64,000 nt of DNA from Candidatus Puniceispirillum sp. (GTDB taxonomy: Bacteria > Pseudomonadota > Alphaproteobacteria > Puniceispirillales > Puniceispirillaceae): positions 1-64,000 of the forward strand of contig JAOEUK010000003.1 in the NCBI GenBank assembly GCA_028382965.1. Direction: 5' to 3'. The position numbers and the translations under genes were made by a program. The stretch's first letter is position 1. Each line of letters begins with the position of its first letter. Below the pieces are notes generated by a model. That model was given only the letters and a program-made list of their open reading frames with translations, was not told the origin of the DNA and ran no database searches. This document shows, piece after piece, positions 1 through 64,000 of this stretch.

Positions 1-259
1 AATCAGGCTTCAAAGATAGCGCTCTTGATAGTAAATTCAAAGAAAACTCATATTGATTGGTTTGAGCAGCTAGCACCCCCGATAACTGCAATGCTACAAC
101 ATTATTAGGGTCAGCTCTACGAACCTTCTTATAAAGCAAATCTGCTTCTACAAGACGCCCATTTTGGTGATGAGCAACCGCAATATCAAACATTTCATTT
201 ATTTTTTGCGCTCTGAACGAGAGTCTCTGGGTGGGATTTAATGATGATGCTATGGTCAT
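1..259 (-). CDS. TPR-repeat protein, N-terminal part (cut by window start)
   Basis: Reading leftwards from an ATG at 257-259, an open frame of 86 codons runs off the window edge. After about 25 residues it shows a tetratricopeptide-like pattern: small and large hydrophobics spaced as in TPR helices, with 'NGRLVEADLLYKKV' followed by 'DPNNVVALQLSGVLA', the usual A-helix, B-helix and D-P-N turn. Such repeats mediate protein-protein contacts. Only the N-terminus is visible, so any catalytic domain further on (for example a sulfotransferase, often fused to TPRs in marine alphaproteobacteria) cannot be judged. No obvious ribosome binding site precedes the ATG. Confidence 0.7.
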   Translation of the reverse strand, partial: MTIASSLNPTQRLSFRAQKINEMFDIAVAHHQNGRLVEADLLYKKVRRADPNNVVALQLSGVLAAQTNQYEFSLNLLSRALSLKPD

Positions 260-718
260 TTGAACTTTCGAGCTAAAGCTATTCTTATTTCACCATCTTG
301 AGCAAATATTATGCCAGCTGGTATCCTAACTGACTCGTTAGCTAAGTGCATTGAAATGGATCAAATCGCAACAACTCTGCCCTTTAGCCCCTTTTTTAAA
401 GTTATAAGATTGCGATGGGTATTGGAGGGTGGGGTTTTAGAGATATGATTCTTAAAATGCTGAGGCTTAAAAAGGTGTCACAATGCTCTTTCAAAGCTTG
501 ATAAGCGTTTACATTATTCAATTAGTTAAACACTGTTTTTTCAACAAAATATTGTTGTTCTACCCGCCCCGTCAGGAATATTTTGTTTGATGTCAACATT
601 AGAAATGCATTGATACCAATAGTTTACGCAAAGGTAAGACACTTTCAATGAATAAAAAAAGTGTCTCAGTTTAGAGCAGACTCACCCCCACCCTCAATGC
701 CATTTGTCTCTGATTTTG
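260..718. other. Intergenic stretch between TPR gene and nucleosidase gene
   Basis: No convincing gene is seen. It holds a 9-bp hairpin at 637-666 (AGACACTTT pairing with AAAGTGTCT), listed separately, and a shorter one at 542-557 (CAACAA pairing with TTGTTG). Nucleosidase transcription ends here and the TPR gene promoter should lie here too, but no clear -35/-10 pair was found. Confidence 0.5.
637..666 (-). terminator. Possible terminator hairpin after the nucleosidase gene
   Basis: A perfect 9-bp stem (637-645 with 658-666) with a 12-base A-rich loop lies 53 bp beyond the stop codon of the minus-strand nucleosidase gene. There is no T-run after the stem on the minus strand, so it may be a processing or stalling structure rather than a true Rho-independent terminator. 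Confidence 0.35.
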
Positions 719-1273
719 CTATTTTTCAAGGATTTTTTTGGTAAACAGCCTAGCACCAATCGCCAATTGCTGATCCCAATCAATAGCCGCATCATCATCC
801 GCATTATCCGAGATAAATTTAAAACATTGAAATTCAAGTGCCTTCTGCTGACAGATTTTGGCCAGTGCATAGGCCTCCATATCGACAAGATCGCTGATCA
901 TTTCTGGAGGTGCGCTGACAAAATGATCACCAGTGCCACAACTTAATCCACCTCCGCCAAGATCAATGATCACATTATCTTCAAATGGCGTTTGCCCAAG
1001 CGCAAAGCCAAGCGACCGCGCATCCATATCTCGCTGTTGAAAGCGCGTCACCCGATACAATCCTGATAAACCGACGCGCAACGCCCCTGCACTTCCATAA
1101 TTTATAACCTGTTTAGGCTGGTAGGAAGCCAGCGCATCGCAAAGGGTGATTGCAGCGTTTACCTTGCCAACCCCACTATAAACTACTTGCCACCCAGCAA
1201 CCAAATCACGCGGTAGCTCACTCTTTAATGCAACAACAAGTAATGTTGTTTGAGGATCGAAATTAGTCATCAT
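719..1273 (-). CDS. MTA/SAH-type nucleoside phosphorylase family protein
   Basis: A 184-residue protein of the purine nucleosidase/phosphorylase-1 family. From the ATG at 1271-1273 it has the glycine-rich start 'SGVGKVNAA' (about 33-41), 'NYGSAGAL' (58-65), the substrate-binding 'DMEAY' (131-135) and the catalytic 'SDNAD' (155-159), where the Asp protonates the leaving purine in MTA/SAH nucleosidases. It is shorter than the usual 230 residues. Its start overlaps the end of apt, which reads TATGATGACTAA, so the two are almost certainly co-translated. Inference: the enzyme frees adenine from methylthioadenosine or S-adenosylhomocysteine and Apt turns it into AMP. The exact nucleoside is uncertain. 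A further in-frame start lies 15 bases upstream. Confidence 0.8.
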   Translation of the reverse strand: MMTNFDPQTTLLVVALKSELPRDLVAGWQVVYSGVGKVNAAITLCDALASYQPKQVINYGSAGALRVGLSGLYRVTRFQQRDMDARSLGFALGQTPFEDNVIIDLGGGGLSCGTGDHFVSAPPEMISDLVDMEAYALAKICQQKALEFQCFKFISDNADDDAAIDWDQQLAIGARLFTKKILEK

Positions 1274-1793
1274 AGACCTGCAGTGCAATTACTGGGGCAT
1301 CAATGACTGTCCGTCCGCCAAGTGCAGCCAGTTCAACAACCACTGCACATACAGGAACCACTGCACCACATCCCTGCAAAAGCGATTTTGCAGCTGCCAT
1401 AGTCCCGCCCGTAGCGAGCAAATCATCGATCAGCAATATTGAACGGCCAGCAACTTGTGCATCTTTCTGGATGGTCAATGTTGCACTCCCATATTCCAGA
1501 TCATAACTTTGATGAACCAGCTGTCCAGGAAGCTTTCCAGGTTTTCGGATCATCATTGATCCAATGCCAAGACGTGCGGCAAGCAAAGTAGAAAACAGGA
1601 AGCCCCTAGATTCTATGCCGGCCACAAGATCTAGCTTTATACCAGATAACTGGACCTCAAATTGCTCAATGGCACTGTACATCCCTTTGGCAGATGCCAG
1701 CAAAGGGCCTATGTCACGAAACAAAATTCCAGGTTTTGGAAAATTAGGATAGCCCTTAACATATTCATTAAAATCAATGTTACTGACAGGCAT
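1263..1793 (-). CDS. apt: Adenine phosphoribosyltransferase
   Basis: Apt joins adenine and PRPP to give AMP in purine salvage in the cytosol. The 176-residue product has the normal family length. Visible motifs are 'FPKPGILFRDI' (18-28) at the adenine site, 'ESRGF' (61-65), 'RKPGKLPG' (83-90) in the flexible loop, and the PRPP-binding motif 'LLIDDLLATGGT' (120-131). The start is set by a strong AGGAGG ribosome binding site about 7 bases upstream of the ATG. The 3' end overlaps the nucleosidase gene, which would supply its adenine. The upstream 930 bp contain no live gene, so the promoter probably lies just upstream of 1793. Confidence 0.95.
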   Translation of the reverse strand: MPVSNIDFNEYVKGYPNFPKPGILFRDIGPLLASAKGMYSAIEQFEVQLSGIKLDLVAGIESRGFLFSTLLAARLGIGSMMIRKPGKLPGQLVHQSYDLEYGSATLTIQKDAQVAGRSILLIDDLLATGGTMAAAKSLLQGCGAVVPVCAVVVELAALGGRTVIDAPVIALQVYDD

Positions 1794-2724
1794 TAGAAAC
1801 CTCCTAAAACTTGATTAAACAATAGCCAAACTTTTCCGGCCTTTGCAGAAACTAATCTTAGCTCAGTAATCTAAAAAATCAAAATTAGACCTAAAAAACA
1901 GACTACTTCAGCCATTCCATTATTACGTTCATCTGCCTAACAGGCAACTCCACGAACGCCAATATGGGAAAATAGCTTATGCCCGATTACCAAAGAAAAA
2001 GCCGCAAAGGGTTAAATTCCAGCAATTGGAAAAAATATCATAATCTCTAAAATGCTCAGCTGGTGACCAAAAATTATAAAGGCCTATGTAGGCTTTTCCT
2101 AATGCCTATCTCAGAAGCGCCTCAAATTTACTTCACAGTAAATCGTCCTGCTTATCCAGCGCAAAATTGTGAGCAATAACTTTTCCGACATAAATGTTGT
2201 CCATTACTAGACATAACCGTCAATTTTTATTCTCTCTAAAATCATTGTCTGACCTTCGACAATAAAAATGTTTTCAACGGTTAAACTATCCGCCTACTAA
2301 CTAGGCTTTCCATCCTGAAAAACTTCAAAGTCTGTATTTTGCATATCGAGTGTTTGAGGTTAGGTGTATTGTTCTCAAACTTTGACATTCACCTGTTCTC
2401 ATGCAATATCCATGCGGTTGCAAAGCTGACTGATGAAAGAAAATAAACTACGCTCACTGTCACTAACGTCAATCAACAAAACAATCCATTAAGTGAGTTT
2501 TTGCAAAGCAATTCTGCCACATGTATTTTTAATTGATGTGCCAATGTCATAAGTTTCTTCAATCATTCTTTTAACGTTATGTTTTAATTTTAACCAAAAT
2601 ATGAACAAAACGACAGCGCTAAAAGTACTGTGTTTTCACATTCTTTTCAAAGTCATTTGCCGTTATTTTTTACTCACGCTAGATTGATAATAAGTCACTT
2701 TCCAATCCACCTTGGAGCTCCACC
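1794..2724. other. Long intergenic stretch with coding remnants
   Basis: This 931-bp gap between the divergent apt and rhomboid genes has no intact ORF. Its middle contains minus-strand stretches that read like protein but are broken by stops and a frame change (listed as a pseudogene, 2106-2344). The rest is AT-rich and nothing else recognisable was seen. Confidence 0.5.
2106..2344 (-). pseudogene. Decayed coding sequence, family unknown
   Basis: From an ATG at 2342-2344 the minus strand reads MQNTDFEVFQDGKPS, then two stops, then 'ADSLTVENIFIVEG' and 'LERIKIDGYV', then two more stops. A one-base frame shift then gives 'MDNIYVGKVIAHNFALDK', a stop and 'SKFEALLR'. The amino-acid composition is protein-like in each piece. 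No family is recognised. The reading as a dead gene is inference; random frames of this length could occasionally look similar. Confidence 0.3.
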
Positions 2725-3570
2725 ATGTTTTTCCTGCCACTTTTTGATGAAAATGCCACAAGTAGGCGTCCAGTTATTGTATTGATGTTAATGGCAGCCT
2801 GTATCACTGTCTTTTTCTGGCAGCAGTCACTTGATGATATATCAGGTCGGTTAGCAGTTTATCAATTCGGCTTTGTGCCAACCATGGTGTTTCAGGGTGA
2901 TAAACTACCTACGGAGTTGATCCTAGTTCCTGCTTGGGCAACGTTTATCACATCGATGTTTTTGCATGGGGGCTGGCTGCATCTTGGCGGTAATATGCTG
3001 TATTTATGGATTTTTGGTGACAATGTTGAAGAAGCGATGGGATGGAGGCGGTTTATCCTGTTTTATCTTTTATGTGGTGTTGCAGCCGCATTGGCACAGG
3101 CCGCCATCAATCCATCATCAGCCATTCCAATGATTGGGGCATCAGGCGGTATTGCCGGTGTACTAGGTTCGTATCTGATGTTGCACCCAAAGGCTGCTGT
3201 GCGCTGCCTAATTGTTATTCTTATATTTTTCCGGTTCATCAATTTGCCAGCATGGTTGGTTCTTGGCGGATGGATTGGCCTACAATTTGCGGCATCGCCC
3301 CAAGCATTTCAAAGTGATGGCGGTGGCGTTGCCTATTTGGCGCACATTGGAGGGTTTGTTGCAGGTATTGCGTTGGTTCCTCTTTTCAAAAGGCCCCACA
3401 TATCGTTGTTTGATAGAGGCCAGCCTCCTAAAACTTGGTCGGGCCAGCCCATTAGTTTTGCTGAGATGAAACAGGCAGCTCGAATGCGATTCCAGCATAC
3501 AGCACAACAAACACTTCGCAGCTCAGTACCACCTCTAAAGCCAAAACCGCGGAAAGGCCCATGGGGCTAG
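2725..3570 (+). CDS. Rhomboid family intramembrane serine protease
   Basis: A 281-residue polytopic membrane protein of the rhomboid family, which cuts transmembrane substrates within the bilayer. It shows 'HGGWLHLGGN' (81-90, with the oxyanion Asn90), 'GASGG' (138-142, catalytic Ser140) and 'AHIGG' (206-210, catalytic His207), each set in hydrophobic segments. About six membrane helices can be seen between residues 15 and 220, followed by a basic, proline-rich cytoplasmic tail rich in Lys and Arg. The catalytic dyad is complete, so it should be active. It stands alone and is followed by a clear terminator at 3606-3630. The substrate is unknown. Confidence 0.92.
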   Translation: MFFLPLFDENATSRRPVIVLMLMAACITVFFWQQSLDDISGRLAVYQFGFVPTMVFQGDKLPTELILVPAWATFITSMFLHGGWLHLGGNMLYLWIFGDNVEEAMGWRRFILFYLLCGVAAALAQAAINPSSAIPMIGASGGIAGVLGSYLMLHPKAAVRCLIVILIFFRFINLPAWLVLGGWIGLQFAASPQAFQSDGGGVAYLAHIGGFVAGIALVPLFKRPHISLFDRGQPPKTWSGQPISFAEMKQAARMRFQHTAQQTLRSSVPPLKPKPRKGPWG

Positions 3571-3605
3571 TTTTGTCACTCAAACGAAGCATGTCCAGCT
3601 ATTGG

Positions 3606-3630
3606 CACCATCTAATTGATGGTGTTTTTT
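3606..3630 (+). terminator. Rho-independent terminator after the rhomboid gene
   Basis: The stem CACCATC (3606-3612), the loop TAATT, the stem GATGGTG (3618-3624) and a run of six T lie 36 bp past the rhomboid stop codon. This is a textbook intrinsic terminator on the plus strand. Confidence 0.85.
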
Positions 3631-3668
3631 GATGTACATAAAAGCACCAGTTTTTTAAATATTATTTG

Positions 3669-4454
3669 TTATTGACCGCTTAAGGTTCCATCAGCATTAA
3701 CAATAAATGCATCTGCACCAAAAGCGCGCACATCTGCCTCAACCATTTTTGCAGCCATTGTAGTAATCTCAAAATCAAGCCCACTGACCACAACTGCTGT
3801 TCCAAAATGCCCTGGCTTCATGTAAGGATAGCTGCCAATACTCACACCATCATGATGGGCCTCAACATCGGCAAGTATCATAGCAATGTTTCCTTCTCCA
3901 GTTGAGCATCGAACAGTAATACGCGTCATCACTATGCCACCTGGCAATTTGCTTTTTAACCCTTCAAACATTGCCTGCAAAATTTTGGGCACACCAGGGA
4001 GCACATGAACATTACCAATAATATAACCGGGCGCAGCCGATAATGGATTGTCAATTAACGAAGCCGTATCAGGAATATCAGCCATTTTTTTCCGTGCTGC
4101 GTTAAATTCCAGATTAGTATTAGCATAATGGGCTATCAGCCGGCGTTCGGCTTCGGGATGGCAGATCACTTTTACCTCAAACGCGGCCGCTATCGCATCT
4201 GTGGTGATATCGTCATGCGTTGGTCCAATACCACCGCTGGTAAACACAAGGTCATAATTTTTAGATAGCGCCTGTACATTCTCAACGATGATGTTTTTTT
4301 TGTCAGCAATAATACGGGCTTCCATAAGTTTAATTCCCTGCGCACTGAATTGTTCTGCAAGCCAACCTATGTTTTTGTCTTTGGTACGGCCCGAAAGAAT
4401 TTCATCACCAATAACCAGAATAGCGGCTGTTGGATTAATGTCGTGGGATTGCAT
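3669..4454 (-). CDS. CinA-like MoCF-domain (molybdopterin-binding) protein
   Basis: A 261-residue protein consisting of the MoaB/Mog/CinA N-terminal fold. Motifs are 'GDEILSGRTKDKN' (16-28) and 'TSGGIGPTHDD' (72-82), the nucleotide/pterin-binding loops. It lacks the C-terminal CinA nicotinamide-nucleotide amidohydrolase domain, so it corresponds to the short form common in alphaproteobacteria and annotated as competence/damage-inducible protein A-like. Related domains carry out ADP-ribose pyrophosphatase or molybdopterin adenylation reactions; which applies here cannot be read from sequence. It is a single gene, convergent with the rhomboid gene and divergent from map. Confidence 0.82.
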   Translation of the reverse strand: MQSHDINPTAAILVIGDEILSGRTKDKNIGWLAEQFSAQGIKLMEARIIADKKNIIVENVQALSKNYDLVFTSGGIGPTHDDITTDAIAAAFEVKVICHPEAERRLIAHYANTNLEFNAARKKMADIPDTASLIDNPLSAAPGYIIGNVHVLPGVPKILQAMFEGLKSKLPGGIVMTRITVRCSTGEGNIAMILADVEAHHDGVSIGSYPYMKPGHFGTAVVVSGLDFEITTMAAKMVEADVRAFGADAFIVNADGTLSGQ

Positions 4455-4670
4455 ATTTTATAACCTTAAATAAAAGCGCGAAGAATGACGAGACTTTGCG
4501 TAATTCTATCAAAACTGTCAAATGACTAGATTTGTTTAGATACTCAATAGTCAGCATAATTTTAAATTTAAGGGTTCCCCGAGCAACAAAATATGCTATC
4601 TCACTTATAAGGTAATAAACCAATCCTCAACAGGCTAAATAGCTAATCACAGCCTAAAAAAGAGTAGTTA

Positions 4671-5462
4671 ATGCAAAGTGAAACAGTGATTAGACATGGC
4701 GCCGAGGGCTTTGCAGGTATGCGCAAAGCCGGCCGTCTTGCCGCTGAGGTTCTGGACATGATTACACCGCATGTAGCAGCGAATGTTAGCACCAAACATT
4801 TGGACCAGCTATGCCATGATTATATTCTAGCAAATGGTGCGATTCCGGCTCCACTAAATTATCGGGGCTTTCCAAAATCCACCTGTATTTCACTAAACCA
4901 TGTTGTTTGTCACGGTATACCTGGGGAAAAAATACTTCGGGATGGCGATATTTTGAATATTGATATCACAGTCATACTTGACAGTTGGTATGGAGATACG
5001 TCACGCATGTTTTATGTTGGGACACCATCAGTTAAAGCCCAGCGGCTGACAGAAGTAACTTTCGATTGCCTGATGCGTGGTGTAGACGCAGCAAAACCGG
5101 GCAACACCCTTGGTGATATTGGTTATGCCATCCAATCATATGCCGAGTCGTGCCGCTATTCTGTTGTGCGCGACTTTACTGGCCACGGGCTAGGGCAAGT
5201 TTTTCACACGGCGCCAACCATCCTACATTATGGGGAGCCTAACATTGGTATGTTGCTAGAGCCTGGGATGATTTTCACCATCGAGCCAATGATTAACGCG
5301 GGAAGAGCCGAAACTAAAATTCTTAATGATGGCTGGACAGCGGTCACACGGGACAAAAGCCTTTCTGCGCAATTTGAGCATTCCATCGGCATTACTGAGG
5401 ACGTAGCTGAGATCTTCACCTTATCACCGATGGGCTTACGTTTGCCGCCCTATACAACCTAA
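4671..5462 (+). CDS. map: Methionine aminopeptidase, type I
   Basis: Removes the N-terminal Met from new proteins in the cytosol. The 263-residue length is typical of type Ia. All metal and catalytic residues are present: His81 (CHGIP), Asp98 (NIDIT), Asp109 (WYGDTS), His172 (GHGLG), His179, Glu205 (FTIEPM) and Glu236 (QFEHS). The ATG start at 4671 follows a weak AG-rich ribosome binding site (AAAAGAGTAG). The gene is monocistronic, with 208 bp of AT-rich DNA to the divergent CinA-like gene. It is essential in most bacteria. Confidence 0.95.
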   Translation: MQSETVIRHGAEGFAGMRKAGRLAAEVLDMITPHVAANVSTKHLDQLCHDYILANGAIPAPLNYRGFPKSTCISLNHVVCHGIPGEKILRDGDILNIDITVILDSWYGDTSRMFYVGTPSVKAQRLTEVTFDCLMRGVDAAKPGNTLGDIGYAIQSYAESCRYSVVRDFTGHGLGQVFHTAPTILHYGEPNIGMLLEPGMIFTIEPMINAGRAETKILNDGWTAVTRDKSLSAQFEHSIGITEDVAEIFTLSPMGLRLPPYTT

Positions 5463-5790
5463 ACCAAAACCATCTTGATCACCTCTTTAAAATTTTTTTA
5501 TTAAAACCCATCAGGCTATTTGATTATCTTTAGCTCATTTTCAGGAATCAAAAAAATAAAATGTTTTCTTCAAACGGCGTCAAAAACCACTCTTAATTTC
5601 TTGGTAGACCAATGAAAAAAGCAACCGTGGAAAATCAGAAAATTTTAGGAATACTACTTCATGTCAGACAACATTAGGTGATATTAAGCGTTCAGAAAAA
5701 AATAAACCGCATTAAAAGCCTTTACACCTCATGAGAAAAGGGCCTTTCGTTCATTTTCCAATTCAATGTATTCACACCCAAGCAACCAAA
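5463..5790. other. Intergenic stretch after map
   Basis: A 328-bp AT-rich gap between the convergent map and small basic protein genes. It contains T-runs (around 5490) but no well-formed hairpin in front of them, and no ORF with a plausible start. Nothing further is recognised. Confidence 0.4.
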
Positions 5791-5976
5791 CTATTTATCA
5801 TCAAGTATTTTTTTTGTTGCTTTCCACTTCAATTCTCCAGCTTTTCGGCTTGCGCGCAGCAATGATGGCCGCGCACGATTCATGGCCTTGACAGCCGCTT
5901 CACTTATCTTCTTTTGAACTGTTTGATTTTGTGCAGCCCTCAATAAAGCGCTTACAACAAATCGGCGGAACAGCAT
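5791..5976 (-). CDS. Small basic protein of unknown function, 61 residues
   Basis: A 61-residue, strongly basic protein. It begins 'MLFRRFVVSALLRAAQNQ', a short amphipathic or membrane-touching helix, and continues with a Lys/Arg-rich predicted helical body ('AVKAMNRARPSLLRASRK'). The start is well supported: the motif GGGGAG lies 7 bases upstream of the ATG. It is divergent from purB, with about 107 bp between their starts, so the two probably share a promoter region. I do not recognise a family. The high positive charge suggests contact with nucleic acid, ribosomes or membrane phospholipid, which is only inference. Confidence 0.6.
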   Translation of the reverse strand: MLFRRFVVSALLRAAQNQTVQKKISEAAVKAMNRARPSLLRASRKAGELKWKATKKILDDK

Positions 5977-6083
5977 GTAAATACTCCCCTATCAAAGCGA
6001 TTACGATGGCTTCTTATGCGCTAGCTTTTTTTGCACCTCAATGTTACAACCTATGCCTTTCTAACGCAAAAGGTTTTAGAGCT

Positions 6084-7376
6084 ATGATTCCCCGATATTC
6101 CCGTCCAGAAATGAGCGAGATCTGGTCTGAGGAAAGTAAGTTCCAGATTTGGTTTGAAATTGAAGCGCACGCCTGTGATGCACAGGCAGAACTAGGCGTC
6201 ATACCAGCATCTGCTGCTGCAACAATCTGGGAGAAAGGCGCCTTTGATATTGATAGAATTAATGAGATTGAGCAAGAAACAAAGCATGATGTTATCGCCT
6301 TCTTGACTAATCTGGCCGAACATATCGGCGACGATGCCCGATTTGTTCATCAGGGCATGACTTCTTCAGACATACTTGACACAACATTATCGATACAGAT
6401 GGCTCGCGCATCAGATTTACTGATCAGCGGCATTGACCGGCTACTTGTTGGTTTAAAGACCCGTGCCATTGAACATAAACTCACGCCAACAATTGGCCGC
6501 AGCCATGGCATTCACGCCGAACCAGTTACCTTTGGCCTTAAGCTTGCTGGTTTTTATGCTGAATTTAGTAGGTGTCAAGACAGGCTTAAATCTGCGCGAC
6601 GTGAGATTGCAACCTGTGCGATTTCAGGCGCTGTCGGTACTTTTGCGCATATTGATCCAATGGTTGAGGCGCACGTTGCTAAAAAAATGGGGCTCACGGT
6701 TGAACCTGTTTCTACTCAAGTGATTCCACGCGACAGGCACGCGATGTTTTTTGCCACACTCGGCGTTATCGCTAGTTCAGTAGAGAGGCTTTCAACTGAA
6801 ATTCGTCACCTTCAGCGTACCGAAGTACGTGAAGTTGAAGAATTTTTCTCTGCTGGTCAAAAGGGATCATCAGCAATGCCGCACAAGCGCAATCCAGTTT
6901 TGACTGAAAACCTAACTGGTATTGCACGTATTGTTCGCGCAGCAGTTGTACCAGCGCTGGAAAATGTGGCTTTGTGGCATGAACGTGACATATCACATTC
7001 TTCAGTTGAGCGTGTGTTTGCCCCAGATGCTACAATCGGTCTCGATTTTGCCCTACACCGCCTAGGTGGTGTGATCGAAAATCTTTTGATATACCCAGAA
7101 GTAATGTTAGCTAATCTTGATAAACTTGGGGGGCTGGTTCATTCTCAGCAAGTGATGCTAGCTCTTACGCAAAAGGGGGTCAGCCGAGAGGATGCCTATG
7201 TCTTTGTTCAGCGCAATGCGATGACAATCTGGGCAGAAGGTGGCAGCTTTCTTGATAACTTGAAGGCCGATAACGACGTAGCAAAAAATCTGAATGATAG
7301 TGAACTAGAAGCACTTTTTGATCTGGATCAGCATTTCCGTCATGTTGATACAATTTTTAAGCGCGTTTTTGACTAA
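6084..7376 (+). CDS. purB: Adenylosuccinate lyase
   Basis: Catalyses two steps: SAICAR to AICAR plus fumarate in IMP synthesis, and adenylosuccinate to AMP plus fumarate. From the ATG at 6084 the product is 430 residues and begins MIPRYSRPEM, the typical family start; the open frame extends upstream to 5931 but that part reads like non-coding DNA. It shows 'HQGMTSSD' (89-96), the general acid His141 in 'GRSHG', and the fumarase-superfamily signature 'GSSAMPHKRNP' (261-271) with the catalytic Ser loop. It heads the purine cluster, 36 bp upstream of purC. Confidence 0.95.
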   Translation: MIPRYSRPEMSEIWSEESKFQIWFEIEAHACDAQAELGVIPASAAATIWEKGAFDIDRINEIEQETKHDVIAFLTNLAEHIGDDARFVHQGMTSSDILDTTLSIQMARASDLLISGIDRLLVGLKTRAIEHKLTPTIGRSHGIHAEPVTFGLKLAGFYAEFSRCQDRLKSARREIATCAISGAVGTFAHIDPMVEAHVAKKMGLTVEPVSTQVIPRDRHAMFFATLGVIASSVERLSTEIRHLQRTEVREVEEFFSAGQKGSSAMPHKRNPVLTENLTGIARIVRAAVVPALENVALWHERDISHSSVERVFAPDATIGLDFALHRLGGVIENLLIYPEVMLANLDKLGGLVHSQQVMLALTQKGVSREDAYVFVQRNAMTIWAEGGSFLDNLKADNDVAKNLNDSELEALFDLDQHFRHVDTIFKRVFD

Positions 7377-7412
7377 CTCATTTTGATCTGACCAAAAATA
7401 AGGTTTAACATT

Positions 7413-8147
7413 ATGAAACAAAAGAAGCAGCTCTACGAAGGCAAGGCTAAAGTCATTTTTGACGGACCAGAATCCAATACTCTCGTTCAGTATTTTAAGG
7501 ATGATGCAACTGCTTTCAACGCCCAGAAAAAAGATGTAATTACTGGCAAGGGCATTCTGAATAACTATATCAGCGAGCATATGATGCTTGCTGTGAGCAA
7601 ACTTGGTATTCCAAATCATTTTATTAACCGTATAAATGACCGAGAACAGCTGGTCCGTAAACTGGAAATTATTCCTGTCGAGGTGGTGGTTCGCAATGTC
7701 GCCGCTGGATCTATCTGCGCACGATTGGGCCTTGAAGAAGGTTTTATGCTGAAAAACACTCTTGTTGAATTCTGTTTAAAAGATGATAGCCTGGGGGACC
7801 CTATCATTGCGCCAGAGCATATTTTCACCTTTGGCTGGGCAAATCCAAACGAACTGAAAATTATTGTTGAGAACACTTTACGAATCAATGATTTCCTAAC
7901 TGGCCTGTTCCTTGGAATTGGTATCAGACTAATTGATTTCAAACTTGAATTTGGACGCCATGAAAATGATGGCAAGGTGGAAATAATGCTTGCTGATGAA
8001 ATTAGTCCCGATAATTGTCGGTTGTGGGACGCAGAAACTAAAGAAAAAATGGATAAGGACAGGTTCCGCCGTGATTTGGGTGGATTGATTGAGGCCTATC
8101 AAGAAATAGCCCGGCGTCTTGGTATAAAAATTCCAGAGGTTAGCTAG
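7413..8147 (+). CDS. purC: SAICAR synthetase
   Basis: Phosphoribosylaminoimidazole-succinocarboxamide synthase condenses CAIR with aspartate using ATP; PurB then acts on its product. The 244 residues are the normal length for the short bacterial form. Motifs: the N-terminal 'QLYEGKAKV' (6-14, phosphate-binding), '[14 protein letters not shown]' (87-100, family signature 1) and 'LIDFKLEFG' (173-181, signature 2). AAGG lies shortly upstream of the ATG. It sits between purB and purS, 66 bp ahead of the latter. Confidence 0.96.
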
Positions 8148-8213
8148 GCAACTTGTCATTTTTCTATTCAGTATTTTGCTAATTGAATTACAGACATAGT
8201 AAAGGGCACAAAG

Positions 8214-8462
8214 ATGCAAGTCATCGTGAATATATCATTGAAAGAGGGTGTTCTTGATCCACAAGGTCGAGCAATCTCGCATTCGCTAAATGATCTTGGC
8301 TTTAACGAGGTCATCAATGTGAAAGTTGGTAAGCAAATCTTACTTGAAATTGATGAAAATGATCCAGCTCGACTACGCCAGCGTGTTGCCCGCATGTGTG
8401 AGACTTTATTGTCAAACACAGTGATCGAGGACTATTGGATCGAAATCCCAGACGAGCAGTAA
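8214..8462 (+). CDS. purS: FGAM synthase subunit PurS
   Basis: An 82-residue subunit of the three-part phosphoribosylformylglycinamidine synthase (PurS, PurQ, PurL). PurS bridges the glutaminase and synthetase subunits and helps ammonia channelling. It shows the family start 'VIVNISLKEGVLDPQGRAI' (3-21) and 'LGFNEVINVKVGKQI'. AAAGGG lies 8-9 bases upstream of the ATG. The presence of purS matches the short, 738-residue PurL encoded downstream, which cannot work without it. Confidence 0.95.
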   Translation: MQVIVNISLKEGVLDPQGRAISHSLNDLGFNEVINVKVGKQILLEIDENDPARLRQRVARMCETLLSNTVIEDYWIEIPDEQ

Positions 8463-8514
8463 GCGCAAACACACAGCAAAGCATTTTACTACAACCATTA
8501 GTTCGAAATAGATC

Positions 8515-9219
8515 ATGAACCTTTCAGCCTTACGCGTAGCCATCATCGTTTTCCCCGGTTCCAATTGTGATCGAGATATGATGGTTGCAATAGAACAATT
8601 GACATCTCGTCGCCCTGCTCTTGTCTGGCACAAAGAAGCCACGTTGGAAGCGGCTGATCTAGTAATTATTCCAGGAGGATTTTCTTTCGGTGACTATTTG
8701 CGCTGTGGGGCGCTTGCAGGACGGTCTCCTATTATGAATGCATTACTTGATCACGCCGCACGAGGCGGCGCTGTCCTTGGCATTTGCAACGGATTTCAAA
8801 TTCTAACCGAAATGGCCATGGTGCCCGGTGTTTTGATCCGTAATGCAGGACTGAAATTCACCTGCAGGAATGTAGATTTGCAAGTTTGCGAGACAGTAGC
8901 CTCGCCTTTCAGCTCTGGGTTAGCTATTCAAAAGAAATTAAGAATTCCTGTTGCCCACAATGAAGGTAATTATTTTGCCGAGCCTAATGAACTCGAAAAG
9001 CTTAATAGTGAAGGGCAAATCATATTTCGTTACGTGAATGGTGACTCATTTGGGCTGCCAAACCCAAATGGGGCAGCGGATAACATTGCCGGCGTATTGT
9101 CCAAAAATGGACGAGTTCTTGGCATGATGCCTCATCCTGAACGCGCCATGTTAAACCTGCACGGTGGCACAGATGGAGCTCACTTTTTATTAAAATCTCT
9201 CGAGGCGTTGTTATCATGA
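8515..9219 (+). CDS. purQ: FGAM synthase glutaminase subunit PurQ
   Basis: Class I glutamine amidotransferase subunit that supplies ammonia to PurL. It has 234 residues. The catalytic triad is visible: Cys91 in '[10 protein letters not shown]', with His207 and Glu209 in 'MMPHPERAM'. 'FPGSNCDRD' (13-21) is the typical PurQ start. Its TGA stop overlaps the ATG of purL (ATGA at 9216-9219), which points to translational coupling of the two subunits. Confidence 0.97.
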
Positions 9220-11432
9220 CTTCAGAATTGGAAACAATGAACTTTAACAACGCGGCCTTAATGGGATTGTCACGCAGTGAGTGGGACCTTGTAAACAAGC
9301 GCCTTGGCCGTGTCCCAAATCTTTGTGAACTTGGAATTTTTTCTGCAATGTGGTCCGAGCATTGCTCTTATAAATCGTCAAAAAAATGGTTAAAAACCCT
9401 GCCGACTGACGGCCCACAAGTGATTGAAGGGCCCGGTGAGAATGCCGGGGCTGTAGATATTGGTGGAGGCCTTGCTGCGATCTTCAAAATTGAAAGCCAT
9501 AATCATCCTTCTTTTATTGAACCCTATCAGGGAGCGGCAACTGGCGTTGGTGGCATTTTACGCGATGTGTTCACCATGGGAGCACGTCCTATCGCTCTTT
9601 TGAACGCGCTTCGCTTTGGTCAGGCGGATCATGCGAAAACTCGCCACCTTGTTAGTGGCGTTGTTTCAGGAATTGGTGGTTATGGAAATTGCATTGGCAT
9701 TCCAACTGTGGGAGGTGAGGTCAATTTTCACAAATCCTATAATGGAAATATTCTTGTGAATGCTATGGCTGTTGGCTTGGCAAATAAAGACCGGATTTTT
9801 CGATCAGCGGCAACAGGTCCAGGTAATCCCGTTATCTATGTTGGTGCCAAAACTGGCCGCGACGGCATTCATGGTGCCACCATGGCATCAACCGAATTTT
9901 CTGAAGAAACCGAGAGTAAACGGCCAACCGTTCAGGTTGGTGATCCATTTTCCGGGAAGTTACTCATGGAGGCTTGTCTTGAGCTCATGGCGCAGGGTTC
10001 CGTTCTATCAATCCAAGACATGGGCGCTGCTGGCTTGACCTCATCATCAGTAGAAATGGCGTCAAAGGGAGGGCTTGGCATGGAAATTGACCTTGATCTT
10101 GTGCCGGCACGAGAGAAAAATATGTCAGCTTACGAATTAATGCTTTCAGAATCCCAGGAACGTATGCTGATGGTTCTAAAGCCCAGTGCAACCGAAACAG
10201 CTCGGGCTGTTTTTGATAAATGGGACCTCGATTTTATGCCTATCGGTCAGGTAACTAAAACTGGCCGCCTTATCTTACTAAAAGACGGCGTTAAGGCTTG
10301 TGACATTCCTATTAATCCACTGGTTGATGACGCACCTGAATATAATCGCCCACATGTTGATGCGCCTGTCCGCGCGCAGCTTGCAAGCACTGACATTGCT
10401 GACAGCAGGCCAATTAGCCAAACTCTAAAATTAATGCTTGGCCATGTAGACCTGGCAAGCCGCCGTTGGATTTATGAACAATATGATAGTCAAGTCATGG
10501 CTGATACCATCGCTGGTCCCGGCGGTGATGCTGCATTAATTCGAGTTCACAACAGCAATCGTGGCATCGCAATATGTACTGACTGCACACCTCGCTATGT
10601 TGAGGCAGATCCAAAAACTGGAGGGGCGCAAGCTGTTGCTGAAGCATATCGTAACATTTCAGCTATTGGCGCCACACCACTTGCTATCACTAATAATCTG
10701 AATTTTGGCAACCCTGAAAAGCCTGAAATTATGACTCAACTTATTGATTCTGTTCTAGGCATGGGTGATGCTGCCCGCAAACTTGATACGCCAGTCGTAT
10801 CGGGCAATGTGTCGCTATATAACGAGACCGACGGACAAGCTATTCAGCCCTGTCCTGTTATTGGTATGATTGGGGTTATCGAAGATGTTGAAAAAGCTAT
10901 AGGCAATGGCTTTACCTCAGCCGGGCATGAAATTTTTGTGGTGGGTCAAAAAGATGATAAAAATGATGGCTGGCTTGGAGCATCAATTTACCAACAACAT
11001 TTTGGCGATAGCAAAATCTATGCTCCACCACCAATCAACCTCGCCGCAGAAAAAGCTCACGGTAGTTTTGTTCGGCAACAAGTACTTAAAGGAAACATTG
11101 ATTCCGCACACGATATAAGCGACGGCGGTTTAGTTGTTGCAGTTGCAGAAATGGCCATAAAATCAAGTTTTGGTGCCGAAATTGAAGTTCCAAACCTGGG
11201 GCAATTAAATGGCTGGGCCTTTGGCGAAGATCAAGCACGATTTTTAGTCAGCGCTGCAAATAGCTCAGCGCTAGTTGCGGCGGCAAAAAAATCTGGTATT
11301 GAAATTACAAGAATTGGAAAGGTTTCTAATACTCGTGAATTGAAATTTGGTTCAACAGATGCCATATCTATCGAAGAGTTAGTTGCAACCTATGAGAACT
11401 GTATTCCATCACTAATGACTAAAAAAAATTAA
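9216..11432 (+). CDS. purL: FGAM synthase large subunit PurL (short form)
   Basis: Catalyses the ATP-dependent amidation of FGAR to FGAM in IMP synthesis. The 738-residue length is that of the short, multi-subunit PurL. Visible motifs include '[11 protein letters not shown]' near residue 44, '[20 protein letters not shown]' around 90-109 (ATP and FGAR binding) and '[17 protein letters not shown]' near residue 630, conserved in the PurM/PurL superfamily. It is translationally coupled to purQ. The next gene, bolA, starts 46 bp later, so the purine cluster probably runs on into bolA-grxD. Confidence 0.97.
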
Positions 11433-11478
11433 AAGGAAATAGTTACAGCGTATTTAAAACTTGGGGAGAGTGGTTATC

Positions 11479-11715
11479 ATGGCTATGGCAGCAAGTGAAA
11501 TTGAAAATTTGATCAAAATGGCCTTCCCTGATGCAACCATCACTATTGAAGATTTACGTGGTGATGGCGATCATTACGCCTGTAATGTTGTTTCCAAAGC
11601 TTTTATCGGTAAAAATCGTGTGCAGCAACATCAGATGGTTTATAAGGCGCTCGGTGGGCGTATGGGAGGAGAACTGCACGCACTTGCCTTGCAAACGGCA
11701 GTACCACAGGAGTAA
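11479..11715 (+). CDS. bolA: BolA family protein
   Basis: A 78-residue BolA/IbaG-type protein. It shows the class-II KH-like fold signature with 'DGDHYACNVVSKAFIGK' followed by 'VQQHQMVYKALG', including the conserved His of the Grx/Fe-S interface. I chose the ATG at 11479 because GGGGAGAG sits 8 bases upstream; a TTG at 11461 would extend it by six residues but lacks a site. BolA proteins bind [2Fe-2S] clusters jointly with monothiol CGFS glutaredoxins, and exactly such a gene follows 46 bp downstream. A role in Fe-S cluster handling or iron sensing is therefore well founded. Confidence 0.92.
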   Translation: MAMAASEIENLIKMAFPDATITIEDLRGDGDHYACNVVSKAFIGKNRVQQHQMVYKALGGRMGGELHALALQTAVPQE

Positions 11716-11761
11716 TTACCCTTTAGTAGTTATTCAGAAAACAGATTTTTAGGAGCAAAAC

Positions 11762-12106
11762 ATGTTGGACGACGCAACCAAAACCCGCCTTAGCAATGAA
11801 GTTAGCAGTGAAGACGTTGTTTTATTTATGAAAGGTACACCAATATTCCCGCAATGTGGTTTTTCTGCAGCCACTGTTGGAGTACTCACGCATCTTGGCG
11901 TTAAATTTAGAAGCGTTAATGTCTTAGAGGATGAAGACATTCGCGAAGGTATAAAGGCTTATTCTGACTGGCCAACAATTCCACAGCTTTATGTGAAGGG
12001 AGAGTTTGTTGGAGGCTGTGACATTATTCGTGAGATGTACGAGACCGGAGAACTAGCAGAGATGTTTCAAACACACGGTATAGACGCTCATCCAACTAAA
12101 ACATAA
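11762..12106 (+). CDS. grxD: Monothiol glutaredoxin, CGFS type
   Basis: A 114-residue Grx4-type glutaredoxin. The active site 'PQCGFS' (30-35) has one catalytic Cys, and the glutathione-binding 'WPTIPQLYVKGEFVGGCDI' follows around residues 64-82. Such proteins carry glutathione-ligated [2Fe-2S] clusters and pass them on, commonly together with BolA. An AGGAG site lies 5 bases before the ATG. The gene ends the plus-strand purine/bolA/grxD run; a strong terminator follows at 12178-12210. Confidence 0.95.
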   Translation: MLDDATKTRLSNEVSSEDVVLFMKGTPIFPQCGFSAATVGVLTHLGVKFRSVNVLEDEDIREGIKAYSDWPTIPQLYVKGEFVGGCDIIREMYETGELAEMFQTHGIDAHPTKT

Positions 12107-12177
12107 AGATTTTATCATAATCAAGATATCTAATCTTATTTAGTTAGCATTACCAGATGTAAAGGAACACTTTGTAG

Positions 12178-12210
12178 GTGTGACACGTTAAATGTCACAC
12201 TTTTATTTTT
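12178..12210 (+). terminator. Rho-independent terminator after grxD
   Basis: A perfect 8-bp stem GTGTGACA (12178-12185) and TGTCACAC (12193-12200) with a 7-base loop is followed by TTTTATTTTT. It closes the purine/bolA/grxD transcript in front of the convergent rpsD gene. Confidence 0.88.
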
Positions 12211-12248
12211 AAGAGTAGTTTCCATCCAGAAAAAGCAATTGATTTTAA

Positions 12249-12875
12249 TTAACGTGAGTAATATTCAACCACTAGATTAGGTTCCATCTGAACAGGATAT
12301 GGAACTTCGTCAAGACTAGGTATACGAATGAAAGTCGCAGTAAACTTGCTGTGATCTGCATCAACATATTCCGGCACATCACGCTCGACCGACACAGTTG
12401 CGTCGAGAACCGCAGGAATATTCTTCGCCTTGTCTTTTAAACTGATCACATCGCCAGGTTTAAGCATAACAGATGCAATATTACAACGCTTACCATTTAA
12501 CATAACATGACCGTGGTTAATAGTCTGCCGAGACGAAAATACAGTTGGGACTAGTTTAGCACGATACAAAACCGCATCCAAACGGCATTCCAAAATACCA
12601 ATAAGATTCTGGCCTGTATCTCCACGACGACGCACAGCTTCTGCATAATATTTTTTAAACTGTTTCTCACCAATATTCCCGTAGTAACCCTTTAGCTTTT
12701 GTTTAGCCATGAGCTGTACACCAAAATCAGTTGGCTTTTTACGGCGTTGGCCATGCTGGCCAGGACCATATTCACGCGCATTAACAGGAGACTTTGGGCG
12801 ACCCCATAGATTAACACCCAAACGTCGATCAATTTTGTGTTTCGCGGAATGCCGCTTATGATCTGACTTTGCCAT
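12249..12875 (-). CDS. rpsD: Small ribosomal subunit protein S4
   Basis: Primary 16S rRNA-binding protein of the 30S subunit. The 208-residue length is normal. The N-terminal part '[17 protein letters not shown]' (15-31) is typical of alphaproteobacterial S4, without zinc cysteines. The S4 RNA-binding domain follows from about residue 97 ('[13 protein letters not shown]', then '[16 protein letters not shown]'). GGAGCC stands 5 bases before the ATG. It stands apart from the alpha ribosomal operon, as usual in this class, and has its own promoter and leader (12876-13019). Confidence 0.97.
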
Positions 12876-12985
12876 TGACTGGCTCCTTTTTTCTATTGTT
12901 GTCCCGGTAGGGCCTCCACATTAGCTAAAGCTATTGTTTTGACCGGCATCACACCCCGCTGGCGCAATCCACGTTCCCAGGAATT
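12876..12985 (-). promoter_or_regulatory. Structured 5' leader of rpsD, possible S4 autoregulatory site
   Basis: Between the predicted start of transcription and the rpsD ATG lies a leader of about 110 nt that is clearly more GC-rich than the intergenic DNA around it. It can fold: CCGGT/ACCGG arms (12904-12908 with 12942-12946) enclose a small TAGC-TAAA-GCTA hairpin (12922-12933). S4 represses its own mRNA in other bacteria by binding a leader pseudoknot; whether this leader does the same is inference. Confidence 0.4.
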
Positions 12986-12990
12986 TGCAG

Positions 12991-13019
12991 AAATTATGAG
13001 GTTTTGCACCTTTTGTCAA
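12991..13019 (-). promoter_or_regulatory. Sigma70-type promoter for rpsD
   Basis: On the minus strand a perfect -35 box TTGACA (13019 down to 13014) is followed after exactly 17 bases by TAATTT (12996 down to 12991). This is the best promoter seen in the window and separates rpsD from the upstream trmJ gene. Confidence 0.75.
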
Positions 13020-13034
13020 ATAATTTTGCCTGTA

Positions 13035-13853
13035 TTACTTTCGACAACGCATTAGGGCTTGAATGACACCGTGAAGTGTACTGATTTCTTGTGAGGAAGG
13101 CATAGCCCGTGTAAAAAAGGCGCGTAAATTGCGTTTTACAGCAGTTGCCATATCAGAAACAGTAAAGAACCCCCCTTCATCAAGCCCATTTTCAAGTCGA
13201 TGAAAAAAAAACTCACGTTCCTCAATTGATGCAAGCTGCTCAACAGGCATTATCATTTGCGAAGACAAGACCTCCACTTCTGATTTAGCTGGCTGGGTGG
13301 CCAAATGCATTGCCATTCTCCACTCCCATGCCATCAATAACACGGCCTGCGCTAGATTCAAGGATGGATAAGTGGGATTCAAAGGGACTGTCACAAGAAC
13401 ATCAGCAAGCACCACTTCATCATTATCAAGCCCTGATGCCTCTGGCCCAAACAGCATTGCTGTTCGTAAGCCACCTTTTACAACCTTGGCGGATATTGCC
13501 GGTGCTTTGGGTGTAATGCCGTCATACTCCCATAACATGTTAGCCGCGGCACGCGGATCAGCACTTTTTATTGGAAGATCACGCCGTCTTGCACTGGCCG
13601 CTACCATGAAGGATACATCATGGGCAGCTTCGGCCAGACTTTGAAAAACCGTTGTTTTTTCAATAATTTCCTTTCCGCCTGCAGCCATTGGCAGAGCTGC
13701 TGGATTGGGCCAGCCATCACGTGGGTTAACAAGCCGCAAATCAACAAGCCCACAATTCATCATAGCACGTGCCGCCGCGCCGATATTTTCACCCATTTGT
13801 GGGCGCGCCAGAATAACAATTGGGGTAAGTGGGGGCACCACGGCGGTTATCAT
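13035..13853 (-). CDS. trmJ: SPOUT RNA 2'-O-methyltransferase, TrmJ-like
   Basis: A 272-residue SpoU/TrmH-superfamily enzyme that methylates ribose in RNA with SAM; the closest named family is TrmJ (tRNA position 32). The three knot motifs are visible: 'ARPQMGENIGAAARAM' (16-31), 'MLFGPEASGLDNDE' (133-146) and 'VPLNPTYPSLNLAQAV' (156-171). A helical C-terminal tail of about 90 residues follows, as in TrmJ. Its ATG overlaps the cimA stop by 4 bases, so it is translated from the cimA message. The assignment to tRNA rather than rRNA is by family resemblance. Confidence 0.85.
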   Translation of the reverse strand: MITAVVPPLTPIVILARPQMGENIGAAARAMMNCGLVDLRLVNPRDGWPNPAALPMAAGGKEIIEKTTVFQSLAEAAHDVSFMVAASARRRDLPIKSADPRAAANMLWEYDGITPKAPAISAKVVKGGLRTAMLFGPEASGLDNDEVVLADVLVTVPLNPTYPSLNLAQAVLLMAWEWRMAMHLATQPAKSEVEVLSSQMIMPVEQLASIEEREFFFHRLENGLDEGGFFTVSDMATAVKRNLRAFFTRAMPSSQEISTLHGVIQALMRCRK

Positions 13854-15466
13854 ACCTGTTTTGGCTTCGGGCCATTAATTTTATCACGCTGTAATTTCCA
13901 GATCATGCCATCACCAAGTGCCGCTACCGACGCGTCAATAATATTAGTCGACAAGCCAACAGTTCGCCAAACTGTTCCATCTGGGACACAAAATTCAATC
14001 ATGACCCGGGTTATTGCACCAGTTCCAGTCCCGTCTCCAGCATCCAAAATACGAACTTTATAATCCACAAGCTCAACATCAGCCAGCGATGGATAAGCCG
14101 CAACAAGCGCCTTTCTCATTGCCGTATCTACGGCATTTACTGGACCATTTCCAACAGCAGCTTCGTGAAAACTCTGATCACCAACAAAAATTGTTGTAGT
14201 GGCTTCAGATTCAACAACTAGTTCGCCTCGTGCATTAAACCGGCGTTCATCCATTACACGAAATCGCCCAATTCGAAAATATTCAGGAACCTCACCTAGC
14301 ATCTGACGAGCCAGCAGCTCAAAACTGGCTTCCGCAGAGTCAAAAGACCAGCCTTCAAATTCTTTCTCCTTAACCAAACTAATCAGCGTTTCAAGCCGTT
14401 CATCATTTGGATCAATCTTGATACTAAACTGAGCAAATCTAGCCAGCATATTGGAACGCCCAGCCTGGTCAGAAACCAGATAATGACGTTCATTACCAAC
14501 TTTTTCCGGTGGAACATGCTCATAGGTCCGAGGATCCTTTTGCGCTGCCGATGCATGCAGCCCCCCTTTATGAGCAAAAGCTGCGGCCCCAACATAAGGG
14601 GCGTGCGCATCAGATGGACGGTTTAAACGATCATCAAGAAAGCGCGACAATCCCATCAATTTTGGCAAATTGGATTCGGAGATGCTGGTTTCATAATCAG
14701 TTTTAAGAACCAATGTTGGTATCAAGGAAATAAGATTGGCATTGCCACACCGCTCACCAAGGCCATTGATTGTGCCCTGCACCTGACGCGCACCAGCAGT
14801 AATCGCAGCGAGGGAGTTGGCAATCGCAACACCGGCATCATTATGACAATGTATCCCAAGCTGAACATTAGGCATTTGATTATGAACATGGCCAACAATC
14901 TCAAATACCTCATTGGGCAATGTGCCACCATTGGTGTCGCACAATACTACCCATGTTGCACCACCCTCGGTAGCGGCGCGGATACAATCAAGAGCAAACA
15001 CTGGATTATTTTTGTAGCCATCAAAAAAATGCTCACAATCAAAAATCGGCTCGCGGCCACAGTTCTTTGCCGCAATCAATGACTGTCTAATCATCTCAAG
15101 GTTTTCATCAAGCGATATGTTAAGCGCTGTTTTTACATGAAAATCCCATGTTTTTCCAACCAAACAAGCAGCATCAACATCTACATTAATAACCGCATTC
15201 AGACCCGGATCATTTGCTGCACTGCGTCCACCGCGCCGGGTCATTCCAAAAGACACAAGCTTGGCATTCTTCAATTTTGGCGGTTTAGCAAAAAACGCAT
15301 CATCAGTGGGGTTTGCGCCAGGCCAACCAGCCTCAATATAGTCAATGCCAATATCATCCAGCGCATTAGCAATTGCAACTTTGTCTGCGCGCGAAAAGTC
15401 GACGCCGCGCGTTTGCCCACCATCACGTAACGTGGTGTCAAAAAGCCAAATTCTATTACCACTCAT
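13850..15466 (-). CDS. cimA: (R)-citramalate synthase
   Basis: Condenses acetyl-CoA with pyruvate to citramalate, the first step of the threonine-independent route to 2-oxobutyrate and isoleucine. The 538-residue length fits the CimA group rather than LeuA or homocitrate synthase. It shows the HMGL-like signature 'DTTLRDGGQTRGV' (10-22), metal-binding 'HCHND' (206-210), and a C-terminal LeuA-type allosteric domain from about residue 400 where isoleucine would bind. The start overlaps nothing; cysS ends 67 bp upstream and trmJ overlaps its 3' end. It works with ilvBNC found elsewhere in the window. Confidence 0.9.
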   Translation of the reverse strand: MSGNRIWLFDTTLRDGGQTRGVDFSRADKVAIANALDDIGIDYIEAGWPGANPTDDAFFAKPPKLKNAKLVSFGMTRRGGRSAANDPGLNAVINVDVDAACLVGKTWDFHVKTALNISLDENLEMIRQSLIAAKNCGREPIFDCEHFFDGYKNNPVFALDCIRAATEGGATWVVLCDTNGGTLPNEVFEIVGHVHNQMPNVQLGIHCHNDAGVAIANSLAAITAGARQVQGTINGLGERCGNANLISLIPTLVLKTDYETSISESNLPKLMGLSRFLDDRLNRPSDAHAPYVGAAAFAHKGGLHASAAQKDPRTYEHVPPEKVGNERHYLVSDQAGRSNMLARFAQFSIKIDPNDERLETLISLVKEKEFEGWSFDSAEASFELLARQMLGEVPEYFRIGRFRVMDERRFNARGELVVESEATTTIFVGDQSFHEAAVGNGPVNAVDTAMRKALVAAYPSLADVELVDYKVRILDAGDGTGTGAITRVMIEFCVPDGTVWRTVGLSTNIIDASVAALGDGMIWKLQRDKINGPKPKQV

Positions 15467-15533
15467 TGTTAGATTTCCACCTCTTCATGCCCCTTGTGTG
15501 CTGCAACGGTCTCACAAAATTACCAAGTTATTA

Positions 15534-16895
15534 CTAGCGTCGTCGCCAGATTGTTCCGTCAACGCTATCTTCAAGCATGACATCAGCTTTGGTTAATTGA
15601 TCACGAATCTCATCAGCTTTAGCAAAATCACGATTAGCACGCGCCTGTTTCCGAATAGTAATTAGGATATCGATAGCATCATCATCCATCCCATTTGCAG
15701 TGCCTGTCTTATCAGCTTTAGCCCATGCACTGGCAGTTTGCTGTAACAGGCCAAGAACAGCAGCACTAGATTTCAATGCTTCAGCAGCTCCCTCCTCGCC
15801 CCTGTTCGCCAGACGTGCCAGTTCATGCAAACGGGCAATAGCCGCGGGTGTATTAAGATCATCAAGTAAGCAGGTGGTAAAATCAGCATCTACCCGCTCG
15901 AGCTTAGGAGTGATATCACCAACAGCACGATAAAGACGATCAAGCCCATTACGCGCGTCACGCAGGGAATTATCAGACAAATCCAACGGTGCACGGTAGT
16001 GAGCCGCTAACAAGGCGACCCTCAATGTTTCACCACGATATTTATCAGCCACATCGGCCACTGAAATTGTGTTACCAAGTGATTTTGACATTTTTACATC
16101 ATTCATCGTTACGAAGCCATTATGCAGCCAATAATGCGCCATATACGCATTATTATGGGCACAACAGCTTTGGGCAATTTCATTCTCATGATGTGGGAAG
16201 ATTAGATCAAGGCCACCAGCATGAATATCAAAGACTTCACCTAAATAAGTTTTCGCCATTGCCGAACATTCAATATGCCAGCCGGGACGTCCCAACCCCC
16301 ATGGGCTATCCCATCCTGGCTGATCATCATTGCTGGGTTTCCATAAAATAAAATCAGCCGCATCTCGCTTATAGGAGGCGATCTCTACACGTGCACCGGC
16401 AATCATATCATCCACCGAACGTTTTGATAACGAACCATAATTATCCATAGTAGAAACATCAAACAACACATGTCCATCTGTCTCATACGCATGCCCTTTA
16501 TCAATCAACGTTGCGATCATCTCCTTCATTTCGTCAATGTGATGCGTAGCTCGCGGTTCAATATCGGGGTCAAGTGCCCCGAGCCGCACCGTATCTTGAT
16601 GGAATGTTTCAATGGTTTCTGTGCATAACTCATCAATCGAAATGCCACGTTCTGCGGCTCGCGCATTAATTTTATCGTCAACATCAGTGATATTACGGAC
16701 ATAAGTAACTTTACTATGAAGCAGCCGTAAGAGCCTTACCAGCACATCAAACACCACGATAGGACGCGCATTGCCAATATGGATACGGCCATAAACCGTT
16801 GGTCCACAGGCATAAACCCGCACATGGTCTGGGTTGATTGGGCTAAAATTTTCTTTTTTACGGGTCAGGGTATTATGTAACCGAAGCACCGTCAT
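15534..16895 (-). CDS. cysS: Cysteinyl-tRNA synthetase
   Basis: Class Ia synthetase charging tRNA-Cys. It has 453 residues. The signature 'HIGNA' (39-43) and 'KMSKS' (268-272) are present, along with the zinc ligands Cys30, Cys210, His235 and Glu239 that read the cysteine side chain. Its ATG overlaps the gltX stop by 4 bases, so the two synthetases are coupled. The C-terminal helical anticodon region ends in the usual basic 'DGTIWRRR' type tail. Confidence 0.97.
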   Translation of the reverse strand: MTVLRLHNTLTRKKENFSPINPDHVRVYACGPTVYGRIHIGNARPIVVFDVLVRLLRLLHSKVTYVRNITDVDDKINARAAERGISIDELCTETIETFHQDTVRLGALDPDIEPRATHHIDEMKEMIATLIDKGHAYETDGHVLFDVSTMDNYGSLSKRSVDDMIAGARVEIASYKRDAADFILWKPSNDDQPGWDSPWGLGRPGWHIECSAMAKTYLGEVFDIHAGGLDLIFPHHENEIAQSCCAHNNAYMAHYWLHNGFVTMNDVKMSKSLGNTISVADVADKYRGETLRVALLAAHYRAPLDLSDNSLRDARNGLDRLYRAVGDITPKLERVDADFTTCLLDDLNTPAAIARLHELARLANRGEEGAAEALKSSAAVLGLLQQTASAWAKADKTGTANGMDDDAIDILITIRKQARANRDFAKADEIRDQLTKADVMLEDSVDGTIWRRR

Positions 16896-18232
16896 GCTAC
16901 CACTCCATTGAGGCGCGCGAGAATTCGCTCACGGCCAATAATTGCCAATAGGGGCGCCAGTTCTGGCCCTGAATCACGGCCAGTTAGGGCATGTCTCAGT
17001 GGCATAAACAGGCCCTTTCCCTTTAATCCTGTTTCGACAGCGATGGCGTTTGTCCATTCTTTCCAGATGGAAGCATTAAGCGGGCCTGTAGGCAGCAATG
17101 CTGCTGCTGCATTCGTAACGTTTTTTGATCCAATGACTGGCATGATTTTACCAGTGCAGATGTCCCACCACACTTTTGCCTCGCTAACAAAAGTGATGTT
17201 CCCACGCACGGTTTCCCAGAACAGCTCATCACAGTCAACACCAGCTAAAATAAGCTGCTCTTTCACACTGTCAAACGACATACCCTGAATGATTTGACCA
17301 TTGAGTTTCTCCAACTCGGCAGGATCAAATTTTGCTGTGGCGCGTCCAAAACGGCTTATATCAAAACTTGCAATAATGCTTGCCATATCAGCCTCTGCTT
17401 TGACTGAATCCGCGGTTCCTATCCGAGACAGAAGACTGGCTATGGCCAAAGACTCAATGCCTTTTTCACGCAATTCATTGATTGATAGGCTACCAAGCCG
17501 CTTAGACAGAGACTCACCATCCACACCAGCCAACAACGCCACATGACCCATTGTTGGTGCACTGCACCCTAAGGCTTCAAAAAGCTGAATCTGCGCAGCC
17601 GAATTTGTAACATGATCTTCACCGCGTAAAATATGAGTGATGCCGTGATCAATATCATCAACAACGGAGGCTAAAGTATAAATTACTCTGCCATCTTCAC
17701 GCATCAGAACTGGATCAGACAGGCTTGACATATGATAAGCAACGTCCCCGCGCACCATATCGTGCCAGCTTACCTCAGTATCATTAAGCAAAAATCGCCA
17801 ATGCGGACTGCGCCCCTCTGCTGCCAATTTTTCTTTTTCAAACAAGCTTAGTTTAAACCCAGCGCGATCATAAACCGGTGGGCGGCCTGCCAAAAGCTGG
17901 GCCTTACGCTTTAAAGATAATTCTTCCTGTGTTTCATAGCACGCATAGGCCCTCCCCGCCTTAAACAACTGGGCGAGCGCCTCATCATAACGTTCAAGCC
18001 GCGATGATTGTCGGTCTTCAAAATCCCAACCCATGTCCATCCATTCAAGATCAGCCCGAATATCAGTCTCAAACGCCGCAGTTGAGCGTTCTGTGTCCGT
18101 GTCATCGATTCGCAGCATGAACTGGCCGCCTGTTTTACGCGCAAAAAGATAATTTACAAGGGCCGTCCGTAAATTGCCAACATGAAGCCGGCCCGTTGGG
18201 CTAGGGGCAAATCGGACTTTGATTGCAGTCAT
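16892..18232 (-). CDS. gltX: Glutamyl-tRNA synthetase
   Basis: Class Ib, non-discriminating or tRNA-Gln-specific synthetase of 446 residues. The nucleotide-binding signature appears as 'SPTGRLHVGN' (11-20) and the KMSKS loop as 'SLSKR' (241-245). I start at the ATG at 18230-18232 because AAGGAG lies 8 bases upstream; the frame is open for ten more codons upstream without support. Alphaproteobacteria often carry two gltX genes, one of which charges tRNA-Gln for later amidation; which of the two this is cannot be told here. Overlaps cysS downstream. Confidence 0.95.
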   Translation of the reverse strand: MTAIKVRFAPSPTGRLHVGNLRTALVNYLFARKTGGQFMLRIDDTDTERSTAAFETDIRADLEWMDMGWDFEDRQSSRLERYDEALAQLFKAGRAYACYETQEELSLKRKAQLLAGRPPVYDRAGFKLSLFEKEKLAAEGRSPHWRFLLNDTEVSWHDMVRGDVAYHMSSLSDPVLMREDGRVIYTLASVVDDIDHGITHILRGEDHVTNSAAQIQLFEALGCSAPTMGHVALLAGVDGESLSKRLGSLSINELREKGIESLAIASLLSRIGTADSVKAEADMASIIASFDISRFGRATAKFDPAELEKLNGQIIQGMSFDSVKEQLILAGVDCDELFWETVRGNITFVSEAKVWWDICTGKIMPVIGSKNVTNAAAALLPTGPLNASIWKEWTNAIAVETGLKGKGLFMPLRHALTGRDSGPELAPLLAIIGRERILARLNGVVA

Positions 18233-18309
18233 GCTGCGGCTCCTTTTATGGCGTGGGACCAAACTTTTTTAAATAAATGCAATTTGCGTCTATCAAACAT
18301 CCATGCAAC

Positions 18310-19971
18310 TTAGGGTTTTATCGGATTAAAACCAGAGGTCAAGGGAAGACGACGATCACGACCAAAAGCAACTGGTGTCATTTTTGGCCCAGGTGCAGCT
18401 TGAAAGCGTTTGTGTTCAGCGCGGAATAATAGTTGGCTTGCGCGTGTCACCTCAGCCTGGTCAAACCCCTGCGCAACAATGGCTTCGATGTCAGCCATTT
18501 CTTCGCACAACGCCGCCATGATCGCATCCAGCCGGTCATAAGGAGGTAAGGAGTCTGTATCTTTTTGATTAGGTCGCAATTCAGCAGATGGTGGCTTGTC
18601 AATAATATCCTGCGGAATGACAGCACCATCAGGGCCAGCTGCCCCACGTGGCAAATTTTGATTGCGCCAGGTGCATAATCGAAACACATCCACTTTCCAG
18701 ACATCCTTTAACGGCGCATAACCGCCACACATGTCACCATAAAGCGTTGAATAGCCCGCCGCATATTCAGATTTATTGCCAGTCGCAAGAACCATTGCAC
18801 CATGTTTGTTCGAGATCCCCATCAAGACAAGTCCCCTAAGACGAGACTGGATGTTTTCTTCAGCAACACCAGGATTAGTGCCAGAAAACTGGTCATAAAG
18901 CATGTCATCAAGGGCTGTTATTGCTGGTGTAATAGGTATATTATCCAGTTTAATGCCTAGCAAAAATGCCAATTTTTCAGCATCATCAAGACTTTCCTGA
19001 CTTGTATAAGCGGATGGCATCATCACCGCATGAACAGCATCAGGTCCGAGCGCATCAACTGCAATAGCCGCAACAAGCGCCGAATCTATACCACCTGAAA
19101 GGCCAAGAACAACGCCTGGAAACCCATTCTTATACACATAATCACGTAAACCCATAGACAAGCCCCGGTAAAGAGCGGTCAAATCACTATCAGGTGGCGA
19201 AACTTGACCTGTCAGGGTTAAAACACCCATGGAGTTTTGGGCTGACACAACCAGAACCGATTCAGAAAAACTTGGTGCGTGGCAAGCCAGTTTGCCGCCA
19301 GTGTTAATAGCAAATGACCCGCCGTCATAAACTAACTCGTCCTGACCTCCAACCATATTAACATAAATAACTGGCAAATCAGTTTCAACACTGCGGCTCA
19401 CCACAGCCTGCATCCGCAGCTCTGGTTTAGTGTGATCAAATGGCGAAGCATTGATGGCAATAATTAAATCAGCTCCAGACTCTTGTAAGCACTCAACCAC
19501 ATCAGGTTCCCAAATATCTTCACAAATTGGAAAGCCAATTTTCAATCCTCGAAGCATGATCGGACCAGGCATCTGACCAGCCGTGAAATTCCGCTTGTCA
19601 TCAAACACACCATAATTGGGCAGATTCACTTTATCAAAGCACGCAACCTGCTTTCCACCATCAAGAATAAAGACAGAATTAAAAATTTCACTTTTATGTA
19701 CCCTAGGCGCCCCTACAACAATGGCTGGCCCACCATCCTCAGTTAACCTGACTAGTTGATCAATGCCAGCGGAAACCTCCACCATAAAATCACCTCTAAG
19801 GACCAGATCGTCGCAAGGATAGCCCGAAAGATACATTTCAGGCGTGACAATGATTTCTGCACCATGTGCGGCAGCCTGAATCCGCGCTTCGGTGAGACGA
19901 CTAATATTGGCCTTGATATTCCCAAGATGCGCATTTAACTGTGCGAGGGCGATAGAGACAAGATTTGTCAT
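18310..19971 (-). CDS. nadE: Glutamine-dependent NAD+ synthetase
   Basis: Makes NAD+ from deamido-NAD, ATP and glutamine. The 553-residue fusion has an N-terminal nitrilase-type glutaminase with the triad Glu45 (VTPEMY), Lys114 (FDKVNLPN) and Cys150 (FPICEDIW), and a C-terminal synthetase with the pyrophosphate loop 'LSGGIDSA' (291-298). It follows the nicotinate phosphoribosyltransferase gene by 14 bp, so two steps of the Preiss-Handler route are encoded together. Confidence 0.96.
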   Translation of the reverse strand: MTNLVSIALAQLNAHLGNIKANISRLTEARIQAAAHGAEIIVTPEMYLSGYPCDDLVLRGDFMVEVSAGIDQLVRLTEDGGPAIVVGAPRVHKSEIFNSVFILDGGKQVACFDKVNLPNYGVFDDKRNFTAGQMPGPIMLRGLKIGFPICEDIWEPDVVECLQESGADLIIAINASPFDHTKPELRMQAVVSRSVETDLPVIYVNMVGGQDELVYDGGSFAINTGGKLACHAPSFSESVLVVSAQNSMGVLTLTGQVSPPDSDLTALYRGLSMGLRDYVYKNGFPGVVLGLSGGIDSALVAAIAVDALGPDAVHAVMMPSAYTSQESLDDAEKLAFLLGIKLDNIPITPAITALDDMLYDQFSGTNPGVAEENIQSRLRGLVLMGISNKHGAMVLATGNKSEYAAGYSTLYGDMCGGYAPLKDVWKVDVFRLCTWRNQNLPRGAAGPDGAVIPQDIIDKPPSAELRPNQKDTDSLPPYDRLDAIMAALCEEMADIEAIVAQGFDQAEVTRASQLLFRAEHKRFQAAPGPKMTPVAFGRDRRLPLTSGFNPIKP

Positions 19972-19985
19972 TAAACAGATAACCC

Positions 19986-21122
19986 CTACTTACGAATAAG
20001 AAACTCGCGACCAGCCTTCACACAGGGCCTACCATCATACGAAACAATATCAGCTGTGGCATAGGTCTGAGACCAAATTTGCGGCAGAAACGAACCAGTT
20101 CCAATCACATCGACTGGAGCGCTAGCTAGACCAAATACACGGCATTTATCTGGCCCAAAGCCACTAGACGCAACAATTTTAACATTCGTAAATCCGTGAC
20201 GATCTAACTGTTCGCGCATATGCCATATAGCCGCCGCGCTAACGCCTGTTCCGAGAAGAAGCCGCAATTCATCATCAGTACGGTAACCACGCAACGCTTT
20301 TGGGACATTGCGTTCAAGAACCGCATAGGATGCCTGTGTATCAAGCCCTTCAACATAACGGCCACCATGAGTGTCAATTCGAAGTGACAACTGGCCAGAC
20401 TCACTTAAATCAGGAAAATGGTTAGCAACAGCTAGGGCATCAGTAATTTCCTGTCCAAAATAATCCACTAAAACGGTCAAAGGTGTATCAGGAACAGTTT
20501 TATGGAACATCTCAGCAGCACGAAGCGTTGATCCAGCGTAGCCAATAAGCGCATGGGGCATTGTTCCTATGCCTTTATCTTGTCCAAAAAAATGTGCAGT
20601 TGCATCAGCAGCGCAGCCGACAAAGCCGACAGCATTAGCCTTTGCCTTTGCTTTTGCCGACCCAACTGATGCGCCGTAAGCCATCAATTCAGCCATTTCA
20701 CTTCCAGCACAATGGCGGGCGTCCATGGCTAAAAATGCTATTTTTGGCAGCTCCATGCACATATTGTACGCATTATATGCTGCCACACATGCTGGGCCCA
20801 AACGTTGAAGAAAAATTGTTTCTAAATCAACCAAAACAGACAATGAACCAGTGATATAGCACATTGGCTCACCTGCACCAATCCAGGCCCCTTCAGTATA
20901 TAACTGATCAATTTGTAATTCCGACCCACGGGTCGCCGCCATCGCTGATATCCATTCGATCGCCAATCGTCCAGCAAACGTTACTGGGCGGCGCATAAAC
21001 ACGGCATAGGTAACTTCGCAATCACCATTTACTCGGACTACATCGCGGGTGTGCTTCAAATAGGTATCGGTCAAACTAGGATGAGTTTCTGGAGTCGGCC
21101 CGCTACTAACAAATTTTATCAT
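19986..21122 (-). CDS. pncB: Nicotinate phosphoribosyltransferase family protein
   Basis: A 378-residue member of the NAPRTase/quinolinate phosphoribosyltransferase superfamily, of the shorter type also found in archaea. Family features include 'VFMRRPVTFAGR' near residue 42, 'MDARHC' around 153-158, 'LSLRIDTHGGRYVEGLD' in the PRPP-binding region near 246-262 and 'VDVIGTGSFLP' near the end. It should convert nicotinate and PRPP to NaMN in the cytosol. Its position 14 bp ahead of nadE strongly supports a role in NAD synthesis or salvage. The short form makes the exact substrate less certain than for classic PncB. Confidence 0.8.
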   Translation of the reverse strand: MIKFVSSGPTPETHPSLTDTYLKHTRDVVRVNGDCEVTYAVFMRRPVTFAGRLAIEWISAMAATRGSELQIDQLYTEGAWIGAGEPMCYITGSLSVLVDLETIFLQRLGPACVAAYNAYNMCMELPKIAFLAMDARHCAGSEMAELMAYGASVGSAKAKAKANAVGFVGCAADATAHFFGQDKGIGTMPHALIGYAGSTLRAAEMFHKTVPDTPLTVLVDYFGQEITDALAVANHFPDLSESGQLSLRIDTHGGRYVEGLDTQASYAVLERNVPKALRGYRTDDELRLLLGTGVSAAAIWHMREQLDRHGFTNVKIVASSGFGPDKCRVFGLASAPVDVIGTGSFLPQIWSQTYATADIVSYDGRPCVKAGREFLIRK

Positions 21123-21197
21123 CAGTTTACCTCGCTAATGAGTAAGAAACGCCTATTTATGCTCGCCATGCTCAGCTTAAGACAACGCACACAAGCC

Positions 21198-22577
21198 TTA
21201 AACCACTTTGGACATGTAAGACGGTGTGCCTCGCCGCCGCTTCAACAAATCAGCAAGCAGAAAAGCAAGTTCAAGGGCTTGCACTCCGTTTAGACGAGGG
21301 TCACAATGTGTATGATAGCGATCACCAAGGCTTGCTTCAGTCACTTTAGCAACACCGCCAACACATTCGGTAACATCCTGACCTGTCATTTCGAAATGAA
21401 CCCCACCAGGATAGGTGCCGACCTCATCATGCGCATCAAAAAAGCCTGAAACCTCTGCCATAACGTCATCCACGCGGCGCGTTTTATAGCCACTACTGGC
21501 CTTGATTGTATTGCCGTGCATTGGATCACAGCACCACACAACATTAGCACCATGCGACTGAACAGCACGGAGCAACGGCGGCAATCCTGTTCGAACTTTG
21601 TCTGCCCCCATACGAACTATCAAGGTCAGCCGACCCGCCTGATTTTCAGGATTTAGAATATCAATCAAACTCAACAGTTCATCAGGTTCAAGGGTTGGGC
21701 CACATTTTAGACCAATAGGATTCGCAATGCCACGCATATATTCAACATGCGCACCCTCTGGCTGGCGCGTGCGGTCACCAATCCACAACATATGAGCGGA
21801 TGTATCATACCATCCCTGCTCGTCAGTAATAGTGTCTCGTCGTGTCATGGCCTCTTCAAACCCAAGGAGAAGAGCCTCATGACTAGTATAAAGTTCAGTT
21901 TCAGCAATAGGCTGAGCATTTGCCGAAGTAATACCGCAAGCTTTCATAAAGTTGAGGCTTTCCTCAATTCGTTCTGCAAGTGCCTCAAAGCGCTGCGTTT
22001 GCGGCGTGTCTTTCAGAAAGTCGGCCACCCAGCGATGAACTTTGTTCAGGTCGGCAAGTCCACCCTGAGCAAATGCGCGCAGTAGGTTCAAGGTTGAGGA
22101 AGACTGTTCATAGACCCGCAATAGTCGCCTTGGATCAGGAATACGATCATCCTCAGTGAAAGCCGGGCCATTGATCATGTCACCCCGATAACTTGGTAAT
22201 TCGATGCCATCAATCACCTCAGTGGGCGCGGATCTTGGCTTGGCAAATTGTCCAGCAAGGCGACCAATTTTGATCACTGGCATCGAGGCACCATAAGTTA
22301 GCACGACAGCCATTTGCAGAAAAACCTTAAAACTATCCCGAATATTATTTGCTGAAAACTCCACAAAGCTCTCAGCGCAGTCTCCACCCTGCAATAGAAA
22401 GGCTTCACCACGCGACACTGCGCCAAGTCGATTACGCAAGTTTTGGGCCTCACCAGCAAAAACAAGAGGTGGACGGCTAGCGATAATCGTTTCGACAGCC
22501 TTCAACCGCTCAAGATCTGGATATTCTGGCACTTGCTGAATGGGAAAGGTACGCCAGCTATTTGGTTGCCAAGTCAT
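21198..22577 (-). CDS. DAHP synthase, class II
   Basis: 3-deoxy-D-arabino-heptulosonate-7-phosphate synthase, the first shikimate-pathway enzyme, joining PEP and erythrose-4-phosphate. The 459-residue length and motifs are of the plant/actinobacterial class II type: '[11 protein letters not shown]' (61-71, metal ligand Cys67), '[14 protein letters not shown]' (103-116) and '[11 protein letters not shown]' near residue 353, the metal-binding His region. The symbol varies between genomes (aroG, aroF, aroH). It lies 75 bp upstream of the NAPRTase gene; no functional link to NAD is obvious. Confidence 0.93.
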
Positions 22578-22716
22578 TTAAGTTTTTCCTTTTTATGGTG
22601 AAACCACCAACGAACAGCTATAATTATTCATAGCCAGGTATTCAGAATTGAGCGATAATATTGCGGATTTACGCCGTTTTTTCAAGCATTATTGCAATCA
22701 AAGCACCAGCAGCAAA

Positions 22717-24099
22717 TCAGCCATCCTGAGCATCTTGTCGCGCACTGCGCATAGTAACCAATTCTTCGGCTACAGTAGGATGGATACCAATGGTGGAATC
22801 AAAGTCTGCTTTGGTTGCACCCATCTTCACTGCAATTGCAATGCCCTGCATGATTTCACCGCAATCTTGACCTATCATATGAACACCAATCACACGGTCA
22901 CTTGCTTTATCAACAATTAGCTTCATGAAGGTTTTTTCGCTTCGCCCAGAGATACTGTTTTTCATCGCGCGAAACTGACTTTCAAAAACTTTTAATTCGC
23001 CATAACGTTGTAACGCATCCCCCTCAGTCAATCCAACAGATGCAATCGGTGGCTGACTGAAAACGGCTGAGGCAACATTTGTATGATCAGCATGCCGTCT
23101 TAGATCGCCAAATTCGCTATCAGCAAATGCATGACCTTCAGCAATCGCAACAGGTGTTAGGTTAATCCGGTCTGTCACATCACCAATAGCAAAAATGCTT
23201 GGCACATTTGTCTGAGACATGGAATTAACAATGATTTCACCCCGCTTTCCACAATTAACGCCAATGTCAGCAAGCCCTAAATTAAACGTATTTGGCAGCC
23301 TACCCGTGGCTGCCATAACCTGATTTACAATCAATGAACTGCCATCACTAAGATGAGTACGAAAAGCACTGTTTTCATGAGTGATTTGGTCAATTGTTGT
23401 TTCAGGATGCAAAATAATACCGCGATCCATTAACGCGGTTGAAATGTGATTTCGAATATCTTGATCAAAGCCACGAAGTGGCAAATTACTGCGATATATC
23501 AAATGAGTGCGCGAACCAAGACCATTAAAAATTCCTGCGAATTCAAGCGCGATATAACCACCACCATAAATCACAATTTCTTTTGGAAATTCAGTAAGAT
23601 TCATTACCTCATTCGAGCTGATGGCGCAATCAGCCATTCCTGGCACATCTATAAATTGAGGCACCCCCCCAACCGCAATTAGAATCTTTTTAGCACTATA
23701 AGATTTGTCACCAACGGTAACCTTGTTTGAGCCAGTGACTTGCCCCCACCCCTCAATCAGAGTTGCTCCAGCGGTTTTAAGTAAAGACCTGTAAATTCCT
23801 TCCAACCGCTTAATTTCAACATCTTTTGCCGCGATCAGTGCTGGCCAGTCATGTGAAGGCGTGTCGATTTGCCAACCAAAGCTGCGTGCGTCTTGTACAT
23901 CAGCCGAAAAGCTTGATCCGTACATCAACAACTTTTTCGGCACACAGCCGCGGATGACGCAAGTTCCACCGGGACGATCACCCTCAACCACTGCAACCCT
24001 GGCACCATACCCGGACGCAATTCGTCCAGCTCGGACTCCACCTGACCCTGCGCCAACCACAATCAAGTCATAATCATAATTATCCAACGATTTTGTCAT
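22717..24099 (-). CDS. gor: Glutathione reductase
   Basis: A 460-residue NADPH-dependent disulfide oxidoreductase. It shows the FAD loop 'GAGSGG' (16-21), the redox disulfide 'GTCVIRGCVPKK' (45-56, Cys47 and Cys52), an NAD(P) loop 'YGGGYIALEFAG' near the middle, the second FAD motif 'AIGDVTDRINLTPVA', and the catalytic 'GIHPTVAEE' near the C-terminus. The GTCVIRGCVPKK form is typical of glutathione rather than lipoamide reductases. It reduces GSSG in the cytosol and fits with the glutaredoxin in the window. The upstream region is shared with the divergent acetoacetyl-CoA synthetase gene. Confidence 0.95.
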   Translation of the reverse strand: MTKSLDNYDYDLIVVGAGSGGVRAGRIASGYGARVAVVEGDRPGGTCVIRGCVPKKLLMYGSSFSADVQDARSFGWQIDTPSHDWPALIAAKDVEIKRLEGIYRSLLKTAGATLIEGWGQVTGSNKVTVGDKSYSAKKILIAVGGVPQFIDVPGMADCAISSNEVMNLTEFPKEIVIYGGGYIALEFAGIFNGLGSRTHLIYRSNLPLRGFDQDIRNHISTALMDRGIILHPETTIDQITHENSAFRTHLSDGSSLIVNQVMAATGRLPNTFNLGLADIGVNCGKRGEIIVNSMSQTNVPSIFAIGDVTDRINLTPVAIAEGHAFADSEFGDLRRHADHTNVASAVFSQPPIASVGLTEGDALQRYGELKVFESQFRAMKNSISGRSEKTFMKLIVDKASDRVIGVHMIGQDCGEIMQGIAIAVKMGATKADFDSTIGIHPTVAEELVTMRSARQDAQDG

Positions 24100-24502
24100 G
24101 TTTCATTGCCTTTGGCTTAAATGTAAAATGTTTGCAACAGCCAACCACTGCTCGACCTTCTTGTCGCGCATTCGCCCGCTAAGTTCAAGATGATTTCCGA
24201 TTATCAAAAATAACCTAAAAAGCATTGCTCACTTTGAACCAACGTCACACCATCGATTACTGCGTTTTGTTGAAAATCTGCGCCTTCAATGACAATAATA
24301 CAAGGTCAATAAAAACATCCTAAGGGTAAAGATTGACGAGAATGGATACTCTGTTTGATAATGATTTTTTTTCTGGTAATTGCATACATTGCCAACATTG
24401 CGCGATCTTGACAGTGAAGATAATCTGTTATTCTAAGAATGGGTATTTGTTCACACCCAGATACTTAATTCGAAGTGAACCTGATAATACTGGGCTGCAT
24501 AT
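24100..24502. other. Divergent promoter region, gor and acetoacetyl-CoA synthetase gene
   Basis: This 403-bp gap has no ORF worth reporting. On the plus strand TTGACA at 24408-24413 followed 15 bases later by TATTCT (24429-24434) could serve the acetoacetyl-CoA synthetase gene, though the spacing is short. An imperfect repeat of GTGAAC/GTTCAC lies around 24450-24480 but gives no clear operator. Confidence 0.4.
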
Positions 24503-26488
24503 ATGACCGATCACACCCTTTTACCGCCACATGCAATCGAACATGGCAAACTTCTTTGGCAGCCTACATTAGACCAAATAAACAACACTCAAGTTATAGA
24601 TTTCGCGCACTATGTTCTGGTTCATGCTGGCTTTGACTGGGGTGGCAATTTTCAGGCCTTATGGCAATGGTCCGTTACTGATATGAATGCTTTTTGGAAG
24701 TTGTTGTGGCAATGGCATGGTGTTGTTGGCGATATTGGTTCCCGCATTTTGATCAATGAAACTGAGATGCTCGGCGCCCAGTTTTTTCCTGATGCGAAGC
24801 TTAATTTTGCAGAAAATCTACTTGTCGATGCAGATGACCAGCCCGCTGTAAGCGCATATGGCGAAGATGGCCGTCATTTTGAACTCAGCCGTGCTGAACT
24901 TGCCGGCAAAGTTATGTCACTTGCTGGCTGGTTAAAGACAAACAATGTTACCAAGGGGGACCGGGTTGTCGCATTCACACCTAATGTTGCTGAAGCAGTG
25001 ATTACCATGCTGGCAACCGCCACACTAGGTGCGGTTTACTCAAGCTGTTCACCTGATTTTGGAATAAATGGAGTAGTTGATCGCTTTGGCCAAATAGAAC
25101 CAAAGGTATTAATGGCCTGTGACGGGCATCTTTATGCTGGGAAAAAAATAGACCATATGTCGCTTGTTGCTGACCTTGTCAAAAGGCTGCCAACACTGGA
25201 GGCTGTTTTAATTCTGCCATATCTTGATAGCACTCCAAACCTTCATGAAATCCCTAACGCATGTTACTTTCACGAGGCTATAGACACTGCAGAACCAGTG
25301 AAAAAATTCAGCCGAGTCGGCTTTAACGACCCGCTATATATTCTATATTCCAGTGGTACCACAGGCCCACCAAAATGCATTGTTCATGGGGTTGGAGGTA
25401 CTTTGCTCCAACATATTAAAGAACACCGACTTCATGGGAATGTAGCCAATGGTGACACGATGTTCTATTTTACGACATGTGGCTGGATGATGTGGAACTG
25501 GCTAGTTTCCGCGCTTGTGATCAAGGTAAAACTTGTTTTATTTGAGGGCAACCCCTTTTTCCCAGGACCAGAAAGACTTTGGGAGCTTGCCGAAAGAGAA
25601 AAGATTTCAGTTTTTGGCACATCAGCAAAATATCTTGATGCAGTGCGGCAATCTGGTTATGTACCAAAAGAGATGGTGTGCTTAAATGATTTAAGAATCC
25701 TACTATCCACAGGATCACCTTTATCATCGGATGGGTTCGCATTTGTCTATTCCAAAATCAAAACAGATGTCCAGTTATCTTCAATCTCGGGCGGCACTGA
25801 CATTGTCTCCTGTTTTGCGCTTGGATGTCCGGTTCAGCCTGTTTTTGCAGGCGAAATTCAAACGCGCGGGCTTGGCATGAAAACCGATGTGCTCGATGAG
25901 AGTGGAAATAGCATTAGCGGCAAACAAGGTGAATTATGCTGTACAGCGCCCTTTCCCTCGATGCCAATCAAATTCTGGAATGACCCAGATGGCACAAAGT
26001 ATCAATCAGCCTATTTTAATCATTTTTCAGGCATTTGGCGACATGGCGATTGGGCAACATTGACAAAAAATGGAGGAATAGTCATCCATGGACGATCAGA
26101 CGCCACGTTAAATCCAGGTGGTGTTCGCATTGGCACTGCTGAAATCTACAGACAAGTGGAGGCCTTTAATGCCATTGTCGAAGCTATTGTTATTGGACAG
26201 AAATGGCATGATGACGTTAGAATAGTTCTCTTTGTTAAACTGAGTGATGGCACGAAGTTAGATGATCAGTTGAAAAACGACATCCGCTCTGCTGTCCGGG
26301 AAGGAGCAACCCCCCGTCATGTTCCAGCAATTATTATTGCCGTACCAGATATACCTCGCACAAGGTCAGGCAAAATTACTGAACTTGCTGTTAAAGACAT
26401 TATCCACGGAAGAACTGTTAAGAACACAGAAGCTCTGGCAAATGCCGAGGCTCTATCTCATTTTAAAAATCTAACAGAGTTACAATAG
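24503..26488 (+). CDS. Acetoacetyl-CoA synthetase
   Basis: A 661-residue acyl-adenylate-forming enzyme, of acetoacetate-CoA ligase length and type. The adenylation loop is 'YSSGTTGPPKCIVHG' (282-296), and the C-terminal catalytic Lys lies in 'RTRSGKI' near residue 630. The N-terminal 'KLNFAENLL' (99-107) is typical of the acetyl-/acetoacetyl-CoA synthetase branch. The enzyme activates acetoacetate with ATP and CoA, feeding carbon from ketone bodies or polyhydroxybutyrate breakdown into acetyl-CoA. No partner genes (phaZ, bdhA) are adjacent, so its metabolic setting is open. Confidence 0.9.
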   Translation: MTDHTLLPPHAIEHGKLLWQPTLDQINNTQVIDFAHYVLVHAGFDWGGNFQALWQWSVTDMNAFWKLLWQWHGVVGDIGSRILINETEMLGAQFFPDAKLNFAENLLVDADDQPAVSAYGEDGRHFELSRAELAGKVMSLAGWLKTNNVTKGDRVVAFTPNVAEAVITMLATATLGAVYSSCSPDFGINGVVDRFGQIEPKVLMACDGHLYAGKKIDHMSLVADLVKRLPTLEAVLILPYLDSTPNLHEIPNACYFHEAIDTAEPVKKFSRVGFNDPLYILYSSGTTGPPKCIVHGVGGTLLQHIKEHRLHGNVANGDTMFYFTTCGWMMWNWLVSALVIKVKLVLFEGNPFFPGPERLWELAEREKISVFGTSAKYLDAVRQSGYVPKEMVCLNDLRILLSTGSPLSSDGFAFVYSKIKTDVQLSSISGGTDIVSCFALGCPVQPVFAGEIQTRGLGMKTDVLDESGNSISGKQGELCCTAPFPSMPIKFWNDPDGTKYQSAYFNHFSGIWRHGDWATLTKNGGIVIHGRSDATLNPGGVRIGTAEIYRQVEAFNAIVEAIVIGQKWHDDVRIVLFVKLSDGTKLDDQLKNDIRSAVREGATPRHVPAIIIAVPDIPRTRSGKITELAVKDIIHGRTVKNTEALANAEALSHFKNLTELQ

Positions 26489-26498
26489 TAAAAACTGA

Positions 26499-26519
26499 TC
26501 TTATCAACCCTTGATAAGA
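26499..26519 (-). terminator. Hairpin overlapping the 3' end of the 172-residue ORF
   Basis: A perfect 9-bp stem TCTTATCAA (26499-26507) and TTGATAAGA (26511-26519) with a 3-base loop overlaps the stop codon of the minus-strand ORF. On the minus strand TCAGTTTTTAC follows, so the T-run is a few bases away from the stem. It could also insulate the convergent acetoacetyl-CoA synthetase gene. Confidence 0.5.
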
Positions 26520-27022
26520 GCCTGAACTGCGCTACTGTTAGCAAACCGGCGTCGATTGGTTTTGTAAAAACTAAACGCAATTGACAAATGCCTTGTTTCT
26601 TCCTGCTTTAATGCCTCATGAACGTCCAAATTTTCAATTTTACTTACTGCACAAACATGCGCGAGATATGTGTGTTCGGCGTTCACCCGGTCTGCAACAG
26701 CTTTAAACCGTGCCTTTGATCCAACTGGCCATTTTTCCCTCAAAACAGTCAATAAAGCAAAATTTTCTCCTTCGCTCATCTCTTTACTAAACCTACTATT
26801 TGACAGAATACCACTTGCAATTTGGGTCATTGCACCAAGGTAATCTTCATCCCCAATCAAAGCAGCAGAGCGATCCTGATCCACCCAGTGCCCCAGCAAA
26901 TTTATTTGATCAGCAAAATCCAAATTCACTAATTTTGATGAGGTGGTTGTGGCCTTTGTCATGTAGACATCAACAATGTCGCTTTCACCCATAATACGGA
27001 TAATAAAGATTTGATTAGCCAT
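26504..27022 (-). CDS. Hypothetical protein, 172 residues
   Basis: Unrecognised. The protein is soluble-looking, with no signal peptide or membrane segment. It is mostly helical by appearance, with a central region 'NFALLTVLREKWPVGSKARF' and a C-terminal half containing 'NAEHTYLAHVCAV' and 'EALKQEETRHLSIAF', the His/Glu spacing of which recalls helical metal-binding bundles but is not diagnostic. The ATG at 27022 starts MANQIFIIRIMG; a second ATG ten codons later is also possible. It is convergent with the acetoacetyl-CoA synthetase gene and ends in a hairpin. Base and codon use resemble its neighbours, so it looks like a resident gene. Confidence 0.6.
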   Translation of the reverse strand: MANQIFIIRIMGESDIVDVYMTKATTTSSKLVNLDFADQINLLGHWVDQDRSAALIGDEDYLGAMTQIASGILSNSRFSKEMSEGENFALLTVLREKWPVGSKARFKAVADRVNAEHTYLAHVCAVSKIENLDVHEALKQEETRHLSIAFSFYKTNRRRFANSSAVQALIKG

Positions 27023-27210
27023 CTATTTACTTCCAATCATATTTAAACGCATTCATCAAATATATTTAGAACGCCAGTCTTAATGCTCCGTCTGTAAAAG
27101 AACAACCTTTTCCAAAAATCAGATCCAAGTGATTATTTAGATTGCTAAAATGATTAACGCACAACCTTTATTGGATTTTAACATATGAAATAAAATGAAG
27201 TAGTAAGCTG

Positions 27211-28176
27211 TTAAATTCTGCGAATTCGTACGAGTTCACGCCACGCAATCACAAGGCAGCTCAAAATGATAACTAAAGCGCCAATGATTTCATTTGGCGA
27301 CATAACCTCAGCAAAAAGAAAGTAGCCAACAACTGCAGAAAGTGGCATTTGAAGGTAGCGCATTGAAGCTACTACAACTGCTTCAGAGTGCTTATATGCT
27401 GTTGTAATTGCTATCTGAAGTGCAGACCCAACTATACCCAAAAGTATAAGATCAACAAAAACATCTTTGCTAATACTTTGCAGCTGATTTGGTAAAACCA
27501 CTACAAGACTAAATAATAAAACAAATCCAGCCACATTGTACCAAACAGCCACAGACGCGGGAGCATCACCTTTCCCCAACTGACGCAAAACCAGTGACAA
27601 TGCAGCTCCCGCTAAGGCAGCAGCAATACCGTAGAACGCATACAATGACATATTACCAGAAAATGGGTCAGTAATAATCACCACACCAGACAAACCTGCA
27701 ACCACAGCTGACCAACGGTATATTCCTACACGTTCACCTAGAAAGAGCGGAGAAAACAAAGTAACAAAAATCACAGAACTTTGGAAAAGTGCGGTTGCCA
27801 TTCCAAACGGCATTGAGCGAAGTGAAAGGAACCAGAAGGTGATACCGCAGCAACCAAGGATAGTTCTAAAAACAAGAACACGCCGCTGATTGATTTGTAA
27901 AAAATCACGTCCACGAATATAAACCGCATAGCCTGTAAGTATTGGTATAGAAAACAAAAACCTGTAAAATAGTGTGGTTACGAGATTAATATCAGAACCA
28001 AGTTTTTTAAGTAGAATACCAGTTAGCACAGCGAAAAGCACTGCTAGCATACTCAAAAACACACCTGTTAAGGATTTTGGCACTTCGATTAACTTTCTTT
28101 TACGAAAACAGATTAATTGCCAAAACTTAACGGATACAAAATCTATTTTAAATTTTTGTAAAAGAATTTTAAGCAA
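27211..28176 (-). CDS. DMT-superfamily (EamA) membrane transporter
   Basis: A 321-residue inner-membrane protein with about ten hydrophobic segments arranged as two EamA repeats. Repeat one contains 'FYRFLFSIPILTGYAV' and 'FQSSVIFVTLFSPLFLGERV'; repeat two contains 'YLQMPLSAVVGYFLFAEVM' near the end, the usual Glu after 'LF.E'. The first 35 residues are basic and poorly conserved in appearance, so the real start may lie further in, for example at the Met in 'FLSMLAVLFAVL' or an alternative codon near it. EamA proteins export or import small metabolites; the substrate cannot be predicted. Transcribed alone. Confidence 0.85.
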   Translation of the reverse strand: MLKILLQKFKIDFVSVKFWQLICFRKRKLIEVPKSLTGVFLSMLAVLFAVLTGILLKKLGSDINLVTTLFYRFLFSIPILTGYAVYIRGRDFLQINQRRVLVFRTILGCCGITFWFLSLRSMPFGMATALFQSSVIFVTLFSPLFLGERVGIYRWSAVVAGLSGVVIITDPFSGNMSLYAFYGIAAALAGAALSLVLRQLGKGDAPASVAVWYNVAGFVLLFSLVVVLPNQLQSISKDVFVDLILLGIVGSALQIAITTAYKHSEAVVVASMRYLQMPLSAVVGYFLFAEVMSPNEIIGALVIILSCLVIAWRELVRIRRI

Positions 28177-28294
28177 ACTTGACTAAGAGTTTGTTGAATT
28201 TATCTTAATTTCAATTAAAGCACATTTTTTCTTTTTCATAACATTTGTTATTCTATAAAACTAAACTGAAACCAACCCTCAACAGAGTGCTTCA

Positions 28295-28785
28295 CATGAA
28301 CATTATTGACCAAAAAAAGATTCAATGTTTTGTAAACAGTCTAGTTTTTTCATTTAGGGTTTTTGCAACAGCATTAAGTAAGTACAATTTTTGCCACGAT
28401 ATTTGCAGGGATAGGTGTCAATAAAGACATCATCACAGACCGTAAAGCAGGTTTCAAGAAAAATGCAGCATCAATGAAAATTATGGCTGCAGCCCTTAGC
28501 AAGGCAGATTATGATGCTATAATCAACGAGGCCAAAAGCATTTCTGCCTGGGCGTAAAAAATTCCAAGCCAATTTCCTCAAGGAAGCGACATAGGTGAGA
28601 CGAAAGGAAGGGCCGAAATATGGTTTGATTTTGATGACTTTGAAACTCACGCCAAGTTCAATCAAACTGCTGCAGAAGAATTAATTACTGCGGTAAAATC
28701 ACGTGACCAAAGCGCAATCATGGCTGGCTTAAAAAACTTGGGTAACAGCTGCAAAGCATGCCACATAAATTACAAAGATTGGTAA
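28295..28785 (+). pseudogene. Cytochrome c' pseudogene
   Basis: The C-terminal part reads 'NSCKACHINYKDW' and a stop at 28783-28785, the CXXCH haem motif and tail of cytochrome c' (PF01322). Upstream in the same frame are 'DRKAGFKKNAASMKIM' (helix A region) and 'FPQGSDIGETKGRAEIWFD' (typical of the family). A TAA at 28555-28557 breaks the frame at 'ISAWA*KIPSQ', where the family continues without interruption. A signal-peptide-like stretch starting at the ATG at 28295 is in a different frame from the body, so a frameshift is also present. Functional relatives are periplasmic c-type haem proteins, often paired with cytochrome b561, which is the convergent neighbour here. Confidence 0.8.
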
Positions 28786-28865
28786 AAATACTGCACGAGA
28801 ATCTTAACTACCTGATTTAGCTTTGCCGGCTAGCGTGGTTGTCTGTTTTTTACGACACTCTCTAA

Positions 28866-29525
28866 TTAAAATAAGGATGGTCTCAACAGTAGTATGGATT
28901 GCGCAGTAGCAATAAATACCAACATTAAAAAAATTCCAAAAAATTTGCGCTTAATGGAAATACTACCATCCACCGAACGCACCGTGACATCATCGGCATT
29001 GCCAGTTACCATTGCACTGGTCAAATTGCGTTTATGTTTGTATTTATAGAACACGATAGCGCTAAAATGTAAAAAGACGACGAATAATAAAAAGTTTTCT
29101 CCAATACGATGCGAAGACGATGCTGCATCAGTCCCATTTGGAACCAGGTGTGCAAGCGGCCCTTCAAACAAAACATCGTCATTCGACATAGTACCGCTAA
29201 TTGCCATAAAAAGAGGAATACCAAGCAAAGCTAGCGTAGCATAACCACCAATCGCGCTGTGACCAGCTTTTGTTTTCGGCTTTGGTTTCAATATTGTTTT
29301 TAGCTCCTGAAACGCAATTGGTGGCAAAGTAAGAAATTGACGAAACTGCGCATAGTGCCCCCCCAGAAACCCCCAGAAAATTCGAAATGTTATAAGCCCA
29401 AGAATAGTCAACCCAAAACGCTCATGAAGCCACATAACGTCAGCTTTAACAGAAACAATTGCGCCAACAATACTAATGAACAAACTCCAATGAAAAAGGC
29501 GCAACGGAAAATCCCATACTCGCAT
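28866..29525 (-). CDS. Cytochrome b561-type membrane protein
   Basis: A 219-residue protein of the bacterial cytochrome b561 / Ni-hydrogenase b-subunit family, with four main transmembrane helices. It starts 'MRVWDFPLRLFHWSLF', whose His13 is a usual haem ligand. Further candidate ligands are His34 in 'WLHERFG' and the His in 'FVVFLHFSAIVFYKYK' in the last core helix. A fifth hydrophobic stretch lies at the C-terminus. Such proteins pass electrons between quinol and a c-type cytochrome in the inner membrane. Its likely partner, the cytochrome c' next door, is a pseudogene, so this cytochrome b may now serve another acceptor or be on the way out. Confidence 0.88.
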   Translation of the reverse strand: MRVWDFPLRLFHWSLFISIVGAIVSVKADVMWLHERFGLTILGLITFRIFWGFLGGHYAQFRQFLTLPPIAFQELKTILKPKPKTKAGHSAIGGYATLALLGIPLFMAISGTMSNDDVLFEGPLAHLVPNGTDAASSSHRIGENFLLFVVFLHFSAIVFYKYKHKRNLTSAMVTGNADDVTVRSVDGSISIKRKFFGIFLMLVFIATAQSILLLRPSLF

Positions 29526-29702
29526 AAAATTTTTCCTCTACAACTATGCTCAGCAAAAGCCAATCTAACATTTGCTGTATCCAAAATATCATTTTAGTTC
29601 TTTACCAAATTAAATAATAAAACTGTACAATTTTATCAGAATTCATCATAGAACTGCTACTAATCTTCGTATAACTTTATCAAGAATGATAGGCTGTTTA
29701 AC

Positions 29703-30347
29703 ATGTCAGTTATGCAAAAAAAAATTTTGGAGAAAGGCGCCGCGCTTGACCAGCTCGCAGCAATCGATCCCGACATAGCTGCTGCCCTGACCCGATTTGG
29801 CCCACCTCCAGACCGATCCTTGCCAGCAAGCTTTGAAACTCTTGCACGGTCAATCCTTGGACAACAAATTTCGCGCGCAGCAGCAAGTGCGATCTGGGCT
29901 CGCATGCATGATCAAAATTGCAGCAAAGCATCCGTGATCGCGATGAAATTGCCGGATGATATCATCCCCTTGGGCCTTTCGCGGCGCAAAGCCGAATATA
30001 TGATCGGAATTGCTATTGAGATTGAATCTGGTACTTTAAATCTGGCGGATCTTGAAACCATGACTGGCAATGATGTTCAAAAACGCCTTATTGAAATTCG
30101 GGGTATTGGCACATGGACAGCCGATAATTTTCGCCTTTTCGCCCTTGGAGATATGGATGCTTGGCCAGCCAAGGATTTAGCACTGCAAGAAGGAATGAGA
30201 CGGCTAAAAGGCCTCAAAGAACGCCCAAGCGGTATAGAACTTTGCGCGCTTGGTGATGCTTGGCGGCCATTTCGCGGCGCGGGTGCACTTATGCTTTGGC
30301 ATATTTATGGAATTCTTGTCCGTAAAGCGACAATTGACAAAATCTAG
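29703..30347 (+). CDS. DNA-3-methyladenine glycosylase II (AlkA-type)
   Basis: A 214-residue HhH-GPD base-excision glycosylase. It lacks the N-terminal extra domain of E. coli AlkA, as many bacterial members do. Motifs: 'ARSILGQQISRAAASAIW' (48-65), the helix-hairpin-helix 'IEIRGIGTWTADNF' (130-143), and the catalytic Asp158 in 'DAWPAKDLAL'. It removes alkylated purines from DNA. The ATG at 29703 has no strong ribosome binding site. It is convergent with a dead SRAP gene, and their stop codons overlap (30344-30347). Confidence 0.92.
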   Translation: MSVMQKKILEKGAALDQLAAIDPDIAAALTRFGPPPDRSLPASFETLARSILGQQISRAAASAIWARMHDQNCSKASVIAMKLPDDIIPLGLSRRKAEYMIGIAIEIESGTLNLADLETMTGNDVQKRLIEIRGIGTWTADNFRLFALGDMDAWPAKDLALQEGMRRLKGLKERPSGIELCALGDAWRPFRGAGALMLWHIYGILVRKATIDKI

Positions 30348-31012
30348 CCAAAAAGATCACCTTGATCAGTTAATACTAACTCTACCGCCTCGCCTTCCGA
30401 TGGAGTGACCAATCTTGGATTATCAACCCCAACCTTGCCCACCTCTGACGACACACGGTAACAGTTAAACCATTTTGCAGGTGCAATCTTGCATAAAGTG
30501 CTAGCCTTATCAACAGATCAATCAAGCCAAATCGTTTCATCTCCAACGCTCAACACAAGCGGTTAACGGTAATGTATTTCCGCCAGTTCTCCATCGGCAG
30601 CACTGGTCATAATCATAAATCGTGATCGACCTTCAAGGCAAAATAGCAATCCGCCCATCGCCATTACACCACCATTAAAAAACTGAATATACCATGGCGT
30701 TTTCGGAGCGGACCATTCATAGCAGCCACTTGCCACAATAATACAGCGTGAATAGGCAAAGACATCACGGAAGGTTGATTTTTCATATACTGTTTCCACA
30801 CGCGCATTAATTAAAACAGTTTTGAGTCCACCGGCTGGTGGAAGTCCCCATAGGGCATTAGTAGCTTCAGCATGCAAACCATTTCGGACAATTACTGTGG
30901 CATTCTGGCTTGGGGCAACATTTCACCGTGGAGACAAATTCTGCGTGACTGCAACACCAAACCGGCTCATCAATTCTTCAGGGGTCGCAGTGCTGGTAAA
31001 GCGTCCACACAT
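30344..31012 (-). pseudogene. SRAP (HMCES/YedK family) pseudogene with three in-frame stops
   Basis: From an ATG at 31010-31012 the frame reads MCGRFTSTATPEELM, the invariant SRAP start in which Cys2 forms the crosslink to abasic sites. It continues at exact codon phase for 223 codons to a TAG at 30344-30346, ending 'LVLTDQGDLFG'. Recognisable family parts are 'NVAPSQNATVIV', 'NALWGLPP', 'IINARVET'-like 'LINARVETVYEK', 'CIIVASGCYEW' and 'GDETIWLD'. Three stops interrupt it: TGA at codon 30 (30923-30925), TAA at codon 150 (30563-30565) and TGA at codon 165 (30518-30520). No indel is needed anywhere. A functional copy would protect abasic sites in single-stranded DNA. Codons 50-149 remain open as a 104-residue frame. 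Confidence 0.88.
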
Positions 31013-31197
31013 GATAAATCCATTCCTTGATGCCGTTCTTTAGGGCGAGGTTTTGTTGATTTTAGAACTTTAACTAACAACGGACGACTAGGCGAGCGTG
31101 CAATCATGTTGTATCACTATTAGAAGTTGAGCCAAAACAGTAGCTAATAAAACAGCGTATTAATTGGCAGAAAAACAAAAAGGGGGGGTTTGGGAAC

Positions 31198-32178
31198 ATG
31201 ACCGAAATTATTCCCATTTCAGATGCCAGCATTGCCAGTGCGGTAACGCGCCTGAAAGCGGGCAGGCTTGTGGCGTTTCCAACCGAGACAGTTTATGGTC
31301 TCGGGGCTGATGCCACAAATGCTTCGGCGGTGGCGTGTATTTTTGCAGCAAAACAGCGGCCTGAATTTAACCCAATTATCAGCCATGTGGCATCGCGCGC
31401 CGCAGCCTTTGAATTTGGCAAGGAAACCCAAGTTGCAGCGGCATTGGCTGACGCGTTTTGGCCCGGCCCTTTAACCCTCATTCTACACCGCACAAATCTA
31501 TGCCCTGTGGCGATGCTGGCCACCGCTGGACTTGATAAAATTGGTCTTCGAGTTCCAGCTCATGACGGTGCACAGATGCTTCTGCGGGCATTTGGCAGAC
31601 CAGTGGCAGCCCCAAGTGCAAATCCATCAGGCAAAATCAGCCCCAGCACCGCCTATCATGTTTTACATGGCCTTGGTGAGAATGTGGAGTTTGTTTTAGA
31701 TGGTGGGCCAAGTAAAAACGGCCTTGAATCTACCATTATTGACTGCACTGGGCCTAAGGCTTGCCTTTTACGACCAGGCAGCATCACTCGCGAAGCAATC
31801 ACAACAGCCCTGAAAGAAGCAGGTCTTGATCCATCAATAACCATTGCCAAACCACTTGATGATCAAGCTAATCCTATCGCGCCAGGCCAATTAAAAAGCC
31901 ATTATGCGCCCCGAGCAAAGATGCGCTTGGCAGCTAAAACCAAACAACCAGGTGAAGAACTGATAGGGTTTGGTGCCATCCTTGGTGCAGGAAAGCTTGA
32001 GCTAAACCTAAGCCCATCAAGCAATTTGATCGAGGCCGCCGCTAACCTGTATTCAATGTTACACGCCGCCGATGCAACCGGTACGGAGGAAATTGCCATT
32101 GCCAAAATTCCCAATACTAGCCTTGGTGAAGCCATTAATGATCGGTTGCGCCGTGCAGCTGCCCCGCGCTCCATCTAA
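31198..32178 (+). CDS. tsaC: L-threonylcarbamoyladenylate synthase, long Sua5 type
   Basis: Forms threonylcarbamoyl-AMP from Thr, bicarbonate and ATP, for the t6A37 modification of ANN-decoding tRNAs. The 326-residue length shows the Sua5 form: a YrdC domain (about 5-200) plus a C-terminal Sua5 domain (about 220-320). Motifs: 'AFPTETVYGLGADA' (26-39), 'APSANPSGKISP' in the substrate pocket around 139-150, and 'SHYAPR' in the linker loop that closes the site. The upstream base run AAAGGGGGGGTTTGGG is an unusual G-rich ribosome-binding region. Confidence 0.94.
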   Translation: MTEIIPISDASIASAVTRLKAGRLVAFPTETVYGLGADATNASAVACIFAAKQRPEFNPIISHVASRAAAFEFGKETQVAAALADAFWPGPLTLILHRTNLCPVAMLATAGLDKIGLRVPAHDGAQMLLRAFGRPVAAPSANPSGKISPSTAYHVLHGLGENVEFVLDGGPSKNGLESTIIDCTGPKACLLRPGSITREAITTALKEAGLDPSITIAKPLDDQANPIAPGQLKSHYAPRAKMRLAAKTKQPGEELIGFGAILGAGKLELNLSPSSNLIEAAANLYSMLHAADATGTEEIAIAKIPNTSLGEAINDRLRRAAAPRSI

Positions 32179-32407
32179 GGGCGGCAAAACGATACTAATC
32201 ATTAAAAATGTCTAAATATGTTTGCTTATGGGATCTATCTCGCTTCTGAATTTGCATTGAACGGCTCAGAACTCTATATCTAAATAAACATGAACTATGC
32301 CATATCACTGTTTTTTATAGGGGCCCTGAAAGATATTTTTGGAGATTATTAGCGCCTTAATCGGCTACGGCCAGTTTTAATAGAACCTCGATAGGATTTG
32401 CACACAC

Positions 32408-33850
32408 ATGGACGACCGTAAACCAAACATCATTGATGATCTTATAGCCATGCTTGGCGAAAAAGCAGTGCTCCGAAAGGCTGACGATACGAAAAGCTAT
32501 CTGTCTGATTGGCATAATCGCTTTCACGGTGCTGCCCATGCGGTTGTGTTGCCAGTGTCAACGGCTCAGGTCTCTGAAATCATGGCGTATGCTAAAAAGC
32601 ATAACATTGTTGTAGTTCCGCAAGGTGGCAACACAGGATTCATGGGCGGAGCAACCCCCGACAAGAGCGGCAACACAATTCTTTTATCACTCCGGCGGAT
32701 GAACAAGGTTCGTGACTGTGACGCAAAGAATATGTCAATGACTGTTGAAGCAGGCTGTATTTTACAAAACCTTCAAGATGTTGCTGAGAATGAAGGGCTA
32801 TATTTTCCATTAAACCTAGCAGCAAAGGGTAGCTGCACAATAGGCGGCAACCTTGGCACAAATGCTGGCGGTTTGAATGTCGTTCGCTATGGCACCGCGC
32901 GCGCGCTCACCCTCGGCCTTGAAGTGGTATTAATGGGTGGTGAAATTCTGGACATGCTTAGCGGGCTGCGTAAAGACAATACAGGCTATGATCTTAAAGA
33001 TTTGTTTATAGGGTCAGAAGGAACACTGGGCATAATCACCGCGGCAACAATGCGGCTGTTCCCTATACCTGTTTCCGTGAGCACAGCCTTTGCCGAAGTG
33101 CGCGATGTTGATGCCGCTGTTGAGCTGCTACAAAAAGTTCAGGCCGCATCGGGCGGCATGGTCGAAGCATTCGAGCTGATTCCTGCTGACATTATGCATG
33201 TTCTTTTTGAATCCTTCCCCGACATCCAGCTTCCATTGGCAAAAATTGGTGACATGAATGTTCTTATGGAAATTGGTAGCACTAACCCAGCAGATAACGA
33301 GCCTGATGGAAATGGCAGTGCTCCCATTCAAAATATCATGGAGTCTGTTCTGGCCAATGCTTTTGAAGAAGGGTTAGTGATTGACGCTACCATTGCAAAT
33401 AGTGATGCACAACGGGATGCATTATGGGAAGTAAGAGAATCTGCTCCAGAATCTCACAAACGCGCAGGCAAGGTCGTGAGGTCAGATGTTGCTCTAACGC
33501 AATCAGCGCTGGCGCCATTTTATGCCGATATGGTTGCCGGCATAAAGGCGATTGATTCCAATATCCGCATTTGTGGTTATGGGCATATAGGTGATGGCAA
33601 TTTACATTTTAATCTTGTTCAAGCTGCTGGTGGTGACCCTGAATTTGATGCCAAGACTCCCAAACTACTAGAATTAATATATAGTAAAGTCACAAAATAT
33701 GGTGGGTCGATCAGTGCCGAACATGGTATTGGTCAAGCCAAACGTGATCAACTAGTGGAGGTAAAAAGCCCTGCTATCATTAATACAATGAAAGCCATCA
33801 AAGCGGCTTTGGACCCAAAAAACTTAATGAACCCAGGTAAGGTAATATAA
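32408..33850 (+). CDS. FAD-linked oxidase (GlcD / D-2-hydroxyacid dehydrogenase type)
   Basis: A 480-residue flavoenzyme with an N-terminal PCMH FAD-binding domain (about 35-215) and a C-terminal FAD-oxidase cap. Visible are 'VVPQGGNTGFMGGATPD' near residues 64-80, 'NLGTNAGGLNVVRYG' near 150-164, 'HIGDGNLHFNL' near 395 and 'SAEHGIGQAKRD' near 435, then the standard ending 'DPKNLMNPGKV'. The two His-containing motifs bind substrate carboxylate and metal in D-lactate and D-2-hydroxyglutarate dehydrogenases. The precise D-2-hydroxyacid is unknown. A role in removing D-2-hydroxyglutarate, for instance from serine synthesis side reactions, is possible. Confidence 0.9.
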   Translation: MDDRKPNIIDDLIAMLGEKAVLRKADDTKSYLSDWHNRFHGAAHAVVLPVSTAQVSEIMAYAKKHNIVVVPQGGNTGFMGGATPDKSGNTILLSLRRMNKVRDCDAKNMSMTVEAGCILQNLQDVAENEGLYFPLNLAAKGSCTIGGNLGTNAGGLNVVRYGTARALTLGLEVVLMGGEILDMLSGLRKDNTGYDLKDLFIGSEGTLGIITAATMRLFPIPVSVSTAFAEVRDVDAAVELLQKVQAASGGMVEAFELIPADIMHVLFESFPDIQLPLAKIGDMNVLMEIGSTNPADNEPDGNGSAPIQNIMESVLANAFEEGLVIDATIANSDAQRDALWEVRESAPESHKRAGKVVRSDVALTQSALAPFYADMVAGIKAIDSNIRICGYGHIGDGNLHFNLVQAAGGDPEFDAKTPKLLELIYSKVTKYGGSISAEHGIGQAKRDQLVEVKSPAIINTMKAIKAALDPKNLMNPGKVI

Positions 33851-33886
33851 AAATTTTGTTACTTAGCAGTTAGGCACAACACCACC

Positions 33887-34438
33887 ATGCTAAAAACTCC
33901 AAAAAGTCAAGATATTCTGAATTTCTGGTTTGCAGAAATCTCACCTGATTCGTGGTTCAGAAAGGATTCTAATTTCGATAATGAATTGGAAAAACGTTTT
34001 GGTAAGGCTGTTTCTAATGCCCTTTCTGGAAGGCTGGATCATTGGGCTGATAATGTTGATGGTTGCCTTGCTTTAATTATTTTGTTGGATCAGTTTACTC
34101 GCAATATATTTCGGCAATCCGCCCGTGCCTTTTCTGGTGATGAAATGGCCTTGGCCCTTAGTCTTCGGTGTGTTGACCGAGGGTATCTGGACGTTGTAGG
34201 GGAGCCGTCTTGCCATTTCATGCTTATGCCTATGATGCATAGCGAGGTTTCAAAAATCCAAAAAGCAGCTTTACCATTATTCAAAAAATACACTTCAGAT
34301 CTAACATATGATTTTGCTGTCAAACATCATGATGCGATCATTAAATTCGGACGATTTCCTCATCGTAACAAGGCGCTTGGCCGTCCCAATACATTAGAAG
34401 AAAATAAATGTTTTACTCAACCTTGCTTTTCATTCTAA
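33887..34438 (+). CDS. DUF924 family protein
   Basis: A 183-residue cytosolic protein of DUF924 (TPR-like helical fold). Typical features are the start 'DILNFWFAEISPDSWF' (9-24), 'LILLDQFTRNIFRQSARAF' like region (around 65-83), 'MLMPMMHSE' (108-116) and 'KFGRFPHRNKALGRPNT' (150-166). The family has no settled function. It follows the FAD-linked oxidase by 36 bp, so the two may share a transcript. It is convergent with the GT9 gene, with only 5 bp between stops. Confidence 0.88.
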   Translation: MLKTPKSQDILNFWFAEISPDSWFRKDSNFDNELEKRFGKAVSNALSGRLDHWADNVDGCLALIILLDQFTRNIFRQSARAFSGDEMALALSLRCVDRGYLDVVGEPSCHFMLMPMMHSEVSKIQKAALPLFKKYTSDLTYDFAVKHHDAIIKFGRFPHRNKALGRPNTLEENKCFTQPCFSF

Positions 34439-34443
34439 ATCGT

Positions 34444-35394
34444 TCAAGAACCACTAAGGCTGCAAAGCGCGTTCAAAGCAGCTTTTACCGTAATACTTGA
34501 AATTGGCGCACCACGAAGCCATTTACAAATTCGTCCAGTTGGAGCTGACATTGTTGGATCAGTGTCTGGGCCCATTATCATAAGAGTGGGAGCTCCAATC
34601 TTTGCTGATAAAAATATTGGACCGGTGTCATTACCAATAACATAGGATGCCCCTTTCATTAGCCGTGTAAGCCCTGTCAAATTCGTTCTGCCGCATGAAT
34701 CAATTGCGCTAGGTGCATCTGCTAACACAGAATCTATCGCGCTGCGATCTACTCTTGTGCCAACCAAATAAACTATAATTCCACGTGCAGCAAGATCATT
34801 AGCAACAGCAGCAAAATGCTTTGCCGGCCAACGTTTTTGTGGTTTGGCCAATGAACATCCGGGCACCATCACCGCATAAGCTTTAGTATTATCAGCTAAA
34901 TAGTCACTTTGAGAATCAGCATTTATTGTATTAAGCCAGTCCATATCAGCATTTTGTCGAACACCACCTGCCAGTTCGGCAGTTAGTAACATCCTTTCCC
35001 GATTATTTACCCCTATAAAATCAGGTAACAGATCTGAACAACCAGGCGCTCGCCCAATCCAGCGTGTCCCAGGAGGCAAGAAGTGCGAAAAATATTGATT
35101 AGTCCGCCTACTACATTGCATATCAACAACCAAAGACCAGTTTTGACGTAAGTGACGACGAATACTAAAAGTAGCAAGAAAATTAAAAAACCCAGCTCTC
35201 GGATCAATAATCACATCATCAAACCATGGCATACTCTCTGCTAGTGTAGCAAAATTTGGTCCTGTCATTAGTGTAATGTGAGCTTTTGGGTTGCCCGCCC
35301 GAATCGTTGCAAACGAATCTAGACCCTGAATAATATCGCCCAGCGCACCGTGCTTAATGACAAGGATCCGAACTTTGGTATAATGAGTAAGCAT
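34444..35394 (-). CDS. Glycosyltransferase family 9 (heptosyltransferase-like)
   Basis: A 316-residue GT-B enzyme of family 9. Visible are 'ILVIKHGALGDIIQGLDSF' (10-28, N-terminal sugar-acceptor domain), 'KRWPAKHFA' around residue 182, and 'VIGNDTGPIFLSAKIGAPT' around 253-271, the donor-binding region with its conserved D-T-G-P. Family members transfer heptose from ADP-heptose to LPS inner core; HldE, which makes ADP-heptose, is encoded 11 kb away in this window. It is divergent from a GT4 enzyme gene and lptD. Acceptor specificity is unknown. Confidence 0.88.
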   Translation of the reverse strand: MLTHYTKVRILVIKHGALGDIIQGLDSFATIRAGNPKAHITLMTGPNFATLAESMPWFDDVIIDPRAGFFNFLATFSIRRHLRQNWSLVVDMQCSRRTNQYFSHFLPPGTRWIGRAPGCSDLLPDFIGVNNRERMLLTAELAGGVRQNADMDWLNTINADSQSDYLADNTKAYAVMVPGCSLAKPQKRWPAKHFAAVANDLAARGIIVYLVGTRVDRSAIDSVLADAPSAIDSCGRTNLTGLTRLMKGASYVIGNDTGPIFLSAKIGAPTLMIMGPDTDPTMSAPTGRICKWLRGAPISSITVKAALNALCSLSGS

Positions 35395-35540
35395 AAGTGT
35401 TTATCATTTTTTGTTATATACGTTGGCTATTTTGGTTTTCAACATGCCATATAAACTAACATATTGTGTCATTCACGTGATGCAATAGAATAGAGCCATA
35501 AAATACAAATTCTTGCACTTACATAAATGGAATAAATACT

Positions 35541-36671
35541 GTGCCTAGAGCTAAAAGTTGTCCCAAAATAGATATTTTACTGCCGGTAAAAGAAACATTT
35601 TCAGCTGCTCATGCAGGTGCTGTTGCAACAGTTGTCTATGATCTTGTTTCGGCGAGCACGCAGTCTGCAAATCTAACAGTGATAGGCCGTTCAGTCACTC
35701 TTCCATTTCCTAATGTAAATTATGTACCATTAAAACCAATAAAAACTTGGATTTTTGGTAAAAATATAGGGTTTACTGCCGCCTATATTGATTGGTTAGC
35801 ACACCGCAAAAAACCTGATTTAATTGAGATCCATGGACGATGCAATGTTGCAGCTTATGTGCTAAAAAAACGGCCAGATATTCCAATCATCCTTTATCTT
35901 CACAATGATCCACGCGAAATGACAGGAGCAAAATCTGTTGCAGAACGCCAGAGACTATTGGACGGACTTGCCCAGATTATTTGTGTTTCTAACTATATCC
36001 GCAATTGTTTTCTGGATGGTTTGCTCAAAAACCCAAACCCTGTAGAAAAAATTCGCGTTGTTCAAAATGGAGTTGTTCGTCGCTTAAAATCGCCACCAGC
36101 TAAAGAGCATATAATTTTTATTGCTGGGCGAATGGTCCCCGAAAAAGGAATTTTGGAAGCTGCATCAGCCCTTGCTGAAATCCTACCATCCTTTCCTGAA
36201 TGGCGATTAGTCATAGCAGGGTCAAAAAAATTCAAAGATACTATCCCGGGCAACTATGAATTAAAAGTTCAAAAAGCCATTTCCAACCTCGGTAATCAAG
36301 CTCTAATGACTGGCTTTATTCCCATAGAAAATGTTCGTCATTGGCAGGAACGTTCTGCCATTGCCGCCTGTCCATCTTTGTGGCAAGAGCCACTTGGTAA
36401 AGTTGTGGTTGAAGCTTTGGCTGCAGGCTGTGCAGTCCTCACTACACGATGTGGCGGCATCCCAGAAGTTGCAGAGGGGCGCGCTATGATCATAGACAAA
36501 CCATCTATGTCCACTTTTCGCGACGGCTTTCAAAAGCTATTGAAGAATGAAAAGCTGCGTAAAGACCTGCAGGCAAAAGCTTGGGCGGATTTTCCATTTA
36601 CTAACATCAAAATGGCCCATGAAGTGGATTTAATTAGGTTGAATGCAATAGTGGCTTTTCATAGACACTAA
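35541..36671 (+). CDS. Glycosyltransferase, GT4 family (group 1)
   Basis: A 376-residue GT-B glycosyltransferase starting with GTG at 35541. The C-terminal donor domain holds 'FIAGRMVPEKGILEAASAL' near 194-212 and 'PSLWQEPLGKVVVEALAAG' near 278-296, the E-X7-E retaining signature that binds the nucleotide-sugar, then 'TTRCGGIPEVAEG'. The N-terminal half has the acceptor Rossmann domain. It probably acts in LPS core or other surface sugar synthesis. It is followed 67 bp later by lptD and faces the GT9 gene, which supports an LPS role. Confidence 0.9.
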   Translation: MPRAKSCPKIDILLPVKETFSAAHAGAVATVVYDLVSASTQSANLTVIGRSVTLPFPNVNYVPLKPIKTWIFGKNIGFTAAYIDWLAHRKKPDLIEIHGRCNVAAYVLKKRPDIPIILYLHNDPREMTGAKSVAERQRLLDGLAQIICVSNYIRNCFLDGLLKNPNPVEKIRVVQNGVVRRLKSPPAKEHIIFIAGRMVPEKGILEAASALAEILPSFPEWRLVIAGSKKFKDTIPGNYELKVQKAISNLGNQALMTGFIPIENVRHWQERSAIAACPSLWQEPLGKVVVEALAAGCAVLTTRCGGIPEVAEGRAMIIDKPSMSTFRDGFQKLLKNEKLRKDLQAKAWADFPFTNIKMAHEVDLIRLNAIVAFHRH

Positions 36672-36738
36672 TGATAAGAAAGAGTAGCGATAAGGCCACG
36701 CTTAAGCTGAAAACGTAACCCAACGAAAGATAAAGATT

Positions 36739-38907
36739 TTGGGCAAGTCACCATTTTACCAATTTTTACGCTTACAACTTTTTACCATGTTGTTAATTAC
36801 ACCATTGTTTGAGGTTCTTGCTGCTGACAGTCCGATTGGATTTGAGGCAGATAACGTGGTGGTAAATCAAAAAGATGGAAGTTTAGTAGCAACGGGCAAT
36901 GTTGAGCTTAAACAAGCCAACAATACCCTGCGTGCTGATGAGATCACATATTACCGTCAAAAAAACAAAAGTATAGCCTACGGTAATGTTATCCACACAG
37001 ATGAAACAGGCACCATCACTCGAGCAACCATGATGGAGTTAGATACTGAATTTACACATATTATTGCTGAAACACTCATTTCACATTTTGCAAACGATGA
37101 GTGGCTTGCGGCGGACACTGTTGACCGAGTTGCAGGTGAAAAAGCCATTTTTAATAATAGCCGTTATACCCCTTGTAAATGTGATTTTTTGAATGGCGAA
37201 CTACCCCTTTGGGAGATCAAAGCCAGTCAAACCGTTAGAAACGAAAAAACACAAACCATCACGCACTTCAACATGCGAATGACAGTTATGAATATTCCAG
37301 TGGGTTATCTCCCATTTTTATCTCATCCAGATTCAACTGTGAGACGCCGATCAGGATTTTTGACACCCAGCTTCATTGTTAGCTCTGATTTGGGTTTTAC
37401 TCCCTCTATTCCATATTATAAGATAATAGATGAAACAAGTGATGCAGAGTTTGTTGGTTACAGATATCAACATCGTGGCCTTGGTGTAAAAACTCGATAC
37501 CGCAAATTGTGGGATACTGCATCATTACAAGCAAACCTTTACGCTGCTAATGTCGAAACCTATAAAAAGAACCGCGAACTGGTTGGAGCAATAGACATGC
37601 GTTTTTCTAGCCAGATTGGCAATGGTTGGAACGTGGATGCCCAGCTTCGCCGAGCAAGTCAAGACACATTTATGAGGCGTTACAACTTTAATAATGACAC
37701 ATCATTAAAGTCAAACATCACTGCAACTAGAACAATTAGTAACCGCTACTACCTTGTCGAAGCATCAGACCGCCAATCCCTTGAAACTGGAAACAAAGTA
37801 CAGCATGAAACAACTGTTTTACCTTATGTCTTTTTTGAAAAAGAAGAAAAAGGCTGGGGGAAAAATCAGAGATTCCGTACTGAATTAAGCGCGCTCCAGC
37901 TTGACAATGATGAGGGGCATGACCTTGCACGCTGGAGTGGAGTCTTTGAATTGTCTGAGGAATTCCAATTACCGCTGGGCACTGCAAATTACAAAGCAAA
38001 TGCAACTGGCAATTATTACAGCCTGCATAGCAAACCAACCGCCGCCACCAGCAGCCTTGGCGACCATAGCTTCATAACTCCAGCTTTATCAATTGGATGG
38101 CGTTTACCCATAGCCTTAACTGGTAATTATCGAACCGCCATTTTAGAACCACAGGCCCAATTAGCTATTGTTGGTGGCCAGGACAATACTCCTAGGATCC
38201 CAAATCGTGATTCTAATGAATATAGAATTGACGAGGCAAATTTATTTTTATTAAATCGTTATCAAGGTAAGGATTACGTGCTCCCAGGATCACGAACTGA
38301 CATTGGTGTGTCGGCAACAACAAAAGATATTGTTCTTGGTGATGTGTCTGGTTTTTTTGGAGTTAGCCGACAACTTTCTGGCAAAGCGTCCGCTGGACTC
38401 AATGCTGGTCAAGGCAATAAATATTCAGACTATGTTGCCAGTCTCTCTGTAAATCCTGAAAACAGCCTAAATATACGCTGGTCTGGCCGCTTGTCGTCAA
38501 GTGATTTGACTATGAATGAGTCAAAAACTTCAGTTGCTTCCTCTCTCGGAACAGGACAGGTGAGTGTAACACATAATCAAATTGGTAAAGCCTACTTTGC
38601 TTCAAGTGATGATGACAGAGAAGAACTATATGCAAGCTATACACAACCTATGTCTGGCGGCTGGACCTTCTCCACCACTCAACTATGGGACCTGTCTTTT
38701 GGAAAAACAGTGCGAAAGAAAAGCACTGCCCAACTTTCATGGAATGGTGGAGTCCAAAACTGTTTATACGCAACCATAAGATACGAAAATGACCCTGTTT
38801 CCGATAGGGATGTTGACGCCACAGACCGGCTCAATCTTGCTCTTGGCTTTAAAAATCTTGGTAATCTGTCAAATTTTGGGCTGACTTCTCTTCTTCCAAC
38901 AAACTAA
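36739..38907 (+). CDS. lptD: LPS-assembly outer-membrane protein LptD
   Basis: Outer-membrane beta-barrel that inserts LPS into the outer leaflet with LptE. It has 722 residues. A signal peptide (about 1-29, ending 'FEVLAADS') precedes an LptA-like jellyroll with 'FEADNVVVNQKDGSLVATG' (35-53). The conserved barrel entry 'VMNIPVGYLPFLSHPD' lies near 180-195, followed by alternating hydrophobic strands to the C-terminus. A TTG at 36739 is used as start, because the nearest ATG (36787) would cut off the basic n-region of the signal. Cys residues near 150-155 are few, as in alphaproteobacterial LptD. It marks the left border of the accessory island. Confidence 0.9.
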   Translation: MGKSPFYQFLRLQLFTMLLITPLFEVLAADSPIGFEADNVVVNQKDGSLVATGNVELKQANNTLRADEITYYRQKNKSIAYGNVIHTDETGTITRATMMELDTEFTHIIAETLISHFANDEWLAADTVDRVAGEKAIFNNSRYTPCKCDFLNGELPLWEIKASQTVRNEKTQTITHFNMRMTVMNIPVGYLPFLSHPDSTVRRRSGFLTPSFIVSSDLGFTPSIPYYKIIDETSDAEFVGYRYQHRGLGVKTRYRKLWDTASLQANLYAANVETYKKNRELVGAIDMRFSSQIGNGWNVDAQLRRASQDTFMRRYNFNNDTSLKSNITATRTISNRYYLVEASDRQSLETGNKVQHETTVLPYVFFEKEEKGWGKNQRFRTELSALQLDNDEGHDLARWSGVFELSEEFQLPLGTANYKANATGNYYSLHSKPTAATSSLGDHSFITPALSIGWRLPIALTGNYRTAILEPQAQLAIVGGQDNTPRIPNRDSNEYRIDEANLFLLNRYQGKDYVLPGSRTDIGVSATTKDIVLGDVSGFFGVSRQLSGKASAGLNAGQGNKYSDYVASLSVNPENSLNIRWSGRLSSSDLTMNESKTSVASSLGTGQVSVTHNQIGKAYFASSDDDREELYASYTQPMSGGWTFSTTQLWDLSFGKTVRKKSTAQLSWNGGVQNCLYATIRYENDPVSDRDVDATDRLNLALGFKNLGNLSNFGLTSLLPTN

Positions 38908-38969
38908 ATGCTAAATAATCCAGCATGATATTATTTTGATAATAGCCTCAGGAAATTCAACAATTCTAA

Positions 38970-39146
38970 AATATTAACCTTTTCATTTGTTGGTCAGATC
39001 AGGGTCCGTTACTTGAGTTTCAGATACTACCCAACTATTACATCGTGACTAAATGGTTTGATGATGGGGCAGTATCAATAGAAAATTTCTACTTCTCAGC
39101 ACATATAGACTTTGATGAAATTCTTTTCAAATTGAGCAAACGATGA
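38970..39146 (+). pseudogene. C-terminal remnant of an unknown gene
   Basis: An open frame of 58 codons without ATG, GTG or TTG near its beginning reads '...WSDQGPLLEFQILPNYYIV' and then 'TKWFDDGAVSIENFYFSAH', ending 'DEILFKLSKR' and TGA at 39144-39146. The composition is protein-like. It could be the 3' end of a gene truncated when the island was inserted or rearranged. No family is recognised, and chance is possible. Confidence 0.3.
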
Positions 39147-39162
39147 AAGAATAATAATAATT

Positions 39163-39304
39163 TAATTTTTTAAAGTACTGTTTAATATATATTATATTAA
39201 TATAAACATAAATACAGTTAACTTCATTTTCATCAAATATATTTAGGTGATAATTAACTGAATTTATCAAATAATTACAATAATTTTTTAAAGATCACTG
39301 TTTT
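39163..39304. repeat. Imperfect direct repeat in AT-rich DNA
   Basis: TAATTTTTTAAAG occurs at 39163-39175 followed by TACTGTTT, and again at 39281-39293 followed by ATCACTGTTTT. The copies lie 118 bp apart. In DNA this AT-rich the match may be coincidental, but the shared ACTGTTT tail makes it worth recording at an island border. Confidence 0.3.
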
Positions 39305-39561
39305 TTTACCACTACAACCCAAGTCGCTATTATTTGTTAAAGTCTCTTAGGGTGGCGATTGCTACAAACCATAAAAGTCGTAATTTCCCCCACAAAGATC
39401 CATTTCGTTTTAATTTATGGTATTTACCAATCCCACAACTTGTTTTAACTGTTTTTGGATTAGACATCGAATTCAACACAAGCCTTTCGTATAACTTCTC
39501 CTTAACTCACCCTACCCCTGCCCCAGCATAAAATCGTTATTCTGATTATGCTTTAAAACAT

Positions 39562-39954
39562 TTATGACGGGACTGTTGACCGAGCATACTTGCCATTTTG
39601 AAAATATAAGACTTCAGTGACTTTACCATCGAGGTTTTCATATTTCTTTACTACTTGTCTCTGACCATTTCTTGATTTTGTTTCCATTCGCAGAAATCCA
39701 GTTTGAAACATTTTAGAAGTTCCATGTATTTTACCATTAAACCACTCGGACTCATGTTTAATTCGTCCATCTTTGTCATAATTCAGTGACTTTCCATGCT
39801 GAAGTCCATTTTTAAAGTTTACAAAGCCATTAAGGACTCCATCATCATAGTGGTTCACCACCGTTCCAGTAAAGGGAATCGAATCTCCCATAATGAATTT
39901 CAATCCATCAATTGCAACTATTTTCTTTCCAGTTATTTTATCAGTTTTAATCAT
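39562..39954 (-). CDS. MORN-like repeat protein
   Basis: A 130-residue protein with MORN_2/YwqK-type repeats. Units such as 'DDGVLNGFVNFKNGLQHG', 'DKDGRIKHESEWFNGKIHG' and 'NLDGKVTEVLYFQNGK' show the repeated aromatic, N-G-K/Q-x-x-G pattern of beta-hairpin repeats. There is no signal peptide. Relatives are found as antitoxin-like or surface-associated proteins, but function is unknown. Its ATG overlaps the stop of the serine recombinase gene (ATGA, 39951-39954), so it is translationally coupled to it. It lies inside the accessory island. Confidence 0.7.
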   Translation of the reverse strand: MIKTDKITGKKIVAIDGLKFIMGDSIPFTGTVVNHYDDGVLNGFVNFKNGLQHGKSLNYDKDGRIKHESEWFNGKIHGTSKMFQTGFLRMETKSRNGQRQVVKKYENLDGKVTEVLYFQNGKYARSTVPS

Positions 39955-40475
39955 GCGTCATCCTCAAATACAAAGTAGTCACTCCATCTAAATATCTCAG
40001 ACAGAGCACCATACCAACCACCGTTTCTAACCTTGTTTAGTTTCCCTAATCTGGTTCTCTCGGCACGAATGGCATTGTCATATTCTGCAAATCCATCAAG
40101 CAGACTCTTGAATAGATTGTCTGTTGGATTGTTGAGGTCGTATTGCCCATCTTTGGTGTAGAGAATTACACCATTCGTCTTAATTGCGTTTTTTATAACG
40201 AATTGCGTTTGGTCGTTTCGTGACAAACGGTCATTGTTATAGACGAACAGATGTTTGATTGTTCCGTTGTGGATTTCTAAAAGAAGTTCTGCAATTTTGG
40301 GTCTGTTTGTATGATTCTCGTGATGTAAAGAAGCAGCACCTTCATTCCAAATCTGGTATTTCATACCCAATTCTTTAGATTTATTGATACCTAATTCTTT
40401 TTGGGTTTCTAGACTCGTTCCCTCTTCTTGAACGGCACTACTCACACGAGTATAGATGTGAAGAATCTTTTTCAT
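39951..40475 (-). CDS. Serine recombinase (resolvase/invertase), catalytic domain only
   Basis: A 174-residue protein made almost only of the resolvase catalytic domain. It starts 'MKKILHIYTRVSSAVQEEG', with the nucleophilic Ser in 'RVSS' (12 or 13) and the conserved Arg in 'YNNDRLSRNDQ' near residues 79-89. The helix E region 'FAEYDNAIRAERTRLGK' is also present. After 'NGGWYG', where larger family members continue into a recombinase and zinc-ribbon domain, it ends within about 20 unrelated residues. It is therefore a truncated or rearranged large serine recombinase with no obvious DNA-binding domain. It may be inactive, or act with a partner. Coupled to the MORN-like gene. Confidence 0.82.
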   Translation of the reverse strand: MKKILHIYTRVSSAVQEEGTSLETQKELGINKSKELGMKYQIWNEGAASLHHENHTNRPKIAELLLEIHNGTIKHLFVYNNDRLSRNDQTQFVIKNAIKTNGVILYTKDGQYDLNNPTDNLFKSLLDGFAEYDNAIRAERTRLGKLNKVRNGGWYGALSEIFRWSDYFVFEDDA

Positions 40476-40651
40476 ACTATTATCTTACCACCGAACAAAT
40501 TCAAACGCATTGGCAAAATTGACAAGGTATCTCTATTTCATTTATAGATTGAATTCAATTGAGAGTTTGAACAGGGGGTATGGATGTTGGTTTGCAGCAT
40601 TCCAACTAACCGAAATTTCTAATAAAATAGACCGGAAACTTGGAGTTATTG

Positions 40652-41416
40652 ATGGAAAAATTTCTTGGGGAATTGACTATCGGTTCAGACGGTATTTGCG
40701 GAGATGTAAATGATTACGGTGAACAAGAAGAGGGAAAAAATCTTCGTCAATCCATAGCAAGCATAGTCTATAGTGACTATCTAGACGAAATACGCACGCA
40801 TCACAGCATAGCAGTGATGGACCGAGAAATTGAGAAATTTCTGAGTCAAATACCTAATGGTGGAGTAGTGCTAGATATTGGCGGATGTTGGGGTTGGCAC
40901 TGGAGAAAAACTAATATTCAACGACCTGACATTACAGTGGTTATTGTAGATTTAGTTCGTGAAAACCTCTTGCATGCGAAAGAAGTCTTGAAAGAACAGG
41001 TAACAAACAAAAAGGTTTTTCTGGTGCATGGTAATGCCTGTTCTTTAGAATTTGAGGACAAAACCTTTGATGGTGTTTGGAGTGTGCAAACAACCCAACA
41101 TATTCCTGATTTTAGTAGTTCGTGTGCAGAGATATACCGAGTTTTAAAAAAGAAAGGAATTTACTGGGATTATGGGTTGAATAACGCGACCCTAATCCGT
41201 CTTGTATATAAATTATTTCGGAAAACCTATCATTTGGATGGTGTGATTGATGGTAGATTCTTTCTACGACGAATGAACGACAGTGTAGTTAGAATTGTTA
41301 AAGAGACTTTTCATTCGGAACCAGTGGTTGGTTACTCTGAAATATTATTTACACCAGATTTGGGATTGCCAATTGGTGGAAAAGAAAATGCATTCCTTGG
41401 AAACTTTGATTTCTAA
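40652..41416 (+). CDS. Class I SAM-dependent methyltransferase
   Basis: A 254-residue methyltransferase of the Methyltransf_11 type. Motif I is 'VVLDIGGCWGWHW' (about 70-82), with an acidic loop 'VVIVDLVRENLLHAKE' after it, a post-II motif 'HGNACSLEFEDKTFDGVWSV', and 'EIYRVLKKKGIYW' for motif III. The G-G-C-W-G-W-H form of motif I is unusual. The C-terminal part carries Phe/Arg-rich helices that would bind the acceptor. I start at the ATG at 40652 because GGAGTT is 4-5 bases upstream; a TTG four codons earlier is less likely. It is the only plus-strand gene in the island. The acceptor is unknown. Confidence 0.78.
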   Translation: MEKFLGELTIGSDGICGDVNDYGEQEEGKNLRQSIASIVYSDYLDEIRTHHSIAVMDREIEKFLSQIPNGGVVLDIGGCWGWHWRKTNIQRPDITVVIVDLVRENLLHAKEVLKEQVTNKKVFLVHGNACSLEFEDKTFDGVWSVQTTQHIPDFSSSCAEIYRVLKKKGIYWDYGLNNATLIRLVYKLFRKTYHLDGVIDGRFFLRRMNDSVVRIVKETFHSEPVVGYSEILFTPDLGLPIGGKENAFLGNFDF

Positions 41417-41628
41417 TTTTACCAGCAAGTTCTTTATGTTGAAGTTTGTTGCACGGCAATGCAGTTTTAATGTTCAAAAAAGTGATTGATGAATGACGAA
41501 CTTTTTGGACAAACGGTTGACGCAGTTTAAGATAATTGAACCTTATCAAAGGGGGAGTTAATCAGTTGAATAAAACCCCACCAAAATCCAACCTCAAAAA
41601 CCGCATAAAATAAGGATTTCTGCATCTC

Positions 41629-41662
41629 AAATTAGGGGGAGTTAAAAACCCCCCCCTAATTT
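41629..41662. terminator. Bidirectional G/C-tract hairpin terminator
   Basis: An 11-bp perfect stem AAATTAGGGGG (41629-41639) and CCCCCTAATTT (41652-41662) sits between the methyltransferase gene and the minus-strand cassette, ending directly at the stop codon at 41663. The A/T-rich outer stem gives a T-run in both directions, so it can stop transcription from either side. Confidence 0.75.
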
Positions 41663-41866
41663 TCAAGATTTCAGTTTGATATTTCTATCCAACTGAGCAA
41701 TCTGTTCTCCAATTAAGGTGTTCTGTTGTGCAACTTCCAGAAACATCTTCACGAGGACTTTTCTCGCAGTTATCCCATCGGTCGGTTTGGAGTATTCATT
41801 ACCAAGTGTCACCAGTTTCTTACTGGATGCGTCAATTCGTTTTGAGTGAAGGGTTATATCCATCAC
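41663..41866 (-). CDS. Small island protein, 67 residues, unknown
   Basis: A 67-residue charged, helical-looking protein ('GITARKVLVKMFLEVAQQN' then 'LIGEQIAQLDRNIKLKS'). The start codon is GTG at 41866, overlapping the stop of the upstream gene (GTGA), with an ATG as second codon. It is the last of three coupled tiny genes. No family is recognised. The middle helix pattern could form a dimer or pair with the ribbon-helix-helix-like protein encoded just before it, which is inference. Confidence 0.55.
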   Translation of the reverse strand: MMDITLHSKRIDASSKKLVTLGNEYSKPTDGITARKVLVKMFLEVAQQNTLIGEQIAQLDRNIKLKS

Positions 41867-42066
41867 TTAGACATTTCATATCGTGATTGTAGGGTTGTTC
41901 TGGTTTTCCTATCTTGGGCAACCTGTTCTACATATTTGTTACGAACCAATCTGGCACCTTCTTGAAGTAGAGAATTGATGGAACGGTTATCCAAATCCTT
42001 AATCTTCATTAGGTCATCATAAATTTTTGCGTCTATACGAGCAGGGTATGTTTGTAAGTAGTTCAT
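41863..42066 (-). CDS. Ribbon-helix-helix-like small protein, 67 residues
   Basis: Starts 'MNYLQTYPARIDAKIYDDLM' and continues 'KIKDLDNRSINSLLQEGARL', then a basic tail. The pattern of a short strand with basic residues ('ARID'), a helix, the turn 'NRSINSLLQ' and a second helix is that of Arc/CopG-type DNA-binding antitoxins and plasmid regulators ('RSINSLINE' in many of them). The ATG overlaps the upstream stop (ATGA, 42063-42066). It probably binds DNA as a dimer and could regulate this cassette. Confidence 0.6.
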   Translation of the reverse strand: MNYLQTYPARIDAKIYDDLMKIKDLDNRSINSLLQEGARLVRNKYVEQVAQDRKTRTTLQSRYEMSK

Positions 42067-42323
42067 CGTTTCTGTTTCTCCATTCGTTGAAGTATCTTGG
42101 TTGATTTATCTACACCCACACCAGTTGCGGCAGCAGTTAGTGCGGTATACATCCCCATCTTTATTTGTAACCAGAATAGTTTCCCCATCGTTTCTAGTGC
42201 ATCAGCAAGTTTCTGAGGTGCATCTTCTGGTGTAGATTTTCTGAGGTCTGATAAATCTCTTCGAAGTGAACCAATCTCTTGGTCTAGTTTTGATGCGTAT
42301 TGTTTGACTTTTCCTAATCCCAC
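42063..42323 (-). CDS. Small island protein with coiled coil and hydrophobic segment, 86 residues
   Basis: An 86-residue protein starting with GTG at 42323. Residues 5-45 are a charged heptad-like helix ('KLDQEIGSLRRDLSDLRK'), and residues 49-71 are hydrophobic and rich in Ala/Gly ('FWLQIKMGMYTALTAAATG'), a possible membrane-inserting or packing helix. It ends in a basic tail 'QRMEKQKR'. This layout is seen in small membrane-active toxins and holin-like proteins as well as in harmless phage proteins; no family can be named. It is coupled to the ribbon-helix-helix-like gene by ATGA. Confidence 0.5.
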   Translation of the reverse strand: MGLGKVKQYASKLDQEIGSLRRDLSDLRKSTPEDAPQKLADALETMGKLFWLQIKMGMYTALTAAATGVGVDKSTKILQRMEKQKR

Positions 42324-42340
42324 TATGATTGCACCAGTTC

Positions 42341-42430
42341 TCAGTCCGATGACTCATTCAAGAGTTCTATATCGTCACTGTCTGGTGTCTCGTTTAGGTA
42401 AAGTCTTGTTAGTTCTACTATGTCTTTCAT
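42341..42430 (-). CDS. Possible 29-residue micro-ORF
   Basis: ATG at 42428-42430 to TGA at 42341-42343 encodes an acidic 29-mer beginning 'MKDIVELTRLYLNETPDSDD'. It lies 17 bp before the 86-residue ORF and in line with the other tightly packed minus-strand genes. The composition is protein-like, with alternating hydrophobic and acidic residues. It could be a leader peptide, a tiny coupled protein or chance. Confidence 0.35.
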   Translation of the reverse strand: MKDIVELTRLYLNETPDSDDIELLNESSD

Positions 42431-42438
42431 AGAACTAT

Positions 42439-42669
42439 TTAGGTGGTTTCATCACTCCAATATCTTTCTTTAGACAATAGAATAAGATGCAGAGTGTGTG
42501 AGGCACTCTGTTGGTAATTCCATCCCATCTCTAAATGTTTGGAGATGGTCTGATAAAGAAATTGTTGATAATCAGAATAGGCTGCAACCAGTAGATGGGA
42601 TGCACGAAGTTTGAGATGGAAGCATAGATAAGCATCTACATTGTTAGGGGATGACTTACCCCCTAACAA
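42439..42669 (-). CDS. Island ORF abutting the glmS stop, possibly 5'-truncated
   Basis: A 76-codon frame ending TAA at 42439-42441. From about codon 20 it reads like a genuine helical protein ('RASHLLVAAYSDYQQFLYQ', 'TISKHLEMGWNYQQSASHT'). The first 15 codons lie inside a perfect inverted repeat beside glmS and the only early start is TTG at 42669, without a ribosome binding site. I read it as either a real small protein with a different start or the 3' part of a gene cut at the island border. Unknown family. Confidence 0.4.
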   Translation of the reverse strand: MLGGKSSPNNVDAYLCFHLKLRASHLLVAAYSDYQQFLYQTISKHLEMGWNYQQSASHTLHLILLSKERYWSDETT

Positions 42670-42672
42670 TGT
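42638..42672. repeat. Perfect 13-bp inverted repeat at the 3' end of glmS
   Basis: ACATTGTTAGGGG (42638-42650) and CCCCTAACAATGT (42660-42672), with 9 bases between, touches the glmS stop codon. It resembles the G/C-tract hairpin at 41629-41662 (shared TTAGGGG core) but has no T-run on either side. It may stop or stabilise glmS mRNA, or mark the island junction. Confidence 0.6.
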
Positions 42673-44492
42673 TATTCCACTGTAACAGACTTTGCCAAAT
42701 TGCGGGGCTGATCCACATCAGTGCCTTTTTCAACAGCTGTCAAATAAGCTAAAATTTGCACCGGTACTGCAAGTAAAATAGGTGCAAGAAGAGGATCAAT
42801 AGTTGGAACGGCAATCACTGAAGTAGCATAGTCAACCTCTTTTGCCACTTTTGCATCTGAGATCAGAATGATTTTTGCACCACGCGCACTTGCCTCACGT
42901 AGATTGTTACTTGCCTTCCCCATTAAATGGTCTGCTGTCAACAGCGCTACAACCGGCATGTCATCCTCGATAAGTGCTATCGGCCCATGTTTCATCTCAC
43001 CAGAGGCAAAACCTTCGGCATGTATGTAGCTTAACTCCTTAAGCTTAAGTGCACCTTCAAGGGCGAGTGGGTACAACGCACCACGTCCCAGATATAGAGC
43101 TGACCTTACGCTTGATAACTGATGAGCAACTGGCCGAATAACATCAAACAAACCAAGAGCCTTGCCAACAAGGCCAGGAAGCGCCTGAATTTTAGCATGA
43201 ATGGAGCTTGCCTGCGAGTTGTCAATATGACCTTTGGCACGAGCAAGAGCAACTGCAAAGCACAACAACACTGTCAATTGTGCGGTAAAAGCCTTAGTGC
43301 TTGCAACACCGATTTCCGGTCCTGCTCTTGTTGGCAAAACAGTATCGGCCTCACGCGCAATAGAACTGTTTGGAACATTTACCAAACCAATTGTATTCAT
43401 GCCACATTTTGCGGCATATCGCATTGCCATCAAAGTGTCGAGACTTTCACCTGATTGAGAAATGGCAATTGCAGTATTAAACGGCTTAGTGGCCGGTTGA
43501 CGATAGTGATATTCTGATGCTAGCTCACAAGCCACTGGCACCCTGGCCAGAGATTCGACCCAATAACGCGCAACTTGTGTAGCGTAATGGCTTGTGCCAG
43601 CTGCCAACATAACGACTCCATCAATAGCCCGAAGTGCATCATCAGGCATTTGTGCAGTTAAATGCCCATTCTCATCCGTCATCGCCGCTAGCGAATGCCC
43701 AATTGCATCCGGCTGCTCGTGAATTTCTTTTTCCATATAATGGCGATAACCGCCCTTATCTACAAGCCCTGGGCTAGCCGCAACTATCATTGCCTTACGA
43801 TCAACCAATGCACCATCAGCTTGATAAACAGAAACACCGTCAGCACGCACTAGTGCGTAATCATGGTCCTCTAGATAAACGACTTTTCGGGTTAAATGCG
43901 ACAGAGCAATCGCATCTGATCCAATATAGCAAGCATGATCTCCAATCCCTAAAGCCAGTGGCGAGGCATTACGAGCAACAATAAGCATTTCAGGATAATC
44001 AATTGCCATTAAAGCGAAGGCATAAGCACCCTCAATCTCTGCAAGCACCTGCTGCGTTGCGATGGCAGGCTCCATGCCAGAGTCAAATGCTTCAACAAAA
44101 AGATGTGCAAGGACCTCAGAATCAGTATCACTAGAAAAGTGATGGCCAGCAGATTCAAGTCGCTGTTGGATTTCTCTATGATTTTCAATAATTCCATTAT
44201 GCACTATGGACACACGATTAGATGCTACATGTGGATGCGCATTTGCTTCGGAAACTCCTCCATGCGTTGCCCAACGTGTGTGCCCAATCCCTATATCACC
44301 TTCTAAGGGTGATTCAGTAAGGGCGGCGTCAAGATTAACAATCTTCCCAACCGCGCGCTTCAGCGCGATAGCCCCTTTATTAATTGTTGAAATTCCCGAA
44401 CTGTCATAACCACGGTATTCAAGACGCTTTAGAGCATCAAGAAGGACCAAACTGCATTGCTTATGGCCAACCGCACCAACAATTCCGCACAT
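42672..44492 (-). CDS. glmS: Glutamine-fructose-6-phosphate aminotransferase (isomerising)
   Basis: Makes glucosamine-6-phosphate for cell-wall and LPS amino sugars. It has 606 residues. Cys2 of 'MCGIVGAVG' is the glutaminase nucleophile; 'GHTRWATHGGVSEANAHPH' near 74-92 completes that domain. Two SIS sugar-isomerase domains follow ('TSHYATQVARYW', 'SQSGESLDTLMAMRYA', 'PEIGVASTKAFTAQL'), and the C-terminal tail 'DQPRNLAKSVTVE' is the universal ending. That tail is also the sequence read by TnsD in Tn7-type insertion, and an accessory island begins just beyond it. Divergent from glmU. Confidence 0.97.
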   Translation of the reverse strand: MCGIVGAVGHKQCSLVLLDALKRLEYRGYDSSGISTINKGAIALKRAVGKIVNLDAALTESPLEGDIGIGHTRWATHGGVSEANAHPHVASNRVSIVHNGIIENHREIQQRLESAGHHFSSDTDSEVLAHLFVEAFDSGMEPAIATQQVLAEIEGAYAFALMAIDYPEMLIVARNASPLALGIGDHACYIGSDAIALSHLTRKVVYLEDHDYALVRADGVSVYQADGALVDRKAMIVAASPGLVDKGGYRHYMEKEIHEQPDAIGHSLAAMTDENGHLTAQMPDDALRAIDGVVMLAAGTSHYATQVARYWVESLARVPVACELASEYHYRQPATKPFNTAIAISQSGESLDTLMAMRYAAKCGMNTIGLVNVPNSSIAREADTVLPTRAGPEIGVASTKAFTAQLTVLLCFAVALARAKGHIDNSQASSIHAKIQALPGLVGKALGLFDVIRPVAHQLSSVRSALYLGRGALYPLALEGALKLKELSYIHAEGFASGEMKHGPIALIEDDMPVVALLTADHLMGKASNNLREASARGAKIILISDAKVAKEVDYATSVIAVPTIDPLLAPILLAVPVQILAYLTAVEKGTDVDQPRNLAKSVTVE

Positions 44493-44756
44493 TAAATCTT
44501 CTCTTTCATCATTCTTCTCGTCAGTCTAATGTTTCTGCGGCACTTAACCGTATGCAGATATTGCGTTTTGTTGCTTGATTCTAGTCTGGCTAATAACATC
44601 ACTATTATCTTTTTTACCCCATTGTCAAAGATGTTTGTGCATTCTAATTTGAAGAAATTTGTGCTTTTTTGATTATTTTTGTTTAATTTAGCCAAAACTA
44701 ATGTGTTATCTCGCAAATGTTTGGCATTAATGCCTATTTCAGATTATAAAATTCAC

Positions 44757-46085
44757 ATGGAAATTGCTGCAATTATTTTAGCCGCGGGCCAGGGCACACG
44801 CCTAAACTCTGCTTTACCAAAGCCACTTCATAAGGTTGGGGGCAGACCAATGTTAGCGTGGTTGCTCGATGTAACAAAAGCAGCTGCTGCAAATCGTATT
44901 ATAACTGTTCTCCCAGAAGGATCAGAAAGAATTTTCAACTGGCTTGGGGAACAGGAAAGCTGTATTCAAGATCTACCAAAAGGCACCGGCCATGCGGTAA
45001 TGGCCACTCGCAAAAAATTGGCTGATTTCCAAGGTGTGGTTCTCATAATGTTTGCCGACACACCGTTAGTTACAGCTCATAGCCTTGTCAATCTTACAGC
45101 TTTGATTACTGGTGGAGCTGATGTAGCTGTTCTAGGTTTTGAGGCCACTAATCCAGCAGGATATGGCAGGCTGATTACTGGAAAAAACCAGAGACTTAAA
45201 AAAATAGTAGAGCATAATGATGCAACCGAATCTGAGCGTGCAATTAAGCTAGTAAATGGCGGCGTAATGGCTGTGCGCTGTCCATTGCTGTTTGACCTTC
45301 TCGATAACGTTGAACCCGACAATATAAAAGACGAGTTGTACCTTACAGATATCATTCAAATTGCAATAGCTAAAAATCTGTCTGTGACTTACCAAAAAAC
45401 CGTTGAAACTGAAATTTCTGGAGTTAACAGTCGGCAGGATCTAGCATATATCGAATCAATACTTCAGGACCGGCTCCGAACCAGCGCAATGAACCAAGGA
45501 GTAACCTTGCAAGCTCCTGAAACTGTTTTCTTGAGTGCTGATACTAGCTTTGGACGCGATGTTGTTATTGAACCCCATGTTGTTATTGGCCCGTGCACCG
45601 TTATCGGAGAAGGAAGCATTATCAAATCCTTCTCCCACATCGAGGGCTCGCTTCTTGGAGCCGGTTGTGTTATTGGGCCGTATGCAAGATTGCGCCCCGG
45701 CACAAACGCTGGAGAAAAAGTAAAAATCGGCAATTTTGTTGAGACAAAAAACTCTAATATTGGTGCTGAAACCAAAGCCAACCACCTGACCTATATTGGT
45801 GACACAACAATTGGCATTGGCGCAAATATTGGCGCAGGAACGATTACCTGCAATTACGATGGGTTCGGCAAATTCAAAACTCTGATTGGGGACAAAGCTT
45901 CAATCGGTTCAAACACAGCACTCGTTGCACCAGTCACAATTGGTGCTGGTGCAATTATTGGTGCTGGGAGCACCATTACAGCTGACGTACCCAGGGATGC
46001 CATTGCCACTACCCGAAGTGCCCTCGATGTTCGCCACGATGCTGCAACTCGCTATCGTAGTAGCCGTTCTAATGAACTGGATTAA
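44757..46085 (+). CDS. glmU: Bifunctional UDP-GlcNAc pyrophosphorylase / GlcN-1-P acetyltransferase
   Basis: Catalyses the last two steps to UDP-N-acetylglucosamine. From the ATG at 44757 it has 442 residues; the open frame extends 26 codons upstream but 'MEIAAIILAAGQGTRL' is the standard start. The N-terminal uridylyltransferase shows 'LAAGQGTRLNSALPKPLHKV' (8-27). The C-terminal left-handed beta-helix shows hexapeptide repeats such as 'IGPCTVIGEGSII' and 'VGPYARLRPGTNAG'-like 'IGPYARLRPGTNAGEKVKIG', plus 'ETKANHLTYIGDTTIG' of the acetyl-CoA site. It sits divergent from glmS, which supplies the precursor, and 31 bp upstream of hldE. Confidence 0.96.
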   Translation: MEIAAIILAAGQGTRLNSALPKPLHKVGGRPMLAWLLDVTKAAAANRIITVLPEGSERIFNWLGEQESCIQDLPKGTGHAVMATRKKLADFQGVVLIMFADTPLVTAHSLVNLTALITGGADVAVLGFEATNPAGYGRLITGKNQRLKKIVEHNDATESERAIKLVNGGVMAVRCPLLFDLLDNVEPDNIKDELYLTDIIQIAIAKNLSVTYQKTVETEISGVNSRQDLAYIESILQDRLRTSAMNQGVTLQAPETVFLSADTSFGRDVVIEPHVVIGPCTVIGEGSIIKSFSHIEGSLLGAGCVIGPYARLRPGTNAGEKVKIGNFVETKNSNIGAETKANHLTYIGDTTIGIGANIGAGTITCNYDGFGKFKTLIGDKASIGSNTALVAPVTIGAGAIIGAGSTITADVPRDAIATTRSALDVRHDAATRYRSSRSNELD

Positions 46086-46116
46086 ATAGCAAATTTAAGT
46101 TGTCAGCCTATTAAAA

Positions 46117-47559
46117 ATGAGCCACCTTATGAATTCAAACATCTACAATATTGCCACTTTGCTTTGTTCCATGCAGGCAAAAAAAGTGCTGGTTTTGGGA
46201 GATATAATACTTGACCGGTTTATTGATGGTGACGTAACCCGTATATCACCAGAAGCCCCCGTTCCGGTCTTAAGTCAAAGCCGTGTTAGCGAAATGGCTG
46301 GTGGTGCTGCCAATGTAGCCTGCAACTTAGCCCAATTGGGAATAAATGTTCATTTGATTGGAGTTTGCGGTGATGATGATTCCGCAACAGCTCTTGAAAA
46401 TAAAATTCTAAAATATCCTTCCATCCATTTCGAGCCAATAAGAATTAACAACAGACCTACCAGCCTTAAAACACGCTTTCGGGTTGGTAGCCAACAAATT
46501 TTACGTGTTGATGATGAAACCACTAATGATATTGACGAGCAAGATATTAAAAAATTTTTGGACTGCGCAACCTTGGCAATGGACGGATCGGATCTAGTTG
46601 TCATTTCCGACTATGCTAAGGGAGCACTTCCTACAACACTTCTTGCCCACATCATTGAAAGAGCAAAAACAAAGCAAAAAATAGTAATAGCTGATCCCAA
46701 ACGTACTGATGTTTCGGCCTATGCTGGCGTTGACCTCCTAACGCCAAATTTAGCAGAGTTGCGAGCAATCGTTAACATGCCACTTGATAGTATTGAAGCT
46801 ATTGGAGAGGCTGCAACAAATCTTGCCAAAACACATCAATTTAATAGTGTTCTGACCACTATGAGTTCACGTGGTATGATCCTTAGCCAACATAATGGCA
46901 CCCAGTTTCATGACCCAGCAAGTGCTCGCGCAATTTTTGATGTATCAGGAGCCGGTGATACAGTTGTTGCAACAGTTGCCGGCGCATTGGCTGCCAACAT
47001 AGATCTGATCAAAGCAGTAAAACTAGCTAATCATGCTGCCGGGGTTGCCATCGGTAAATCTGGCACTGCTATTGTTGTACCTGGAGAATTGCTTGCCCTT
47101 ATCGGCAACACGCCGCCCGCAACAGACTGGCCTAGCGTTGCCAACCAGTGTGCAAGTTGGCGTAATTCAGGAAAAAAAATTGCTTTTACCAATGGGTGTT
47201 TTGATTTGCTTCACGCTGGCCACATTCACCTTTTGACAAAGGCAGCAAACACTGCGGACAAACTAGTGATTGGTTTAAACAGTGATACCTCAGTTAAGCG
47301 TTTAAAGGGGGACAGCCGCCCGCTGCAAACAGCCAAGACACGAAGCGCCATTCTAGCTGCGTTACCGTTTGTAGATGCTGTAGCGATCTTTGACGAAGAC
47401 ACACCTTTTAAACTTATTGAGGCTCTTCAGCCAGATTTTATAATTAAAGGAAATGATTATACCGAACAAACCATCGTTGGTGCCAATATTGTCACTGAGC
47501 GGGGAGGTAAGGTTATAATAATTCCCAAACTTGAAGGCCACTCTACAAGCAACTTTTAA
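46117..47559 (+). CDS. hldE: Bifunctional heptose-7-P kinase / heptose-1-P adenylyltransferase
   Basis: Produces ADP-heptose for the LPS core. The 480-residue fusion has an N-terminal PfkB-type kinase with 'ARISPEAPVPVL'-like 'TRISPEAPVPVL' (40-51), 'EMAGGAANVACNLAQLG' (57-73) and 'DVSGAGDTVVATVAG' (about 275-289, catalytic Asp). The C-terminal nucleotidyltransferase follows with 'FTNGCFDLLHAGHIHLL' (about 354-370) and 'IKGNDYTE'. Two ATGs compete (46117 and 46129). It follows glmU closely, linking two envelope-sugar pathways, and its product is the donor for the GT9 enzyme in this window. Confidence 0.95.
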   Translation: MSHLMNSNIYNIATLLCSMQAKKVLVLGDIILDRFIDGDVTRISPEAPVPVLSQSRVSEMAGGAANVACNLAQLGINVHLIGVCGDDDSATALENKILKYPSIHFEPIRINNRPTSLKTRFRVGSQQILRVDDETTNDIDEQDIKKFLDCATLAMDGSDLVVISDYAKGALPTTLLAHIIERAKTKQKIVIADPKRTDVSAYAGVDLLTPNLAELRAIVNMPLDSIEAIGEAATNLAKTHQFNSVLTTMSSRGMILSQHNGTQFHDPASARAIFDVSGAGDTVVATVAGALAANIDLIKAVKLANHAAGVAIGKSGTAIVVPGELLALIGNTPPATDWPSVANQCASWRNSGKKIAFTNGCFDLLHAGHIHLLTKAANTADKLVIGLNSDTSVKRLKGDSRPLQTAKTRSAILAALPFVDAVAIFDEDTPFKLIEALQPDFIIKGNDYTEQTIVGANIVTERGGKVIIIPKLEGHSTSNF

Positions 47560-47833
47560 AAAACCTAACTAAATCACGCACCATAAGTTTGGTATCGCTA
47601 ACACTCTTTCAGCAGACTCATAGAACTCTCCAAACCATTTATGGATCAGAACATCAATTTGAACGTGATCATAAATTCCGCCAACAATCACAATCACGCC
47701 AAGCAAACCGCAACCCTCACCAACATCAAAAAGATTGGAGCATTTCTTATTCTTCAAAATATAACCAGTGAAAAAATGGGCACAGTTTTGAAAAAAATTT
47801 CAAAAAAATTTTACAATAAAGAAAAACGAAATT

Positions 47834-48937
47834 TTAATAATTTTTTTCTCCTGGAGAATGACGATCATGGACGTTAGCGCTAGCTACAATTCCAAATGAG
47901 ATAAACAAAGTAAGCATCGATGTCCCACCATATGAAATTAAAGGCAGTGGTGCACCAACAACAGGCATTAGTCCTGTAACCATTGCTACATTAACAAACA
48001 TATAGAAAAATACCGTCATCGCAATCCCAATACAGGTTAACTGAGCAAAGCGACTTTTAACTCGAAAGCTTATCCGCAAGATCGAAATTGAAAGCAGTAA
48101 ATACACCAACAAAATGAAACCATTGCCCGCAAAACCAAATTCCTCACCGATCATTGTGAAAACAAAATCAGTTTGTTTTTCAGGAAGATAATTCAACTGG
48201 CTCTGGCTTCCCATCAAAAATCCTTTTCCAAAAAGTCCGCCCGAGCCAAGCGCAATTTTTGATTGAGAAATCTGATATCCTGCCCCTAGGATGTCTGATT
48301 CTGGACTCAAAAAAGTCATAATACGCGCTTTTTGGTAGGCATGCAGCTGCAGCCAAAAAACTGGTATGGCAGCAATTGCCATAACCACCGCGCCTAGTAC
48401 ATATCTCCATGGTAAACCAGCAGCAAAAATAACCACAATTCCGCCAAAAAACAACATCAACGCGGTTCCAAGATCTGGTTGAATCAAGACTAAAGCAAAA
48501 GGGATAGCAACGATAAACAAAGCCGGGATGTACCAAACAATCGAGCGCAGACGGTCGTGTGGCTGGCCACTAAAATAGTTTGCCAAGGCAAGTATTACAG
48601 CAATTTTGGTTGGCTCAGAGGGTTGAAAAGTTATGCCACCTATACTAATCCAACGCGTCACCCCCTGCCCACTGCCACTAATCATAACTGCAATTAATCC
48701 AAGAATAGCTATAAAAAAGATAGGGTAGGATAGTTTTTTAATAAAATTAAAATCAATAAACGCGATGCCTATAACAAGAGTAAAACCGACCACTGCCCGA
48801 ACAGAGTGTCTTCCAGCCCATGGCTGCCATGAACCCTGAGATGCTGAATATAACGCCAATGAACCAACAAGCACTAAAATAGCTGCAAGCAGCAGAATAT
48901 GCCATGGAATACGGAACAGGACTTTAAAAACTGACAT
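47834..48937 (-). CDS. rodA: Peptidoglycan glycosyltransferase RodA
   Basis: SEDS-family glycan polymerase of the elongasome. The 367-residue inner-membrane protein has about ten hydrophobic helices. Typical motifs are 'RWISIGGITFQPSEPTKIA' (about 114-132), 'QPDLGTALMLFFGG' (about 173-186), 'LPEKQTDFVFTMIGEEFGF' (about 265-283) with the catalytic-loop Asp, and 'PLPLISYGGTSMLTLF' near the C-terminus. It starts 2 bp after mrdA, with which it forms the working pair. Last gene of the mreB-rodA operon; the 274 bp to hldE hold no clear terminator. Confidence 0.96.
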   Translation of the reverse strand: MSVFKVLFRIPWHILLLAAILVLVGSLALYSASQGSWQPWAGRHSVRAVVGFTLVIGIAFIDFNFIKKLSYPIFFIAILGLIAVMISGSGQGVTRWISIGGITFQPSEPTKIAVILALANYFSGQPHDRLRSIVWYIPALFIVAIPFALVLIQPDLGTALMLFFGGIVVIFAAGLPWRYVLGAVVMAIAAIPVFWLQLHAYQKARIMTFLSPESDILGAGYQISQSKIALGSGGLFGKGFLMGSQSQLNYLPEKQTDFVFTMIGEEFGFAGNGFILLVYLLLSISILRISFRVKSRFAQLTCIGIAMTVFFYMFVNVAMVTGLMPVVGAPLPLISYGGTSMLTLFISFGIVASANVHDRHSPGEKNY

Positions 48938-48939
48938 AG

Positions 48940-50889
48940 CTAGCTTTTCGCCTGCATTGTTTTTATCAAAATATCACGAGCAATCGGGGCAGCGGTTGAT
49001 GAACCACTCCCACCATGCTCGACAATAACTGAAATTGCAAATCTCGGCTTTATAATAGGCGCGTACCCAACAAATAGAGCATGATCACGCTCAGCCCAAG
49101 GCCGATCAATATTTTTAACAATACCTTTTTCACGCTGGGCCTTCGTAATACGCTTGACCTGAACAGTGCCAGTTTTTCCAGCCATTCCACCAAATGATTT
49201 TGCAAGGTTATATTTCCTTGCTGTACCAAGCCCTCCAGTCATTACTCTCTGCATTCCTTCTTGAATTATTGAGAGTGCTTCAGGTTCAATGTTTAAAGGA
49301 GGAAATAAAATTTGTTGACCATTTTGTGGTTTTATTAAGCTCGGCGATACTGCCGATTTTCCATTAGAGAGCCTGGCGGTCATCACAGCCAGTTGTAACG
49401 GTGTTGCCAGCACGTAACCTTGCCCAATGGACGAAACTACCGTTTCACCGGGGGTCCAAACGCTACCCTGATTAGCGAGCTTCCATTCATGACTTGGTAT
49501 GATACCACTTTTTTCGCCAAACAAATCAATACCTGTAACATCTCCAAGGCCTAGCCGGTGTGCCATATCTTTAATTTTCCGAATGCCTGTTTTTAAAGAA
49601 ATTTCATAAAAAAATACGTCGCATGATTGTTCTAAGGCAGTAATGATATTCATCATCCCGTGCCCACCTTTACGCCAACAATGAAATGTAGCGTTACCCA
49701 ACTCCATGTCGCCCGAGCAATTAAAAGTAGTGTTCTTGTTAATTACGCCAGCTTCTAATGCAGCCAAACCAACAACCATTTTAAAAGTTGAACCTGGCGC
49801 ATATTGGCCTGAAATCACACGGTTCAATAATGGCTTCCGTGGATGCATATTTAGGCGTTTCCAGTCACGTGTTAGCAGCTTTCCAGTAAATAAATTTGGG
49901 TCAAACATGGGCAAAGAGACAAGTGATATAATTTCACCAGTTTGAATATCCATCACAACTGCTGCCCCAGACTCGGGTGGCACAAGCCTATCTTTTGCAT
50001 CTCGTAAAATTAAATCATCGCCCAGCGCAATATGTGCCTTAAGATCATCATCTTTTGACAACGCACTTTGAACTTCTGATGTACCCAAGTTCACCGATTT
50101 GAGGTTTCCACGCCTTAAAATCTCCACCGCTTGGACTTGTATACTAATATCAATTGATAGTCTTAAGTCCTCACCTGACCGCGCGTCAGTATCGCGAAGC
50201 ACCTGAATTGGATGGCCCAATGCATTTACCTCAATACGTTCTCGCCCCGACATACCGCGAAGTTTTTCTTCCTGCGCAAGTTCTACTCCTACCTTGCCAG
50301 TGGCAAGATAAGGGGTTTTTGCAAGAACTGGGTTTTGGTCAATTTCATTTGCTGTTATCGGCGACACATAACCAGTAATGTGACAAGCAAGGGATCCTTG
50401 CGGATAAATACGGCGTAACGATTTGCCAAAGCTTACTCCATTCAATAAAGGGCTTCGAACCGCAAGTCGCGCCAATTCACGTTGAGAGAGGTCATCCCGG
50501 ATAATTATATGTCGAAATGAGGGCCCTTTGCGCGCTGCGACAATCACATCGCGCTGCAGATCACGAGACAAATTAACAATTTTTGCAAGATCTATAAGAG
50601 TTTTTTGGACGTCATCTACATAAAGTGGCGTTAAATATAGTAGAAACGATTCAGCATTTCCGGCAAGAAGCCGATTTTTAATGTCAAACAACCTGCCGCG
50701 TACTGGCGGAACGATTTTTATATCATACTGATTGCGATCTGATAAACGACTGTAACGGCTATTTTGCGCTACTTGAAGTTGATAAAGCCTACTAACCAAA
50801 AAACTTGTGAAAAGTATTGAGCCACCCGATAAGAACAATGCTCTCCGGCTCATAGTACGTCGCAGATCTTTGGTTTTAGTGCGTTCCAT
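48940..50889 (-). CDS. mrdA: Penicillin-binding protein 2
   Basis: Monofunctional transpeptidase that crosslinks lateral-wall peptidoglycan with RodA. It has 649 residues. A single N-terminal membrane helix (about 17-37) is followed by the pedestal domain ('PPVRGRLFDIKNRLLAGN', 61-78). The transpeptidase motifs are S-x-x-K 'PGSTFK' (365-370, Ser367), S-x-N-type 'QSCDVFFYE' (about 413-421) and 'KTGTVQV' (about 572-578). The start overlaps the mreD stop by one base (TAATG). Confidence 0.95.
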   Translation of the reverse strand: MERTKTKDLRRTMSRRALFLSGGSILFTSFLVSRLYQLQVAQNSRYSRLSDRNQYDIKIVPPVRGRLFDIKNRLLAGNAESFLLYLTPLYVDDVQKTLIDLAKIVNLSRDLQRDVIVAARKGPSFRHIIIRDDLSQRELARLAVRSPLLNGVSFGKSLRRIYPQGSLACHITGYVSPITANEIDQNPVLAKTPYLATGKVGVELAQEEKLRGMSGRERIEVNALGHPIQVLRDTDARSGEDLRLSIDISIQVQAVEILRRGNLKSVNLGTSEVQSALSKDDDLKAHIALGDDLILRDAKDRLVPPESGAAVVMDIQTGEIISLVSLPMFDPNLFTGKLLTRDWKRLNMHPRKPLLNRVISGQYAPGSTFKMVVGLAALEAGVINKNTTFNCSGDMELGNATFHCWRKGGHGMMNIITALEQSCDVFFYEISLKTGIRKIKDMAHRLGLGDVTGIDLFGEKSGIIPSHEWKLANQGSVWTPGETVVSSIGQGYVLATPLQLAVMTARLSNGKSAVSPSLIKPQNGQQILFPPLNIEPEALSIIQEGMQRVMTGGLGTARKYNLAKSFGGMAGKTGTVQVKRITKAQREKGIVKNIDRPWAERDHALFVGYAPIIKPRFAISVIVEHGGSGSSTAAPIARDILIKTMQAKS

Positions 50890-51425
50890 TAAACCACTTT
50901 CATCTTCTGCAACAAGCTATGAAATGCAAACATCATTAAAAACCCAAATGGAAGCAAAAGCAAAGTTACACCAATTTGAAAAAGAATTGGGTTCAAGGAT
51001 GGAATTGCCATATTAATAAGCATAAATAAAACCAACTGAAAAAGTGAAATCAGCGTAAAGCTAATAGAAAAGTCTAACCATAACTCGCCAAAATCACTTT
51101 GTTGTAAACGAGAAATGCGATACTGAATTACATATGCTAGCAGCATTAAAGCGCTAGCTCGACCACCTAGGAGGTCAGAGAACAAAAAGTCACCAAAAAT
51201 ACCTATCAAAAATATACTAAAAATTGGCAGCAATTTGCTGTGATAAATCATCACGTAATAAATAAATACCAAAGATAAATTTGGCGCTGCACCGTGAAAA
51301 ATCGGCCAATGGGCAAGACCTAGCTCAATTAAGACCAACATTAAACCAAATGCCGCTGCTAGAAACTGCAATGGAAAATCAGAGTGAAAGTCAGCCTTTT
51401 CAAAATAAGAGCGTTGGTCCTTCAT
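50889..51425 (-). CDS. mreD: Rod-shape protein MreD
   Basis: A 178-residue inner-membrane protein with five or six hydrophobic helices, among them 'LQFLAAAFGLMLVLIELGL' (21-39), 'LSLVFIYYVMIYHSKLLPIF' (51-70) and a helix at the C-terminus. 'GIFGDFLFSDLLGGRASAL' (75-93) matches the family's conserved G-x-x-x-D motif. MreD links MreC to the wall-synthesis machine. The ATGA overlap with mreC (51422-51425) and one-base overlap with mrdA show tight coupling. Confidence 0.9.
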   Translation of the reverse strand: MKDQRSYFEKADFHSDFPLQFLAAAFGLMLVLIELGLAHWPIFHGAAPNLSLVFIYYVMIYHSKLLPIFSIFLIGIFGDFLFSDLLGGRASALMLLAYVIQYRISRLQQSDFGELWLDFSISFTLISLFQLVLFMLINMAIPSLNPILFQIGVTLLLLPFGFLMMFAFHSLLQKMKVV

Positions 51426-52339
51426 CTTCGCTTTCCTGATGAATTTAAACCCTTAAGAAGTCTAGTTGAACCAGTAACGGGTAGGGGTGTATAAAAATTA
51501 CCTAAGTCTAGGTCTGAGTTGTCAATTCCATCAAGCCCTCCAACCAGCACAGACACGTAGCTTAACTGTCTGAAATCAACCGCTGGGCTAACTCTGATTT
51601 TGTCACCTTCAATTTTATCTACACGACCAACAGGTAAGCCATTTGGTAAAACACCACCATGGCCCGATGTGAGGACCAACTCTCCAATTTTTGGCTTTGC
51701 TTCACCAGGTAAGAATTGAAGCTCAAGAAATGGACCATTTTGACCAACAGTGAGCCCCGGCCATGACGATGAGGCTAATATTACGGGAATACGGGAATTT
51801 ATATCACTAATCATCAAAACACGAGCATGTTTAACACCAACATCAATCACAATTCCGACCAAACCATCAGCTGTAACCACAGGATTGCCCCGAACAACAC
51901 CCTTCCCAGCTCCAATTGAAATAAGGACGGTGTGAGCAAAACTACCACCTGGTGCTGTAACTGCGCGGGCTGTAATAGGGATCCTGTTTTCTACCGTTGC
52001 TGCACCTGTTACACTCCGCAACTGACGGTTTTCACTTTCCAGAATTTCAGCTCGACGACGCCATCGTTTCAATAAATCATTCTCAGCTTGCACCCGAACA
52101 TTCTCAGCACGCAAAGAGGCCACAGTACGAACCCCCTCAATCATTGTTTCTATACCACGAATTGGAGCTGAGACTGTATCAACAATGGGCGCCAAAAACT
52201 CACTGCCGGCCATCCGCAAATTGTGCAAAGCAGTTAAATCTGCTTTACCTAAAAACATTAATGAAAAACTTAGAATAATCAGAAAGCCATGCACAATTCG
52301 CCTTTGCCTGAGACCTGCTTTATCAGACAACCGCATCAC
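51422..52339 (-). CDS. mreC: Rod-shape protein MreC
   Basis: A 305-residue periplasmic scaffold anchored by one N-terminal helix ('GFLIILSFSLMFLGKADL', about 18-35). A coiled coil (about 70-112, 'AENVRVQAENDLLKRWRRRA') is followed by the beta-domain with 'VITADGLVGIVIDVG'-like 'VVTADGLVGIVIDVGVKHAR', 'LISDINSRIPV'-like 'MISDINSRIPVIL', and 'LVLTSGHGGVLPNGLPVG' typical of MreC. It bridges MreB filaments and PBP2. Only 11 bp separate it from mreB. Confidence 0.93.
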   Translation of the reverse strand: MMRLSDKAGLRQRRIVHGFLIILSFSLMFLGKADLTALHNLRMAGSEFLAPIVDTVSAPIRGIETMIEGVRTVASLRAENVRVQAENDLLKRWRRRAEILESENRQLRSVTGAATVENRIPITARAVTAPGGSFAHTVLISIGAGKGVVRGNPVVTADGLVGIVIDVGVKHARVLMISDINSRIPVILASSSWPGLTVGQNGPFLELQFLPGEAKPKIGELVLTSGHGGVLPNGLPVGRVDKIEGDKIRVSPAVDFRQLSYVSVLVGGLDGIDNSDLDLGNFYTPLPVTGSTRLLKGLNSSGKRR

Positions 52340-52350
52340 AACCCCTTTAT

Positions 52351-53457
<1,107 letters not shown>

Positions 53458-53471
53458 TTACGAATAACATA

Positions 53472-53489
53472 AAGGGCCACAAGGCCCTT
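53472..53489 (-). terminator. Hairpin terminator between ilvC and mreB
   Basis: A perfect 7-bp stem AAGGGCC (53472-53478) and GGCCCTT (53483-53489) with a 4-base loop lies 41 bp beyond the ilvC stop. On the minus strand it is followed by a T-rich stretch (TATGTTATTCG). It likely ends the ilv transcript ahead of mreB. Confidence 0.7.
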
Positions 53490-53529
53490 CATGAATTAAA
53501 GTATCATTTAATTAACAATCTAGCAAAAA

Positions 53530-54585
<1,056 letters not shown>

Positions 54586-54693
54586 CTAGCTACATTGCCA
54601 AAAATATTTGATCACCCATTTAAAATAAAAGATATACTCCAGTGCTAACGGGTGTAAATCAATTTAATTAACCAAGCAATTGGTAGCACGCTT

Positions 54694-55221
54694 TTATTTA
54701 GCCATTAAATCAATCTGATTGCCACGCGAAATGGCTGAAACACCAGTTCGTGCAATCTCCACCTCGCCAAGCGAATGCATTAAATCAATGAATGCCGCAA
54801 CTTTTGACGAATTTCCCGTCACTTCAAATACAAAACTACCCAAAGTGCTATCTAATGTCCTTGCGCGAAAGGTGTCGGCAATGCGAAGTGCCTCAATCCG
54901 GTTTTTCCCGTCATTAATAATTTTTACCAAAGCCAGCTCACGCTCGATAGCCGCGCCCATCTCGGTTAAATCACAAACAGAATGTATTGGTACAAGACGA
55001 GCTAGTTGCGCCTTTATTTGCTCAACAACCATCGGCGTGCCTGACGTAACTATAGATATCCTCGAAAGGTTTAAGTTTCCCTCGACTTCAGCAACCGTTA
55101 GGCTTTGAATATTATAGCCTCGGCCGGAAAAAAGTCCCACCACCCGTGCTAAAACACCAGGCTCATCGTCCACTAAAACTGAGATAATATGCCGTTCAAT
55201 TGCATCGCTGATACTCGTCAT
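54694..55221 (-). CDS. ilvN: Acetolactate synthase small regulatory subunit
   Basis: A 175-residue regulatory subunit with an N-terminal ACT domain ('HIISVLVDDEPGVLARVVGL', 10-29; 'FSGRGYNIQSLTV', 30-42) that binds valine for feedback inhibition, and a C-terminal ALS_ss_C domain (about 85-170). It activates and regulates the IlvB subunit encoded 22 bp upstream. The Gly/Asn residues of the valine-binding ACT interface are present. The normal length suggests ordinary feedback control. Confidence 0.95.
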   Translation of the reverse strand: MTSISDAIERHIISVLVDDEPGVLARVVGLFSGRGYNIQSLTVAEVEGNLNLSRISIVTSGTPMVVEQIKAQLARLVPIHSVCDLTEMGAAIERELALVKIINDGKNRIEALRIADTFRARTLDSTLGSFVFEVTGNSSKVAAFIDLMHSLGEVEIARTGVSAISRGNQIDLMAK

Positions 55222-55243
55222 GATTAAGCTCCTAAATGACTAA

Positions 55244-57055
55244 CTAAACCAATACCATACCTTCTTCAGAGATTGGTTTTTCAGCCTGATCTTCTGGACC
55301 CAAAAGCATCTCGTTGTGCGCCGCACCGGATGGAATCATCGGAAAGCAGTTTTCTTCCTTTGCTACTCGAATATCAGCAATGACTGGACCAGGTGTTGAC
55401 AACATTTCGGCGATCAAGTCATCAAGATCTGCTGCCTTTCTAGCAACAAGCCCCACCATGCCAAAAGTATCCGCCAGCTTAACAAAATCCGGGAGGGACT
55501 CACTATAAGACTCAGAGTAGCGGCCACCATGAATTAACTCTTGCCATTGCCGAACCATTCCCATCCATTCATTGTTTATAATGAACATTTTAACTGGCAG
55601 GTTGTATTGTGCTAAAGTTGATAACTCTTGCATGTTCATCATAAATGAAGCCTCACCAGCAATGTCAATCACCAAAGAATTTGGGTGCGCCACCTGAACA
55701 CCCAGAGCAGAAGGCAGCCCATAACCCATTGTACCAAGACCGCCTGACGTCATCCAGCGGTTTGGCTTTTCAAAGTCATAATATTGTGCAGCCCACATCT
55801 GATGCTGCCCAACTTCCGTTGTGACATAAGAGTCATGATCACGAGTGAGTTCACAAAGCCGCTTTATCGCATACTGCGGTTTAATTATATCATCGTCCTG
55901 AATAAACCCAAGACAATCTCGCTTTTGCCAGTCCCTGATTTGTCCCCACCATTTTTTCAAAGCCCCCTCATGCGGCACAAATGATTGAGCTTTCATCTCA
56001 GCGATCAGCATCTCAAGAACAATAGTGCAGTCACCAATTACAGCAAGATCCACACGAACATTTTTGTTGACTGATGATGGATCAATATCAATGTGTATTT
56101 TTTCTGATTTTGGAGAAAACCCACTAATTCGACCTGTCACGCGATCATCGAAGCGCGCCCCAACATTCAGCATGAGATCACAGTCATGCATAGCCCAATT
56201 AGCCTCATAGGTGCCGTGCATGCCGAGCATCCCCAAAAAGTGTTTGTCAGACGCGGGCAAGGCTCCAAGCCCCATGAGAGTAAGAGTCGTTGGCCATCCT
56301 GTCATATCTACCAGCTGTTGCAAAAGCAAAGACGCTTTTGTACCGGAATTAATAATGCCACCTCCACCATAAATAATTGGCTTCTCAGCTCGCTTCATCA
56401 TTTTTACAGCTTGTTTTATAGCTTCAGCATTAGGCCTGGTTTCGGGACAATATCGCTTCTGAGATGCCTTTGCCACTCCCGCCGTCTTATAGAGATACTC
56501 ACCCATCAAAATATCTTTGGGCAGATCAATCAGAACTGGCCCTGGGCGGCCAGAGCGAGCAACATGGAATGCCTCAGCGACTGTATGTTGAAGTACGTCG
56601 CCGTCCTTCACTAGATAGTTGTGTTTCGTACATGGCCGGGTAATGCCTGTTGTATCGGCTTCTTGGAAAGCATCATTCCCAATTAAGTGGGTTGGCACTT
56701 GGCCAGTCAAACACACCACAGGCACTGAGTCCATTAAAGCATCAGTTAGGCCTGTGACGGCGTTTGTTGCTCCCGGTCCAGATGTGACAAGAACCACACC
56801 AACTTTGCCAGTAGACCGAGCATACCCCTCGGCAGCGTGCACAGCAGCCTGCTCGTGCCTAACAAGAATATGTCTGATTTTATTGTTATTAAAAAGAGCA
56901 TCATAAATTGGTAGGACCGCACCACCCGGGTACCCAAAAATAACTTCAACTGCCTCATCCTCCAGAGACTTAAGAAGAATTTCTGCGCCCGCCATCGGTA
57001 TTAAACCATTATCTGATATCGACTGTTTGTGTTCTGTAGGGGAAGACTTTACCAT
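55244..57055 (-). CDS. ilvB: Acetolactate synthase large catalytic subunit
   Basis: ThDP- and FAD-dependent enzyme that makes acetolactate or acetohydroxybutyrate; the latter uses 2-oxobutyrate, which the citramalate route begun by CimA supplies. From the ATG at 57055 it has 603 residues; the open frame extends 15 codons upstream without clear support. Visible are '[17 protein letters not shown]' with '[16 protein letters not shown]' (catalytic Glu), and the ThDP motif beginning '[19 protein letters not shown]', in which the usual G-D-G/A is G-E-A. First gene of ilvBNC. Confidence 0.93.
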
Positions 57056-57224
57056 AATATTATTTCTCGTAAAATTCTCAAATTTGTTAGCCAAGCACAA
57101 TCTCTTGAGACGCTCTAATAACGAAACAATCTGTCACAAAAAAACATGACTTTTTCCATTTTAATATTGAACCCGCTGTATTTAAAGGTTGTTTGCCAGT
57201 TTTTTAACAATGGGTCAACTAGTT

Positions 57225-58178
57225 TTAACAAATAAGTGAAAAGATATTTTCCATTAAACTTTTCGATAGTTTCGTTTTTATTGTAATTTGCGCATTATAA
57301 TTATTTCTTAACCATGTCATTTGCCGTTTTGCATAACGACGACTATCTCGTTTACTGATGTATTCAGCTTCGCTCATTGTCATTTTTCCTTCTAACACAG
57401 ACTTCAAAGCCGATAAACCCAGCGCTTTCGTCAATGGTAGAGACGGATCCAAGTCACGCGCTGCAAGGCAGCGCACCTCATCAATTGCACCATCATCCAA
57501 CATTTTATTAAACCGCTCATTAATACGACGATATAAAATATCTCGGCTCGGTAAAATAGTTAGTTTTAATGCTTGGCCAATCAATGCCCCTTTGTGATCT
57601 CTGGTTTGCCAAGCACTCAGTGGTGTTCCTGTCGCAGTAATGACACTCATTGCCCTAATTAAGCGTTGACTGTCACCATGAGTAATTCTCTCAGCAATTG
57701 GCAGATCTAGAGCTGCAAGCTGTTTCCAAAAAGCAGGACCCCCTATTTTCTGATACAAAACTGTATTGGCATCATGGATCGCTGCTGGCACTTCAGGAAC
57801 TGGGGCTATGCCGTTTATTGCCGCTTCTAAATACATGCCAGTCCCACCAACTACTATTGGAAGCTTGCCACGGTTGCGGATCAACATCATTGCATCCGCA
57901 GCTAACTTCAACCATTTTACAACTGAGGCTCTGTGAGCTCCGTCAACAACTCCATACAGGTGGTGAGGGACGCCTCCCCTATCAGACAAGGAGGGACGTG
58001 CAGTCAAAACTGAAAGATCCGCATATAGCTGCATCGAATCTGCATTTATTATCTCCCCACCAAGCGCTTTAGCAAGACTGACAGCGACCTGCGATTTGCC
58101 TGATGCAGTAGGCCCCGCGATCATTATATAACTTTTAGATTTCCGATCACTTTTGCCACTTTGCACTACCTTTGACAC
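57225..58178 (-). CDS. miaA: tRNA dimethylallyltransferase
   Basis: Adds dimethylallyl to A37 of tRNAs reading UNN codons. It has 317 residues. The P-loop is 'AGPTASGKS' (21-29), followed by 'EIINADSMQLYADLSVLTAR' (36-55, substrate Asp) and 'PIVVGGTGMYLEAAINGI' (about 105-122). The C-terminal 'RRYAKRQMTWLRNN' (about 278-291) binds tRNA. Together with TsaC and TrmJ it is the third anticodon-loop modification enzyme in the window. Hfq, a common neighbour of miaA, is absent here. Confidence 0.95.
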   Translation of the reverse strand: MSKVVQSGKSDRKSKSYIMIAGPTASGKSQVAVSLAKALGGEIINADSMQLYADLSVLTARPSLSDRGGVPHHLYGVVDGAHRASVVKWLKLAADAMMLIRNRGKLPIVVGGTGMYLEAAINGIAPVPEVPAAIHDANTVLYQKIGGPAFWKQLAALDLPIAERITHGDSQRLIRAMSVITATGTPLSAWQTRDHKGALIGQALKLTILPSRDILYRRINERFNKMLDDGAIDEVRCLAARDLDPSLPLTKALGLSALKSVLEGKMTMSEAEYISKRDSRRYAKRQMTWLRNNYNAQITIKTKLSKSLMENIFSLIC

Positions 58179-59178
58179 TCTTCTAACTCCAATTCATCAT
58201 CAATGGCGGCAGTATGCTTCAACATGGCTAAGAGACCTTACTAATTATTATTTTTTGTGTACTCTACAATTAAAGCGTACCAGCTAAAAACGGATCATAC
58301 AGCAGAATTGATTTGCAAGGCTGATATTGGCTGTAACTAAGCAGCATAAATAACAATATAGCGTCTCAAGCCCATCATAGTGAGACTAACAAACACAAAA
58401 TAGGTGTGAGCATCGTTCTTTTTGCCAAGCAGCGCAAAAAAAATCTTCCAGCGGGTTTAGATAGCACAATCGTCACATCTTAGTCCTCAGATGACCTTGC
58501 AGACCTAGCCAGCGTCGGGGATGACATTTACGCCAACAAAAAAAACTATGGCAGACGCGATGGATTTGAAACGCGCCTTATTGAAACGAGTTGCCCTGGT
58601 TAGGGGTAAACCAATTCATCTTTTTAAACCAGTTATTGCAACAACAAAGCCATCAAGTGGAGCATTTGAGCTCGTCAATGCCATGTGTGCAAATGGAACA
58701 AAATGTTGCCTCATTTCTGAAGGCCTTAACTTTACAACTAGGACCTTCACCACTCAGTTTAGATTTTGCAACTAAAACAACAACCACATGAATGTCACCG
58801 AGACAAAAATTCTCAGTATGGTCAAGACGCCTATTCTTGATCAAATCACAAAAGAAAGTTATTTTGATTATTATCAAAAAACCAGAAGAATAAGCACCGA
58901 CAATGATGTGACCATTGATAAGTGGAGCTAATGGTTTCTAGATACTTCAAATCTCTGGCATGAATGATTCTTTTAGCTATTGACGGTTTTCTTGGGCTGC
59001 GGTTGCGATCCAGCTAAACCTTAAAAACCCTCTCGGCCTTCTTTATTTGCAAGGATATTAGTAGGCTAACATTAAAAAGAGCCAAGACATTAATTCTTTA
59101 ATAAATGAAAGGCGTGCAATTGATTTTACTCAACATCACCAGCTAATGGAACAAACTAGCTAAAGGCATTTATCCATT
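58179..59178. other. Gene-poor stretch between miaA and degP
   Basis: This 1-kb gap carries no intact gene. Its middle (58406-58960) contains protein-like plus-strand fragments in changing frames, listed as a pseudogene. The outer parts are AT-rich. No tRNA or strong terminator was seen, and the promoter of miaA must lie in the part next to 58178. Confidence 0.5.
58406..58960 (+). pseudogene. Decayed coding region, family unknown
   Basis: Plus-strand pieces read like protein. From 58406 'VSIVLFAKQRKKNLPAGLDS' runs to a TAG at 58481, then on in frame through 'SSDDLADLASVGDDIYANKK'. In another frame, around 58610-58787, a Gln-rich piece ends in 'LSLDFATKTTTT' and a stop. From the ATG at 58788 a 47-codon piece holds 'LSMVKTPILDQITKESYFDY' and ends TAA at 58929, with 'WFLDTSNLWHE' beyond it. 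The pieces could belong to one dead gene with frame shifts and stops. I do not recognise the family. Confidence 0.4.
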
Positions 59179-60654
59179 TTATTTCTTAGCAAAACTTATC
59201 TGCAAAAACCTCTCCCGACCATCACGCTCTATCAGAATCAATATTCCAGTTTGGCTAGTATTCTCTGCATCGTTAATGTCTTTAGCAAGCTCGGTCACTC
59301 CCTTAACAGGGCGCTGACCAAAACGTCTGAGAATATCACCAATCACAAGGCCTTTTTCCGCAGCTGGACTACCTTGCACAACCTCACTAACAACAACGCC
59401 CGTCTTGTCCTCGTCAAGGCCTAGCTCAACTGCAAGTTTTGGCGACAGATTTTGCACTGAAAATCCAAGGCTTCCAAAGCTTTGTTTGCCTTCTTTGGAT
59501 AGCTGTCCTCCACCTACCAGCCCAACAAGCTCAGCCTTTTCAAGTTCACCAAGCGTAATTTCTAAAATTTTTGATTTACCCTGGCGGAACAATTCTACAT
59601 CAACTTTAGTTCCAATGTCCGTTTCAGCAACAATGCGCGGCAAATCACGCATTTTACCAATAAGCTTTCCATCAAATTTTAAAATCACATCACCTGGCTG
59701 AACCCCCCCTGCAGCTGCTGGGCTACTCTCATTGACTGAAGACACCAAGGCTCCAGTCACATCTTTCAACCCCAATGATTCAGCAATGTCAGGAGTAACC
59801 TCTTGTATAAAAACACCAAGCCAACCTCTCCTCGTTTGGCCAAACTCAATCAACTGATCTGCAACCCTATTTGCCAAATTTGATGAAATTGCAAAGCCTA
59901 TTCCAACCGATCCACCAGACTGAGAGTAGATTGCAGTGTTAATCCCGATAACCTCCCCTGCAGTGTTAAACAATGGCCCTCCGGAGTTGCCTCGGTTAAT
60001 AGAGGCATCTGTCTGAATAAAATCATCATAAGGGCCGTTTCCAATATCTCTTCCACGCGCTGAAACAATGCCTGCAGTCACAGTTCCTCCAAGGCCAAAA
60101 GGATTGCCGATAGCAAGCACCCAATCGCCCACTCGTAAGCTGTCAGAATCCCCAAAGAGGACGGCATTTAGTTTAGTTTCCCCAGGCTCTATCTTCAAAA
60201 CAGCAATATCAGTTTTTTTATCCTGACCTAAAACCTTAGCTGTGAAACTAGTTTCATCAGCTAAAATTACTCGAATTTCCTCTGCATTTTCAATAACATG
60301 ATGATTAGTTACAATTATACCACTGGCATCGATAATAAACCCCGAGCCAAGAGATTGAGCCTTGCGCTGGCGGTCATTATCACCAAAATTTTTAAAAAAC
60401 TCTTCAAATGGTGATCCCGGTGGGAATTGAGGCATTTCTGCACTCGGCCGGTCGTTTACAACCGTTGTTGTAGAAATATTTACTACAGATGGCGACAATT
60501 TTTCTACTTTATCAGCAAACGAACCAAGCCTTTCTGCAGCAAACACTCCGGTAGAAACAAATACTGCAACGAAAACAAACAAAAAAGAGGCTCTAACATT
60601 GCTGGGAATAAATTTTAGCTGTTTATGCAAAAGACACGTTGATCGGACAGGCAT
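59179..60654 (-). CDS. degP: Do-like periplasmic serine protease DegP/HtrA
   Basis: Periplasmic protease and chaperone for misfolded envelope proteins. The 491-residue precursor has a signal peptide (hydrophobic 23-38, cut near 'GVFAAE'). The trypsin-like domain carries the triad His119 ('VTNHHVI'), Asp149 ('KTDIAVLK') and Ser224 ('RGNSGGP'). Two PDZ domains follow (about 265-370 and 395-480). GGAG lies 8 bases upstream of the ATG. It comes 235 bp after hflC in the same direction, as often seen in alphaproteobacteria. Confidence 0.96.
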   Translation of the reverse strand: MPVRSTCLLHKQLKFIPSNVRASFLFVFVAVFVSTGVFAAERLGSFADKVEKLSPSVVNISTTTVVNDRPSAEMPQFPPGSPFEEFFKNFGDNDRQRKAQSLGSGFIIDASGIIVTNHHVIENAEEIRVILADETSFTAKVLGQDKKTDIAVLKIEPGETKLNAVLFGDSDSLRVGDWVLAIGNPFGLGGTVTAGIVSARGRDIGNGPYDDFIQTDASINRGNSGGPLFNTAGEVIGINTAIYSQSGGSVGIGFAISSNLANRVADQLIEFGQTRRGWLGVFIQEVTPDIAESLGLKDVTGALVSSVNESSPAAAGGVQPGDVILKFDGKLIGKMRDLPRIVAETDIGTKVDVELFRQGKSKILEITLGELEKAELVGLVGGGQLSKEGKQSFGSLGFSVQNLSPKLAVELGLDEDKTGVVVSEVVQGSPAAEKGLVIGDILRRFGQRPVKGVTELAKDINDAENTSQTGILILIERDGRERFLQISFAKK

Positions 60655-60889
60655 GATAAATACTCCAAAAAGGCTTACCGAGGCACTGACAACAAATTGA
60701 TATCATCACTAACCTTTGATTAGGATACCCCGTAATGTGAAGTAAAATCATATCCATAAAAAGGCTGTTTTGTGGACATTTCACCTAAATCACAGTTAAT
60801 AAATAAAGTCGCAAGAATAACTGGTGATTTTGACAAAAAGGAACACTATCGCTCTTAACAAACCCACCAGCTAATTTTTTCACAAAGGA

Positions 60890-61768
60890 CTATTTTGCGG
60901 TCACGCCATCCTTATCCAAAAGATATCGGAAAAAAGAACTATTGGGTGACAACACCATCGAGGTATCCTTCTCACCGAACGATTTTCGATATGCTTCCAT
61001 TGACCTGTAAAAAGCAAAAAACTCCGCGTCCTGACCAAAACTATTAGCGTAAACCCGAATTGCTTCAGAATCACCCGCTCCCTTTGTCTCTTGTGCAGTT
61101 TGCTGTGCTTCAGAAACAATCACTGTACGAGTTTTTTCTGCAGCAGACCTAATTTTTTGAGCTTCCTCTTCACCTGTTGCACGAAATTCCTTAGCCTCTC
61201 TAGTTCGCTCCGACTTCATGCGATTGAAAATGTTCTGACTTGTAGCATCAGGATAATCTGCGCGGCGTAATCGCACATCAATAATTTGTAGACCAAGCGT
61301 CACAACTGACTGATTAACTTCATCGCCAATCGACCGGGTGATAACATTCCGCTGACCTGTTAAAATTGATGCCAAGGTCTCATTACCAAGTGCACGACGA
61401 ACTGACGAATCTATAATTGCTTCTAGTCGGCCACGAGCACCAGCTTCATTACGAACTGTTTGATAGAAAAGTAACGGATCAGTAATTTTATAGCGAGCAT
61501 ATGCATCCACCATCAAACGCTTCTGATCAGAAAGAATGACTTCCTGAGCATCTTGCGGGATAAGACTTAAAACCCTCTTTTCGTAATAAGTTACGTCCTG
61601 AATAAATGGGACTTTGAAAGCAAGGCCTGGCTTCTGAATTGTCCGTTTGGGCTCACCCAATTGTAGGACCAAGGCTTGCTGCGTCTGATCTACTGTAAAT
61701 GCCGAGTTGTACAACACAAAGGCACCAGCAAGAAAAACCACGATAGTTGCTAAACGAAATGAAGCCAT
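60890..61768 (-). CDS. hflC: HflC, SPFH-domain membrane protease regulator
   Basis: A 292-residue SPFH/prohibitin-like protein with one N-terminal membrane helix ('LATIVVFLAGAFVLYNSAF', 6-24). Then 'VDQTQQALVLQLGEPKRTIQ' (26-45) opens the SPFH domain; a helical, Glu/Ala-rich C-terminal stalk includes 'EGEEEAQKIRSAAEKTR'-like 'TGEEEAQKIRSAAEKT'. With HflK it forms a large ring in the inner membrane around FtsH and modulates its proteolysis. It starts one base after the hflK stop. Confidence 0.95.
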   Translation of the reverse strand: MASFRLATIVVFLAGAFVLYNSAFTVDQTQQALVLQLGEPKRTIQKPGLAFKVPFIQDVTYYEKRVLSLIPQDAQEVILSDQKRLMVDAYARYKITDPLLFYQTVRNEAGARGRLEAIIDSSVRRALGNETLASILTGQRNVITRSIGDEVNQSVVTLGLQIIDVRLRRADYPDATSQNIFNRMKSERTREAKEFRATGEEEAQKIRSAAEKTRTVIVSEAQQTAQETKGAGDSEAIRVYANSFGQDAEFFAFYRSMEAYRKSFGEKDTSMVLSPNSSFFRYLLDKDGVTAK

Positions 61769-61769
61769 T

Positions 61770-62876
61770 TTAGTTTCCCCCTGCCGATTTATTCAGCTCT
61801 TTAAGCGGTAAGTATGGCACAACACTGCCGGCCGCACCATTCCCGTCAATTATAACTTTTTCAACATTTGAAAAAATTTCTTCAATCGTTTCGAGATAAA
61901 TTCTCTCTTTCGTAACATCCTTATCTTGCAAGTAGGCCTTGTAAATCTGGTCAAAGCGAGATGCATCACCAGTTGCTCTGTTTACCACCTCGGCTTCGTA
62001 AGCTTCTGCTTCCGCAATCAGTTTTGCAGCCTCGCCACGAGCCCTTGGTACGATATCATTGCTGAACGCTTCTGCCTCATTTTTTAACCGATCCCGGTCT
62101 TGACGCGCTCGCTGAACTTCATTGAAAGCATCAATCACATCCGCTGGTGGGTCAACCGCTAACAACTGCACATCACGCACACGGACGCCAACGCCGTATT
62201 CACTTAACAAGTCTTGCAACTGCTGACGCGCCTGAACTTGTATAGACTGTCTTCCCTCAGTCAGCACATTTTTAATCGGTGTTCGGCCAATAATTTCACG
62301 CATCACTGCTTCTGCGGTCACCTTTATTGTTTCATCTGGCTCCGCAAGGTTAAATAAGTACTCACCAGCATCAGAAATACGCCAAAATACAACAAAATCA
62401 ATGTCTACAATGTTTTCATCACCTGTAATCATCTGGCTTTCATCAGAGATATCACGGCGCGAAGAGGAGTTCCCTGAGACGTCCCTAAAACCAATTTCTA
62501 TCCGGTTATCGCTGGTAACTTCTGGCCTCAAAACAGACTCCACTGGATAAGGAATATGATAGTGTAATCCGGGAGGAGTTGTACGAACCCATTCACCAAA
62601 ACGCAAAACCACGCCCTGCTGTGACGGATTAACGCGGTAAAACCCAGTCAAACCCCAAACGATACCAAAGATGACTAACAGCAGTAAAATACCTCGACCA
62701 CCACCACCACCACTTGGCATCATTCGACGCCATGTTTCATTCAGTTGCCGCAATAATGCGTCAACATCTTGGGGAGGTTGGCCACCGCCTTGACCCCAAG
62801 GACTGCCACCCTTGTTGCCACCTTGTCCCCAAGGACCCCCGCCACTGTCTTTGCCGCCGTCGTTATTCCATGGCAT
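61770..62876 (-). CDS. hflK: HflK, SPFH-domain membrane protease regulator
   Basis: A 368-residue partner of HflC. A Gly/Gln/Trp-rich N-terminus (2-38, repeated 'GGSPWGQGG' units) is followed by the membrane helix 'GILLLLVIFGIVWGLTGFY' (63-81) and the SPFH domain ('VNPSQQGVVLRFGEW', 83-97). 'NEVQRARQDRDRLKNEAEAF' (about 250-270) starts the helical stalk. The Gly-rich segment is typical of HflK and gives the cytoplasmic tail flexibility. First gene of hflK-hflC, divergent from mrp. Confidence 0.95.
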   Translation of the reverse strand: MPWNNDGGKDSGGGPWGQGGNKGGSPWGQGGGQPPQDVDALLRQLNETWRRMMPSGGGGGRGILLLLVIFGIVWGLTGFYRVNPSQQGVVLRFGEWVRTTPPGLHYHIPYPVESVLRPEVTSDNRIEIGFRDVSGNSSSRRDISDESQMITGDENIVDIDFVVFWRISDAGEYLFNLAEPDETIKVTAEAVMREIIGRTPIKNVLTEGRQSIQVQARQQLQDLLSEYGVGVRVRDVQLLAVDPPADVIDAFNEVQRARQDRDRLKNEAEAFSNDIVPRARGEAAKLIAEAEAYEAEVVNRATGDASRFDQIYKAYLQDKDVTKERIYLETIEEIFSNVEKVIIDGNGAAGSVVPYLPLKELNKSAGGN

Positions 62877-63092
62877 GATGCTCTCGCTCCCTCACCCTTT
62901 AACTGAAGTTTGCCACGATAATTCGTAACAATTTTTAATATAATTTTTTGTATAACCGATACTATTGGCCTTGTTATCACTGCCAGCACGTAAATTACCA
63001 CCCTTAACTTGAAAAATCAGTGTCCAAAGCTTATCTCATCAGTTCTACCACGTCTCACTCTAATATTTGTATGGAAGCGGTTGATTTCAAGA

Positions 63093-64000
63093 ATGGCACA
63101 CAAATTGAACGAGATAAAAATTATTGAGGCACTCTCTGGCATTAGTTTGCCAAATTCAGATGAGTCTATTGTCGACACAAACAGTGTTTCTGGCATTGTT
63201 ATTAAAGATGGGCATGTTGGTTTTACAATTGAAATTAATGCCAACGACAAAGACAAAGCGGACATGCTCCGTAACGCGGCAGAAAAAGCCGTTCTAGAGC
63301 TCGTGGGTGTTTTATCGGCAACGGCAATGTTAACAGCGCATCAATCCGGGCCTTCACTCCAATCAAAAAATCAAGAGCAAGGCACTCCAATTGGAGCAGG
63401 GCAAAAAATGCAAGAGAAGCCCCATCAGCCAGCAACACATGTGATTGCCGTCGCGTCGGGCAAAGGCGGTGTTGGCAAGTCAACAACTTCCATTAACCTA
63501 GCGCTTGCACTCACATCACTTGGAAAAAAAGTAGGGATCCTTGATGCAGATATTTATGGCCCATCATTGCCGCGCCTTATCGGATTAAACCGCAAACCTG
63601 AAAGTGATGGCAAAAAGATTATGCCTATTAAAGCTTGGGGACTGCAAACCATGTCAATTGGCTACCTTGTGGCAGAAGACGCGCCAACAATTTGGCGCGG
63701 ACCAATGGTCATGAGTGCCATCGAACAGATGCTGCGCGATGTGGCATGGGATGCTCTGGATGTATTAGTTATTGACATGCCACCAGGCACTGGTGATGCG
63801 CAATTAACCATCTCACAGCGTGCTGCGCTGTCTGGCGCTGTGATAGTCTCAACACCTCAAGATTTGGCGCTTATTGACGCTCGAAAAGGGTTAAACATGT
63901 TCCGCAAAGTGAATGTGCCGTTGCTTGGTATCGTTGAAAATATGAGCCATTTTCTTTGCACCGACTGTGGTGCACGTCATGAGATATTTGGAAATGGTGG
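63093..64000 (+). CDS. mrp: Mrp/NBP35-type Fe-S carrier ATPase (cut by window end)
   Basis: From the ATG at 63093 an open frame of 302 codons runs to the window edge. An N-terminal MIP18/DUF59 domain (about 1-75, beginning 'MAHKLNEIKIIEALSGISLP') is joined by a Gln-rich linker to a deviant Walker A ATPase 'ASGKGGVGKST' (121-131), with 'ILDADIYGPSLPRL' and 'DVLVIDMPPGTGD' following. Near the cut end 'CTDCG' supplies the C-X-X-C pair that holds a bridging [4Fe-4S] cluster at the dimer interface. It delivers Fe-S clusters to apoproteins. No clear ribosome binding site is seen; the 216 bp to hflK are a shared divergent promoter region. Only a short C-terminal part is missing. Confidence 0.93.
   Translation, partial: MAHKLNEIKIIEALSGISLPNSDESIVDTNSVSGIVIKDGHVGFTIEINANDKDKADMLRNAAEKAVLELVGVLSATAMLTAHQSGPSLQSKNQEQGTPIGAGQKMQEKPHQPATHVIAVASGKGGVGKSTTSINLALALTSLGKKVGILDADIYGPSLPRLIGLNRKPESDGKKIMPIKAWGLQTMSIGYLVAEDAPTIWRGPMVMSAIEQMLRDVAWDALDVLVIDMPPGTGDAQLTISQRAALSGAVIVSTPQDLALIDARKGLNMFRKVNVPLLGIVENMSHFLCTDCGARHEIFGNG

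Follow-up and report, generated by a model that had tools for sequence, protein, structure and literature searches.

A broken single-copy SRAP gene in a Candidatus Puniceispirillum genome, best read as a young pseudogene

Results and Discussion

An SRAP frame interrupted by three stops

The window, a stretch of 64,000 nucleotides from a Candidatus Puniceispirillum sp. with a G+C content of 43.4%, carries on its minus strand an SRAP gene (PF02586) that is best read as a young, lineage-specific pseudogene, the outcome of ordinary gene decay that calls for no new mechanism. With a probability of roughly 0.93, point mutations disabled this single-copy gene at some stage on the branch that leads to its bacterium, and it has since been drifting under little or no constraint. 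The frame is complete, with 222 codons and a stop, running from the ATG of an N-terminal MCGRF at 31012 to a C-terminal DLFG followed by TAG at 30344. When the internal stops are read through, it matches positions 1-214 of the 214 of the PF02586 profile with 155.4 bits (E 2e-45), above the gathering score of 27.1. Its alignment with 11 open relatives of 222 aa contains neither gaps nor indels, which places the SRAP match far beyond chance. The initial annotation had described a full-length gene that keeps one phase without an indel, and gave no strand; this is borne out on the minus strand, the plus-strand frame from 30344 being meaningless. The TGA, TAA and TGA that it placed at codons 30, 150 and 165 are exactly the three internal stops present, and they make a full-length SRAP domain untranslatable.

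All four active-site residues expected of an SRAP protein (C2, N69, E99 and H147) are retained, as equated by motif, and not by alignment with YedK, with the YedK residues of PMC9436759. In E. coli YedK, the abasic site is crosslinked through Cys2, with Glu105 and His160 as the catalysts of this step (PMC9436759). The window copy thus has in common with the SRAP family, which includes E. coli YedK and human HMCES, the whole profile, the MCGRF start and the active-site residues by motif, but differs in its three internal stops, with which no protein is possible under the standard code. The predicted product ends after 29 residues; it includes Cys2 but none of the conserved Asn, Glu and His, which lie further on. 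An abasic-site crosslinking protein is therefore not to be expected. Coordinates of the locus are collected in Table 1.

Table 1. Features of the SRAP locus, in positions of the window.
Feature	Position	Strand	Remark
Cytochrome b561-type gene	28866..29525	-	next neighbour past the glycosylase gene
HhH-GPD (alkA-type) DNA glycosylase gene, PF00730	29703..30347	+	open; convergent with SRAP
SRAP (PF02586) gene, best read as a pseudogene	30344..31012	-	222 codons and stop; three internal stops; no indel
Internal stop TGA, codon 165	30518..30520	-	sense codon in 11/11 genus relatives
Internal stop TAA, codon 150	30563..30565	-	sense codon in 11/11 genus relatives
Internal stop TGA, codon 30	30923..30925	-	sense codon in 11/11 genus relatives
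Catalytic Cys2 codon	31007..31009	-	retained in the sequence; role of Cys2 in YedK from PMC9436759
Sua5/YwlC-type threonylcarbamoyl-AMP synthase gene	31198..32178	+	open; upstream of SRAP, divergent

The terminal stops of the SRAP and glycosylase genes overlap in the CTAG at 30344-30347. The alkA-type neighbour named in the initial annotation is confirmed. Its closest named records (69-79% identity), among them genomes of SAR116 cluster bacterium and Candidatus Puniceispirillum, mark the genome as SAR116-type. The locus lies on a 219-kb contig (C23) of a 2.38-Mb draft genome with 39 contigs that is 99.63% complete. A profile search of this genome returned only one PF02586 match; no intact SRAP is therefore found elsewhere in it, and replacement of the gene by a paralogue was rejected.

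SRAP in the genus, family and class

SRAP is present in 11 of the 15 other genomes of the genus, or 12/16 when the window's genome is counted, and in 8/8 of the good ones, again with the window's own; completeness is 59-80% in the four genus genomes that lack a match. The 11 orthologues (L002-L012) are all open, equal in length to the window frame and alignable to it without gaps, at 55-66% amino-acid identity, and the stops are confined to the window copy (0/11 in the others). The glycosylase and Sua5-type genes flank SRAP in all 11 loci, the glycosylase of L011 being partial at a contig end, and in the open reading frames listed for the genus loci, L011 excepted, a gene of the cytochrome b561 type can be made out by eye. 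In the family, PF02586 is matched in 46 of 61 genomes and in 28/28 of the good ones. No stop interrupts the matched stretch in 44 of these 46 copies, a count that covers this stretch and would overlook frameshifts outside it; the exceptions are the window's genome and that of G035, a member of another genus. The class sample has SRAP in 236/387 genomes (230/378 of the good ones); many Alphaproteobacteria thus lack it. The earlier statement that SRAP proteins are usually kept thus holds well in the family and only moderately in the class sample.

Selection on the window branch and its sister

Selection was analysed on a tree of 12 loci built from three genes (GTR+G), using codon models in which each chosen branch received its own omega; likelihood ratios and p-values, Fisher values excepted, were computed by hand from the likelihoods. 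In SRAP, the window branch has an omega of 0.41 against 0.142 elsewhere (lnL -3864.90 vs -3869.77, ratio 9.7). The same branch shows no significant rise in the two flanking genes, with 0.097 vs 0.117 in alkA (ratio 0.3) and 0.161 vs 0.141 in ywlC (ratio 0.1). SRAP omega is also not raised when L011 (0.145 vs 0.164) or L010 (0.076 vs 0.170) is taken as foreground. Fits that took L012 as foreground with L001 masked, or that took L002 as foreground, were left unused, as the foreground branch came out near zero.

The sister and closest relative of this copy, L012 (G003:C2), has an open SRAP frame despite a raised dN/dS of its own (omega 0.308, ratio 3.8). When L012 is given its own omega, the window branch stands at 0.344, the sister at 0.237 and the rest at 0.132 (lnL -3863.31), and the window value against one equal to the background, in a model with only L012 separate, gives a ratio of 9.1. 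A single omega of 0.288 for window and sister together fits as well (lnL -3863.55). The corresponding three-omega fits bring little gain in alkA (window 0.089, sister 0.163, rest 0.112) and in ywlC (0.195, 0.102 and 0.145). With the sister masked, the SRAP window omega falls to 0.254 vs 0.138 and the ratio to 2.7. SRAP selection is thus relaxed relative to functional copies and to the neighbouring genes, not significantly so with the sister masked. Since dN/dS is likewise raised in the sister lineage, the weakening of SRAP constraint may be older than the loss: constraint appears to have slackened in both lineages, the stops being found in the window lineage only, and we read part of the relaxation as older than, or independent of, the stops. 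This shared slackening makes dN/dS alone a weaker basis for dating the loss. An omega of 1 over the whole window branch is disfavoured, with a slightly worse lnL of -3866.89 (ratio 4.0 in one fit and 6.3 in another), which indicates constraint over some of its length. With branches as long as these, at about 1-2 neutral substitutions per codon, omega and branch length trade off.

Amino-acid columns that are otherwise invariant were also compared. In SRAP, the window copy departs at 17 of the 108 columns that do not vary among its 11 relatives, two of the departures being stops, the sister L012 at 9/100 and the outgroup L002 at 16/107, almost as often as the window copy but on a much longer branch. 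The corresponding departures of window and L012 are 5/122 and 8/125 in alkA, and 9/166 and 12/170 in ywlC. In combining stops and relaxed dN/dS in one lineage with constrained neighbours, the window SRAP is like ordinary bacterial pseudogenes; it is unlike them in having decayed by substitutions alone, with no frameshift, deletion or insertion in the gene.

Stops without indels

Taking the omega before the loss as 0.132-0.237 and the window branch as 1.24 neutral substitutions per codon, we estimated by hand that the period after the loss makes up about 14-24% of the branch, or about 39-67 substitutions. Since 3.6-4.8% of substitutions make stops, about 1.4-3.2 stops are predicted, and three are seen. 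In the spacers of relatives, 25 indels stand against 295 substitutions, with values from 0 to 0.195 in individual pairs; this ratio is rough and post hoc and comes from 8 overlapping, non-independent pairs. It predicts about 3-6 indels in SRAP, and the chance of seeing none would be about 0.003-0.04 under these rough assumptions. Zero indels therefore fits neutral decay somewhat poorly. With such wide errors, and in a case picked for lacking indels, this is a mild misfit only and not evidence for a kept frame. The view of the initial annotation that decay by substitutions alone is less common is weakly supported by this estimate, under which a few indels would have been expected.

Alternative explanations

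Sequencing or assembly error, by which SRAP would be intact and its stops artefactual, is very unlikely. The genome is a draft of 39 contigs, but the locus sits on a long contig whose genes are ordered as in the relatives, and error would have to account for three separate stop-making substitutions together with excess changes at otherwise invariant columns. The dN/dS is raised in SRAP and not significantly in its neighbours, and errors striking bases at random should not cluster in one gene.

Translation of a full-length protein through the stops, with TGA read as selenocysteine or tryptophan and TAA suppressed, is rated as extremely unlikely. The frame is kept across 222 codons without indels, and the genome has a tRNA-Sec gene (64.6 bits vs a gathering score of 47; tRNA-SeC tca in ARAGORN), so TGA as selenocysteine merited a test. 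This gene is located at L044:1498-1592. However, the 46-nt segments that begin at the two TGAs have folding energies of -1.6 and -7.6 kcal/mol, in both cases less stable than the mean of their shuffles, and by this folding against shuffles no stable SECIS-like hairpin follows either TGA. Cys occupies the TGA columns in 0/11 genus relatives, the TAA would require a different suppressor, and the frame carries missense changes at invariant columns. Selenocysteine at the TGAs was accordingly rejected, the tRNA-Sec notwithstanding. A genome-wide alternative code was rejected as well: RF2 is present (512.7 bits vs a cut-off of 370), and of the 46 ORFs in the window that reach 150 aa, counted after overlaps were dropped, TGA terminates 8 and TAA 27, in agreement with the earlier judgement that recoding is unlikely. 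That the frame is still held by a low-level full-length protein, made through several suppressed stops where SRAP constraint had already slackened, is hardly credible.

It is likewise highly improbable that a useful fragment is still made, be it codons 31-149 as a whole or a product restarted inside them. The 119 codons between the first two stops are open and hold N69, E99 and H147, and the departures of the window copy at invariant columns gather past codon 149 (10/31 vs 7/77, Fisher p 0.006), a lean that would speak for retention of the N-terminal part. However, the outgroup L002 leans in the same direction (8/29 vs 8/78, p 0.035), and L012 does so more weakly (4/25 vs 5/75, p 0.22). The fragment would be without Cys2, and an SRAP protein without Cys2 forms no crosslink (PMC9436759). 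Finally, the window-branch omega is alike in codons 1-149 (0.417) and 150-222 (0.416), and with relaxation equal on both sides of codon 149 no protected fragment is seen. Inactivation by point mutations followed by drift remains the preferred reading.

Repair function and the consequence of the probable loss

The gene, of the YedK/HMCES type, was in all likelihood struck by disabling point mutations in a SAR116-type lineage, partway along the branch to the window's bacterium, and its sequence has drifted since. Its loss may have been tolerated since ordinary base-excision repair, through the adjoining glycosylase and PF03372 nucleases, could handle abasic sites. Elsewhere than at the SRAP locus, the genome has two PF03372 genes, both open and over the cut-off, which belong to a family that includes exonuclease III among other enzymes. 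With these two genes and an open, full-length glycosylase gene, base-excision repair is presumably available, judging from the sequence. Losing SRAP may change the repair strategy, as the initial annotation proposed, although many Alphaproteobacteria are without an SRAP match. A gene matched in all 28 good family genomes has thus probably been lost in one lineage, with a sister in which its constraint has slackened and another genus with a separate broken copy. Whether an abasic-site shield is dispensable in these marine bacteria is a testable, if modest, question.

One type of SOS box has the form GTTCN7GTTC. Exact boxes of this form occur, among 53 loci, only at the Bacillus-type loci L029 and L031-L034 and at none of the SAR116-type loci, and SOS control of SRAP by such a box was rejected.

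Other broken copies and a possible island

The SRAP copy of G035 (L040, about 1380-2030, G035:C34) contains an internal TAG and a frame change near codons 4-5, the latter read by eye from three frames, and is thus a case of mixed decay. It is flanked by the same neighbours as the window SRAP. The six genomes of its genus in which SRAP is also matched (G034, G036, G037, G038, G040 and G041) show no stop, and those without a match, G033, G039 and G042, are 80, 64 and 73% complete, respectively. If both assemblies are right, the broken copies in the window and in G035 mean at least two separate disruptions of SRAP within the family. In the class, among the matches listed, an SRAP match with one TAA inside is found at G423:C2:16539-17171, in a genome that has two SRAP matches.

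Elsewhere in the window, the segment 39951-42671 holds a recombinase-like ORF (39951-40475) and a methyltransferase-like ORF (40640-41416), both recognised by eye, and otherwise small ORFs only. This segment is possibly a small mobile island.
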